A stretch of 64,000 nt of DNA from Margaritispora aquatica. Its lineage: Eukaryota; Ascomycota; Leotiomycetes; Helotiales; Discinellaceae. The DNA lies in assembly GCA_007644065.1 (NCBI GenBank), contig VJWN01000002.1, positions 1,079,831-1,143,830 of the forward strand, read 5' to 3'. Below the pieces are notes generated by a model. The model saw nothing but the letters and a program-made list of their open reading frames with translations, was not told the origin of the DNA and made no database searches. Shown here in pieces: positions 1 to 64,000 of this stretch (positions are counted from its first letter, which is position 1; each line of letters opens with the position of its first letter). A program made the translations under genes and the position numbers.

Positions 1-1930
1 TCCACAGCTTGCGGCCCTTGACATCCTTGCTCTTGCCCATCTTCATGTCATCCCCACCAAACGTAAACATGACCTTGCCCATCTTCTGCATGCTCCAGTG
101 CGAGCGATACTCGGGCTTGTCGTCCTTGTCGCACGAGTACACCGTCAGCGTGTCCGTGTATTGGTCTGGCTCGCCATTGTCCTCGTCCTCGTGACTCGTG
201 CGGTAGATGTCGAACGTCTTGCGCTTGAAATTGTCAATCGGGTCCCCTTTGCCCAGAAACCATTGGATGCGCGATCCGCACATCTTGCGCCCGTCCCAGT
301 CGCAGTAGTAGGCGTCGTTCTCGTCGTCGACGCCCTCGCGGAAGGCGCGTGAGATGGAGTACCCGTAGTGGCGACGCGCGAGACGCACTGTGGGGGTGAG
401 GAGCTCGAGACCGCGGAGAGCGGCACCCTTGACGATCGCTTCTTGGCAGGAGGGAGGGCAGGAGAGCTTGATGTCGTGGAGGGCGCACCAGTCCTTCATC
501 TTGAGGTTGAGGTAGGGGGAGTCGCCGAAACCGCCGACGAGGAAGACTTGCTATTGGACTATTAGGATGTGTATATATGTGTTTGGTTAGGAGGGTCGAG
601 GGCTTACATTAATTACTTCACCCTTTGCTTTGGCAGCTACAAGTTGAGACTCAACCAATTTGATGATGTCCGCAATGGGAGGGTCAAACATCTCCATCAT
701 GTCGGCACTATTTCAATGTCAGAATTACAAACCAATCCTAAGCGAATAAGACTCACGCTTGCAGCTTAACAGTGAAGTTTCGCTTATCATACGTCGTCGA
801 CTTGGCAGTATTCATATTAATGGGCCAGACATCAAGTCGCTTGGTATGATTGGGCCCCGTGAAGTTCTTCTTTGCCGTCTCGAATTGTCTGAAGAAATGA
901 GACGAGGGACCTCGCTCCTGTGGGCTGAGCTTTGTGTAAGCACTGCCGAACTTCTTGATCATCCACGCGTCGAAGTTGCGATCGATGAATGTAGAACCGC
1001 ACATGGCTCCCACGCCAACAAGCAGTTCTTGGAACTCCAGTCGACCTTCTTTCATGCCTACTTGATAAGTCACAATATCCTAGTTTTGTTAGCCGAATGT
1101 TGTACTCTGACTTTTGAAGCAAATGGAAATACTTACAACTGTGCCACCACCACAGTCACAAATCAGGACATTTTGGGATTTCTCCTCAAATCCAGTCACG
1201 GCACCAAATCCCACACGAGGCATCAGCACACTCAACGCAGCAGCTTCAGGCTCAGTGATGATATGGATCGTATCCATCAACCTCGATCCAAAACCAGCCG
1301 CCTGAGCAGCTTCAATCGTCGCCGTCTTGGCAGCATCAGACCACATAGCCGGGACCGTGATCCAGAACTGCACAGGCGTGATGTTGAACGTCGTCTCATC
1401 ATGTCTTTGCAACCGCTCAATCAGGTACTTGTACAGACCCGCCAAGTAATCACGAACTACATCCTTGGCCGTCTTTCCAACGGGCAAGGTGCAGAATTTG
1501 GCGTTCGAGTTCGTTGCTTGCACGGCTTCAGAGCGAGGATCTTTACCAAGAAGCAGCTTGGTCCATTGGCATGAGTTGTAATCAGCGGCGCTGAAACCCC
1601 ATTGGTCTGCGTCGAGGTTGTCTTCGACATTCTCGCTGCGATAGGCGATGGTGGAGGGGACTTTCCCGATGGTGCCGGGGCCGTTGGGCCATTGTCTAAT
1701 GACTTCAATTTTGTCGGCTGAGGTTTGGTCGGATGTCACGTAGCTGATTCCTGTTTGCTGTGAGTTTTTGATTTTTCAATATATTGGACAATGCTGCCTA
1801 GCGAGAGCCGCATACCTGAATTTGTAGTTCCGTAGTCCAAACCAACAATGATTTTCATTCGCGTATCCCATACCTTCTCGTGCTTCGAAGCCGAGGGTGT
1901 GTACGCGGGAGGCTCGGAGGTGAGAACCAT
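1..1930 (-). CDS. HSP70/actin-fold ATPase, fungal HSP70-12A-like, 3'-truncated by window edge
   Basis: Predicted exons (complement): 1930-1816, 1750-1137, 1079-757, 707-608 and 551-1, about 567 codons present; the C terminus lies off the window. All introns are short with GT..AG ends and the frame is continuous. Near the N terminus is a phosphate-1 type motif (IIVGLDYGTTNSG, about residues 27-39). The second exon ends in a phosphate-2 motif (ICDCGGGTV), and a later exon begins with an adenosine-motif-like segment (QVFLVGGFGDSPYL). These are the nucleotide-binding hallmarks of the HSP70/actin superfamily. The overall arrangement, without a recognisable canonical substrate-binding domain, resembles the HSPA12A-like proteins expanded in filamentous fungi. 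Their clients are mostly unknown; a chaperone-like ATPase role is inferred from family only. Confidence 0.85.
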
Positions 1931-3098
1931 ATTGGCTTATTGATCGAATATCGTACGAGAGACAAGATACAATGAAGGGTGCCAGTTACACCTTAATAGA
2001 TATATATGTTCCCATCGTAAGGCTGTGGGCGAACCGTTAGCGTTTGCAAGTTAGCCTATGAGCTAGAAGACTCATATTCTTCCATGGTGGCTTGAAGGAT
2101 TTCGAGGCCCTCGATGGCTGGAAGAAGCCTTGCGGTTATCGGTGCAAGAAGTACAGCCTCTTGAGGTGCTTCTTTTGGACTTGAATGTGGGGTATTATAG
2201 CATAGGTTCCGGTATGACATGGAATGGCGGATGGCTGTGTATCTAACCGAGGAGGAGACTTGGCATACTAGGTGGGTATGCCAGATTCTGTACCTCTGTA
2301 TGCCACTCCATAGGGCGTTTGACGAGATGTCGGAGCCTCGCCACAAAACTATGAGCTATACAATCATCTAGTTCGGGAAATTTTGATCGTTTTTAAATCA
2401 TTCGGAAAGTGACCTAGAAGTGATGTAATATTTTTTTACTCAATCTTACTACTTAGCACACTGCTTCGGTGGAAGCGAGGTCACTCGGCACCTATGCTAG
2501 AAGAAAAGAACACTTACATTCAAGCCTATAATTACAAAATCCACTATGAATTGATCACATTCCCGTATAGCTCCAGATAAGCAAAAACTTAGCACAAGAG
2601 CTGGTGCCACGATATGAAACGCTCTCTGAGTCGGAAGTGAAGGTAGTGCGACTCATCCTAAGAATACCTAAGAACACCTAGGTAGTATCAATCCTCCTGC
2701 ACCCTCCAAGGCACCACCTCCCCAATCGAAACTCCACATGCCGAAATCCCGCATACTCGAAACCAATTGACACTTCTGAATGGCCTCATTCCCATGCACC
2801 AAGAGCCAAGTCATCCAGGAAAGCGGGGTATTTCCAAGTGGGCAGCCCTGCAGGCAGCCTGGAGCCTCGTCCGAATCGGGAAGAATGCACATCTAGGCTG
2901 ACTCCCACGTCAGGCTGTAACTCGGTGAACAAACGACTAAACTGAGATAGGGGAAGGCTGTGTTGATTGATGCGACCTCGAATGAGAGGGGGAGTTGCTG
3001 TTAAGTAGATGGCCTTAAGCTGTAGTGAAGAGCATTTCGATTTTTGGAATTGGGCCTTGGTAGAAATTTTATCCTTCATCCTAATTGACATATCAGAC
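1931..3098. other. Intergenic region, no gene seen
   Basis: Divergent promoter space between the HSP70-like gene (-) and the next gene (+). Only short ORFs without recognisable domains or splice continuity occur here. An AT-rich stretch lies near 2385-2450, and short CCTA-containing repeats with a palindromic ACCTAGGT occur near 2660-2685. Nothing else was seen. Confidence 0.5.
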
Positions 3099-5341
3099 AT
3101 GGAAAATTCGAATGAAGAGGTCATCGAACCCAGGCCTCAAAGAGCCAGTGGCAATGAACAGAACAGAACTCAGCGAAAGATGGGACCTCGTCCCCAGGAG
3201 GAGAGGAATATGGCTGATAGACAACCGATGAATAATGGCGGGCCAGGGAAGAAGGTCCAAAAGAAATTCCAGGTATATCAATTCCAATTATCAAATAGTA
3301 GCCAACGCAAACACTTTGCTAACATTTCGAAGCATCCCAGCGAGCTGCCTCGGTCTCAACCCTCGACCAACGCTCAAACAGCAGCACGGCGTGCATACGA
3401 GAGTAGAATTGGAGCCGATGAGCGCATGCAGCAGAAGCCACGACAACACGAAGGAGAAAGATATTCAGAAAACAACATTGGAGATGATCCAGAGGAGTTC
3501 TACAGGACCGCTCCTCCTCCTCCTCCACCCAAGACACGCTCGAAGACCCAACAACAGCAACAAACCCAGACCAGACACTCATCCATTGATGGACGAGAAT
3601 CCGTCCAATCCAGGAGAACCAGCAATCAAGGGGAGAAGGGCCACCAAAGACAGAAATCACAAGCTGAGATTAATGAATTCTACAGTTCCTTGGCTCAACC
3701 CAAGCATGTTACCCCAAGGAAGCCGAGGCAGTATTCACGACCTAAAACAGATCGAGAACTCGCTCGCTCACAAATCTACCGTGGTAGTGCAGGAACGAGA
3801 TCTCGTGCTGTTGAGTTACCTTTCAATGATCGCTGGAGTAAATCCAAGATTGAGCGAGAGGAAGACTTTCAGATGATTGATGAGCCGATGGATGACCAGA
3901 TGAGAAACGGTCATGGTGAGATGCATGGACATGGCAATGGCCCTATGATGGATGGACGAGTAATGGACGGCCAAGGACGGATGCATGGGGGTATGCACGG
4001 CTTGCCTGGCACCTATGTCGAGGAGGGCGCTGAGGTGCAAGGAGGTGGAGGTGGTTACTATGGCGGCTTTGCATCGCTGCTGGGGTTTGACAACCGTCGA
4101 CAGAACCAAATGGAGGCGGAGATCATGTCATTGCGCAAGAGACTTTGGCACTCGCAGAAGAAGAACGAGGAGCTGAACTATAACCTCTCAGAATTGAGCC
4201 ACGCCAATGACGGACTTCAGGGCGATCTCCGCAGAGTTCAGCAGAAGACTTTCGGACAGATGTCGAAGTCTGTTTGGACTCCCTTGGAGGATCGGGCAAT
4301 TCAAGAAACACTGGAAGAGATACACCATGATCTTGAAGAATGGGCCGATGATAATTGCAAGGAGACACTCGTGGAAGTACTTGAGAATCTTAGCGAGAAG
4401 CAGAAATCCGAGCTATTTGAGCTCTGTGCAAGGGTAGCTGATGTAACCCAACCTGATCTTGGATCACAATTTCAGTGGTGGGAGGCGAGACACTTGGATC
4501 CAGTGTTGTTGCTGACTGCGTTGGTCACCTTCCGAATGTATGATTGCGTTTTCAACAACCACTTTTTGGCATTGGGAGCAATTGATCAGGCTCATATGGA
4601 AATGATGTCTGATTTGTATTTGGAACTAGCGAAGCGTGAGTCGAAATCTATCATTAGGTTGTGGATTTTTAGCTAACATGCACAGTGGATTTCAAACAAT
4701 CTCAAGTCTGGCGTTCCCAACTTATGAGAATCCTCGTGGGAACACCAACGTCTGGTGGGAGATTTGACGGTGTGAATTCAAAGTTGGACATCTCGACCTT
4801 TATCAAGCGATTTTGCGATGACATGCTCGACGAGTTCAAGAATTATCCAGAGTTTGCCTTCTTGAAAGGACCTATGACAGATGAGAGTCGGCAAAGCCTC
4901 TTGGGATGTTGGTCGAAGATTGGAGAGTTGTTCATTCAGCTGCAAACACAGGTAGCGGCCTTGCAGTGGAAAGCTACGGATTGTTTGCGGTCATCTGTCA
5001 ATCCTCGCTATGTCGAATCCCATAGGTCCCAGGCGTTTCCAAAGGGACGAAACGACGGAAAGCCTATTAGCTTGGTTATTAGCCCGATGGTTACATTCTT
5101 TGGCAACGAAGATGGAGAAAGGTATGAAGATTGGAGAGCTATTTGTAAGGCAACTGTACTTGTTATCGATGAGGAAGTTGAGGCTTCCTCTTCAGACGAG
5201 GAGGAGGAGGAAGAGGAGGAGGAGGAAGATACAGCTGACGAGGATGCGATGGAGGAAGATACTCCCGAGACTGTCCCTCAGGAAAAGGTACAGCCAACGC
5301 ATGAGCAGGAGAAACTTGTGGACGATGGTGAAATTTTGTGA
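3099..5341 (+). CDS. Hypothetical protein with low-complexity N-terminal half, coiled coil and acidic tail
   Basis: Predicted exons 3099-3272, 3333-4635 and 4686-5341, giving about 710 aa. The first intron (60 bp) is a multiple of three with no stop, so it can also be read through; its GTATAT donor, GCTAAC branch and AAG end favour splicing. The start MENSNEE is preferred over an upstream in-frame ATG at 3009, which would add a hydrophobic, non-conserved-looking extension. The N-terminal half is polar and disordered, rich in Gln, Arg and Pro, with a PPPPPPP run and a Met/Gly/His/Asp-rich patch. A heptad-like segment near EAEIMSLRKRL suggests a short coiled coil. A folded-looking region follows, and the C terminus carries a Glu run of about ten residues. 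I do not recognise the family and assign no function. Confidence 0.75.
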
Positions 5342-5565
5342 TACTTATGTAGCTAGTTATAGTCTTGTACGTGGTTTTAAATTGTTCGATGTTTGAGAAT
5401 GACTTGCCTTACATGAGGCAATGATTCTGCTTCTTAATCTTGTGATCTCCAGGCACTGTCTTGGTCAATTCTAGGAACAAGAGTCTCGATACATAGATAG
5501 AGAGGCACAAGTGGGAATAGCAATTTCTCACACGCAAATGGGGTATTTTGCCCTCTATCCTTGAT

Positions 5566-6860
5566 CTATTCCGAAACATGTAACTTTTGTAGCGTCTCCT
5601 CCGTGCTTGGGCCAACATTCACGGCGTCAGCACCAGGTCCCTCAACATGGCCATCTGGCTGAGCAACAACGCCGCCCTTCCTGGCAGCAGCTGCAGCAGC
5701 TCTCTTGGCTGGATCTCCCTTGTCCTTGGCCTTCTTCACTTTGACGGCAGCTTTCTCAGAGGGGTATGCTTGTTCTGCAATTGCCTTCCAGTCCTCGTCT
5801 GCTTGGTATTCTTGAACAATAGGCTTCAGGAGATCATTGAGATGGCTTGTTAGAGCAGCTTTGAGGAGTTGAGGGGTAAGCTAAAGATTATGTCAGTAAA
5901 GGCAGCCAAACACTTCCTGGAAATACTCACTATATCAGCTGTGTAGTCTTCCTTCAACTTTTCTATCGACGTGTAGAGTATTGGCTCTCCTTCTCTCGGC
6001 TTGACAATGAATGTCGGGTTCGAATCTTTCAGCGCAAGTGCTCTGAAGATAACATGCTCCACAAACGAAATGACACCGTTACCCTCAACTTCCTTTGGTA
6101 CACACTTTGCCTTCTTTAATTTCTTCTCTACTGCAGCCGGATCGTCCAAGAGATCAATCTTGGAGTCTGGGTCGCTAGCGCTCATCTTCGCAGCCTCTCC
6201 TAAGCCAGGTACCATTGAGTTCATCAAGTGCGCTCTAACAGGGTAGCCAATCTTGGGCAGATTCTCGATCGCAAAGGTAAAAATCTTCCGCTGATCTACA
6301 CCTCCAAACTGTGCGTCAACATCCAAGTATTGTTCATCCAAAGCTTGCATGAGTGGATAGATCAAGCCTCCGAGGGTTGGGTCGTCTGTCTGCTTCACAA
6401 CCTCAGCGCCCGCCTTTTGTGCCACATTGATTCTGGTAATACCCTCCAGCTTGAAGCGATCCATAGTGTACTCCCTGTTCAATTGGTAAGAACTGCCAAG
6501 GACGAATTCTAAGCGTGCGATATCGACACCAACGGCCTTTAGCAGCGATTTAATGACCTTCTCGTAATATTTTGCGCGGTATTCGACAAGTTCAATGGGA
6601 GCCTTCATATTATCCAGATAGCCATGAATGTCTGCAAGGAGAACCTTGACGTGGCATCCTGCCGCCAGAAACTCTGCGATCTTCATACATGGCACGAAGT
6701 AGCCACAATGTGGTCTGCCAGTTGTTGCTGTTCCCCAGTAGATCTTCAGTGGACGCTTCTCTTCGAGGATGACTTTGTCAATGATGGATTCCCCAAGAAC
6801 CTCTGCGAGATTTGCCTTGATCAGAGCAATAGACTCTTCTGGGGTCATTTGGGAGGCCAT
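5566..6860 (-). CDS. TYS1: Tyrosyl-tRNA synthetase, cytoplasmic
   Basis: Exons (complement) 6860-5931 and 5880-5566, giving 414 aa. It charges tRNA-Tyr with tyrosine in the cytosol. The class I Rossmann fold is seen from YWGTATTGRPHCGYF (HIGH-equivalent, about residues 41-55). The tyrosine-site segment QYLDVDAQFGGVDQRKIF and the KMSKS-equivalent loop AAKMSASDPDSK follow. Eukaryotic TyrRS usually has KMSSS; here the fourth residue is Ala. The short second exon encodes a Lys/Ala-rich tail with a run of six alanines, as in other fungal cytosolic enzymes without the EMAPII domain of animals. The length fits yeast-type TyrRS. The start matches a sensible N terminus and has no in-frame upstream ATG nearby. 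Confidence 0.95.
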
Positions 6861-7074
6861 ATTGTGGTATTGTTGTCAAGTCGGAATTATAAATATTTGT
6901 TGACTCACTGTCTTGTTCCTGTCGTGAGGTGGTCAATAAATTTAGTGGGACAGGGCAGGACAGGATGCGTTGGAGGGGTATTTTGGTCACGTGTCGGGTG
7001 CATCCGCTGCGGGGCATTTCTTTCCAGTGCTTGGGAAATGGAATTTGGTGGAGATTTTCAGGGGGGGAGGGGGT

Positions 7075-7098
7075 CCAGCCCAGCCCAGCCCAGCCCAG
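7075..7098. repeat. CAGCC pentanucleotide microsatellite
   Basis: Four to five consecutive CAGCC units in the TYS1 promoter, directly after a G-rich run. Confidence 0.85.
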
Positions 7099-7321
7099 TA
7101 CAGCATAAAATGACCAAAATATCACCAAAGTCAGAAACAGCTTTATCTTCTCAAAAGTGTTATATCTTCCACTCTTCAGGACTGGGGAATGCGTTGCAAG
7201 TCGCTATGTTTCACCTTCTCAGCTTACCTTACCTTTCCTATCTTGCTCTATATCAAGTCTGGTGATATATCTCACTGCTCAGGCGGGAGCTGAGCCGGAC
7301 CAGTCAACGAGTCATATCCTA

Positions 7322-7347
7322 CTGTCCTGTCCTGTCCTGTCCTGTCC
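7322..7347. repeat. CCTGT pentanucleotide microsatellite
   Basis: About five consecutive CCTGT units roughly 170 bp upstream of the STAND-type gene start. Confidence 0.85.
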
Positions 7348-7515
7348 AACGCCGAGTTCGTCCACACCACCTTGAAGCATGTGCGATTATTATGCTTTCT
7401 TTGCATCTTCCTTCTTATCGCTTCCTTCTTGCGACCTGCGACCATTCTCCATTCTCCAATTTTTATTATTTTATTTTGAATTTTAGTCCTTTGCGATGCC
7501 TTGAATTTGGTCATT

Positions 7516-10059
7516 ATGTCGTTTGGATACTCTGCCGGCGATTATGTCCTGTTAGTACAGTTGGCGCATAGGACATTTCGGGATTGTCAAAGAGCGGGGG
7601 AAGAGTATGTCGATATCGCATGCGAAGTACGATGCCTACACAGTGTGCTGAGGAACATCCGTTCTGAAGCGCAAAAACCAGATTCAAAAATATTTGCGCA
7701 AGGACCAGTCGCAATATCACAGTTGATCGCGACGGCATATGGGTGCAGGAATGTTCTTGATAACCTCGACAATATCCTGGTGCGATATGAAGCGTTGAAG
7801 ATAGATGGTCAAGCAAGTGCGGGGAAGAAGCTCTGGCAAAAATTCAGATTTGGATCCAAGGTTGACGAGCTGGGCGTCATACGAGGAAAACTGGTCGCAT
7901 ATATTTCAACTTTATCGGTACTGGTTGATACGATGCGTGTGCCGACAAACGACAGCGGCAAGTCAACAGAGCTCCGTGGAGAAGCAAGTGGTCAGTTTGA
8001 GAGAATGCGCAATGACATCTATGCGATTGCGGCACAGCATCGTATCACGCCTGAATCAGGCTTATCACTTGCTGTGATTACAGAAGATCCAGAAGCGTCC
8101 TGGCAAGAGTTTCGGCAAGAACTATTAGCAAAAGGATTTCGTGGCGCGAGCTTAGAGAGACATAAGCATGTTCTGAAAGCATACATGGTGAAGTTAGATC
8201 AAAGTGGTATCCTCGATCAAAGCACAGTCTTAGTGTCGAGCCCTCCCAAGAAGAATCAATGGTGGGCAAAGAAGACCTACATGCAAACCGCCAAATCAAT
8301 CACCACGATCAAGGTGGATGACGCTCAATCAGCAACAGAGGTTTGGGCAGTTAAGGCATCAAGTGCAGAGACAGATGGTTCGAGAGAAGAGACAGCAACG
8401 ACCGACCAAAGACTAAGCACTCATGTCTCTGAAAATGTTCAAGAAGCTCCCGCGCTCACTTGGGACCAAGAGAGCACCGCTTCCTCCGAGCAAAGGACAC
8501 CAAGCGATGAGGAAGCGACTGAGTCTGTTTCTTCATCCGAAGCCGAGCCCGATGAGGTACCAGTCAGTCCTCGACTGAAACGTGCAAACTCTACAATAAA
8601 GTCTATCGCCCTTCCTCTTCTGCTCAAATCTGAGAGCATGGAAGTAAAAGAATCAAGTGCAGAAGATCTAGTCTCTTCTAAAAGTATTGTATTTGACTGG
8701 CTCGATAAGGGCGAAACCGAGAATCCCAAGGTAAGAAGAAGCCTATCGCATGGGTTGGGACGATCGCTACTAATTTGTTCAGAAGAAGCCTCAGGCCTAT
8801 GTACGTGACGAAGAGGAAGAACTCGAGTTGACTGAAGTCAGTCCTCTCGAAACACCACCGTCATCAACAGATGCAGGATCACCGCCAGAAGGCAAAACTG
8901 ACTACTTTCCCAAGACACTCGTTGTCATTCCACCCAAGACGTCCAGCTCCCACATCACACAAGAGACAGCCAGACCAGCAACAGTCCGTCGTCGATCTGA
9001 AGGAAGTTCTCGATCACGAGACGCAGAATTCATTGCGTTAGAGCCTGGTCCACGAAGTCAAGTCGGACAATGGAACCACTGGAAATACACTCGCGAACAA
9101 ACAATGTCTATTGATGGCGCCATCTCAATTGAAGGTACTACAGCCCAACGAAGCCGACACAGAGAAGGAGAGCGTCGACATATCTCCTCGCGGCCACCGA
9201 GCACATCCTCAAACTGGGACGAAATCTCTAAACCAACACAAAACAAGTCAAGACGCCACAGCACTTGCATCTCACCTTCGAGGCCTCGCTCGACGCCAGC
9301 ATCACCCGTGAGAACCTCACCTCCTCAAGTCTACCATCCACAATCACAAGATAGGTCACGCTCGTACCGAGTACACTCGCGCTCGACTCCCACCTCGCCT
9401 ATCAGGTCGCATCCACCCTCAGTGCATCAGTACCGCTCCTCGAGCCCGAAATCTAAAGTGCACTATCGCAATAGCACAACACTCATCGTCGACCCCCCAC
9501 CTTCCGATACATCGCTTCCGATCATTGCCCCAGCACACGTCTCATCCGCCACCTCTCGAGCTCGACCTCTCAAATCGATACTCAAAAAGCCCACCATCGC
9601 TTTCCCGGAAGATCCGAAACCTTCGCGGGAGGGAGTAGCAGCGCACAAAGACGCCATGCCAGCTGGAATTCCGCCTTCTGCACGTTGGACCAAGATCTCT
9701 CGAAAGCTAGTGAATCCGGAGGCCCTGGAGGCAGGAAAAGAGAGATATGAGGTCTTGGAAGAAGAAGGCGCAGTGGTCATCCTGAGGGTAGTAGCAAGAG
9801 AGGAGGTGGAGGGCTATGCAGATATCACAAGACGAATCAGAGGTGCGTCTTTGTCTCTTACCTAATTTTCCCCTTGTTCCTCGCTTAGCAACGAAGTGGA
9901 AGATTGTGAAATTGGTCCTAACATATCATCACAGCACTTCGAGAAGCCAAAGCAGCAAGCGAGAAAGAACGAAGAAGACTGTCCGCTTCCATAACCAGCG
10001 CAGCTTTATCAGCAGAACCCATGCGCCAACTGGAGTTCTTCACCATGCCGAGCACATGA
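7516..10059 (+). CDS. Protein with STAND/NLR-type fungal N-terminal domain and disordered tail
   Basis: Exons 7516-8730, 8783-9842 and 9935-10059, about 799 aa. The N terminus (MSFGYSAGDYVLLVQLAHRT...) is a helical domain of about 150-230 residues. This type is common at the start of fungal STAND/NLR-like proteins and ankyrin proteins (Helo-like or SesA-like group; exact family not certain). No NB-ARC/NACHT P-loop follows. The rest is Ser/Thr/Pro/Arg-rich and disordered, ending in a short basic coiled-coil-like tail (ALREAKAASEKERRRLS) joined by the third exon. The start is the second ATG of the ORF, because its MSFG opening matches the neighbouring gene that starts at 13032. Fungal proteins of this class are often linked to non-self recognition, but that role here is inference. 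Confidence 0.75.
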
Positions 10060-10970
10060 GATTTCACTGGCACACATAGAATCGCACAACACAGATCCAA
10101 GCTCGACTGCTGCACTCTGCAGTTTGCAGTTCAGAAGAACGAGTACTTCGCCGCCATGCCACTGCTAGGCGAGCCCAGGTTGAGCAGATTGTACACACCT
10201 CCCATCCGCCAGCTATCATTTCAGGGTAGGATAGAGGGAGGGCCCGCGATTTGAAAACTCGAACATTGTAAAGACAAGATTGAAGTATGTTACAACCACC
10301 TAGCGCACCTTATCTGCCCCAAAATTTAAAGCTAACAATTTCCAGTTATATATATACAGCCTAAACACCGCAAACAAGATCCCGCAGACAAGGCAGTAAT
10401 CTGGGCTCGAACTCGTGAAGCCTCGCCTTGTGGTAGAAATTCAGAGCGTGTAGGGACTGCATCTCTCTTTCTTTGACTGCGGTGAGCACAGAGGAGGTGA
10501 GGGAGGTTGTCGGAGTATATTGAATTAAGCAATCTCGCAACAGATGCTCGACCAGACTAGAGCAGAAGCAAGATAAGACAAGTTAAGGACATTACCTATA
10601 ATATTCAGGCACCGAATCAGAAAATAATAATGTTTAATTCAGTTTCTCTCTGCAACCTCTTCGAGGTTTCAACACTGCGTTACAGAATTTCTCATATGTT
10701 GGCAACTCCTCAAGAACAATTCCTATTTCGCTGTATTGCTGTCTTTCCCCTTATCTCTTCTGTCTATGGCTCATGACTAAAAAGGAACCACAACGACCAC
10801 ATACCTACCTACCTAAGAACAAGCTCTTCCCCCCCTGCCCAGAATCCATCATTGACTGCGAAAATCAAAGGCTCATTGACGAGCAATTAACACACAATAT
10901 AGGCAGTCAGCAACTTCGTGACTTCGACCTCAAATCACAACTGTAGCTATCATGACAGCTCTTACGCCTC
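10060..10970. other. Convergent 3' intergenic region, no gene seen
   Basis: Lies between the 3' ends of two convergent genes. Contains AT-rich stretches and an ACCTACCTACCT run near 10802-10815. No coding signal was seen. Confidence 0.5.
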
Positions 10971-13032
10971 TTACCAAGCCACCGTTGAAAACAGAGGCCA
11001 CTTCACCACATCCGCAAGCGTCTTGTCCGACGGATTCTCTGCCCTCCACTCCTCATCCACCTGCTCCCTCAACTCCTCCTCGCTTAGTGTAAACGCCTTC
11101 CCCAGCTCTAACCCATCCAACCAAATATTGCGAAAAATAATCTGCACCACCCTGCTCGCTCTTGCCGAATGCGCGATGCGTGTATACTTCGGCAATGCCC
11201 CCAAGTCCATTGATGCTTTACCAAAAATAAGCAAGGCGAACAGAATACCGGGAAGCGAGGTCTTCTTGAGATTCACAGTGAAGTAGTCGAGGGGCAACCA
11301 TTGGCCGTCGCAAATTTTGTTGGCATCTGCGCCCCGCTTGATGAGGATGTGGACGTTGACGTTATCATTTGTCTCTATGGCGGCACCGAGGGGTGTGAAA
11401 TTGTTAGATACTTTATTAAGATCTGCGCCACTTCTGATCAGTTTGGAGACAGAAGTGAAGTTTCCGTGTCGGATGGCCGTGTCCAATGGAGTCGTGCTGT
11501 AGGTTGGACTACCAGGTGGCAGATCAAAACCATCCACGGCGGCACCGCTATCCAGGAGAAAATTGACGACGTGGTAATTTTTCTTGGAGATCGCAATCTG
11601 CAAAGCAGTGGCCTGCCACCAAGGTTTGGGCATCTGAAGGTCTTTAGTCACACTGGGAAACCACTTCACCACAAATGTCTTATCAACAGTGACACCATAT
11701 CCTACAAGCAACTTAGCGAGCTCCAGATTGGTGTAAAAAGCTGCGTTTGCCAAAGGAGTGAAACCGTTGTCGCAAGGTAGCTCTGGATTTGCGCCGTGCT
11801 CAAGGAGAAATTCGGCCATGTTAGTTTCACCGCCAAGTGAACACAGGTTGCACAGCAGAGTGTGACCATCCTTATCTTTCATGTTGACGTTTGCTCCTGC
11901 TCGTAACAGTCTTTCCAATGTTTCAGCTACTTTGCTCTCTTTTGGCGATGAGCTACAGACTGTGGACATGAATTCCTTGTCGATGCCCTTCAATTTGGCT
12001 ATTACGCTGACTAGAAATGATATTTTGGGTTTGTGCCGCCTGATAACAGGAGAATTCAGATCCTGCGATACTCTAGGGTCAAATAAATCTGGAGGCGACG
12101 CAACAGACTTTTGTTTAATTTTGGTAGGGTTCATAGAGGAGGGCGGTTGACTATCTTTGGACATAGCGATAGCATCTCTCTGTGGTAACTCATCTGTTGG
12201 TGATTTGTGACCAGCATTTCCCCCCAAAAGATGTAGATCCATTACTGCTCTTAACTTCTTCTTGTCTATGGGATATAGAAGAGGATCCCACCGAAGTATC
12301 ATGAAACTCTGGATCAAGCTTCTGGTCGGAAGCCGCGTAGGCAGAAGTGCCATCAAGCTCCTCTTCAAAAGCGCCACTTGCGAGAGCTGTCTTGAACCAA
12401 TCAACAACAAATTTTCTATTCATATCAAGTGCGGCTAACGTTATCCCGGCGTCTTCCAATTCTTTTTGGATCGCTTGCCATGTTTTTTGATCATCGAGAT
12501 TGAGAGGTTCGATGGTGTTTGTTGATATTACCGAGGCCTCGTGTTGACCATTCCTAAACTCTTGCAAAAAGGTGTTAAGTCTCTGCTCGACTACGAGTTG
12601 GGTCGTGCTATATGAGTTGTAAACATCGCACATGCTGCTGGAGCGATCAACATACCTCATGTATGCGGACAATAAAATGGTATTTGAAACCAGACGGGAC
12701 CGCAATTCGACCAAATCCTCCGAATGCCATCTCATTCGATCCCATGTTCGTTGCATCTTAGAACCCAGCTTCCGATACTTTTCCACGAGAGTTTGTAGGT
12801 CTGTCAACACGCCACGACACCCAGCCTCGACAGTCCTCAAACCTTCAAGCTTAGATTCCGACAGAGTGCTGTCGTTTTGTATCTCTTCAACTTCCTTGAG
12901 AATGGCATGAAGTGAGAGCACTTCAGTTGAGATATTCCCAAAGGTAATAGATGCATCTTTGCAAGCCTTGTATACTTCCCAAGCGAGCCGTCCCAAAGCA
13001 ACGATATCACCCAAGCCAAATCCAAAGCTCAT
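10971..13032 (-). CDS. Ankyrin-repeat protein with STAND/NLR-type fungal N-terminal domain
   Basis: Exons (complement) 13032-12246 and 12193-10971, about 669 aa. The 52-bp intron (donor GTAATG, acceptor AACAG) is needed to join two overlapping frames. Its signals are only moderate, so a frameshift or a different intron is possible. The N-terminal MSFGFGLGDIVALGRLAWEV helical domain resembles that of the neighbour starting at 7516. The C-terminal half carries about five ankyrin repeats, for example DKDGHTLLCNLCSLGGETNM, NGFTPLANAAF and STTPLDTAIRHGNFTSV. Ankyrin repeats suggest protein binding, and the N-terminal domain suggests a signalling or incompatibility-type role; both are inferred from domain type only. 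No nucleotide-binding domain was seen between them. Confidence 0.8.
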
Positions 13033-13293
13033 GGTGATCTTATACAGATTAGTGATGAGATTCCGGAAGGAGAGACCTTATAATGATTAATATGAAGTTC
13101 GAGGCTGGAGTGGCTGAATGTGAGATATGAGGCTTGCAAACCACGCTATAAAGCGCCACACAAATACATTGAAACCATTAGTGCGAAGATATATTGAATG
13201 TGGGTATACCTCAATTTTCAAGCAACAAAGATGAGGCAGTCTCGAACTTATCTCCAAGATCAAGACACTGGTCCAGAAAGACGACTCGGCACC

Positions 13294-14181
13294 TTAGCCG
13301 ATCATAATTCCACCGCCACTCGCGCTGATGACACTACCAGTAATCCATCTCGCATCATCGCTGCAGAGAAATCCAACCACATCAGCAACGTCTTCCGGCT
13401 GGCCGAATCGTGATAGAGCTTGGCGTGGAATGAATTCTTGCTTGAACTTCTCTATTGCCTCTGGCGAGCATTGCATGACACCATCGGTTTCCGTTAACCC
13501 AACTGTAACAGAATTTGCAGTTGTGCCGGCCATGAAAAGAAACTGCATATTATCAGCTATCGTATTTGATTGACGTGGATGATTGACCATTTCTTCCTTT
13601 CCACCAAATGCCTCTGCCCAAGTTCGACAAAGCGATTCACCTGCAGACTTGCCAGCTGCATACATGAGTTGTTCCGACCAAGGCTGTCTCGATCGAACAG
13701 ATGAAATGTAGACGATTCGACTGTTGAGCTGGAACATCTGTCTCTCAACCAACTTATCCACGATCAAAACAGGAGTCTGGATGTTTCCCAGTAAGCTGTG
13801 TTGGATTTCCTCGACCGTGAGCTTGCCGATAACTCCAGGCATTGGATCAGCTGCACTATTGACGAAAATATCAACGCGCCCAAAGAAATGTTGGGAGATG
13901 CAGGTAGAAATTGTTTGAGCGCAGTCGGAAGAGAAGATGTCAGCTACCAGACCAATTACTTTCGGTGTGCGCTCCTGTTTAGTCTCTCTGTAAAGAATAC
14001 TGATATTCTCGTCAAGGGAGTCAAACAAGGGAAGACTGTCGGGATTAGAACATGTTCCTAGAATGCTGCAACCTCTTGATCCAAGGTTAATGGCAATGGC
14101 TCGGCCGATACCTCGTGATGCTCCTGTGACAATAGCAACTTTGCCTACAAGGTCCTGGCTTCGGAGCTGTGGAGATGGCAT
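13294..14181 (-). CDS. Short-chain dehydrogenase/reductase (3-oxoacyl-ACP reductase-like)
   Basis: A classical SDR predicted to use NAD(P)(H). It has the glycine-rich cofactor motif TGASRGIG near residue 19, the NSAAD motif after beta-4, a serine in YISSVRS and the catalytic pair YAAGK. The C terminus WITGSVISASGGGIMIG is typical of FabG-like members. As one uninterrupted ORF it is 295 aa. A 45-bp segment at 13543-13587 begins GTCAAT, ends TGCAG and falls exactly where SDRs show no insertion, so splicing to 280 aa is likely (exons 14181-13588 and 13542-13294). Substrate unknown. It lies between the ankyrin gene and a MICOS gene on the same strand, with no evident functional link. Confidence 0.88.
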   Translation of the reverse strand: MPSPQLRSQDLVGKVAIVTGASRGIGRAIAINLGSRGCSILGTCSNPDSLPLFDSLDENISILYRETKQERTPKVIGLVADIFSSDCAQTISTCISQHFFGRVDIFVNSAADPMPGVIGKLTVEEIQHSLLGNIQTPVLIVDKLVERQMFQLNSRIVYISSVRSRQPWSEQLMYAAGKSAGESLCRTWAEAFGGKEEMVNHPRQSNTIADNMQFLFMAGTTANSVTVGLTETDGVMQCSPEAIEKFKQEFIPRQALSRFGQPEDVADVVGFLCSDDARWITGSVISASGGGIMIG

Positions 14182-14618
14182 ACTGAATCTTGGTTGCTCC
14201 AGTGGCAGTTTAGAGGCGAGCCAACCAAAGATAGATTTCTATAGTTGAAATCAATAGGAAGAAAGAAAAAGATGATGTTGAATCCTGAGAGGTAGAGATA
14301 CTACATAATTGATGAAGGAAAGTCGCATCCATGTGGGGTTTGCTTTCAGGCTGACTAAGGATAGCACTAAGTGATTGCAACCTTTGTAACGTACAGGTAG
14401 CTACTTCGCCATTAGCATTTCTATCGTTTACAGATAACAGCTTTAATATGTCATCCTTGCGATCCGTGGAAATCTACTTAGTTCCTTAACATTTTGCCCG
14501 ATATCCTTGATACTTGCTCAGCTGTGTGTGACAATGACGGCCAAGAAATAGAATCGACAAGTAATTTTGAAGAATCTATTGTTTGTACAGAAGACATAAT
14601 CATATTATAGTCGATAGC
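14182..14618. other. Intergenic region, no gene seen
   Basis: Promoter of the SDR gene (-) and 3' flank of the MICOS gene (-). Nothing further was recognised. Confidence 0.5.
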
Positions 14619-15456
14619 TCATTTGCCTTTCTTCACCCAATCCTCGACAGCTTCACGACCGGATGTAACCTTCTCGTCCACTGCGTTCACAGCTCCTTGT
14701 GTATGGATTCTAGCCATGTACCAAGCCTTCTCAATGCCTGCTCTTGTCCTCAGATGTCCATCAGCAATAGCTGGAAATCTTTGCTCATATTTCCATAACA
14801 AATCCGACACATTTCTCATGGTAACTGGCAAAACAACCCACCCGGCGCCAATTCCAATAGCCAGAGGAACTGTTGCTCGCAGGATAATGTTTCGGTTTCT
14901 AGACACAATGCTACCAGTCATTGCTGCAACCAAAACGTATAGGGCTCCTGGCATAAGCTTTTCTCCGGATTTTGGTGATGGAGCAAGAGACGCAATTGTG
15001 CTCGTGAAGCTTTGCTCGAGATGGAGGGCCGAATCCATCATACCATTGACCTTGTCCTCTGCTGATGCAACATGTGCATGGAGAAATAGCCTTGCCTTCC
15101 CAATTTCCACTGCAAGTCTGTCGGTTGGCGTTGGAGACACTGTCTTGGTGGGCTTTGAGGGAGCTTCTGACGAAGGTTTGTCTGTGGATGGGGACGTTGG
15201 GAAGGTCTCGAAATCATCGTAGATAGGCTTCTTAGACTTCAAATAATGTCAGCAGAGTGCCAACCGCTATAGCCAAAGGGCAACTGACGCTCGAGTGATC
15301 TGGTGATTCCGCGAAGAGCGCAGACTTGGGGTAGAGAGCTACACCAGCGAAAACAACACCTGCAGCTGCTGGCGCAAAGCGCTGCCATCCATTAGCAGAT
15401 ATCGTGAATTATTTGAAAGATTTACTTACCTGCCGCATCAGTATCCTAGCAGCCAT
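14619..15456 (-). CDS. MICOS complex subunit Mic26/Mic27-like (apolipoprotein O family)
   Basis: Exons (complement) 15456-15430, 15381-15289 and 15236-14619, giving 245 aa. The first exon encodes only nine residues (MAARILMRQ). It was found through its GTAAGT donor and frame. The family sits in the mitochondrial inner membrane and helps form cristae junctions and bind cardiolipin. Supporting features are a basic N terminus, a first hydrophobic segment (AAAGVVFAGVALY), a disordered Pro/Ser linker and two hydrophobic segments (ALYVLVAAMTGSIV and VPLAIGIGAGWVVLPV) with conserved glycines typical of ApoO proteins. A C-terminal amphipathic helix follows. It is divergent from the mitochondrial peptidase gene with about 225 bp between starts. 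The Mic26 versus Mic27 assignment cannot be made from this view. Confidence 0.85.
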
Positions 15457-15681
15457 GGCTCAATTGACAGAGGTTTCCGTTGTCAATGGCACTTTGCAGT
15501 TGTTTTCCGAGGTCGTGAAGCTTGGAAGCGGAAGTTGTCGTTGATTGTGTTTATGCAAGGCTGCACAAATGCATAAAAATATTATCTCTACTTTATCTAG
15601 CGTTGAGTTGTCGACGACGTCAGTGATAATAGCTCGACCACTTTCACACGCAACAGATGCTTCATATTTCTCAGAGTAGGA
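15457..15681. promoter_or_regulatory. Bidirectional promoter between two mitochondrial protein genes
   Basis: A 225-bp gap separates the start codons of the MICOS subunit gene (-) and OCT1 (+). It contains a CRE-like GACGTCAG at about 15616-15623. Regulation is inferred from position only. Confidence 0.5.
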
Positions 15682-18057
15682 ATGTTTAAGCCCGCGATTC
15701 CTCGGCCATGGACATGCTCGCGATGTCTCAAACGGCAAGCAACTTCAATCCGGCGCAATCATGCAGCGGCTTCAACTTCCTTCGAGGAGACCCTCCAGCG
15801 ATTTAAAGGTCCAATCCAGGTGGACCACATAGCTCCTGGAGCCCAGCACGATGATAAAACCTTGGGTCAGATCTTTGATGTTCCTGGATTATGGAAAGAC
15901 TACTCTCAATCGTCAAAGTCAGGACGAAATGTTGGTCTGTTCCAAAATCGATACCTTACAGAGCCGAAAGGGTTCGAGCAGTTTGCAAATACGACGTTAC
16001 AAAGAGCAAAGAAGCTAGTAGCTAAGGTCCTCGCAGCTTCATCTGCGGATCAATATGTCCAAGTTGTGAAGGATCTTGATCGACTAAGTGATCTGCTATG
16101 CCGGGTCATCGACCTGTCCGACTTTGTTCGAGCAACACATCCAGATCCCAGAATCCAAGCTGCGGCGACGAAGGCGTATGCTACAATGTTCGAGTACATG
16201 AATGTTCTCAATACTACCACTGGGCTGGCAAAGCAATTGGATATTGCGATAGAAATCTGTTCTTCGTCGGGGGGTTGGAGTGAACAAGAGCATACAGTAG
16301 CCGATATACTGAAAAAAGATTTCGCCAAATCTGCTATAGACTTGCCGAGAGGGCAAAGAGAACGCTTTGTCACTCTGTCCCAAGAGATTAGTGAGATAGG
16401 TCCCGAATTTGTCGACTATATGCGACCAGAAAAAGATAGATTGAGTTTTCCTAGCAGTCGCCTGAAAGGAATGGATCCCATGCTGGTAAGGCAGTTCACG
16501 AAATGGGGCCAGGTCACTCTACCTTCAATTGGTGGTGCAGCTAGTGCTGCGTTGCGTACGGTACAGGACGAGGAGACAAGGAAGGAGATATTCATGGCAA
16601 GTCGTACATCATCACGAGCCACCTTGGAAAGACTACAAACTCTTCTAAAAAAAAGAGCAGAGTTGGCCACACTCAGCAGGTTCGGCAGTTATGCCGAACT
16701 AACGCTCGAGGACAAAATGGCGAAGTCACCCGAGTCTGTAAATGGGTTTCTCAAAGCGCTGTCGGCTGACAACAGATCTGTTGTTGAGAGAGAGTTTGAA
16801 ATTTTAAAAATGGCTAAAAAAGCCTACACGAATTCGCCAACCCTAGAACCTTGGGATAGAGAATACTATATGTCTCATATACTTGCTGCCACGCGCTCCA
16901 AGTTGCGAAGTGGAGATTTCTTGTCTTCTTACTTTTCACTTGGCCGAGTTATGCAAGGGCTCTCACGGCTCTTCACTCGACTTTACGGTATTCGATTTGT
17001 ACCTCACGAGACCTTGCCAGGAGAGACATGGAATTCAGATGTCCGACGACTCGATGTGATTTCAGAGACCAATGGTCATGTGGCTGTACTATATTGCGAT
17101 TTGTTCTCTCGACCTGGCAAGTCCCCAAATCCAGCACACTTCACACTTCGATGCTCTAGATTGATTCGACCAGAAGAGATTGAAGAAGCGGCTGCAGCTG
17201 GTAACTCAATATTCAAGACACCCGAAGAAGCTGCCAATGATGGTATGGCGATCTCGGCAGCTAAACAAGGTGGTGTTATGCAGCTGCCTACAATCGCACT
17301 TATTTGCGATTTCGAAACATCACAAGGTTCCAAAAGGCCAGCATTACTGAGTTTTAGCGAAGTCTCGACGTTGTTCCATGAAATGGGACATGCTATTCAC
17401 TCCATCCTTGGACGGACGGATTTCCAGAATGTCTCAGGCACGCGTTGTGCAACGGATTTCGCAGAATTACCTTCTGTACTCATGGAGCACTTTGCTGCAG
17501 ATCCTTCTGTTCTGGCTTTGTTCGCTAGCCACTATGAAACAGGTCAGCCTCTTCCCTTCGAACTTGTTGCAGAGAAGCTTGCATTAGACAAGCAGTTTGA
17601 AGGCATCGATGTCGAGAACCAAATCATTCTCTCCATGCTTGATCAAGCTTGTCACTCCGCCATGCCTCTCAGTGAGAACTTCAACAGCACCGAGATCTTC
17701 CACAACCTTCAACGACAGCATGGTGTGCTCCCTGCAGACCCTCCCGAGACCAGCTGGCAGGGTTTCTTTGGCCATCTCTTCGGCTATGGCGGTACATACT
17801 ACAGTTATCTATTCGATAGAGTCCTAGCGAAACGAATCTGGCAGAAGGTTTTCGTGTCCGGACAAAACTCTGGCTCGATTGAAAGGGAACACGGCGAGAA
17901 ATTCAAGAGTGAAGTCTTGCGATGGGGTGGTGCACGAGATCCTTGGAAATGTCTCGCTGGTGCTTTGGATGAGGAGCGTCTGAAAGATGGAGGGCAAAAT
18001 GCTATGGGATTGGTAGGAAGCTGGGGTATTGAAGGGAGACATGGCCGCGCTGGATAG
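15682..18057 (+). CDS. OCT1: Mitochondrial intermediate peptidase
   Basis: Single exon, 791 aa, the usual size for this M3-family zinc peptidase. It removes an octapeptide from the N terminus of imported proteins in the mitochondrial matrix after MPP cleavage. The N terminus is an Arg-rich presequence (CSRCLKRQATSIRRNHAAA). The catalytic zinc motif HEMGHAIHS is near residue 566, and the third zinc ligand is the Glu in DFAELPSVLMEHFA. The C-terminal YGGTYYSYLFDR segment is characteristic of M3 peptidases. No frame break was seen. Confidence 0.96.
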   Translation: MFKPAIPRPWTCSRCLKRQATSIRRNHAAASTSFEETLQRFKGPIQVDHIAPGAQHDDKTLGQIFDVPGLWKDYSQSSKSGRNVGLFQNRYLTEPKGFEQFANTTLQRAKKLVAKVLAASSADQYVQVVKDLDRLSDLLCRVIDLSDFVRATHPDPRIQAAATKAYATMFEYMNVLNTTTGLAKQLDIAIEICSSSGGWSEQEHTVADILKKDFAKSAIDLPRGQRERFVTLSQEISEIGPEFVDYMRPEKDRLSFPSSRLKGMDPMLVRQFTKWGQVTLPSIGGAASAALRTVQDEETRKEIFMASRTSSRATLERLQTLLKKRAELATLSRFGSYAELTLEDKMAKSPESVNGFLKALSADNRSVVEREFEILKMAKKAYTNSPTLEPWDREYYMSHILAATRSKLRSGDFLSSYFSLGRVMQGLSRLFTRLYGIRFVPHETLPGETWNSDVRRLDVISETNGHVAVLYCDLFSRPGKSPNPAHFTLRCSRLIRPEEIEEAAAAGNSIFKTPEEAANDGMAISAAKQGGVMQLPTIALICDFETSQGSKRPALLSFSEVSTLFHEMGHAIHSILGRTDFQNVSGTRCATDFAELPSVLMEHFAADPSVLALFASHYETGQPLPFELVAEKLALDKQFEGIDVENQIILSMLDQACHSAMPLSENFNSTEIFHNLQRQHGVLPADPPETSWQGFFGHLFGYGGTYYSYLFDRVLAKRIWQKVFVSGQNSGSIEREHGEKFKSEVLRWGGARDPWKCLAGALDEERLKDGGQNAMGLVGSWGIEGRHGRAG

Positions 18058-19038
18058 AGTCCGGCCGTAGGCATAGAGAATTCTTGGAGTGTGTTGAGAT
18101 AGGATATATGTATGATAAGCGTGGTAGTCGGGTGGTATATGCCCTATACGCCAAAGTTGTAACGAAGATGTAGATAAGACCAGTGTATAAAAGCATGCTC
18201 AATGATCAATTCAGGTCTCGCGTATGAAACCCCCCTCTTATGATGCTGAGATTGAAAATTGAAACCTCTACCGTATAAAGCAAGAGTACCTTAGTGGGGG
18301 TTTTCTCGCTTAACATACACTGCCCATTCAAATGACAACATAGTACAGCTCAACACACCACCCCTTGCTACTTGCCTTACCTACCTATCTAACTCAACTA
18401 CGAATCTGCCCGAGCCGTATCCTCCGAATTAAAGTCAAAGCTAGAATCAACAGCACTCGAACTTTCCATTCCTCACACCTCTGGACTGGCTCACTCGCCC
18501 CGACTCTTGGGGGAAAACACCCCTTTTATTTAGCTTTTACACCCAAGCCTCGCTTAGCCACCCCGACACAACATGCCTACAATTGAAGCTAAACAACCTT
18601 CTAGGTTCCAGCTAACAGCAAATGAAGCATCTTTTGACTTGGGCTGAATCTTATCTTCGTCTTTTTGCGTCTTAGCTGTAAGACATTAGGTACTTTTAAG
18701 ATCAATCAGGGTATGAGAGCCCTATCTTGTAACATGTAACATCGTCATTGAAGCTTGCACAGAGTTCCAGATAAGTGGCAGAGTGTAGTCATAATATTCG
18801 ATTCTCGATAAAGTTAGCATTGGATTAAGAGAGAGTGCTAAAGTGCTGAACCGAATCATGCAGCACTGAATGCCCATACTTTCTACCCTTAAAAGTCTCG
18901 CGCTTACTTAGTTTGGAACACACTTATGTTAATGATGATGTATTATATACTAATCTATCCACCATAACAGATAGCCAATGAACTCACATCCCAAACCCAA
19001 AATCCACTACCTCCATAATCTCCTCACCACAAAAAATG
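18058..19038. other. Convergent 3' intergenic region, no gene seen
   Basis: About 1 kb between the 3' ends of OCT1 (+) and the potassium transporter (-). Short ORFs only, without domain or splice support. Confidence 0.5.
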
Positions 19039-22000
19039 TCACACATCCTTAACAAACCCCACCTCAACAACCCTATCAGTCTGCACCCTCAAATTTGCCA
19101 CCTTCGTTCGCGTATTATCCCTCAACCACAAGAAGGCACTTAACAGCGTCCTTCTCCAAATCTTCGTACCACCTTTGATGCGCATCTGCTCCTTCCCAAT
19201 GATATATAGCACCTGTCTATCAAATGCACCCTGCAGCTTCGCCAGATCAGCCGCGAGAGTCTCTTCTGTAGTGGTAGATTTCTCTTCTGGATCTGAGCCC
19301 TTCTCGAATCCGTTGAGATAGGGTGTGCGAGGAAGCGGCTGGAAAGACACTTCGCGGGTTTGAATCTGTGTACTATTGAAGTTTGAGGTAGATGAGTCTT
19401 TGGAAACCCTGAGTGAGGCGGATTGGAGGATCAGATACGACCGGATCTGTTCGCAGACAAGGGAGGCGAGATCGGGAGTGATGACTTCGTCCATGTATCC
19501 ATGACGGACAACAAGACGATAACAATTTGGAATAGCAACACGAGTGACTGTGTACCGATTTTCGGCTGGAACAGATGGAGTCTCAAGTGGTCTCAGGTGA
19601 AAGAAAACCGTGATCTAGAGAAATCAGCATAAGCCCAAATTCGAACATTTCAATATAGTCACCTCAGGAGCAGCAACAAGCTTAGTCAAGAATTGACTGA
19701 ACACCGCAGGAGTAGTCTCCCCGGCCTTATCGAAGAAAATCCCAAATCCCTTGATAACGCTCAAAGTATCACCGCCATACAGATCAGTAAGCTTGATGGT
19801 GCCATCTGCTCCTTTAGCAACCAGGTGGGTGGTTGGGAAGCGATCCTCTGCTTCAGCTGCCCACTGTTGCTCTTTTCCAAATCTCCAAAGAATGAGCAGG
19901 GACGCCAATACTGACGAAAGAAGTATAGTGAACCAAGCTCCATCGGGAACTTTGATGAGAGAAGCTGATAAGTACAATCCATCCAAGCATGCAATCGTGA
20001 GCCATGGGAAGAAGACCAAGTATGATGGCAAACGCCAAACGATGAGTGCAGCGAGCGATACCATACATGTATCAAAGAAAGTCACGAACATGACACAGAC
20101 TCCGTAGGCGTTTCCAAGCGAGGTTGTCTAGTAATATGTTAGTTATTAGAATGGGCTAATGTTGTGTGGTTGCTTACATTGTTGTAAATTGCCGCTGCAA
20201 GGACGCTTCCAAGCATCAGAAGCCAATTCATAAGAGGAACGTAGACTGATACATGTTAGCATTAAATACGATATCAAAAATAGAAGTCCCTACGTTGGCC
20301 GTGAAATCTCTTCGACGTGTGAACAACTTTGATCTGGGGAAAGTAGGACAATTTCATGACTTGTGATATGAGCTACAATCTGTAAGTATTCCTCGCTGTT
20401 AGTAGTAAGAGATTTGAGCTCGTACCTGAAAGGTAGCTGTAATGATAGCTTGAGAAGCAACAATAGCTGCCAAAATAGCAACCACCAATGAAGGATAAAG
20501 CATTCCTGGCGGCACTGAGTTGAAGAAAGGATTGCTGTAAGCAGTTGGGTTACGACTGATATAAGCCGCTTGCCCAATGTATGCCAGCAACAAGCTTGGA
20601 AATGCAAATAGTAACCAACTCAGCTGAATAGCTCTGCGACTAAACGCACCCAAATCTGCAAAAAGTGCCTCAACACCGGTGAAAGCAAGCAAAACACCTC
20701 CAAGCATTCGCCAGCCATCTGTTTTGTTGCGTATCAGGAATTCGAATGCGTACGCTGGATTAAATGCACGGAGTACAGAGGCATCGAAATTAACGAGATT
20801 ATAGATTCCAAAAGAGGCATTAAATGACAGCCAGACAATAACAATGGGTGCAAAGGTGACAGCTAACTTCTCAGTACCAAAAGGCTGGATTCCGAACAGG
20901 AATATCAGGATGCCGCAAGTCGTGCCAACAATCGTGGATTTAGCGATGTCTGATTTGACTACACTCAGTCCCTGAACTGCTCCGAGAACTGATTGGGCTG
21001 GCGTGAGAACTCCATCGCTCATAACCATGGACCTAGAGCAGTCAGATCACATTTCCCACGGGTTACTTTATATGGGCGACCTACACTGCAAGTACGCCAA
21101 TTGCCTTCAGCAGGCCTCGCGCAAATCTGCTCTTTTCAAGACGTGATCTAATGGTACGAGTAGCTCCTTCAAGATCGTTTGATAGATATCTTTCCATTTT
21201 GATTAAGGATGCTTCACGTGGGTCTCTCTTCGTGATATTGGCCTAAGTCATCACGTTAGCAGAATATGATACAGCGTTGATAGGTACCATACAAATCTCG
21301 AAAGTAAAGAATATGTGCTGAAGGTTCCGCCCTCACCTTCATTGTCTGCATGCAAAATGACCAACACATATTTGACAGTCACCATCATAGTGAGAGTCCA
21401 TATGATGATTGAAAGAATGCCAACCAGATCCTCATAAGAGGGCGGAGAGGTGAAGGTTGAAGAATAGACATAAAGGGGACTATTTGAAGTTAGCAGATAC
21501 TCAGCGTTGAGCTGGTGCTATTGGATTTGGGTATTGCTTGGTTGTATACATGTTCGAAGTGTCGTATCATTCAAGATATTATCCTTCTCATCACTTGTTT
21601 TTCAGAATGATAAAGCAAATATAGTGGAACGACCAACTCCAAAGATAACACAGAAAGGAAAGACACTCACGAAGTTCCAATATCTCCATAAATGACCTAG
21701 TATTTATCAGCACACTGTTGCTCCCTTTCTCAACCAACACTTACACCAATGCTTTGGTATGCCAGATAGAACAGCAGTTTGCCTTTGAACACCTATAGCT
21801 ATTAGCATTGCTTCACAAGAACTTTCGAGAGCGAGCACCCACCTGTTTTTGCTTGAAATCACCCTCCTGTCTTAGCTCGCCAGGCGCCTCATCGTCACTC
21901 AACTTCTCATGGTCATTACGAATATTATGAGATCGCCCATCCTTAGATCTGTTTCTGGTAACTGAGGATGTCCTCTCGCGTGTGAGTGCACGAATAGGGT

Positions 22001-22079
22001 AGACACCTCCAATGATAGGATCAATTTGGTCGGCAGATCTGCTTGGGCTAAGCTGATCTGCGAAATTGATAGTTGCCAT
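19039..22079 (-). CDS. High-affinity potassium transporter, HAK/KUP family
   Basis: Ten predicted exons (complement): 22079-21843, 21792-21745, 21696-21671, 21479-21293, 21242-21085, 21032-20426, 20372-20294, 20245-20178, 20127-19663 and 19614-19039. All phases agree, giving 816 aa. Plasma-membrane K+ uptake is the known family role. Evidence is the KUP signature spanning exons 2-4 (IGVIYGDIGTSPLYVYSS), roughly a dozen hydrophobic segments, VLTPAQSVLGAVQGL, the Q-I-K-V-V-H-T-S-K-R-F-H-G segment and a cytosolic C-terminal domain ending REVSFQPL...EVGFVKDV. A possible start at 22139 would add 20 residues; 22079 was chosen because it gives a polar cytosolic N terminus. Intron 3 (191 bp) is longer than the others. 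Confidence 0.92.
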
Positions 22080-22935
22080 ATACTGAATATGAAGGTATCT
22101 GGTAACGAGCTCGGCAGATATCGAAAAGTGCAGCGGCAACTAGGTCAATAGCGACTTGGCTGTAAAGCTTGGTGGTACGGGAGGAATGTAAAGCTTAGGA
22201 GAGGCTATGAATAAGAGGATGAGAGCTTGGTCAATCTGGTAAGATATCTAGGAGGAATGAAGCATAGGTAATTAGGTAAAGATGACAGAGGAGAAAGCTA
22301 AATAGATGAGCTTTTTGATGTTTTCCCTTGTTACCCTTACCTTCGGCTCTCGCGAGTAACAAGCGGAGCACAATCAGCTCTTCGAGTAAGAGTGACTGAT
22401 GATAATGCAGACATTCCGAGACAGCTTGACAGTCCAGCAGCGCCACAGGAAATGGATTCTAATCTTGGACGACTCGGACATACACGTGTGCACAGGAAGT
22501 CATCCTGAAAGAGCTTGCTAACCTTGCGAAGTGACGAGCCCGAAGACGGAATTTGCGCGATATAATTTTTCTTTGTTGGATCAACGCAAAGTATAAAGAG
22601 TCCGACAGATTGGAGTGATAAGCCTGCTCTAGTCCAATCATCAAGCTCCAATGTCGCTTCAAAAGCTTGATCGAAGCTTCGACGTACATGCATAGCTGCA
22701 ATGCGCAGGGAGGCACAGCCCTCCCGCAAAAAGCAGGTGGTGAATATCCCTCGGTTGAGGATCCGCTTGGCTCTGATTCATGGGATGTTGTTTGATGGCG
22801 CTTGACGGGTTAGAGCCTGCTGTCCAATCTAGATCATGTATTTGAATTTGTGTGCAGCCGACTATGAGCCATTTATTTTCGCTCACTACTCATGGATATG
22901 GGTGACGAAGGTAAGAAAAGGAGAGAGCTCCGTGC
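22080..22935. other. Upstream region of the potassium transporter, no gene seen
   Basis: Several overlapping minus-strand ORFs of 70-130 codons occur, but none has a recognisable domain or convincing start context. Probably promoter and 5' UTR of the transporter. Confidence 0.4.
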
Positions 22936-23697
22936 ATGGACTGTGGACTGTGGATGTTCCAGCCCCGCCATTCTGATGAAGGAGCTCTGGTCGTCGACTG
23001 GTCAATGCACGTCGACTCCAAGTTTGTGGGATTGCCACTGCATGGGGATTGGAATTGCGAAGCATGCAAGCAAGTATCATCACACATACCGCAAAGTGCT
23101 CGGGATCTGGTGATTAGGCCCCGAGATAAACTTGAGAAACTCTTCCAATACCCAACAGTGCAGTCGCTATCAAATATTAACATGTCATGTCTCGATGTGG
23201 CACAACTCAGCGATCACACTAGCAAAGAAGGATCTATATCAAATATTAACATGTCATGTCTCGATGTGGCACAACTCAGCGATCACACTAGCAAAGAAGG
23301 ATCTATATCAAATTCATTTGATATCTCTGGCATGCATCAGCCATCCATCGGTTGGTTGCACCGACTTCAAGCACCATCGCGCCACGGCTACTGCGCAGAC
23401 AGGGAGAATGCGACATTTCCTGTGCTAGCTCCACCTATGCAGGTTGATTTGAACGCTCCAGTGGGGCAGACTGCTCTTGCAGCTCTCACACAGCCCTCCC
23501 ATCTTCCTTTGCTGACATTGATGGTCGCTCCAGATGTTATGGCGTTAAGTTTGAACAGTGCTGTGCCCGAAGAACCTGTTGTCGATGTTGGCGCCCCTCC
23601 GCATTTAGTGATCGCACCAGCAATGCCTCCACATATTCCAAGCTCGGCTACATTTTGGCTACAATGGATGTTAGCTGGAATCTCTACGCCAGGCTAG
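22936..23697 (+). CDS. Uncertain ORF containing a tandem duplication
   Basis: Uninterrupted 253-codon ORF with no recognised domain. It contains an exact 23-residue duplication (unit beginning SNINMSCLDVAQLSDH). The C-terminal third is hydrophobic, Pro/Ala/Leu-rich and low in complexity. The duplication keeps the frame, which is mildly consistent with coding. No intron, homologue or promoter feature supports it, so it may be a chance ORF or an orphan gene. Confidence 0.3.
   Translation: MDCGLWMFQPRHSDEGALVVDWSMHVDSKFVGLPLHGDWNCEACKQVSSHIPQSARDLVIRPRDKLEKLFQYPTVQSLSNINMSCLDVAQLSDHTSKEGSISNINMSCLDVAQLSDHTSKEGSISNSFDISGMHQPSIGWLHRLQAPSRHGYCADRENATFPVLAPPMQVDLNAPVGQTALAALTQPSHLPLLTLMVAPDVMALSLNSAVPEEPVVDVGAPPHLVIAPAMPPHIPSSATFWLQWMLAGISTPG
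23168..23305. repeat. Exact 69-bp tandem direct duplication
   Basis: Two identical 69-bp copies lie head to tail (23168-23236 and 23237-23305), followed by an eight-base start of a third. The period is a multiple of three. Identity between copies implies a recent event. Confidence 0.97.
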
Positions 23698-23779
23698 AGC
23701 GAAGTCTACGTTCGCAAGAAGCGACAAAATTGCCCAGATGGCAAGCGAGCTGAATTTAGGGATTTAGGCCTGTGTCAAC

Positions 23780-24017
23780 TTACTCGTGAAAAACAATGGT
23801 CCTACAAAGAGAGTTAGCTGGATACAGAGCTCGTGTAATCATGTTTTACGCACGCAGAAGTATCGGTACATGTTGTGCCAGTCACAGCAGCAGGATTGAC
23901 AGAGGTTGAAGCTCTGATTCGGAGAATTTCCAGCTGCTGCATGCTGATGGGCGAAGGGTATGCCAGCACACTTGTGACCACAGCCAAGAAGAGGATGATG
24001 ATGTTTGAGGTATACAT
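23780..24017 (-). CDS. Small secreted protein candidate
   Basis: Predicted exons (complement) 24017-23854 and 23801-23780, giving 61 aa. The N terminus (MYTSNIIILFLAVVTSVLAYPSP) is a textbook signal peptide with probable cleavage after VLA. The 52-bp intron has donor GTGCGT, branch CAGCTAAC and acceptor TTTGTAG. Splicing it yields a short tail ending in a stop; unspliced, the protein would be 67 aa with an extra cysteine. The mature part would be about 40 residues with one cysteine, so no disulfide-knot effector family fits. No function is assigned. The signal peptide and intron together make it worth listing. Confidence 0.45.
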
Positions 24018-24661
24018 TATGTGGATTTGAATGGCTGGATAAAGACGTCAAGTCTATTATAAAATAAAATAAAAGTTTCGTAGAAAAGAATGTTGGCGAT
24101 CACAGATCGTTGAAAGTGTAAAGAATAAGCGGATGAGGAGTGAGGAAGGACTCGAGAGAAGAGGCTTCTTGGCTTTATTACCTTTTATAAACCACTTGAG
24201 ACGACCAGGAGCATAAAATATTGGAACATTTCGTGGCGATCAAACCTGATCCCTCGTGCGCTTCATCCCAAAATTTTCATCTGTTGTTGCGGAAGCGGTT
24301 TCGATCACCATGTCTCGGTAAAGCCCCTGTGGCTCGATAACCCGAATTGGCGATGAAACGGTACCTAAAACGGCAACTGTTGTATATTTGGCGAATAGGA
24401 TAACCTTTTGATGACCCGTATTTTTGATTTCCGACCTGATCCTTGAATATGAGATGGCGAAGAGATATCAGTTGTGGGGTTCGGACGAAGTTCAGGCGAG
24501 CAGCCAGACTTCAACGATTGTGTCTTGCCAGAAACATGCACTGCTATCCTCAGTCTTCACTTCTTATGGCCTTGTAGAGAGGAAAAGCGAAGAGGCACAG
24601 AGACATGGTATATCGGCATTTATAAATCCAAGTCATCGTAATCGAGAAGAGCAGACACCAT
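24018..24661. other. Intergenic region, no gene seen
   Basis: Promoter of the small secreted-protein candidate and 3' flank of the WLM gene. An AT-rich run occurs near 24057-24072. No reliable coding signal. Confidence 0.4.
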
Positions 24662-26092
24662 TCAGCAAGGAACTTCTCTCCTGGTACCGCAAACGCCACA
24701 AAGCCCAACATCTCCTGCATTCAAGTACTTCACACAACTTGAAGATTTGCATCGCCATGAATCTGGAACAAAATCAGGCTTCAACACATTGGCACAGACC
24801 ATACAGGTTAGAGCAAGTTCGTTATTAGCCACTGAGCAAACTGTGCAGCTTTCGATAATTGGCGAATCCTCAATTGAATGGTTATCAAGGGGTTTTCCTG
24901 TGCGTGAAATTCCTGTGCCGGGCGATGCTGACTGGTCTTTGAGCTTGTTTTCGTTGGGTGACTCTGTAGCTAGAGGCAATTGAGTATGTGCTGTTGTAGA
25001 CCCCTCCTTCTTTAATGGCCAGCTATTCAATGAATCAGAGTTTGTAGATTTTTTAGAGGTCTTGTTGGACAGATCCTTCGTCGAACTGGATGTTTGCGAG
25101 GACAGGTACGTCTGCGAATGTCCCGGGACTATGTGAAGATCTAGGAGTTCGTTCTTAGCATTATCATCGTTGTTGTCCTCATCTTCGCAAATTTTCACCA
25201 TGCCTCGCCCATTCCTATCCAAAAGCCTCCTGCCATTTATATCGACGGCATCGTTAGGTTCGGTCTTGATTTTGACATCATCCTCAATGTCACTCTCCGC
25301 TTCGCTATCGGTGACCAGTTCTTCGTCTTTGATTCCAGGCTCCTCCTGCTTGACCTCAAATCTAGCGAGAGCTGCTGCTGCACGAAGCTCGCGTCCACGA
25401 GCACTGCCTGCAACTCGAGGCTTTCCAGAAGGCTTCTTCCCTTTCTCCAGCTTGACTTTGGTTTCCTCGTCCGCACCCAGTGCAACACCATTGGTGCCGA
25501 ATTTCTTTCGGATTCTGCGCTCCTTTTGCTCTTTGTATGTGATCTTTGGCTTCGCTTTCCTCTTGTTGCCACCCTTAGATTTGAATGTTCCGCCACATGT
25601 ATGCTCCGGGATAGGTTCGTTTTCGTCCAGATCATGTGTGAATAGTCCGTTCTCCAGCAAGACCCCGCGACCCCAGAGTCCGTCGCCCGTATAACCTTTT
25701 CCCCACAATACCTTCATCTCGGCCGCAAACTCATTTCGTACAGCCCAGAAAGCTTTCGAGTGATTCATTTGCTTGTTGTGCGCCAGCTCATGCATCATAA
25801 CCATCTGTACGAAGCTGAACGGCAACCAGTTACCGCTTGCAGATTTAAGCACAAGCTGGATAACCTCGCCATTATTGAAGTTGCGACCCAAGAACTCGGT
25901 ATTGTACTCGTATTCTTCCAGAGATACGACAGCAAGATGGTTTTTATTCATGATAGGCAGACATTGTGCTGCAATGCGTTCGAGAAAGTCTTTGCTGGTC
26001 TTCTCATTTAATCCAGGTAACGGTTTGATGAAGACGATATTCTTATTCGGCGTAGTCTGCCGAACATTTATTCTTTCCCAACCGAGAGGCAT
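24662..26092 (-). CDS. WLM-domain metalloprotease, Wss1-like (DNA-protein crosslink repair family)
   Basis: Single exon, about 476 aa from the ATG at 26092 (MPLGWERINVRQ). The frame is open upstream to an ATG at 26212, but that 40-residue extension looks unlike a WLM start. The WLM domain carries the zinc-protease motif HELAHNKQMNH (HExxHxxxxxH) followed by FWAVRNEF. A long acidic Lys/Glu-rich linker follows, then two RanBP2-like zinc-binding Cys clusters at the C terminus (CTVCSVANNELALTCMVC and WRCKSSSC...CGVCG). Yeast Wss1 cleaves proteins crosslinked to DNA and binds SUMO and Cdc48. The domain order supports a Wss1-type enzyme, but the partners are inferred from the family. Confidence 0.85.
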   Translation of the reverse strand: MPLGWERINVRQTTPNKNIVFIKPLPGLNEKTSKDFLERIAAQCLPIMNKNHLAVVSLEEYEYNTEFLGRNFNNGEVIQLVLKSASGNWLPFSFVQMVMMHELAHNKQMNHSKAFWAVRNEFAAEMKVLWGKGYTGDGLWGRGVLLENGLFTHDLDENEPIPEHTCGGTFKSKGGNKRKAKPKITYKEQKERRIRKKFGTNGVALGADEETKVKLEKGKKPSGKPRVAGSARGRELRAAAALARFEVKQEEPGIKDEELVTDSEAESDIEDDVKIKTEPNDAVDINGRRLLDRNGRGMVKICEDEDNNDDNAKNELLDLHIVPGHSQTYLSSQTSSSTKDLSNKTSKKSTNSDSLNSWPLKKEGSTTAHTQLPLATESPNENKLKDQSASPGTGISRTGKPLDNHSIEDSPIIESCTVCSVANNELALTCMVCANVLKPDFVPDSWRCKSSSCVKYLNAGDVGLCGVCGTRREVPC

Positions 26093-26851
26093 TATTCGCG
26101 AAGAAATTTTGAGATTCTTGGAATGATGTTGAATTTGCTCGAGGGTTGAGCTCAATGACGATGCCTGGATCAAAAGGACGCGATGCTGCAGAACCCGCTT
26201 TCGCGCAATCATGTGACAACCCCTACGAGCAGGCGGGAGTTGACTCGAACAAATCTACCTACTGGAGAAATATCATGTTCAACATTATCTGTATATTCCC
26301 TCCCAAACCGCAAATTCAAAGATTTAGGTTGTGCAGTATTTTCATATTTCAGCATTGGAGAATCGCACAACCTAACAAGTGATCCCAATTCTCACTATAG
26401 CCTGTCCAACTACTGACTCTTCCTTCAAGCTCTTTACAGAGCGAATAACAGCTATCAAGTGTTGAGCCCTTATTTTTGGTGAAATTCCCGTGTCAATTTA
26501 ATTTTTAGACCTTTTAGGTATCTTTAGCTTTCGCAGCGATCAACTCTCCTTTTCTTCTACGAAATGCCATAACAACTAGGAGTCACCTTTCTCAGACTAT
26601 CTATCAATTGCTATTGAACTAGCCAACAGGCTTATGGCATATCTACATAAAGTCCGAAAACAAATTTCACAAAGCTCATTAGGCCAGCAGCACTTGAGGT
26701 GCATCGTCCTTCTTTCTTTGATTTCTTTGTTCTGTGAGCATCATTTGCCAAAATCGCCTCTAGCCTTACACAATTCAACGAATTCTCGCTAAGCCTCTAT
26801 ACTCTTCACATCCCCCACATTCTCGGCCCGAGACTGGGAGCCGATGGTATC
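26093..26851. other. Intergenic region, no gene seen
   Basis: Promoter of the WLM protease (-) and downstream flank of the tRNA gene. AT-rich; no coding or RNA signal was recognised. Confidence 0.45.
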
Positions 26852-26869
26852 AAAAAAATCTCCAAAAAA
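26852..26869 (-). terminator. Pol III oligo-T terminators of the tRNA gene
   Basis: On the minus strand a T6 run (26869-26864) and a T7 run (26858-26852) begin about 25 nt after the tRNA discriminator base. This is the expected place for RNA polymerase III termination. Confidence 0.75.
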
Positions 26870-26893
26870 TAATTGGAAATGATCCGAAGTAAT

Positions 26894-27073
26894 TACTCCA
26901 GGTGAGTGTCGAACTCACGACTTTCGCATTTCTCAGAAGAAAGATCATATTAGCCAGCTTGCGCCGGCAAATATAAGAACGACACGCTAACCACTCTAAA
27001 TGTACAACGTTAGCCTCTGATTTTGATCAAAGACAATGACGAAAGGAAGTTTTAACTTACGCGTCACTGGAGT
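26894..27073 (-). tRNA. tRNA-Ile (anticodon UAU) with two introns, one in the D arm
   Basis: Exons (complement) 27073-27061, 26995-26972 and 26929-26894 total 73 nt. The acceptor stem pairs 7/7 (ACTCCAG with CTGGAGT, discriminator A), the D stem 4/4 (ACGC/GCGT) and the T arm 5/5 (GTGAG-TTCGACA-CTCAC). The anticodon stem pairs 4/5, with a U31-U39 mismatch. T8, A14, G15-C48, G18G19, A21, T33 and TTCGA are all in place. The anticodon loop CTTATAA gives UAU. Intron 2 (26971-26930, 42 nt) is at the normal 37/38 position. Intron 1 (27060-26996, 65 nt) splits the D arm between positions 13 and 14 and carries GTAAGT, GCTAAC and TTTAG. It also splits the A box; the B box is intact. T-runs follow downstream. 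A tRNA this well conserved is probably functional, but processing of the first insertion is unproven. Confidence 0.85.
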
Positions 27074-27266
27074 TGTTACAAATGTTTAGAGACGAAATTG
27101 CTTATTTGAATTATTGAATACCACAGCTTTTCGCAGCATCACATGACCTTGAGCTCAACGACCTTGCCTCATGAATTACGCCGAAGTCTTCGAAATATTT
27201 TCTAACACTCATCGTTCATGCAGGAAAGCTAGTAACAACCTAAAATCTTCAAGAAGTGATCATAAT

Positions 27267-28259
27267 ATGGCGAAGATGCCTACACAAGATCCCACCACTG
27301 CCAATGTCGCACCAGAAGATGATGAGGACGACTACATGAACATGATAATCGCCGAACCAGCGCAACCCAAAACCAAAGAAACATACACCCAAAAGCGCAT
27401 GCGTCTGCAGCGCGAAGCCGAAACTCGCGGACGCACAAAATCCAAAGCAGAGCTGCTCGCAGATGAAGCCGCCGCGCGCGAAGCAGCCCTCTCAAGGTCG
27501 CTGTTGGACAACCCCACCAAGAGCAAAGGGCTAGCCATGATGGCGAAGATGGGCTTCAAGCCTGGCGCTGCGCTGGGAAGCAAGGACAATGTTGGGGCCA
27601 GGACGGAACCTATTGGTGTGGAAATGAAGGGCGATAGAGGGGGCATTGGGCTTGATGCGCAGAAGAAGAGGAAGTTTAGAGAGGAGGCTGAGAGGGAGGG
27701 GAAGAGGGTTAAGGCTGAGGAGGGGGAGTATCGGGATCGAGTGAGGCAAGAGAGGGAGGCGGGGAGACTGGAGGGCCTAGTCGCTGGAGCCATGAGGACA
27801 GCAGAGCGGATGGATGAGGAGCGGACAGAGAACTCTGTTAATGATGTAGAAATTGGAGGGGCTACGAAGAAGCGCAAAATCTCCACCAAGCCACTGAAGC
27901 AAATCAATGTCCTCTGGCGCGGACTAGTAAGGAAGCGAGAGGAGAAGGAAAGGGATCGCAGGATGCGGCATGATCTTCAACAAAGCCTCTCCCGGTTGCC
28001 GACATACGAAGACGAGGATGAAGATAAAGACGACAAGCGAGCGTTGGGTAAGGATAGCATCCAGCATACGCTTGTGGAGGATTTGGAGGAGGAAGATCCA
28101 GAGCTTGATGAATTTAATGAGCTTGATCCTGCAGATCGTCTTGAGAAGTTGGTGGCGCATCTCAGAACAGAGTATAACTACTGCTTTTGGTGCAAGTTCA
28201 GATATCCTGACCAGGAGATGGATGGGTGTCCTGGCTTGACAGAGGAAGACCACGATTGA
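27267..28259 (+). CDS. GPATCH11: G-patch domain protein, GPATCH11-like
   Basis: Single exon, 330 aa from the ATG at 27267 (MAKMPTQ). An upstream in-frame ATG at 27171 would add 32 residues and lies only about 100 bp from the tRNA start. After an acidic N terminus and a basic helix comes the G-patch (MMAKMGFKPGAALG...GGIGLD, about residues 90-130). A long charged coiled-coil-like region follows. The C terminus has the conserved CFWCKFRYPDQEMDGCPG segment ending EEDHD, as in the DUF4187 domain of GPATCH11/CCDC75. G-patch proteins usually stimulate DEAH-box RNA helicases; the specific partner is not evident. Confidence 0.88.
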   Translation: MAKMPTQDPTTANVAPEDDEDDYMNMIIAEPAQPKTKETYTQKRMRLQREAETRGRTKSKAELLADEAAAREAALSRSLLDNPTKSKGLAMMAKMGFKPGAALGSKDNVGARTEPIGVEMKGDRGGIGLDAQKKRKFREEAEREGKRVKAEEGEYRDRVRQEREAGRLEGLVAGAMRTAERMDEERTENSVNDVEIGGATKKRKISTKPLKQINVLWRGLVRKREEKERDRRMRHDLQQSLSRLPTYEDEDEDKDDKRALGKDSIQHTLVEDLEEEDPELDEFNELDPADRLEKLVAHLRTEYNYCFWCKFRYPDQEMDGCPGLTEEDHD

Positions 28260-28453
28260 GGCATTTTTGACGACCGTGAAGGTTGGATGCATAACATGTT
28301 CCACGAGGTCACGATGTATGCGGTATTGGAAATGGCGTCAGGAATAGATACCCATTTGCTTCTAGATATGTTCTATGTGGTTGTTTTGTACAAGCTCTCG
28401 GGAGAATCACGTTTCTACGTATCATACATAAACTTACAACTGAAAACCTTCAT

Positions 28454-31355
28454 TCAGGCAGAGGGGTCCCAAGGTATACAATCTGGCACCCCCATTTCCA
28501 CCGCTACATCTCGGCAATGCTTCGTGGAATCGTAGTTTTCGCCCTTCTTCTTTTGTGCCACATATTGTAGCAGATCTGACAACAACAGCTCTGTCTCCTC
28601 CAGCAAAGCGACATCATTCAGCTGCGAAAATTCGATGCCGCGCTGTCTTAGTGCCTCCACACGTTCGTCCTTGAACTTCTCTAATATTTTTGTTACAGTC
28701 GCAATGCGTTGCTTGGTGGCCGGCGAGCTATGATTCATCCGGACAGTCTTCCCTTTAAGCCCCCCTTGATCTTCCATGCCCAGCCGTGATAATTGAAAAG
28801 TCACCATTCGAAGAGTGTCTTCGCTAGGCATCACATTGAATCTTCGTTGCATAGCTCTTAATGCCACAGCAGTTCCAACTTGGTCTTGTGCAAGACTGAA
28901 TGTTAAAACGATCGAGTCATACAGCTCTTTGGGAATTGTCACCCTTAAGGCGTTCCTAGACAAGTGCTTGACCATATCACCAAAGACCACTCGTGCCGAT
29001 GGTGCTCTGCCATGTGGTCCATGCCGAGAAGAGTCCTTGAACTTAACAATTGGGTCTGCAATTTTCCTTAAAAAGTTCCACAAGATAATGTAAGTTTCAA
29101 TATCAGGACGAACTTGGTTGCTCGAAGTCAACGAGTAATAAGTGTCCCACGCCCAACCTACGTTGCTCTTCCGGGCATCCGAAAGAAGGAGCTCGTTCAA
29201 GAAGCATGTATTTGCCTTGACTTTAGCCTGCTTCAAGGCATCAAAGAGAGCGGGTGTAAGATCAGTTCGTTGTCTTCGTCGGTATTGTTGAATGAGTATT
29301 GCAAACGTCTCGATGGTAGCTTGTGGTATGTATGACAATCGCTTGTCAGCAGGTAAATCCTTGGTCTTAACCACATGCACTGGTCCTTCCAACCCATCCC
29401 ATTCTTGTAAAACTCGATCTCTGTTCTCTACGTATTCGATCCGGGCATAGATCATTCTCCACGCAGTATCCTCAGCCAAAATCCTATATTTCTCGCTACC
29501 CTGGCGATACCAAGCCCCAATAAGTCCATTAAGATGGATAGGGCTTGCAATGATTTTTCGATCCTCCATTAGGTCAAAAACCTTCTTCGCGAGTTCTAAT
29601 TCTCCATCGCCGATGAGCTTTTTGATCCAACTCCCGAAGAAAAACTTATTGTTGAATCGTGCAGGCAGTTTCCCCAACATCTTTGAGTCGCGCCAGGCAA
29701 CTTCAGTTGTGCTAATCTGGGTGCTGAAATTCGCCTCAATGTCTAAAGATCTCTGGTAAGGGGCTATGGAATCGCAATCTGCCAGCGATGTGTTCCCAGT
29801 AAGCATCATATCTTTGAACACCCCTAATGCGAGGTATGGTTGGTTCGACTCGAAAAAGACAGAAATGATATTATCATAGTCTTGCATAGTGATCCCCGAT
29901 CCTAGTTGCAATCTCATCTGAACGTAAAGCGCCCAAGCGCGTTGGATGGATTTGGAATCTCCAATTTGTAGATACGACTGAGCAATTGGAAGAAGACTGC
30001 GGTAGGCTCCTGGATCTTTAGTCACACGAAATAGTGCCTCTGCAGCTTCGAAAGCCCGATCTGGCTGACCATTGAGACTGAACATCCGAATCCCAAGTTC
30101 CCAGAAGCTGACCTGGAAAAATCTTTTGTCGTTGTGATAGTGCAGAGTTTCAAGATGGTAATTTTTGTCATGTTTGATATCCTCCCATGCTTGAATAGCA
30201 AGATTGCGGTCGTCGTCAATATACATAGCTTCAATATAAAGTAGCCGTTGGCGGGGTGCCATAGCAATACCACAACTTTGCATGTCATCACCAAGATACT
30301 TTATATGTCCCATACGATCCATGTTGTCAGGTCCTTCCTTAGCTAGCTTGTTCCAAAGTGAGCTCCAGAACCTCCTGGGAACAAGATCTGCTCTCTCCAC
30401 CAGTGTCTTACGACATAAAATATACGCTCTCCATATTTCTTGTCGATTCTCCTTCGGCGTCAGATCTTTTTGATTTTGTTTTGATTTTGAGAGTAATCTC
30501 TGCCGGCCTATCGATCTCTTTGGCGGAGCTGCTGCTGGAAATAGAGCAGCATTCAATTGTGTTATTCGAACCTGGGCATGTTCAGGGAAAGCGTGTACGG
30601 GCAACAATAATGGCTCCTTGACTAACACTGCAGGTGAGGTTTGGGTGGCGTTTAGTTTGGTTTCGGGCAATGATGAGGTTGTAGGAACGTAACGAGATCT
30701 CTCTGTAAAGGTAAGTGCCTGCCTATATCCCAAGAATAAATAACGTACCCATAGCTCTTCGCATTGGAGCAAGTAACACGTCTCTCACTTTTAACCTCTC
30801 TTCCTCAGAGAGGTTCTTCATCTTATCAATTCCCCCATAACTTTCGATCAGATCTCTCTGTATATCCATCTCTTTTCCGTGTTCCTCCAGTTTTGCCATC
30901 TGTTCCTCACTAGGTCCAAGGTCCATCTCTCCCAACCCGTCTTTCAGGATCCGAGTCATATTCCGTTGCATTGCCTTTTCCACATCTTTCTGGTCGCCCG
31001 TCAATATCCCCGTTATTTCTTCAATGCTCTTGCCCGACTTTTTCTCAAGCTCTCTCACTTCCTTCTCGATAGAGTCACTCAGCGCTCTCTCCTCAGCATC
31101 ATTCTCCCCAGGATCGACCTCTTTTCTCGTTCCATCAGGAGTCTCCTCATAATATTTGACTTCGGCTCCAGCATCTGCCTGGGTGTTGTTGTGATTTACA
31201 TCTTTGCGATCCCCTTTTTTCGTTGTCGCCGCAGTATTAAGATTCCTCGAAGCTAATGGTGTTCTTTGCCGTTGAAGGGTTTGTAACTTTGAAGAACACG
31301 ATCTGCATACGAACCCTCGGATTCTAGAAGCTAGCAGATGTTGTGGAGGCGTCAT
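28454..31355 (-). CDS. Mitochondrial pentatricopeptide-like protein
   Basis: Exons (complement) 31355-30749 and 30702-28454, joined by a 46-bp intron (GTACGT...TTTACAG) that links two overlapping frames, giving about 951 aa. The N terminus is Arg/Ser-rich and fits a mitochondrial presequence (ASRIRGFVCRSCSSKLQ). The body shows degenerate helical-pair repeats of PPR/TPR type, for example TMQDYDNIISVFFESNQPYL, ELAKKVFDLMEDRKIIASP and RPDIETYIILWNFLRK. Fungal proteins of this kind bind organellar RNAs and aid translation or stability of specific mitochondrial transcripts, or assembly of respiratory complexes. The exact orthologue was not recognised. It is divergent from ORC3 with 122 bp between start codons. 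Confidence 0.8.
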
Positions 31356-31477
31356 AAGTAAGGCGTTATTGGGAGTGCAGTTTCTCTGAGGAGGCTCAGA
31401 GCTCCAAAAAGTTTTTTGGGAACGACATCACCAAACTCACAGCCTCGTCGCGTCGCGCGTCACCCCAAAGCACCCCA
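31356..31477. promoter_or_regulatory. Short bidirectional promoter of the PPR and ORC3 genes
   Basis: Only 122 bp separate the two start codons. A CG-rich element at about 31446-31462 includes overlapping ACGCGA/ACGCGC-type cores on the minus strand, close to the MluI cell-cycle box (ACGCGT). Use by an MBF-like factor is inference. Confidence 0.45.
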
Positions 31478-33856
31478 ATGTCAGAAAATGGAGAGAACAA
31501 CAGCCAGACAGGTTTTGATGACACTGATCATCAGGTAAAGCCTGTAGAACCCGAATTCAAACATTAATTGACCAGCGATAGGCTTCCTACATCTACACTC
31601 CCACTGGTGGGGCGGAGAACTCACCCTCACGACCAGTAAAGAGACGAAAAGTAGGACGATCTCGAGCCTCATTACCACAAGCCGAGTCTGCATTTAATCA
31701 TATCTTCGAATCTCGGTTCGAAGGTTTAGAAAGTACTGAGTGTGCGACGTTGCGTCACGATCTTTATCAACGAGCATGGTCGTTTACAGAGAAGAAGATC
31801 CAGGTGAAGTCGCCAAATATGAAGGAACTAGGCCATTGCTAATAATCTGATAGACAATATTAGACGAAGCAAATGAGGACACTCTGCTAGAAGTCACAGC
31901 CTTTATCAATACTGCTAAGAACTTAGAGTAGGGATTTCTTAAATATTGTTCCTGGAAATCATCACTAAGTGGAAAGGGGCCTAGATAGGACACCAGCAGG
32001 ATTCATTGTTACTGGACCGAACATTGCTTCCCAGGGACTTTTATTCAAGCAGTTATCCGTAAGACTTAAAAAGGATGTAGATGGGCCAGTAATTACGCTT
32101 CGCTCGGGAGATGCCTCGAATCTGAAAGCAGTACTTAAGCAACTCATTCGAGATGCTACGAATCAAAAGCTAAATGTTGATGAGGATGATGGACCATCAT
32201 TTGAGCACAACGTAAGTCCAGCAACTAGAATTAAGATCTTATGTTAACATAGTATAGGGTCGGAAACTTCTCAACTATGATCTAGAGATCCTGCACTCCT
32301 TCGTTAAGACTCGACAAAGTGGAACAGTCGTGGTCGCGTTCCAGGATAGTGAAGCTTTCGACACGACCTTATTAGCCGATTTGATCAGTCTCTTTAGCTC
32401 GTGGCAAGATCGTATACCGTTCGTGCTTCTTTTTGGCATTGCTACTTCAGTAGAACTTTTTCATGAAAGGTTGTCACGAGCGGCAAGTCGATGTTTACAT
32501 GGTGCTCAGTTTGACGTTGAGCAGACAAGCTCTCTACTTGAACGTATATTTCAGATGGCTGTTGCAGGTGCTGATACCCCTGTACGTTTAAGTGCAGCTG
32601 TTGTATCGAGCTTGATCGAAAGGCAACAAGATCATGTCCAAAGTGTCCAGTCCTTTATTGCGGCATTAAAGGTAAAATATCAGCCACGGTACTGTTCTTG
32701 CTAACAGTCATAGTACATATATATGTGTCACTTTTATGAGAACGCTTTGAGCATACTAGGCGACAATCTTCCTCGACCTATAAACGAGTTACTACAACCT
32801 GAACATTACCAAGCGATTCGGAGTCTGCCTACATATCGAAATCTCATTGAGGAGTTGGTTGATAGCGGAAATTTAGACCTTGCACGACAACTTCTAGAGG
32901 AGGATAACAATCTCCTTCTAGATGAGGTTATGATCTCCATTACCAATCGAAAGCCTGATATACAACGAATTTTAAGGGCTATTCATCTGATATCGGCAGC
33001 TTCGCCACAAGCAATCTCGCAAGTAGATTTGTACATGACCACCTTTGAAGGGCAGCTAAGTGAGTCTGTATACCTTCGGAATATTCTCGAGTCAATCAAA
33101 AGGATGACGCCAGAAGAGCTTGTCACGTTCATTCAAACTCTCCTCAACGCCATAAGCGACGGGTCAACTCTTATGGATCTTCAGGGATGGGCAAAGGAGG
33201 CATCGGAGTTCATCACCAAGATCACCAAAATCTCTTCCCAAACCTCTATACTACTTACAGATGCAACGGAAGATGGGACTCCAATCCGGAGCAGTTATGC
33301 AATACACAGCAAAGGCCTCCGAACCACAGTTATCGCCCAAAGAGTGCAGTTAAGTTATGAAAACGCATCTCTTACCGGCCAGGACAAAGCCTTCACCACA
33401 CTGGTCGATCAGCTCTCCTCGGTACTTGTAACTCACTTCGACCTTCCTTCCCCATCAAGTTTCTTTCTGTCTGAGGCATATCTCTACGATACTACCATTC
33501 GACACCGCTCGGTGTTCCAGCCACGCCCGCGAGCGGTTATCGAGCGCGCCCTCTCAGCACCATACGATTACATCAATTGCGCTTGCTGCGAGCCAGTAGA
33601 AGGTTTAGCGGCCACGCATCCCGCAACTGCGATCTTGTATCAGATGTACCTAGAAACGGGGGCGCTGATCAATGTGTTTGATCTCTGGTCCGCGTTCTTT
33701 GAGATGATCAGTGGCGGCGAGGAGCACGAGATGGATGAGCGGGATGCATTGGTTTTGTTTTATAGAGCATTGGCTGAATTAAAGGGTTTGGGAATGGTGA
33801 AGATGAGTAAGAAGAAAACAGACCATTTGGCTAAGGTAGTTTGGAAGGGTTTGTAA
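31478..33856 (+). CDS. ORC3: Origin recognition complex subunit 3
   Basis: Six exons: 31478-31534, 31582-31803, 31854-31927, 31977-32211, 32258-32671 and 32714-33856; 714 aa with consistent phases. ORC3 is part of the six-subunit complex that marks replication origins in the nucleus. The N-terminal part has a basic NLS-like stretch (RPVKRRKVGRSR). The degenerate AAA+-like segment (TPAGFIVTGPNIASQGLLFKQL, then VVAFQDSEAFD and IPFVLLFGIATSVE) matches the Orc3 N-terminal domain. A helical insert and a C-terminal winged-helix region (YDYINCACC...HPATAILYQMYLETG) follow. The Walker motifs are degenerate, as expected for Orc3. The start gives a short first exon typical of fungal orthologues. Confidence 0.9.
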
Positions 33857-34573
33857 GATGAATTAAGCGAGCAAGGTCATTAATTGGGTTTTAGATATTT
33901 GCTTTGAAGATCACACATAATGAACAAAGAAATCTTCCTTCATCCAATCTCACACAATCCAGTTTCTACCCCGATCTCACTCGTCTACGACCAAGAAACA
34001 AAGACCATCTTCTACTCTTCACAATCACTGATCTTAAAATAGAAACACCACCACAAAGACACCTCAACTCCACCACAGAAAAGTTCAAGACACAATAATC
34101 ATTTGCCCCTCAACCCATCATGCCCCTCCACTTCGATATTGACAAAGAGTTCTTTGAACTTCGAAGTGGTATAAGACATCACTCGCTATTCTCTGGCATC
34201 ATCTAGCATCATTCCACATCGACAAGACAACTCCTTCGATAACGTTTTCATTTTATTTTCATCTACTTTCCGCTTGCTCGATACGCTTCTCTCTTGCTGC
34301 CGGTCAGCTTTATTTGAGTCCTCGATTTTCCACCTCATCTAACTTATTTCTCACTTATTACTTTCCGTCATCGAAGTCGAAATCAACATCATCAGCAGGA
34401 TCTGTATTCTATACGTACCTACATACATACACGCTCACTCATTCATTCCGCGAGTTTGAATCGAAATTCAGAAATACCGAAAGGATAAAACATAAAACAT
34501 AAAATCAACATATACATACTTCAACAGACAACAACAGATAACACAAAACACGCTCACGCTCACACTCCTCAAA
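33857..34573. other. Intergenic region and probable long 5' UTR, no gene seen
   Basis: Pyrimidine-rich with AC-rich stretches leading into the next start codon, which suggests a long leader. No other feature was recognised. Confidence 0.45.
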
Positions 34574-35224
34574 ATGCCATCCTCAACCCCATCAACCCCG
34601 CCAACCCCAACCACGCCCACGACACCACACTCACCCACAAATCGCCAATTCCCCCCCTCCCCTCCTCCGTCCCCATACCAACCGACTTCTCTCCCCTCCC
34701 GGCCCCGCTCACCCATCCACCGCCGCCACCGTCGTCACCACCGTCCCCACCCCACCTTCGCCCGCAAACTGCAGCACCTACGCACGACACTCTCGCCGCT
34801 TGTCTCCCTGACCACAGGGACAGCACACCCTTCTTTCCCCCGCACGCTTTTGAACTTCTGGCTCCTCACGTCCGCGCAGCTCGACGCCCTCGCGGCCTTC
34901 TACCACCAGGCCACCGAGGGCGCGTATAGTCGGCATTATCCGTGTCCTGTGTTTGGGTCCTGGGATGCGGGGGCGAGTCTGGAGGAGAAAAGACGCAGGT
35001 TGGGACGCTTTGTTGGGTTGGGGGGATGTGAGAGTCCTGTTTGTGAGGGGAGGGGGGAGGGGGAGGGTGAGATGGAGGGTGTGGAAGCTGTGGAAGCTGT
35101 GCAGGTGAGGGAAGGAGAGTTGCTCATGCAGAGTGTGCAGGATATTGAGAGGGAGGTTAGGGAGGAGAGGGAGAAGAGGGCTGAGAGGGAGAGGTTTGCT
35201 GGGGGGAAGGGGAGGTGGTATTGA
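34574..35224 (+). CDS. Hypothetical protein with Pro/Thr-rich N terminus
   Basis: Single exon, 216 aa. The first 60 residues are Pro/Ser/Thr-rich, followed by a basic His/Arg cluster (RRHRRHHRPHP). A compact region (NFWLLTSAQLDALAAFYHQ ... YPCPVFGSWD) looks folded and could be the conserved core. The C terminus is a Glu/Arg-rich helix (VQDIEREVREEREKRAERER). The stretch around 35045-35100 is purine-rich and repetitive. Family not recognised. The ATG follows an AAA context and a pyrimidine-rich leader. Confidence 0.65.
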   Translation: MPSSTPSTPPTPTTPTTPHSPTNRQFPPSPPPSPYQPTSLPSRPRSPIHRRHRRHHRPHPTFARKLQHLRTTLSPLVSLTTGTAHPSFPRTLLNFWLLTSAQLDALAAFYHQATEGAYSRHYPCPVFGSWDAGASLEEKRRRLGRFVGLGGCESPVCEGRGEGEGEMEGVEAVEAVQVREGELLMQSVQDIEREVREEREKRAERERFAGGKGRWY

Positions 35225-35699
35225 GAACTCCTGTCCACCAGATTATGGTTGGATATTATGCTACACTGCACTGCTTGTGCTTGTGAGGCGCAGATTGGAT
35301 TTGAAAAGAGGTTACAAGGTGAATTTCCACCTATTGTTTGTAGGAGTTGTTATTTATGTTGTGTATCATGCGAGAGGTCCAGAATGATGAGGAGGGGCAA
35401 GATTCACAAAAGAAAGAAATGCATTTATTTACCTAATCATCTGATTTGCTTACTTGGACTCGCTTACTGCTTTTCGTGCTAGGCCTTTGTTCGAGAGAAA
35501 CGAGACACTAGAGGTAGAATACAAAGAGTTTAACATTGAGCCTAAGCCTGATATAGAAACTGGCAATCAAGACTACCCATTTACCTTCCAATCTCGACAT
35601 CTATGATATACATTCAGGCCTCGAGAGAGATCCTATAACATACGCTTGAACCAAAAAAACATCGCATGGCACCTTTTCTCGCGTCCCAAGAACAAGACA
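35225..35699. other. Convergent 3' intergenic region, no gene seen
   Basis: Lies between the hypothetical gene (+) and SSR4 (-). No coding signal. Confidence 0.5.
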
Positions 35700-37959
35700 T
35701 TACATGTCACCCAAACCCCCATCGCCCTCCCCTTCTCTACTCTCAACACCATGAAACGCGTCTCCGAAAGCTGAATCATCCATCCCACCATCCACATCCA
35801 GATCCATTTCCAGTCCGTCATCATCACCATAGCTCGCCAGAGCATCGCCGGCTGAATCAAGATCGCCTAAATCCGCGAAATCGTTAGGCGAGGCATGGAA
35901 GTCAGTAAGACCGGGGGTATCGGCATTGGATGGTGGGGGCATCGGAGAAGGATTTGCACTGAGAGCTGTGCTTGTGTGAGCAGGGGCCTGATGCTCTTGA
36001 GGCGTTGATGATGAAGCGGGTGGTTGGTTTGTCACCGAGGCAGTTGGGGAAACACCACCTGGGGGGACAACGACCCACTCACCTGAACCAGTTGCATCCG
36101 TGTAGGGAGCTTGTCCACGATTGGCACCCGTCATGTTTACATCCCGTGGCTGACCTCCTGTCTGCATGGGCTCTGGAACAGGTATAGGTGTGTTGACTGC
36201 TGAGTGCGATTGTAGATGTGCTTGAGGTGTAAAGGCGGAGCTACCGGGAGTGGCATTGGAAGATGCACCGTGATACTGATCCAACAAACCAGCCGCCGAA
36301 TTGCTCATGTCCATATCTGCATCGCCAACCAAGACACCACTGTGGTTGGAGCTGTGATTAGAGCCGTTGTGGGAGATTGGTGGCGAAACACGTGGATTCT
36401 GCACAACTGCTTGTGGTGTGATTGCAACAGGCTCTTCATAGCCACCATCCTGAATACGAATAAGCTCTTTTACAGCTGCTGCATGACGACCGACCGAAGC
36501 TTCAACCTGGGCCACGATATCCGCAACTTTTGGTGGTGCTTGGACGGCGACCTTTCCAGCTTCATTATCCTCTTCATCGATCCTGCCTTCCAGACGCCAA
36601 AACTCAGGTCCAGTATCTGCTGGGTTGTCCACGGCACTTCGGAGTGACTTTTCGGAAGATGCAAGAAGCGAGCCTTTCCTCAATTTTGCAAGTCGCTTCG
36701 CATGCTTGGCCTTCATTCTTTCAATCTCCTTATTTGTTTCGCTTATTCCATCATTTACTCGCTTCCGAAATTCTTCAGCCTTCTCGGGGTCCAATCTCCC
36801 AACATACTCGTGTTTGTTGATATCTTTGTCCATATCGTATGGGGCATCGAATATTCCATCAGTGAGGGCACGGAGCTCTCCACGAACTCCCAGGCCAAGA
36901 TCTGCAGGTATGATTTGGTGGATCGAGTATGGCGATGACAATATCTCCTCCATCCATTCATGATTCTGCTTATATCTAGACATGCTGATCTCACGAGGTG
37001 TCATATGGTCGAAAAGATCTCCACGGGAAGTATCTTCCTCATCGTCGCCATCGAGGACGGCAACAGCATTGTTAGCCGCAGCTTGAGCAGCAGTTGGATT
37101 TGCACGGGCTCTCTTCGCTGGGGGGCCGGGTGTTGCATGTTGTGGAGGATATGCCATTTGCTGGGGAATTCTCGCGGGAGGCGCACTTGGTGCATACATT
37201 CCAGGACCACGCGGCTGGCCTCTGGGGAACTGGATCGTAGGCCAATTTGTGCGATCATGAAGCATGAAGTCTTTCTGCACAATCTGCCCCTGCTGATGTA
37301 GATATGTTCTCGTACTCATGCTGCTCTGTATACGCTGGTCAATTGGAATCATCTGGGCTGGAAGGCGATCGTGAGGTTCCGATGGCGCATAGTGTACAAT
37401 CCAGAGAGATTGATCCGGCTGAGGTCCCGCATGGTTCGGGAACTTCGATGGATGAAGACGGTATCGACGGCGTGCGTGTGCGGCGAATGGTTCACCAGGA
37501 GAAAACCCAGCCTTGTGTTGATACATTTCGAGCGTCTAAACCATCGCATGAGTGCTAAATCCATCTGCCAATCTACAGAAAACTTACATAACCGCCAGAA
37601 ACTTCAATTTGAAAAGCAGACTCCTGAGGAGGCCACACATACCCATCACTAGCATAGTCATTGGTGCCCATAGACAAAGATTGCCAAACAAGTAGAACTG
37701 TGCCATCAACAGGCCTGTCCAGGTATGTCCAATAGAACGGTGCTTGATCGCGAGATATCTTTGGGGCACCAAGTAGCCATTCTGCTACTTTTTCAGGATG
37801 TAGTGCCGGGAATGAAGGAAAGCGATATGTTGATAGAAGATGTATATGAGGTTGCTATCAATTCCAAGTCAGTAATGCGCCAGATGGCAGAGGCGAGTTA
37901 ATTGATATGCTTACCAGCTGAGGCGCAATAGTATGGATCGGTTCTTGAGCGTGCTGCAT
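35700..37959 (-). CDS. SSR4: SWI/SNF and RSC complex subunit Ssr4 (DUF1750 family)
   Basis: Exons (complement) 37959-37915, 37854-37588 and 37535-35700, giving about 715 aa. Ssr4 was defined in fission yeast as a shared subunit of the SWI/SNF and RSC remodelling complexes. The N-terminal DUF1750-type domain spans the first exons (WLLGAPKISRDQAPFYWTYL, then VSGGYTLEMYQHKAGFSPGE, with FWRLEG later). A helical segment with SRYKQNHEWMEEILSSPYS and a long Gln/Pro/Ser/Gly-rich disordered tail follow, ending in an Asp-rich patch. The start was chosen at MQHAQEP; an in-frame ATG at 38049 upstream would add 30 residues. Confidence 0.87.
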
Positions 37960-38664
37960 CTTGTGAGAAGTTGAATTGAGGAATATGCATCCAATGATTG
38001 TCGCAAACTCAGTCGCGTTGAATGTCTTTTCTGTAAACCATAGGTACAACGCGACTGTGCTCGAAAGGGTTTAGCGTTACTCGTGACCCAACCCTACTCT
38101 AAGGTACCTACACGACAATCGAACAAAATTGATACCACCTTGAGATTTTCTTTCATACAAAGAGGCTTAAGAACCAAACACAAAACCTCGTGGGTCTAAC
38201 GATAAATTGCAGTACAGTTTTCAGACCATAAAGGCTACTTGATGTAAAGGTTTGTGTACGTGGTGCAAAAGGCTTCCAGCATGTCGAAATTCTCTTCCCC
38301 TAAATTAATGCTGATATATGTCCCTGAACTAACAAACAGACTTATTTCATTTCTCTTAAGCTTTTCGAAAAAGGATGAATTTCAGAACTTAAGGTGTATT
38401 TCAATAGCATATATGCAACTGTAAGCGAGTATGTACTGTTCTTGCTGACACTACTTAATATGTGCTCTATCTTAGGTATCAGAGGAGATTGAATACTGCA
38501 TCTCACCAGGATCTAGAATGTCACATTTTGTCACATTTTGTCACATTGATATAGGATCAGGAAAAGCAGGAGAACGAGGTTGCTCATTGATATCATTTCT
38601 CGCTATTGTTTCATTTCAACGCGCATACCAAAAATCTATTCACATCATCCATACATCAACACAT
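37960..38664. other. Intergenic region, no gene seen
   Basis: Promoter of SSR4 (-) and 3' flank of the 6-phosphogluconate dehydrogenase gene (-). A short tandem TCACATTTTG repeat (2-3 units) lies at about 38520-38547. Confidence 0.5.
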
Positions 38665-40591
38665 TTATGCTTGGTAAGTCGAAGCGCTGACATTTCCTCC
38701 ACGTCCGGTCCAGTTCACGTGGATATTCTCACCAACCTTGTACTTCTCGTTGGCGAACTCAGGCTTGATCTTGAAGGTGTGTGCACCGAAGTAATCACGT
38801 TGTGCTTGGAGAAGGTTGGCGGGCAGGTCCTTGGTGCGGTAACCATCGAACCATGAGAGAGCGGTGGAGAAAGCTGGGGTTGGGATACCGAGGAGAGCGG
38901 TCTTTGCAACAACATCTCTCCATCCTGGTTGAGCCTCGTGGATAGCCTTGTTGAAGAAGTCGTTGAAGAGAAGGTTCTCAAGGTCGTTGTTCTCACGGTA
39001 AGCAGCGGTGATATCCTTCAAGAAAACAGAACGGATAATGCATCCTCCACGCCACATAAGAGCAATAGATGGCTTGTTGAGCTTCCATCCGTACTCCTTG
39101 GCAGCCTTGATAATGTGTTAGCATACAGCGAATCCCCTCGAGCAATGTTTAACATACCTCTTGCATCAGCATGAAACCTTGGGCATATGAGATGATCTTG
39201 GAGGCATAAAGAGCTTGCTCGAGATCCTCAAGGAATTGCTCCTTGTTACCCTCGAACTTCCCTGATCGGCCCTTGTATTGGAGAACCTTGGAGGCACGGG
39301 TACGCTCATCCTTGATGGAGGACAAGCAACGAGAGAGAACGGCCTCAGCGATCAAGGTAACTGGCATACCAAGATCAAGAGCGTTGATAGCAGTCCACTT
39401 TCCGGTACCCTTTTGTCCTGCGGAATCCATGATCTTCTCGAGCAGTGGGGTTCCGTCATCATCGTTGAAGTACATGATGTCGCGGGTAATTTCAATCAGG
39501 AAAGAATCAAGAACACCCTTGTTCCACTTTGTGAGGACATCACCGATCTCCTTGTCTTCCATACCGAGACCACGCTTCATGATATCGTAGGCCTAATGCA
39601 ATTAGTAAAGTCAGATAGTTGGTAAGCGAGAATGAAAACATACCTCGCAAATCAGTTGCATGTCACCGTACTCAATACCGTTGTGCACCATCTTGACGTA
39701 GTGTCCAGCACCCTCGTCACCAACCCACTCACAGCATGGCTCGTCATCACTCTTGGCTGCGATGCTCTGGAGGACGTCCTTGATGTATGGCCATGCCTCC
39801 TCGTTTCCACCTGGCATCAAAGAGGGGCCGTATCTGGCACCCTCCTCACCACCAGAGACACCGGAACCGACAAATCGGATTCCCTTCTCAGCCAAGTACT
39901 TTGTGCGGCGGTTGGTGTCTGGGAAATGAGAGTTACCACCATCAATGATGATATCACCCTTCTCGAGGTGAGGAAGGAGAGTCTCGATGAAGTCGTCGAC
40001 TGGCTTTCCTGCCATAACGAGGAGCATCATACGACGGGGTTTCTTGAGCTTGGCGCAGAACTCCTCGATGGAGTGTGCACCCTCAATTGACTTTCCTGCA
40101 AAGAAACACCATTGATTAGCTATTTTTCCGAGTTCCATAAAGATTGAGAGCTTCTTACCCTTAGCCTCGTTGGCGAGGAAGTGGTCAACCTTTGAGACAG
40201 TTCGGTTGAATGCAATGACATTGAAACCGTGATCAGCAGCGTTCAAAATCAAGTTCTGGCCCATAACAGCCAAGCCAATAAGGCCGAAATCTCCTCTGGG
40301 TTCATAGTTAGCATTTGAAGCTTGCTTGGGAGGACCCGAGAATCCGCGCGCTGCCCCGCCAATATTGATGGCTGCAAGTCGAGCGCTGGAAGAGTAAAGA
40401 TTGATGGTTAGAGGATTTCTTAGGACATGGAACTCGAGGAGAACAGCAAAAGAATTTGCATCTCGCAGAGACCATGTGCCCGAGCTCTTGAAAGCTGGTT
40501 GTTGCTGTTGATACAGCCCATGACGATACGATGGTGGGGTAAATTCTGCGAAAGCGGGTGAAAGAAAACAGACTTACGTTGGTCCGCTCAT
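38665..40591 (-). CDS. GND1: 6-phosphogluconate dehydrogenase, decarboxylating
   Basis: Exons (complement) 40591-40578, 40295-40159, 40095-39644, 39592-39158 and 39105-38665, giving 492 aa, the normal family length. It oxidises 6-phosphogluconate to ribulose 5-phosphate with NADP+ in the pentose phosphate pathway. Seen are the cofactor motif [15 protein letters not shown], the substrate-site motif [16 protein letters not shown], the [21 protein letters not shown] segment (split here as [14 protein letters not shown] and PSLMPGG) and the C terminus ending STYQA. The first exon is only 14 nt. Intron 1 is 282 bp, unusually long here. It contains a second good acceptor (CTCTAAC...TTCCAG, exon from 40385) that adds 30 in-frame residues. 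The minor form is a prediction. Confidence 0.96.
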
Positions 40592-40870
40592 GTTGACAGG
40601 TTATTCAATGGATTTGGAGAAGAAGGATTAAGGTGAAGTGATGTAGTATGATCAGGAATCTTGCCAAACGGGGAAGATGCTGAGTCTTTATGATGGAAGG
40701 TTTGTCCGAAGAGAAAAGAATTGCAAGAGGTGACGGAAACGTTGGGCGGGTTAGTACAGGATGGAGGGGCAAGTGGGTAGCAGAGTGGCTCGCGAGGATT
40801 GGGTAGACCCGTGGGATTAGTGGGTTTAGGTGGTTTAGTGGCCCTCGCTCAATCGCTCAAGAGGGGTTAG

Positions 40871-40910
40871 GTAGGGACTGGTAGGGACTGGCTAGGACTT
40901 GCTAGGACTT
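40871..40910. repeat. Two adjacent decamer tandem repeats
   Basis: GTAGGGACTG occurs twice in a row (40871-40890), followed directly by two copies of the related GCTAGGACTT (40891-40910). It lies about 280 bp upstream of the GND1 start. Confidence 0.85.
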
Positions 40911-41619
40911 GCTTCTCTCCCAGACAACCAAAGTATCACCGTGATCCCGCGGGAAAAGCGAGTAAGGAGCCGATCTGAGCGGAAAGAGGGAGATACGGAG
41001 GAGTGTAAACATTGGTAGCTACGGTCTGGTGCGGTATGGTGCGGTACGATATGGCGAGGAATGGTAGGTAGAGCTTCTTTTTCTACACTTTTGCTTTTTG
41101 AGGGAATTACTTTACCGGTATGATTGCAAGGAAGATATAGATTTGCCAACCAGCCAGAGTTGAGCACTTCCTAAGGTAGGTTATACAACATAGATAACCT
41201 TTGCCATCTGCATTTAATCCTGCTTCTCCAGGACCAGGAGAAATGTCCAGACCCAAGACATGAAGAAGTAAGGACCAATTCGCAACTCATAACACCGACG
41301 GGTGGATGTTTCATCAGAGTGCATGGTTTTCGCATGGATTTTGGTGATTACAAAGGAGCGACATGAGTGATATGCGTTTGGGGTTCGCTCTTCGGAACAC
41401 CATTTGCGTTTGTTGCTTGTTTGACAGCTTCTAGCCTCTAGAGCACACCTATTGTTGTCCAGCTTTTTCAAGCTCATCCCGAGATATTGAAACATGATTG
41501 GCATAAATATGCGGCTATCCAGTATTATCCAAGTAACCACTAGACCAGGCCAGGACATTCATTTCATCCATCGTAGGATGATTTCCGGCATGATGGTTTG
41601 TGTCAATACTGACTGTACT

Positions 41620-41680
41620 TGTATTGTATTGTATTGTACTGTATTGCTGTATTGCTGTATTGCTGTATTACTGTATTGTA
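41620..41680. repeat. GTATT-type microsatellite
   Basis: Imperfect repeats of GTATT and GTATTGCT. Confidence 0.85.
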
Positions 41681-42355
41681 GCATATGATTGAATTGGTAA
41701 CCAACCATTTGAAGTCTCGATGCTGGTTGATTAGTAAGGGAGATTGTTGCAGTGCGGTGCAGGAACCTAAAGAGTGACGACAGGATGTTGTACCATCTTA
41801 CTATGTGACCACCTTACTATCTTATCTACCTTATGTACTGTACCATCCATCTTGTCTTCCAAAGTTTGTTCAATAGCCAGTACTGTCTGTAGCCAACCCA
41901 CCATGACATATGTACATGATTCAGCCCCCCGGTTTGACACCTTCACGTTAGTCATCCGGCTAATGAAAGTTTGAAAGGGACCAACAGCCAAGAAGGAGAT
42001 CAAGCTGAAGCTCGACAGACAGAGAGAGAGGCTGAACATAGCCACATCACGTGATCTAGATCAAAGCCACTCTTTCCACCCCCCAAGGAAACCATTTTGT
42101 GATGCAGCCACAGTGGACCCACTTATTTGTTGACAACCATGACAGCCTCTGCATTCGCATCTCGCATCGCATCAACCATATCTCCAACAACTCGTACTTG
42201 ACGTTTGCCCTTCAACCCACAAACTCACGCCAGATCATATCGAGCACTTTTCTTTTGCGCAGTCGACCAGCATCAAGGGAGAAACCCCCATCTGCGTTAC
42301 AAGCGCAAAAGGTACGTCCAACACTCATCAAGAGACAAACGTACAATCATTCATC

Positions 42356-43405
42356 ATGTCCTACCCCCCTCCTCCAGGTCTCCCCACGAAAGCAACATCA
42401 CATCCGTCTCTCCCCGCGCGACCACCACCATCTTCTACGCCATCCTTCCAGCCCGCCTACAATGCAGGACGTGGCGCTCCACCTGCTTCATTCAACGGCT
42501 TCGCGCCCCGAGCCGTAGCACCTCCGCAACCTACATACAACAACTATCAACAGCCTTCCTACCCACAGCAATCCTACAATAGCTATGCTCAACCACAGCA
42601 AGAGCCAGCCTATGGCGCTGCTCCTCAGATTCGCAACCCCTTCGCGCCCCCAAGCCAGACGGCGAGTGCAGGCAGAGGATATGAGGAGGACCCGGAAATG
42701 GCTGCGCAGATCGCTCAATGGCAATCAGCATATGCAGGAAAGGATACGCAGACTTCATCCACAAGTGGCTATACAGGCATCGTCCGCAAGTACCCAAACA
42801 CCAGTGAGTCGAGTGGAGCAGCAACATCTGCAAATGCCGCGCCGCTTGGAGGACGCATGGAGCCAAACATGACCTCGGCTGCCATGAACAGTGCGGCTCA
42901 TAATGATACCGGAGTGGCGACCGTGGTCAATGACGCAAAGACAAACACCAAAACAGTCATCAGATCTGGTGGTGGAACGACCTGGGCTGATTCTTCGCTT
43001 CTTGAATGGGATCCTGCTCACTTTCGGCTTTTTGTGGGAAACTTGGCTGGCGAAGTTACAGATGAGTCTCTACACAAGGCATTTGCTCGCTGGCCATCTC
43101 TCCATAAGGCACGAGTTATCCGAGACAAGCGCAGTACGAAGAGCAAAGGTTATGGATTCGTGAGTTTTAGTGATGGAGATGATTTCTTCCAAGCTGCTCG
43201 AGAGATGCAAGGAAAATACATCGGCAGTCATCCAGTCCTACTCAGGCGAAGCACCACGGAAATCAAGGCAGTTACACCAAAGGACAATCGCAACAAGAAC
43301 AACAAGCATAAAGGCAAAGGAGGTCGTGACGACAAGGACAAGACTGGCGCAGGTGTGCAAAAGGCTGGGTCCAAGACGAAGGGTGGCCTGAAGTTATTGG
43401 GTTGA
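42356..43405 (+). CDS. RRM RNA-binding protein, RBM42-like
   Basis: Single exon, 349 aa. The N-terminal 90 residues are Pro/Gln/Tyr-rich and disordered. One RRM is near the C terminus, about residues 221-300, with RNP2 RLFVGNLAGE and RNP1 KGYGFVSF. A short segment just before it (SSLLEWDPAHFRLFVGNL) is typical of RBM42 proteins. The C-terminal tail is Lys/Gly/Asn-rich. RBM42 relatives bind mRNA and associate with spliceosomal tri-snRNP in animals; the fungal role is inferred. Confidence 0.87.
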   Translation: MSYPPPPGLPTKATSHPSLPARPPPSSTPSFQPAYNAGRGAPPASFNGFAPRAVAPPQPTYNNYQQPSYPQQSYNSYAQPQQEPAYGAAPQIRNPFAPPSQTASAGRGYEEDPEMAAQIAQWQSAYAGKDTQTSSTSGYTGIVRKYPNTSESSGAATSANAAPLGGRMEPNMTSAAMNSAAHNDTGVATVVNDAKTNTKTVIRSGGGTTWADSSLLEWDPAHFRLFVGNLAGEVTDESLHKAFARWPSLHKARVIRDKRSTKSKGYGFVSFSDGDDFFQAAREMQGKYIGSHPVLLRRSTTEIKAVTPKDNRNKNNKHKGKGGRDDKDKTGAGVQKAGSKTKGGLKLLG

Positions 43406-45558
43406 AGTCGTCGAGAAATGGACATCATACGAGTTTTTCAGAGTCCACATTCATTGGAGTTGTATTTTCCGCTGAATACGTATGGTGATCAGGGGACTAA
43501 TGGGGGCTTGCAGTGGCATGCCATATCACGAGTCACCTTCTACCCCCTGGCCAGGAACTGGCTAAACAAAGTCGCAAGCTAGCTTCAAAAACGTTGATAT
43601 ACCTAGACATCTTGGATGATCTCAGTGCCGTATGTGATCAGCTCCTCTACAGTTTTTCTTTGACTTACACACAGAAGCATCTTGAAGTATCCGCTAGGTT
43701 GATGTTGAGTGTTATTGCACCTCCTGTGAATTTCATTCTGCCCCTCTAACCACATTCGGAGTTCTGCTGATGGTGTTAAGCTTTTCCATTTGTTCGCCTA
43801 TCTGGATTAAGCTTTAATCTGTTTTACTTTAGTCCGGTTTAGAAGTCTAAGATCATGTGGGGAAGCGTTGATTAATTATTAGTTGCTGTTTCATATTGAT
43901 GCTCCTTTTCCACCTTCTGGTGCACCATTTTTAGATTAACATGTCACTATGGCAGATTCAGCCTCTTCGTGGTGCACCTTCTCCTGACGAGGCCGGTCCA
44001 ATTCGTCTTAGCCAAAGCCAATACCTAAATGATGTACATGTATCCACGTATTACGTGGGTTTCAAGAAAACCTCTCTTCGATATTCTATTGGTGTATTTT
44101 CTCAATGTGCATGGTCATTGAGCACATTCAAAGGCGTCATTTCCAAGTTCTATTTAGCTATATTTCCGTTTTCGACGGTGATGACTTTTGGCCGCCTCGA
44201 GATTGGCATGTCATCGTTGCAGGAACTCGTTTCTATGACTATTGCATGAAAGTACCTAAACGAGGGCCCGATTGCGTCTGTGCCTTTCATTGGGAGTCTA
44301 ACTAAGGTTAAATCCGAAGATTGTCAATGTTTTTTTTATCTTTGGAACTTCCTGACTACTATATGTTGAGTTCGAACCATATTTGGTATTTGCGTCAGTC
44401 TGTTTCACATAGAGTAATTACGCACTGGTACTCCATGATATCTCCTCAGCAGCATATTCAAGGGGTCGTCCATAGATATGTCATAGATATGTACAGATGA
44501 AATGTCTCGCACGTGTGTCTGGCTGCAGTTTGTCAGCGCCTTTGCCAGCTAGAACTCCAAAATGGGATGTCACTCAAGAGAGCATCATGTTGCTCCGTTC
44601 TCAAAAGGAGCGGTGCTAAATGAACTCCTTTCGGCTGGATAGCCGCATGAGCCTGCACACTACCACAAGAATTTCAACGCCACAAGGTACAAAGATTGCT
44701 TTGTGATAGAGAGTTTTGAGGGCTTTTGATATTGTTAAATGGGGTTCAGTTTTTGCTCCAGTCATCTGAACAAGCATATGCCTCGATCTACCAGCCGTAG
44801 TGGTTCATTCTGTCCATCAGCTTATTCTGAATGTACGGCCAATTCTCTTGCAAAGAAGTACACCAAAGGACGCCATGCATAGTTAATCTGGCAGCTGATG
44901 CTTATTATTTTTTGGCGTTTTCCTTTTCGATCGGTTCATCTGGCTGAAGTCAATTATGATCCAGCATTACTCTTAATGCCAAGGCCAATATAAACAACGG
45001 AAATACTTGTTGTTCAACGCCCATACGTCCCCGGCAGTTTCTACGCCTCCGATAGGCTTCACCTTGTCAGGAACATATTACCCCAGATTCGTGGGTCAAT
45101 CACAGGATTCACAACGGGGTTACCCCACAGGCTATATGAAGACCCTTGCACGGAAGATTTCCTTCTCATTCAACTTTCAACCATAAGCGCCACAAGGAAC
45201 AACGTTAAAATCTTAAAGGACGTTCGTGTGGGGATTCGGTTTCATGATCCATATGACAGGACTTCGCTCGTTCGTGGAAGTCCCTTGCCGGTGCTACCGA
45301 CTGAGGTTGCACCCTCTCTATCTGCCGCGATCACCAGGTCACGAAGTATCTATGGCGGAGAAATCAGATTCCATTGTACCTTTTTCTTGCTTTGCTCATT
45401 GACTTGTACATTGCTTTCAGGCAGGGAGGAACCGAGATGTGTAGTATATAACATCTGCCAAGAACCCGCATCTGTTCATCTACATCAGTCTTCATCTCAT
45501 TCCTGACTTTGTACGACTCTTCATTTAAGCTTATTTCCCCTGCCAAGAACCTGCCAAG
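43406..45558. other. Long intergenic region upstream of the pectate lyase gene
   Basis: About 2.1 kb. It holds only doubtful short ORFs, including a pair in different frames at 43941-44305 that could be a small or decayed gene. Candidate CreA sites on the minus strand (SYGGRG type, seen as CCCCGG 45029-45034, CCCCAG 45081-45086 and CCCCAC 45123-45128) precede a TATA-like CTATATGAA at about 45132. Confidence 0.4.
45029..45140 (+). promoter_or_regulatory. Putative carbon-catabolite (CreA) sites and TATA-like box of the pectate lyase gene
   Basis: Three matches to the CreA consensus cluster within 100 bp and are followed by a TATA-like element. The start codon is about 420 bp downstream, which would need a long leader. 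Six-base matches are common by chance, so this is tentative. Confidence 0.3.
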
Positions 45559-46871
45559 ATGAAGCTTTCACTTTTCTCAACCAGCGTTGCGCTGCTTGCT
45601 ACTTCGGTTGTTGCTGCTCCTACGCCTACCGAGAACGAGATCGTCGAGCGTGCTAGACTTGACTGCAGAGCTACCGTCACCGATATTGCAACTCTCGGTT
45701 ATGCCACCTTGAACGGAGGGTAAGTCACACTCAAGCATTTTACTCTCCGTGTCATATGACTGACAATAATTATAGTACCACTGGTGGAAAGGGTGGTGTG
45801 ACAACTACTGTTTCTACAGCTGCTGAGTTCAGTGCTGTTGCCGACAACTCCAAGAACAACGATATCACTCCACGTGTCATCGTTGTCAAGGGTGTCATCA
45901 CTGGTGCAGAGCAAATCCGCATTGGATCCAACAAGACCATCATCGGTCTTCCAGGAGCTCGTCAGTCTCTCCTTGTATATCGCTGTTGGACCATACTAAC
46001 ACCAAACAGGATTCGATGGAATCAGTCTTTACATCTGGAAGCAGAGCAACGTTATCATCCGTAACATTATCTCTTCCTCAGTTCTCGCCTCTACTGGTGA
46101 TGGACTCACCATCCAGAAGTCCACCAACGTCTGGGTTGACCACTGGTACGTTCACTGTATTCACACAAGCAAGATCTCAACTAACTTCCTGAAGCGAGTT
46201 CTACTCCGCTCCTACCACCGACAAGGACTACTATGACGGACTCCTCGATGTCTCCCACGCCTCCGAGTGGATCACCATCTCCAACAGCTACTTCCACGAC
46301 CACTGGAAGGCAGACTTGATCGGCCACTCCGACAACAACGCTGCTGAGGACACTGGACACTTCCACATTACCGAGGCAAACAACTACTGGTAAGCATCTC
46401 CTGCACCTGGATTCCCATGCCAATCCACCAGACGAAAATGGTCTAACATACAGCAGGAAGAACATCGGTTCCCGCACCCCATCCATCAGATACGGCAAGG
46501 GACACATCATCAACTCGTACTTCCAGACCCAGAACTCCGCCATCGACACCCGTGATGGTTCCCAGGTTCTTGTCCAGAGCTGCGCGTTCGCCAACGTCAC
46601 CGAGCCAATCGCCGCTCTTTACTCCGATAGCACTGGGTGAGTGAAACTTTCCATTCCCTGTGACAAACGCCATTTGAAGAATAAATATTAATGTGATTGA
46701 AACAGATACGCCAACGTCTACGACACCATCTACGACTCCTTGAGCGGAGGCAACACCGCCCCACTCGGAACCTTCCTTCCTGCCACCGTCCCATACTCAT
46801 ACACCCTCCTTGGCTCCGCCAACGTCAAGGCCAGCGTCATCGCCAACGCCGGTGCCAAGTTGACCTTTTAA
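45559..46871 (+). CDS. Secreted pectate lyase, polysaccharide lyase family 1
   Basis: Six exons: 45559-45719, 45776-45960, 46010-46145, 46195-46389, 46457-46636 and 46706-46871; 340 aa with consistent phases. Secreted enzyme that cleaves polygalacturonate by beta-elimination, used in plant cell-wall breakdown. The signal peptide is MKLSLFSTSVALLATSVVAAPT. The parallel beta-helix domain includes SNKTIIGLPGARFDGISLYI, the VWVDHCEFYS motif split across an intron, a probable Ca-binding acidic segment (DKDYYDGLLDVSHAS) and the catalytic RTPSIR (RxPxxR). The mature protein has a Cys early and two later. Expression is likely controlled by carbon source, as for most fungal pectinases (family knowledge). 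Confidence 0.95.
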
Positions 46872-47529
46872 ATCCACAATCGTGGAGGTGAAGAGGGAGG
46901 AAACGGGGGTGGATGAATGACTGTATATAGAGCGTGAGATTCAGGCTGGAGGCCTTGTTTATAAGTTTGGATACCTAGACAGAAGACGGGATGGGCAAAA
47001 TGGAGGTGGTGAAGACAGGATATGATCTTAGATTGTAGCTTGTAGCTTGGAGTAAATGTATATATTTCTCACCCAGAAAGAACGTTGTTGCACTATGCCT
47101 ACACGGGACAAGAAACTGGACCTAGGGTCGTCGCAGGTGTCAGTATCGAACGTAACCGAACACAAGACAATGAAAGATCATAAATCAAAAGTGCTCGAAA
47201 GCATGTAAAGCAAGTCCATTTACTCCATGAATTTTACTGCTCAATATGTTATTCCAGCATCTAGCCCAACCTTTCTGTTTAAACCTTTAACTAAAGACAA
47301 TATAAATTGGGAGATGTGGCAATGGATGGTACAGAAAGCTCCAGAGGAAGGCACAACACTTAGCGGAAAATTATACGAGTTGTGCAAATTTTAGGTACTT
47401 TAGCTACATTTACTTTACTTTCCTTTACCTTTCTCCATGATCATTCGTGTGCCGGATCACATCCAATGCTTGATAAACTCACAAACACACAAACACAAAC
47501 ACATTGACATCTCACTTCACTCTAGCTCT

Positions 47530-47556
47530 CTTCCCTTCCCTTCCCTTCCCTTCCCT
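47530..47556 (+). repeat. CTTCC pyrimidine tract
   Basis: Five consecutive CTTCC units. Such tracts are common just upstream of transcription starts of highly expressed fungal genes. Confidence 0.85.
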
Positions 47557-47621
47557 CTAATCATGTAAGTACACCCAACTCCCACCTCCCAAACCCCGCA
47601 AACCACAAGAAACACAGACCA

Positions 47622-47900
47622 ATGTTCGACTCCTACAACGAAGCCACGATCGAGCTACCTACCCTGGCAATCCTTCTTTTGAGGGAAAACCCTGCAATGC
47701 CACCATGCACATTGCATAGAAACCCATCGCTCAAGGTTCAAGGTTCAAAGTTCAACGTCCCGCCCCCCGCGACAAATGCAGCGACAAGTGAACGCTTCTT
47801 GTTATGGATGAACGGTAACTATATGATGCGGGAAGTCTCAAGCTTAAAACACGAACAAATAAGACAGTACAGTATACACTGTGAGGGATGGAGGTCGTGA
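47622..47900 (+). CDS. Small uncertain ORF behind a promoter-like leader
   Basis: 92-codon ORF with start context ACCAATG. Upstream are a pyrimidine tract and a possible 53-bp leader intron (GTAAGT at 47565, CACAG ending at 47617). No domain or homologue is recognised, and the reading frame could be a chance ORF. It is listed because promoter, leader intron and start context line up. Confidence 0.25.
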   Translation: MFDSYNEATIELPTLAILLLRENPAMPPCTLHRNPSLKVQGSKFNVPPPATNAATSERFLLWMNGNYMMREVSSLKHEQIRQYSIHCEGWRS

Positions 47901-48169
47901 AGGCTATTGGATGCTTGAAATTCATGGCTTTATGGGAATATCAACCAGACCCTGCATGAGAATGAAGATCTCAATCACGGAGACACGATAATAAAAGTGT
48001 GGTTTAATCAATACATTTTTAACCCTCATGTAGGCATCATTTTGTAGCCACACACTTAATCGTATCAATTTTAAGATGCACTATTCGCCTTGTCCCAAAT
48101 AATGCTAGTAAATATACATAACCAACAGTGGTCGCCTCTTATATACAAGTAGTTTTATCCTGGCATCAT

Positions 48170-50525
<2,356 letters not shown>

Positions 50526-51100
50526 AGAATCATCTCTTTAAAGAGCGACTGAACAAATACAAGATCAGAGAGGAAAGAGACGTCGCGACATATACAAAGA
50601 CAGCACAGCATCAGACTTCCACTCTGTCTTGACTGGATGATTCGTACCCCTGCATAGTACGGCTGCTTGGCAAATCTGGCTCGTTGGCGAGAACAGCATC
50701 ATTGTCAGCCTTGCAACTTTCTGAATGAAATTTCCACTACTGTACCACAATTTACAAAACTCGATAAAGCTCATATTGTGAAGTTAGTCACACCGTTTCA
50801 GAACAGATATTAATCTATCAAGAGGGGGGCTTTGAAGTATCAAATCACCCTACTCTTCCAGTTCATGTTAAGCTCGAAGTATACTTGGTATTGACAAGTT
50901 TGGACTGGTGATATATGATTATTGTGTTTAGATTTTAAGTATATGAGGTCGCACTGGACAGGAAAAATCAAGAATTCGAGCAGAGCGGCTCTCCAGCTCA
51001 TTCCCTAGCAAAACGTCCACCAAAATCTACAGACTTCTGCGTGTACCACAGCCAACTTCATCCAACATCCATTTCACATCTATTCAAGATTACAGCTGTG
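50526..51100. other. Divergent promoter region, no gene seen
   Basis: Between GH47 (-) and ATG10 (+) starts. A minus-strand ORF at 50565-50774 has no domain support and was not annotated. Confidence 0.45.
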
Positions 51101-51925
51101 ATGGCTCACCTTTATGAGTACCGAAACTGGCCTTTCGTCACACAAGAAGAGTTTGAGCTCGCATGTCACTTCTTTGACAGAGCTTATGTTGGAGCAAAAC
51201 TAGGCCCAGCAAGGAAAGCCCTCAAAATCAGATTAAGGCGAACCGCTACAACAGGAGAAACTTACATTGAGATACTCCGATTACTACAACCTCCCGAGGA
51301 CGATGATGAGCTGTCACTTGCCATGTCAAGGCTGGGCACTAGTGAAAAATTAGTCTTTATGTCTGATATGGAGGTGAGCATGATTGAAGAAGAGGAAGAT
51401 CAGGTTGGATATCCTCCCCCAAAGAAACCCTTAATCATCTCCTGACCCGTGTTGAAGGAGGCGTTGCAGGTTACAAGAGAAAATGATCTGCCGAAATACA
51501 GTCTTCATGCACACCAACCATATGTTACGTATGAGGTACACTTGCATCCTACATACGCAGTCCCAACTCTCTGGTTCTCACTGCACGATCTCCCTTTGGG
51601 GGAAAGCACGTTTGATCTGGGTTCAGTTTATCGATACCTCGTACCAGATGGATACAAGAGTAAGCTTAGGGAAGTTGGAATCACGGGTGGTATTTCAGCT
51701 GCTGTAGGTTTGCTAGTTCAAATTTCTGCGTTGAATGCTGGCTGATATTTGTAGCCTCATCCTATTACAGACTTGCCTGCATTTTTCATTCATCCTTGCC
51801 AAACCAAGGAAGCGATGGAACACTTTGATTGTCCACTGCAGGAGTATCTCATGATGTGGTTGGGCTTGGTAGGAGGTTGCATAGGTCTCTGGGTTCCACC
51901 CGAAATGAGCATGATTCATGAGTAG
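51101..51925 (+). CDS. ATG10: Ubiquitin-like-conjugating enzyme Atg10
   Basis: Exons 51101-51373, 51458-51703 and 51755-51925, giving 229 aa. It is an E2-like enzyme that conjugates Atg12 to Atg5 in autophagy (cytosol). The conserved core spans the exon joints: PYVTYEVHLHPTYAVPTLWFSLHDLP, then VYRYLVPDG, GGISAA and PHPITDLPAFFIHPCQT. The Cys in the FIHPC motif is the catalytic residue. The C terminus (EYLMMWLGLVGGCIGLWVP) is typical of the family. The last intron (51704-51754) is needed: without it the protein would end before the catalytic cysteine. Confidence 0.92.
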
Positions 51926-52190
51926 CCTAGCATAGAGATTTCGTATACTTAGATGTGGTCAGTATACGCACTGCATTATCACTGGGTGTAACAGACCATT
52001 ATACCATCTGATGAATAGAATCAATTCAGGGTCTTGATCTATTGGTTGATGTGAAATGCTTACAGCCCGCAGTATGGTATCGTTGCTCGTGAACATAACT
52101 TTTGGGTGATTTCCACCATGCGATTTCGAATTTCGAAAATATCCCCAACTCCAAGCGCCCATTATGCGTAAATCTTATTGTAAGTCAAGC
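51926..52190. other. Short convergent 3' intergenic region
   Basis: Between ATG10 (+) and the snRNP gene (-). No feature recognised. Confidence 0.5.
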
Positions 52191-52935
52191 TTACTCGTCA
52201 TCACTATCCTCGTCCATCGCAACATCGCCTTCGCTGTCCTCCTCTGGTTCGTCATCGTCATCATCTCTCCTTCTCTTTTGGCCAGCCACGCTTGTCGTTG
52301 GGCTCTTAGCGTCCTCCATGGCATGATCTACAGATGCTTGAGGTACATTGAGAGAGCTGGGTGGTATGGGAGGAAGTGAGGTCTTGGCTGCAGATGGTAG
52401 AGTATTGAAAACGGTCTTTTGCAAGTCTGTGGTTTCAACAACAGCTGCAGCTGCAGAAGGCATGCGGAACGTTCCATCTAGCTTTGCGATTGTATCTGAC
52501 TTCGTCTTGGCGTAAGAAATTTGCTAGAAAAATGTTAGAGCTAGGTGCCTTATGAACACTCCTGTAGCCTCTCAGAAACGTACCATTTCTTTGCCAAAGA
52601 ATTCAAATCCTTGTAAAGCTCTCATAGCCTGAGTAGCAGCCTGTATATCTCTGAAGACAATATGTGCTTGCCCACGCATCTTCGCTGTTTTCAAAGCCAC
52701 CACATCGAGCACCGGACCGTAGGTTGAGAAGAGGGTGTAGAGACCAATTCGAATATCAGGCTTCTGAATCTTCGAGGAAGGAAGATTGTTGATATAGAGA
52801 GTCTGGTTTGGTGGATATGTAGGAATAGCTCCATTCTTGCGCATAGCAGGAGCTTTGGTTTTCTAAAGAGATATATAATTAGTATTGTCGCCAGGAAAGG
52901 TAGTTTACAATTCAACTTACAAGAGCCTGCGCCAT
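52191..52935 (-). CDS. U1A/U2B''-type snRNP protein (probable U2 B'')
   Basis: Exons (complement) 52935-52921, 52862-52584 and 52523-52191, giving 208 aa. One N-terminal RRM binds snRNA stem-loop RNA in the spliceosome. It has RNP2 LYINNLPSS and the RNP1 RGQAHIVF characteristic of the U1A/U2B''/SNF group, with the tail FFGKEM...QISYAKTKSD. The second RRM found in animal U1A is absent. The C-terminal half is low-complexity and ends in an Asp/Glu-rich stretch with a KRRRDDDDD patch. The first exon encodes five residues (MAQAL). A single RRM favours U2 B'' (yeast Msl1), but U1A cannot be excluded. Confidence 0.88.
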
Positions 52936-53197
52936 GATTGCAATTTGCCCGGATCCTGAATGTTTATGCGAGCGTCCAGGGAGAAGGGAGGTGGATGTTG
53001 TTTGGCGCGTTGAAGCTCACAATGTTCGAAATTCAAGCCGCATCACAATGGCAGATCTTCGCCAAGACTGTGCCTGACGACCCCACTGTCTCGATCACCA
53101 TCACCCCTCCACGATCTCACAACATCAGCGTTTTCATTTCTCACTATAACCAAAGCATCTGATAGTAGAGAGCTCCTCCTATCAGCAACAAAATACT

Positions 53198-54392
53198 ATG
53201 GCTCCCCCAGAAGTACATCATCTCTTTCATCATCCAATCGCCGACCATTCCTTTTCTGCAGACAGGCAGACCTTGGCCGTGGCACGAGATACCAGTGTTG
53301 AGCTTTATGGTCGGTCTGGAAATGGTTTCAAGCTCAAAGATGAGCTCAAGGGCCATGATAAGACAGTTACAAGTGTAGATATTGCTCTTGAGAGTGGCAG
53401 AATTGTAACATGTTCTCAAGGTTGGTAGCCATATTGCACTCCATCTCCACAAGCTGACATTTCCAGATCGCAATGCCTTGGTCTGGGAGCCTTCCCCTAC
53501 TGGTTATAAGCCAACACTCGTCCTTTTGAGAATCAATCGAGCTGCAACATTTGTTCGCTGGTCCCCTTCTGAGATGAAGTTTGCTGTTGGATCCGGTGCT
53601 CGAGTTATTGCTGTCTGTTATTTTGAGGAGGAGAACGACTGGTGGGTTTCGAAGCACATCAAGAAGCCAATTCGAAGCACGATTACCACTGTAGCCTGGC
53701 ACCCAAACTCTGTTCTCCTGGCAGCTGGCTCAACAGATGCACATGCCAGAGTGTTCTCCAGCTTTATCAAGGGTGTGGATGCAAGACCCGAGCCTGGTCC
53801 ATGGGGAGAGAGGTTGCCTTTCAATACTGTTTGCGGAGAGTACTTGAACAACTCTGCCGGTTGGGTTCATGCTGTTTGTTTCTCTCCCAGTGGAGATGCA
53901 TTAGCATTCGCGGCACATGATAGCAGTATTACTGTCGTCTACCCGAATGGCCTGGATCAGCCTCCAAGAGCGGTCGTCAGTGTCAACACTCAACTTTTGC
54001 CATTTATGAGTTTAATCTGGAATGGGGAGAGCGAGATTATCGCGGCCGGTTATGATTGTGAGGCTTATCGGTTTCAGGGCGATGAAGGTGGCTGGCAAAT
54101 TACAGGCTCTTTGGAATCAAAGGGTCGACCTGGTCTTGGTGATGCACGAGAAGAATCTGCATTCAACATGTTTAAGCAGATGGACTTAAAGGGGAAGACT
54201 AAGGATGACACGCAGTTGAAGACTGTGCATCAAAACACCATTAGCACCATTCGTATTTTCGAGGGTACAGCTGATGGTGTAAAGAAGTTTAGCAGTAAGT
54301 AACATCTAACTTTCAACGCTGAACAGAGGAAATAGGCTTACACTTTCTTAGCAAGCGGCGTTGATGGAAGAATCGTAATCTGGAACGCCTAG
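53198..54392 (+). CDS. ARC40: Arp2/3 complex subunit 1 (ARPC1, p41)
   Basis: Exons 53198-53420, 53467-54294 and 54352-54392, giving 363 aa. It is the WD40 subunit of the Arp2/3 complex that nucleates branched actin filaments, for example at endocytic patches. WD-type repeats are seen throughout (LKGHDKTVTSVDI, DRNALVWEP, RSTITTVAWHPNSVLLAAGS, GWVHAVCFSPSGDALAFAAHD). The last exon encodes the terminal SGVDGRIVIWNA with a conserved end. The middle insertion GSLESKGRPG ... KTVHQNTISTIRIF is also typical of ARPC1. The start MAPPEVHHLFHHPIADHSFS fits fungal orthologues. It is divergent from the snRNP gene, with about 260 bp between starts. Confidence 0.95.
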
Positions 54393-54671
54393 AGACAGAA
54401 GTAGCGAGAAATGAAAGCCTGAATGAGTTTGAAACTTCCTTCATTGGAACCTTCCCAATGTCTCTATTAGATCTTCCACCTCAGTGTTTCATTCCTAGAC
54501 TGAACTTTCTCTTTCACCATCACCAGTTCTAGGGATATCTAGGCAAGCCTATTTTTAACCTTTCAGTATGAGGCAGTATACATAAGGTTCGTATCTTCCA
54601 TGACCTTACTACTACATTTATCCTCTTTTGAAATCTCACACCAGCGAAAACACAAGGTTCCAGGTTTCAAG

Positions 54672-56213
54672 ATGCGAGAGATTGACATTCAAAATTCTTG
54701 GCGAGCAAGCTCATCGACTTATTCTCGATTGCCAGCGGAAAACCAGCCAGTCTTTCACCAACTTGGATTTGATAATGTTCGACATGGGTTTCAAAGCAGT
54801 GCTCACCCAAGTACGGAGATACCGTTCACATCGAACTTGTTCTCACAAAATCTCCCAGGTAATTTCAACCATACATCGAACAAACTTCCTACTTTGCAAA
54901 ATATGAACACCGGTAATCAAGGAGTTGCATTACCTCAAGGCTTCCAAGGTCCCCCCAATGAATCTCGCACAAGAAATGAATCACCAAGTCGGATGTCCTT
55001 CCAAATGACAACCCCGATGGCCCTTCACAAAAGCGTAAGTCAAAACATTCGGTCGACCCCAGTATGTACTGGAAGGGAAGGCGAAGAGCACACATGCCAG
55101 TGTCCCTTGAACGAATCCATGCCTTCGAGTCCTACGCTTCCCACCCTCGCAGCCCGAGCATACGACATGGCAACTCGCCCGTATACACATGTCCCGGTGG
55201 CAGGTTTGCTGAACAGCACACATTCACAATCACAACCTCAGCATCCATTCACTTCAAACAACCCTTCTCAACCATTATTATCAGCACAACAATTTTCTCA
55301 TGGTATAGACAAGAATGAAGACATGAATAAGCATGTGCACAACTCCAGCCCGCACCGCATTCAAAGCCTGTCCACGTTTTCTGCGGCTTCATCAAGCACA
55401 ATCCGCGCTGGGTCGTCGCCTGGGCAGCCTCAAGCACAGTCACATTACTCAGCAATTGAAGATCGATGCTTCCTGCTCAACACTCTCTACGATATCTGCG
55501 TTGAAGCTACAGCTTCCTACGTTCTATCGCTCGTGCCTCTCCGTCATTTTCATTCCCACCGAAATAGACGTTGGCAACCTTATTCGTCCAACCGTGGCAC
55601 TCATTTCAAGGCTTCAAACAACGGCGCAGGAAGAGGCTTCCATGGTGGCGTGGGAGTACGTGGAAATGGTGGAAAGGCAAGAAGTGGAGGTAGAGGCAGA
55701 GAACGAACGACGACGAGAACGCTGATGGATAACGTGTCTAGAATCAGTACTCACCTCTGGCGTAAAGCACGCAATGATGTGATGGCTCCACATAGAGCTG
55801 AAGCAGATGCAGTGAAAGACATGCGTGACTTGTATGCGTGGGGTGAGTTGGTTGCCAAGGGCTGGGATACAGATGGGTTACTTGACTTGGATCTTGTTTC
55901 TGAGTCAGAGTCTGGCTGTGGCTCTGAGTATACGTTAGAGGAGGGCGAGATTGCTGATGGTGGAAGTGTGAACACATGGAAGCGAAGAGGGTGCAGGGAT
56001 AGCGATGGAGTGGAACTGGGAAGGATAGAAATGAGGATTGGGAAGGCAGCCAAACGTATTTGCGAGTGGGTTGGCGACGAGGAGGCGCTGGATAGTTGTG
56101 TGAGAGTTGTTGAGGAGTTGAGAGATGGGACACGAGAGAGGGAAAGGAATGGCGGTGGTGCTGGAACGAGGGTTGTCGAGGTTGATGATGGCGAAGATAT
56201 GAGTATTTCTTGA
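54672..56213 (+). CDS. Hypothetical disordered protein with RGG-like segment
   Basis: Single exon, about 513 aa from MREIDIQ; an upstream in-frame ATG at 54600 would add 24 residues. The first 300 residues are Ser/Gln/His/Pro-rich. A central Arg/Gly-rich segment (GAGRGFHGGVGVRGNGG...) resembles RNA-binding RGG regions. The C-terminal third looks folded and acidic (DMRDLYAWGELVAKGWDTDG, EYTLEEGEIADGG). Family not recognised. The long uninterrupted frame supports coding. Confidence 0.6.
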   Translation: MREIDIQNSWRASSSTYSRLPAENQPVFHQLGFDNVRHGFQSSAHPSTEIPFTSNLFSQNLPGNFNHTSNKLPTLQNMNTGNQGVALPQGFQGPPNESRTRNESPSRMSFQMTTPMALHKSVSQNIRSTPVCTGREGEEHTCQCPLNESMPSSPTLPTLAARAYDMATRPYTHVPVAGLLNSTHSQSQPQHPFTSNNPSQPLLSAQQFSHGIDKNEDMNKHVHNSSPHRIQSLSTFSAASSSTIRAGSSPGQPQAQSHYSAIEDRCFLLNTLYDICVEATASYVLSLVPLRHFHSHRNRRWQPYSSNRGTHFKASNNGAGRGFHGGVGVRGNGGKARSGGRGRERTTTRTLMDNVSRISTHLWRKARNDVMAPHRAEADAVKDMRDLYAWGELVAKGWDTDGLLDLDLVSESESGCGSEYTLEEGEIADGGSVNTWKRRGCRDSDGVELGRIEMRIGKAAKRICEWVGDEEALDSCVRVVEELRDGTRERERNGGGAGTRVVEVDDGEDMSIS

Positions 56214-56669
56214 TTTGGACTATGGGGTCTGAGCATTTTGAGTAAGTGTCATGATAGTGTGGCATATGATAGATATTTAGTTGTGTGTGTGTAAATTTTG
56301 TAAAGAGTCTAGCCTCTTCCAGCAATTGTATCGAATTTTGAAATTTAACAATTTCCAGAAGCCTAAGCGAACATTGAAAAGAGCTCTATTTGTAGTTCTC
56401 TTAAAGCACATCAAACAATTGGCCTTATGCTAACAGTTCTGAGTCTTCAGAATTATCTGATGACGCATGTGTCGTGCAGAGAAGCGACTGAGCTTATGTA
56501 CGTACCATGAAAATGGGGAGCTGCAAAACCTTAAGCGAATTATAATGCCGACGCTTGTGGCCTTCAACAAATAACATTAACATCTATAAAAGTAAATAAT
56601 AAATATGAGATAGGGTATCCAGTCCAATGAGTGAGGCGCGACTCGCAGCTCTCTACATCATTTCCAAAC
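56214..56669. other. Convergent 3' intergenic region, no gene seen
   Basis: Between the hypothetical gene (+) and the acetyltransferase gene (-). No coding signal. Confidence 0.5.
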
Positions 56670-58189
56670 TTACGCCGCCGTCTTACCAAAACCAAGAAAC
56701 CTCCTCTCCAAATACTTCAACAGGTCATCTACCAACTCATCCTCCACAATGCCCTCCTGCCAGCTAACACCCACAACCAAGGACTTGCCTCTAATACTAA
56801 TGACACTACATCCCAGCGCCGCGCCCGTCACCATCGCCGACTGCGTGAACGTTAATTTCTCCAGGTCCACGCCCTTGCTTCCGGCCGGAGCCGCAGGAAG
56901 CTTGATGGCTCCCACGTTCGAAACCTCGTATGTCGTGCCTCGCTGAGGCTTGGCTATCATGACGCGACAGAACTCATCAAAGTCATTGTTGATGCTCGCC
57001 AGCGCATGCAGGCTCAACGGTCCTCGAATCGGTACATTTTCGAGCTCTTCAGCGATAGCAGTCGAGTACTGGCTTGAGATCTTCTCAATCACAGCATCTT
57101 CCTCAGGTGATCCCTCTGCTGCGGTCCGCGCCAGAGACAGCGTGTCGGCGTCCCAGTCTAGCGAGATCTCCGAGATGTGGTTCAGCATCTCGTCCTCGGA
57201 GGCCCCGGTGAAGCGACGCATGGAGTAGGGCGTTGCGGCGCGGAAACCGTTGGCGAGCGGGACTTTAGCAGCGAGGTGAATGATGATGAGGCCGTGGAGG
57301 AGGCCGGTGAGAGTTGTTTTCAGACGGCGGCATTCTTGGAGGGCGGTTGTTACCGTTGCGGGAGGGATAGTGAGGGCTTGGACTTTGGAGTGGAAGGTGG
57401 AGAAGGAGAAGGAGGGAGGTGCGAAGGCAAAGACATCGAGGGGGGTGGGAAGTGCTGCTGCGAGGGGAGTCGCTGTTGTTGTGGCAGTGGGTGTTGCGGT
57501 CGCTGGAGTTTGGGGTGGTTGGGCAGGAAGTGGGTAAGCTTCTTCGAGGTAGGAGATGCGAGGTAGAGCAGCGGGGACTTTGAATGGCCAGTTGACCTCG
57601 ATATCCGACTTCGACACAGCCTGTTGAAGAAATCCTATGAAGGATTTGTGGAAGTTTGCACTGCTAGTTCCATCTCCAATAGCGTGGTTGTTGATGAATA
57701 GGATATCGATTCGAACCGTAGTGTCCGAATCCTCTGACTCGTGTTTCAGAACCGTGACTTTCCAAGCCGGCTTGGTATCTTGGTCTTTCCAGCGATACTC
57801 ATGAGTCTTCCCGATGAGTTTGGAAAGCGCCGCATCTTGTTCTGGTTTAGCAACACTCAGGGTTTGAAATTCTACAGCGTCTTCCCATGCGATGGTTTCG
57901 AGAATACTAAAATGTGCTTCTACTTCGGGAGTGTTCTCGACCAAGCCATAGCAAAGAGCGGGATGTCTTTCAATGGTGTGGTAGAGTGCATATTTGAGAA
58001 GCTGAACAAAGTAGTCTGGGGTGCCGTTGACGATGTCTTTGGAGAAAATGTATGTTCCAGTTACACCGCAAGAGTGGTACTGCCCCCAAGCGTGTCTTGC
58101 TGCATAGAATTTGCCGAAAGCACCTGAATGCATTAGTTTAAGAAGTTCAGTAGCTTCGAGCACTTACCTGCTGGGACTGTTCGAGGCAT
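56670..58189 (-). CDS. Alcohol acetyltransferase-like protein (condensation/AATase fold)
   Basis: Exons (complement) 58189-58168 and 58123-56670, giving 491 aa. The first exon encodes only MPRTVPA; a GTAAGT donor and a short intron join it to GAFGKFYAARHAWGQ. The acyltransferase motif HAIGDGTSS (HxxxD type, within FINNHAIGDG) marks a CoA-dependent acyltransferase fold related to yeast Atf1/2 and to condensation domains. The middle has a Pro/Ala/Thr-rich linker (TPATATPTATTTATPLAAA). The C-terminal FTQSAMVTGAALGCSVISIRG is typical of the family. Transfer of acetyl groups to alcohols or other hydroxyls is inferred. It has no metabolic neighbours, so it does not look like part of a gene cluster. 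Confidence 0.85.
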
Positions 58190-59097
58190 TGCGGGAGTTT
58201 GATTAGGCGAGACGAAGGTGGTGATTCTGTTTTGGTGAAAGGTGTGCACTCAAATATAGTTTTTATAAGGTAATGACCAAGTTCCAAGTCTAAATATGAA
58301 GGAAAGTACTTGGAAATCTAAGTAATGTAAGGTTGATGAGGATGGTATGAAAAGTCTTCGGAACAGTTACAACTCCTTTCCTTTATACTTAGTTTTCAAG
58401 AACAATACAGGTGACTCATGTAGATGGAGTAATGAAGCAAACAAGATCAACCCCACTTGTCGTCTCCCGCAGATCTTACTTGTAGGCTCCTTGAATTTGC
58501 CAACCTTGGATACATGAGGCTCAACAGATACGAACACGAGGACGAGGACGAGGATACCTTGGACTACGCCCTATTTATGAGGAACATACACATTCGGACT
58601 AATCGTCCGAAGTTTCGCGAACGTGCAGTATTTGTGCCCCAAGTAACAGGAGGTTCCATCGAGCGCTATGACTCACGTGATAGAGGGGTAGTACTGTAGT
58701 GTAGATTCGCTGGAGGAGTGGGATATCTCACCCTCGTCTCTTACCTATGATACCTATGAGTGACTCAACAAGTAAGATCTTACATGAAATATTCCTTTTT
58801 TCTCTCAATTCGCTTCACTTCACTGGATTGAATACTATTCCTTTTCCTCTTCAAACTCTCTTATCTTAGCGGGTCTAGACAACACGCAAGCTTTCTCTCA
58901 ACTACATAATCCACTACAGTCGTGGTACATCCACTTGAACTCCGTATATCACGGAGTCTCACGATCCTCTTGGTGGTACTTAACACTTCACAGCCTACCT
59001 CTTTTCCTCCCGGTTATCTCAATCCTACGTTTAAGAGTCTCAAGTACGCCTTGCATCTATCTGTGACCCAATTGGATCTTCTGACATACCTGCAAAC
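58190..59097. other. Divergent promoter region, no gene seen
   Basis: Between the acetyltransferase gene (-) and the aminotransferase gene (+). A short ORF at 58457-58699 begins with TTG and has no support. Pyrimidine-rich near 58800-58870. Confidence 0.45.
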
Positions 59098-60617
59098 ATG
59101 GCCGAGACCGTCAACCATCTCACAGAAACCGGAGTCGAAGCTGCCAACGCAGCGATGGCAGAACTGTCCATCCACGACCTCGATGCCTCATTGTTGAAGA
59201 TCACCAAGACATCTACGCTCCGTCCTGTTCCCGAGACCAACTCTGCTGAAGTATGGGCGGCAAAGAGCTGTACAGATCACATGGTTAGTGTCACGTGGAC
59301 AGCCGACTATGGCTGGCACGCACCTGAGATCAAGCCATACGGACCTATCTCGATGATGCCGACTGCTTCATGTCTTCATTATGCGACGCAGTGTTTTGAG
59401 GGCATGAAAGTTTATCGTGGATATGATGGCAAGTTGAGACTTTTCAGACCGGATAGAAACTGCAATCGCTTAGTGATGAGCTCGACTCGTGTTGCATTGC
59501 CAGCTTTTGATCCTGTGGAACTGGAGAAGCTGATCAAGGCTTTGATGAAGCTTGATGGTGCACGTAAGACCTTGCACAATCTTACCACAGAAACGGGCCT
59601 CTAACACAAAGCAGGTTGGCTTCCAAAATCCGAACCGGGAAGCTTCCTCTACCTCCGTCCAGCAATCATCGGCAACGGCGAGGAATTGGGCGTCAAGTCT
59701 CCCTCAGAAGTACTACTGTTCATCATTGCCGTCCCCTGGCCAGATCTCTCCACCGGCACACCTCCTGGCACCGCAAAGGGGCCACCAGGTCTCAAGCTCC
59801 TCGCTTCCAAGAACGACGTGCGTGCCTGGCCAGGTGGCTTCGGTTATGCGAAGGTGGGCGCAAACTACGGCCCTGCGTTTGTAGCACACATGGAAGGTCG
59901 CAAGAGAGGCTATGACCAGATCCTGTGGCTGCTTGGCTCGGAGTTCCAAGTCACCGAGGCGGGAGCGAGTAACTTCTTCATTGTGTGGAAGACGAAGGAG
60001 GGTATCTTGCAACTTATCACCGCGCCACTGGATGGGAAGATTATCCTCGATGGTGTGACGAGGCGGAGTGTGCTTGAGCTGGCTAGGGAGAGGATGGTTG
60101 CAGGCTCAGACCATGTCACTGACGGACTTGAACGTCTAGAGGTCGTTGAGTACGTATATTTCTTGCCTTGTCTTTCCCAAATATCAGAGATTCGTCATTT
60201 CAGCCGTATTGTCCAAACCAATGCACTCCAAAGAGCTCTTCAAAACCAATGAGTATCAATGTACCTCTTTGATATGCAAACTAACAATCCCAATAGGAGG
60301 ATGTTCACCATGACTGAAGTCGTCGAGGCACAAAAGGAAGGAAGACTCATCGAGGCCTTTGTATCCGGAACAGCATACTTCATCACTCCCATCTCGGCCG
60401 TGAATTTCAAGGACGAAGAGCTCGTTTTCCCCATGGGTGGTGGCGAAGGTGGATACTACGGCCAGGTTTTGAAGAAGGTAAGCGCTTCATTCCCTTATAT
60501 CTAGGTATCTTTTTCTAGAGAGTGAAATGTCAGCTAACAAATTATCTCTAGTGGCTGACGGACATCAAGTATGGCAACGAGAGCCACGAATGGGGAGTAG
60601 TTATAGATGAGGAATAG
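59098..60617 (+). CDS. Branched-chain amino acid aminotransferase
   Basis: Exons 59098-59563, 59615-60149, 60297-60477 and 60552-60617, giving 415 aa. A PLP enzyme that interconverts Leu, Ile and Val with their 2-keto acids. Seen are the fold-type IV segments LHYATQCFEGMKVYRG, LRLFRPDRNCNR, the GYAKVGANYGP loop (its Lys is the expected PLP-binding residue), GYDQILWLLG and the signature FQVTEAGASNFF. The C-terminal part has FVSGTAYFITPISAVN. There is no clear mitochondrial presequence (N terminus MAETVNHLTETGVEAAN), so a cytosolic form is more likely. The third intron (147 bp) is longer than its neighbours. Confidence 0.95.
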
Positions 60618-61347
60618 AAGGCCGCACAGGGACGAGAGAACCTAGAGGCAGCAAAAGTCGTAGCTTAACGTTGTAAATGACTTGCTAGACGGTATGCTTT
60701 CAAAATGCTAGAGCAAATACACCCACGATTCAATGAATGAACTGAAACGAGCACGTCTTAATCAACTGTATCTCTATTTTGTAAAGTCATTTGTAAATTT
60801 TCATGCTTAGTACAAACTAGGTATGATATATACAAGTAAAAATCATAGTTGTGAGTACATAGCGGGAAGATGCCAAAGTATCGCCCTGCATTGTTGACTA
60901 CATGTAGCTACGGCGTTGCCATCTAGATTTAAGGTGAGAGCATGGTGGTGTTAGGGTAGCTAAGCTTTGAAATTATAAGAGAGCTTTCCGCCTATAATAT
61001 AGTGAGCAAGATAGGCTATTTGCTCATTGTAGGTAGGTCAAGTGGATTGGGACTTGGAAGGGTGTGGGTAATAAGTTAAGCGAGGCTAAGAATTCATCAA
61101 CTTATCTATCTGCCTTAGGTACATACCCCACACACGACAGTGAAATTCTTTGTAGCACGAACTATACTTCTCATGTAGTTCTACACTGCTAGTTCTAGCT
61201 AATAGCCTGTTCGATGTGCCTAACCAAAAGGTACCCATGCTCTAATACCGCCAAACCGCCTTGCAGTAAAGAATAGCTTCCCTTCAAACAAAGTTCGAGA
61301 ACTCGATCCAAATCTAATGGTTCTCTTCCTTCGTTGGGCTCTCTGAC
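60618..61347. other. Convergent 3' intergenic region, no gene seen
   Basis: Between the aminotransferase (+) and the hypothetical gene (-). No coding or RNA signal. Confidence 0.5.
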
Positions 61348-62202
61348 TCAAACTGATGTTTTTCTCTTCTTAGACTTCGAAGTCGAATTGGGATCCTTTA
61401 CGTCCGTCGAATGTTCCCAACTCATACTGGTGTGCCGGACATTTTGCACATGATCAAGTGGAAGACCATGCAAATTCGGCATGAAAAGCTGAATGATATA
61501 CATGTCGCCCTTAAAATCATCATATCCCAGCATCGCCAGGCCATCAATCAGGCCCCCTCCCGAGCTAAACTTCTCCCTGATGATGCTTACACCATTAACC
61601 AAGCCCCACGCTTGCTCTCTGCCAGGTCCTGCTTGCAAGAGAGATCCTACTTGGAACATCTTGCCACCACGGAAACTGCCACACTGATGCACGAACGCGA
61701 GTTGGCTATCGTGACTGGTCTTCAGCTGCTCGGGTACCTTGGCCCGGCCGTCGTTGACAACCGTCAGCTTCAGGGTTTCAAAGCAAACATTTGCAAAATC
61801 TGGGCCCGGGAAGGATCTTTTCGGATTGCTGTAGCATCCTTTCATCGTCACGACACAACCTCTCGCTCTGACATATACTCCCTTCTCTTGTGCACCACTA
61901 TGGTTGCCGATATTGGTTTGTCGACGGAGCGCGATGTGGCTATTCCGTTGCAATATGGCTCGGTTGTAAGTATGCTCGCTCCAAGCTTTGACTCTGTTGC
62001 TGGCATGCTCGAGGAGAGGCGCAAGTGTTGTGAGGAACTTGAGGCAATCGTCCCAGTTGTCGGCTATGGATGAGGCGAAATCTGGTTCCTCCCAAAGATT
62101 CATGGTGATGCTAGTAGTTCCATTTTCCACGTTGAAATCTGGGCAATCAGTGAGGAGTCTTAAGACTGCGTTTACAACTCGTGGACGTCTCTCGTCTGTC
62201 AT
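61348..62202 (-). CDS. Hypothetical protein with C-terminal NLS-like tail
   Basis: Single exon, 284 aa. No domain recognised. It is predicted mostly soluble, with segments such as NLWEEPDFASSIADNWDDCLKF (split here as NLWEEPDFASS and IADNWDDCLKF) and LDGLAMLGYDDFKGD-like text near the end. The C terminus STSKSKKRKTSV is a likely nuclear localisation signal. A plus-strand ORF overlaps but has less protein-like composition, so the minus strand is preferred. Confidence 0.6.
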   Translation of the reverse strand: MTDERRPRVVNAVLRLLTDCPDFNVENGTTSITMNLWEEPDFASSIADNWDDCLKFLTTLAPLLEHASNRVKAWSEHTYNRAILQRNSHIALRRQTNIGNHSGAQEKGVYVRARGCVVTMKGCYSNPKRSFPGPDFANVCFETLKLTVVNDGRAKVPEQLKTSHDSQLAFVHQCGSFRGGKMFQVGSLLQAGPGREQAWGLVNGVSIIREKFSSGGGLIDGLAMLGYDDFKGDMYIIQLFMPNLHGLPLDHVQNVRHTSMSWEHSTDVKDPNSTSKSKKRKTSV

Positions 62203-62927
62203 TGTGATGTGTTGATGAGACTAAATCTATCCTATATTATTATTGTTGTTATGAGAAATAGAATGGAGAATAATAGGGAGGAAATAAGTTGAGCTCTGCT
62301 AAGTTTTCCTCATTGCTGCCTGCCTACCGTTTTTCCTCACAACGTTGAGGGAGAAAGAGCGCTATGGGCTAAAGTCAAGTGAGGCATCTCGTATGAGGAA
62401 AGAAGTGGTGGTGGTCTTAGAGCGTTCAACATCTCTCCCGACCTGTTGACATCCACAACCTAGTAATGCTTCCAAGATGTTGAGGATCTTGTTAGAGAAG
62501 AGCGATTGTTGCAGATTTAAATGAAACTGAGCAACAGCTTCGGGGGCCATTCGTTTCTTTAGCATTGTGTCAGGTTGTCTGTATGGATATTGCCGTTATA
62601 CGAAGCTGCTTTCACTTAAATAGCTTGAATCAAAGTAAGAAGCACCATTAAAAATCATAATAATAAACAAAACTCATTAATCTATCTCAAATCGAAATTG
62701 AAACCTCATCGACGTACACACCACTAAGCGAGCCAAGTCAAGCTACCACACGTGTAGCTAGCGGCGGCACCCAGTGGGGCACAATGAGGGGCAGTCTCGC
62801 ATCCAAGCAGGGGTAGGTACAGCAAAGTCCCATAGGTAAAGAACACAATTCAGACCGCTCCAAAACACGATCCTCAACACTTATTCTCACACTCTTTTCT
62901 CACTCACCATATACACAAGCAAACACA
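62203..62927. other. Divergent promoter region, no gene seen
   Basis: Upstream of the hypothetical gene (-) and the phosphomannomutase gene (+). A minus-strand ORF at 62362-62565 has no support. Confidence 0.45.
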
Positions 62928-63875
62928 ATGGCTTCCGCAGCTTATCCACCGCTCGATCAGCGTCCCATCGCAAACACAATCTGCCTGTTCGATGTCGACG
63001 GAACGCTGTCTCTAGCTCGTCAAGTATGCCCCTCCTCTCCAGCACACAGCTCAGAACAGCACAGCTAACACATCACCCCACCCCCCAGGATGCCACGCCC
63101 TCGATGCTCGCGCTGCTCTCGGCGCTCCGCCAAAAATGCGCCATCGGCTTCGTCGGCGGCTCGGACCTGCTCAAGCAGCAAGAGCAGCTGGGCTCGTCGA
63201 CCCGACCCGTAACGAGCATGTTCGACTTCTGTTTCTCGGAGAACGGGCTCACGGCGTACAAGCTCGGGGAGCCGTTGGCGAGCACGTCGTTCATCTCGTG
63301 GCTCGGCGAGCCTAAGTACAAGAAGCTGGTCAGGTTCATCCTGCACTACATCGCGGACCTGGAGCTGCCGATCATGCGGGGCACGTTCGTCGAGTTCAGA
63401 AATGGCATGATCAATGTGAGTCCGATTGGGAGGAACGCCAGCACCGAAGAGAGGATCGAGTACGAGAAGTTCGACAAGGTGCATAAGATCCGCGAGACAA
63501 TGGTGAGCGTATTGAAGGAGGAGTTTAAGGATTTGGGCCTGACGTACGTTAATAACCCCCTCGCATGCATTTCCTATCTTCCAACATTCATGCACGGCGC
63601 TGACTCCCCTCCCTCCCCACAGGTACTCCATCGGTGGCCAAATCTCCTTCGACGTCTTCCCCGCCGGCTGGGACAAGACATACTGCCTGTCGCACTTAGA
63701 GAAGGAAGCCCAGCTCCCAGGCGGAATCGCATACACCACCATCCACTTCTTCGGCGACAAGACGTACAAGGGCGGCAATGATTACGAGATCTACACCGAT
63801 CCCAGGACGATTGGACATGCGGTCAACAATCCCGACGAGACGGCTGCGGAGATCAAGAAGTTGTTTGATCTGTGA
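62928..63875 (+). CDS. SEC53: Phosphomannomutase
   Basis: Exons 62928-63023, 63089-63543 and 63623-63875, giving 267 aa, the usual size of eukaryotic PMM. It converts mannose-6-phosphate to mannose-1-phosphate for GDP-mannose, feeding glycosylation and GPI anchors, in the cytosol. A HAD-superfamily enzyme: the catalytic motif [11 protein letters not shown] lies at the end of exon 1, [16 protein letters not shown] and [12 protein letters not shown] follow, with [19 protein letters not shown] and [21 protein letters not shown] (Mg and substrate residues) later. Exon 2 has high GC compared with the surroundings. The C terminus KKLFDL is typical. Confidence 0.96.
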
Positions 63876-64000
63876 GGTGGTTGGGTAGGTAGGGTAGGTA
63901 GGAATTAGATGAGGAGAGCGTTGTGTGAGATACCTTGGTAGCGTGGGGTGGGAAAGGAACATGAGTACACATGGTCAGGCATTTATTTGGACATGAAGAT

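Follow-up and report, generated by a model that had tools for sequence, protein, structure and literature searches.

In the textbook account, tRNA splicing does not involve the spliceosome. A 2026 review describes it in the same terms in the sections cited here (PMC13149111), and according to the cited part of a further review the yeast tRNA endonuclease cleaves strictly at position 37/38 (PMC4033280). In the relevant passages of an account of tRNA introns, archaea, Cyanidioschyzon and nucleomorphs are described as having introns in the D arm and at other positions, with several introns per gene; the archaeal and Cyanidioschyzon introns use bulge-helix-bulge (BHB) type motifs, and those of the Guillardia nucleomorph are 3-24 nt long (PMC4090602). 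Spliceosomal introns in RNAs made by other polymerases than Pol II have been described in the fission-yeast U6 snRNA, a Pol III RNA for whose intron an origin by reverse splicing has been proposed (PMC10484740, in the portion cited), and in the nuclear rRNA of lichen fungi, where the introns are ectopic and where, according to the text cited, yeast removed introns of this type from Pol I transcripts (PMC8527467).

The tRNA genes described below share features with all of these systems. As in U6 snRNA and lichen rRNA, introns of spliceosomal type lie in a structural RNA that is not a Pol II product; however, U6 is a spliceosome component and the lichen case concerns Pol I rRNA, whereas here the hosts are tRNA genes and the intron positions vary. 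The inserts, like those of archaea, Cyanidioschyzon and nucleomorphs, occur in the D arm and elsewhere in genes with more than one intron, but we saw no BHB in the one register examined, and they are 48-71 nt long with GT-CTAAY-AG signals. Introns at the canonical eukaryotic position 37/38 are present in all eight genes, and it is the extra insert, located elsewhere, that has the spliceosomal signals. An intron was absent from both U6 matches in this genome, which are 108 and 106 nt long against a model of 105 positions. Our search of the open-access literature (with few subscription papers and no preprints) turned up no description of tRNA genes with spliceosomal introns, and we know of none.

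The gene at the center of this analysis is a tRNA-Ile(UAU) gene of 180 nt with two inserts, read from the sequence at 27073-26894 on the minus strand of the window (the whole 64,000-nt stretch of DNA that was analyzed). Exon 1 (27061..27073, tRNA positions 1-13) is separated from exon 2 (26972..26995, positions 14-37, with anticodon UAU) by a 65-nt spliceosomal-type intron at 13/14 (26996..27060), and exon 2 from exon 3 (26894..26929, positions 38-73) by an ordinary 42-nt tRNA intron at 37/38 (26930..26971), all on the minus strand, as are the features that follow. The 65-nt insert starts with the 5' splice site GTAAGT (27055..27060), contains a branch-site-like CTAAC within GCTAAC (27009..27013, the putative branch A at 27010 being 14 nt from the intron end), and ends with the 3' splice site TTTAG (26996..27000). 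The 42-nt intron is canonical by its position and by the ability of position 32 to pair with intron position -3. When joined, the exons give a 73-mer with a cloverleaf, the anticodon UAU and conserved D- and T-loop bases, in which every stem pairs except at U31-U39 and U30-G40 is a wobble. An uninterrupted B box, GAGTTCGACAC, was identified by eye in the T arm (26906..26916), and a T6 run of the Pol III terminator type lies at 26864..26869. Our re-reading of coordinates, pairing, lengths and motifs agrees with the first-pass annotation of this DNA, which had proposed a three-segment, 73-nt tRNA-Ile(UAU) in which U31-U39 is the sole unpaired position and the 65 nt inserted at 13/14 carry GTAAGT, GCTAAC and TTTAG. 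ARAGORN (bacterial code) and Rfam (gathering score) called no tRNA in the window, a miss that is expected because the D arm is interrupted. The gene is flanked by a WLM-domain protease gene (24662-26254, minus strand), which we take to be Wss1-like, and by a G-patch/DUF4187 gene (27153-28259, plus strand). The window also encodes a PPR protein for which Cadophora (Helotiales, Leotiomycetes) tops the named relatives at 44% identity, the two nearest proteins having 54% and 58% identity; most of the other named matches are presumably also from Leotiomycetes. On this evidence the host is Leotiomycetes-like, and no named organism among these matches is closely related to it.

For genome-wide searches we used the 42.4-Mb assembly of 49 contigs in which the window sits on contig C12. 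A query with exon 2 (≤3 mismatches, whole genome) identified two sites, the window locus and C6:294254-294277, and a query with the T-arm half of the gene at the same tolerance identified the same two Ile sites and no others. The C6 gene is interrupted at the identical point, 13/14, by a 71-nt insert (GTACGT...AACTAACG...ACAG), has its own 37/38 intron as well, and shares the U31-U39 mismatch. The check for other tRNA-Ile(UAU) copies, to which the first-pass annotation had pointed, turned up this one gene, which is likewise interrupted; no insert-free Ile(UAU) gene was found genome-wide with queries from both gene halves at ≤3 mismatches.

Six further tRNA genes carry inserts, at five other positions, giving eight interrupted genes in all. 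Counting bases along the mature sequence, the inserts lie after base 6, in the acceptor stem, in two Gln(UUG) genes (L095 and L106; 48 and 51 nt), after base 12 in a Thr(CGU) gene (L101; 55 nt), after base 16 in an Arg(UCU) gene (L056; 52 nt), after base 17 in an Asp(GUC) gene (L061; 67 nt), and, in the anticodon stem of an Arg(CCU) gene, after base 29 (L048; 49 nt). Together with the second Ile(UAU) copy, these genes support the first-pass reading of the D-arm insert as an intron of spliceosomal type. The eight are among 87 tRNA-like genes recovered in what is an incomplete inventory. Of 1722 candidates in the Rfam tRNA search, 62 were scored, which yielded 61 matches, and all 40 of those outside contig C38, which is taken to be mitochondrial, were read. 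T-arm patterns supplied further sites: GGTTCGANTCC had 99 matches (97 outside C38, all included), GGTTCGANCCC had 48 (44 outside C38, all included), and GGTTCAANTCC had 98 (57 included, 4 on C38 and 37 left out). Sites from these patterns were read further only if they had at least 4 of 5 T-stem pairs. The locus parse yielded 80 tRNA-like rows, consisting of 79 with intact acceptor, D and T arms plus L048, which was misread; among the 79 uninterrupted rows at least L121 and L216 are doubtful. Another Thr(AGU) 5' half, on contig C1, was left out, and several isoacceptors are absent from the parse.

Some loci in this inventory were unusual in other ways. L093 (G000:C13:467929-467939, minus strand) is an orphan 3' half of a tRNA-Thr(AGU) with the T arm and acceptor of L090, preceded by CACTAAC...AAAG, which looks like a branch site followed by an acceptor. 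About 860 nt of upstream sequence showed no 5' half, and L093 is either a fragment or a gene whose intron is long. L032, L044 and L145 are tRNA-like, possibly Met- or Cys-like, and their anticodon-loop introns are long (parsed as 74, 83 and 92 nt, in an ambiguous register).

All eight inserts are GT-AG and 48-71 nt long, and all contain CTAAY with its A located 10-15 nt from the 3' end. The donors are GTAAGT (four genes), GTACGT, GTAAGA, GTAAGC and, in Arg(CCU), a weak GTTAGA. All eight genes also have a 37/38 intron. Among the 67 inserts at 37/38 in the parse that exceed 5 nt (the misread L048 included), only one, 10 nt in length, has GT...AG. Pairwise likeness among the eight introns is 0.71 at most. 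This value belongs to Thr L101 and Arg(UCU) L056, whose introns share TACTAATAAAT...ACAG. In the same window, a 6PGD gene (identified by Pfam) has three introns in the same style, as judged by eye with guidance from the expected protein, and a scan for mRNA-intron signals found 9 versus a Markov mean of 5.0 (maximum 8), a weak contrast, so that we give more weight to the 6PGD introns. The pattern of the Ile D-arm intron had no matches in prokaryote genomes and viral contigs, where fungal sequence is unlikely.

We also asked where each gene would be cut on structure, using an excision score that considers tRNA structure and conserved bases only and is blind to splice signals. The first excision could start anywhere up to 37/38 and be of any length, and the second was fixed at 37/38; the counts given here are of excisions of ≥30 nt that score equal to or above the GT-AG cut, that cut included. 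For the window Ile gene, 2 of 3114 excisions were as good or better, the GT-AG excision being one of the two top scorers, and for the C6 gene there were 3 of 3543. The two Gln genes gave 1 of 2295 and 1 of 2412 and Arg(CCU) gave 1 of 1359, with alternatives within 1 point, while the counts were 16 of 2100 for Arg(UCU), 17 of 1866 for Thr and 28 of 1866 for Asp, the last two being genes in which the GT-AG cut is not the structural optimum. The GT-AG excision was top or level-top in six of the eight genes, and each gene's equal-or-better set contains exactly one GT-AG excision. A chance origin of the window Ile layout is unlikely, since just two of 3114 excisions reach the top score and the C6 gene repeats the layout. 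As the genes were first recognized partly by eye, we left the per-gene counts unmultiplied and claim no joint p-values. Minimum free energy folding was non-discriminating, returning a cloverleaf for 1 of the 8 joined sequences versus 8 of 79 ordinary ones.

Comparison with insert-free relatives bears on the genes in which structure is less decisive. The mature sequence of Asp L061 is identical to those of all five insert-free Asp genes in the parse, so that the insert boundary is fixed to within a one-base shift, and its 9-nt 37/38 intron is identical to that of insert-free L058. In Thr, the best score goes to a non-GT-AG cut shifted by one base; the GT-AG cut leaves 13-22 unpaired, and by eye the Thr genes L034 and L036 are also without that pair. 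The mature Gln sequence has one difference from insert-free Gln(CUG) L086, located in the anticodon, the bodies of L095, L106 and L086 being otherwise identical, and that of Arg(UCU) differs from insert-free L009 at 14 bases. An insert-free Gln(UUG) gene, L102, has a very different sequence (45 differences in an ungapped comparison).

The two pairs of interrupted genes show how exons and inserts have diverged. The mature sequences of the Ile pair are identical at 70 of 73 positions (the differences being at 4, 30 and 60), while their inserts keep the splice signals but are otherwise only 56% alike, against a mean of 49% and a maximum of 58% in 200 shuffles; their 37/38 introns are 51% alike (shuffles: mean 46%, maximum 58%). 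The Gln pair (L095 and L106) has mature sequences identical at 73 of 73 positions, spliceosomal-type inserts 62% alike (shuffles: mean 48%, maximum 61%), and 37/38 introns still 82% alike, so this pair is not saturated throughout and is younger than the Ile pair. Of the two introns of the Gln pair, the extra one has changed faster than the one at 37/38. Because exons are preserved while introns are scrambled, selection appears to act on the spliced product; a dead pair would be expected to lose both.

By these sequence signs, the eight inserts fit U2-type spliceosomal introns, and their removal is what the joined products suggest. We consider it very probable that the 65-nt insert in the window is a genuine spliceosomal (U2-type) intron and that its host, a tRNA-Ile(UAU) gene of Pol III type, belongs to a set of eight or more genes with such introns. 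The involvement of two splicing systems at the Ile locus, which had been raised on first reading, is supported as far as the sequence signals of both introns can indicate it. Pairing of position 32 with intron position -3 is seen for the 37/38 introns of five of the eight interrupted genes as cut, the window Ile gene included.

Which polymerase would transcribe such genes is a related question. The claim that the insert splits the Pol III A box is correct for both Ile genes, which score 7 of 11, and does not extend to the interrupted genes as a group, in which Thr scores 9, Arg(UCU) 10, and Asp and Arg(CCU) 11; 79 ordinary genes scored by the same rule and in the same two registers reach 10 or 11, and the Gln genes have a good A box about 50 nt downstream of the usual place. 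The further suggestion that two polymerases are involved was not upheld, as the B box, terminator and leader resemble those of ordinary tRNA genes. Of the eight interrupted genes, seven have T4 in the 60 nt downstream, Asp L061 being the exception, and six have CAA among the final 14 nt of the leader; for the 71 ordinary genes whose flanks are long enough, the counts are 67 and 50. Transcription by Pol III therefore seems the more likely for the interrupted genes. The tRNAs might instead be spliced out of Pol II transcripts, either long non-coding RNAs or 5'UTRs, with Pol III contributing little or nothing, and the split A boxes of Ile and Thr, the displaced A boxes of the Gln genes, and the location of the Ile locus between the G-patch and WLM-domain genes are in keeping with this. 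We think it unlikely, given the T-run terminators, the ordinary leaders, the uninterrupted T arms, and the full or near-full A boxes of Asp, Arg(UCU) and Arg(CCU). Upstream TATA-like motifs (at -60 to -28) also occur no more often than in ordinary genes (3 of 8 versus 28 of 71, the window Ile gene having none), and TTTT is absent from all eight introns, a weak point in that shuffles give the same result in 10%.

The loci could also be decayed, that is, pseudogenes or silent genes with inert inserts in which GT-AG is coincidental or a relic. The broken A box of the Ile genes and the lack of a nearby T4 in Asp are compatible with decay, and short insertions in the D or T arm of eukaryotic tRNA genes, mostly in one of many synonymous genes, have been supposed to mark pseudogenes in the passage cited, a description that Asp, as one of six synonymous genes, fits (PMC4090602). 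Decay nevertheless appears improbable, more so than a Pol II origin: the Ile and Gln pairs have kept their mature sequences, and the donor, branch and acceptor with them, while the inserts have diverged to about shuffle level, the same signals recur in all eight inserts, and our searches with both halves of the gene (≤3 mismatches) found no insert-free Ile(UAU) gene. Least credible to us is that the inserts are non-canonical introns cut by the tRNA-splicing endonuclease. Introns outside 37/38 are indeed known in archaea, red algae and nucleomorphs, and relaxed hBH/HBh' motifs exist besides the strict motif that we tested for (PMC4090602, as cited above); however, none of the eight junctions has a BHB in the one register used (central helix 0-3 of 4 pairs, inner helix 0-3 of 4), the yeast enzyme is described in the cited section as strictly specific for 37/38 (PMC4033280), and this route gives no reason for GT-CTAAY-AG in eight of eight inserts. 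On the register examined, the archaeal and red-algal endonuclease route does not fit and was rejected. Finally, the inserts might be copies of a mobile introner-like element spreading through the genome. The 71% likeness of the Thr and Arg(UCU) introns favors this, and such elements have reportedly been found in fungi (PMC4457414), but the same likeness arises in 16 of 500 shuffles in which the splice signals are retained, and the Asp intron, the one searched, is single-copy at E 10 (very common words skipped). We regard an introner as very improbable, and return to spliceosomal introns in Pol III-type genes as the preferred reading.

Under the preferred reading, Pol III, with TFIIIC on the B box and, in genes with a broken A box, perhaps with help from upstream sequence, would make a pre-tRNA with two introns. 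A TATA box upstream of the gene is described in the portion cited as conserved in some plants and fungi and as important there for the transcription of tRNAs (PMC3978253); such a box could fix the start site in genes with a displaced A box. In the nucleus, the spliceosome would recognize the short intron by GTAAGT, CTAAC and AG and excise it. This step would come ahead of export and of trimming by RNase P, since there is no D arm (in Gln, no acceptor stem) before it. The tRNA endonuclease and ligase would then take out the 37/38 intron.

The tRNA genes presumably gained these introns, since insert-free Asp paralogs and close insert-free relatives of the Gln and Arg(UCU) genes exist. The gain in Asp looks recent from the sequence, as both the mature sequence and the 37/38 intron equal those of insert-free copies. 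A search of the genome with the 67-nt Asp intron at E 10 (very common words skipped) found no other match, and we saw no donor. Our preferred guess for the route of gain is reverse splicing, perhaps along the lines proposed for U6.

A more far-reaching reading, which we consider more likely than not, is that the spliceosome is obligatory for tRNA maturation in this fungal lineage, with all Ile(UAU) and several other minor isoacceptors passing through the spliceosome and then the endonuclease, and with Pol III genes still gaining introns. Programs that look for a single intron at 37/38 miss such genes, and isoacceptors that seem to be missing from other fungal genomes may be hidden in the same way, which indicates a blind spot of fungal tRNA annotation. 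The Asp gene, apparently interrupted recently and with identical paralogs that lack the insert, offers a way to test how introns are gained, and spliceosomal introns in tRNAs would mean that one more class of genes not transcribed by Pol II has gained introns. They would also connect two splicing systems and tie the decoding of some codons to spliceosome activity.
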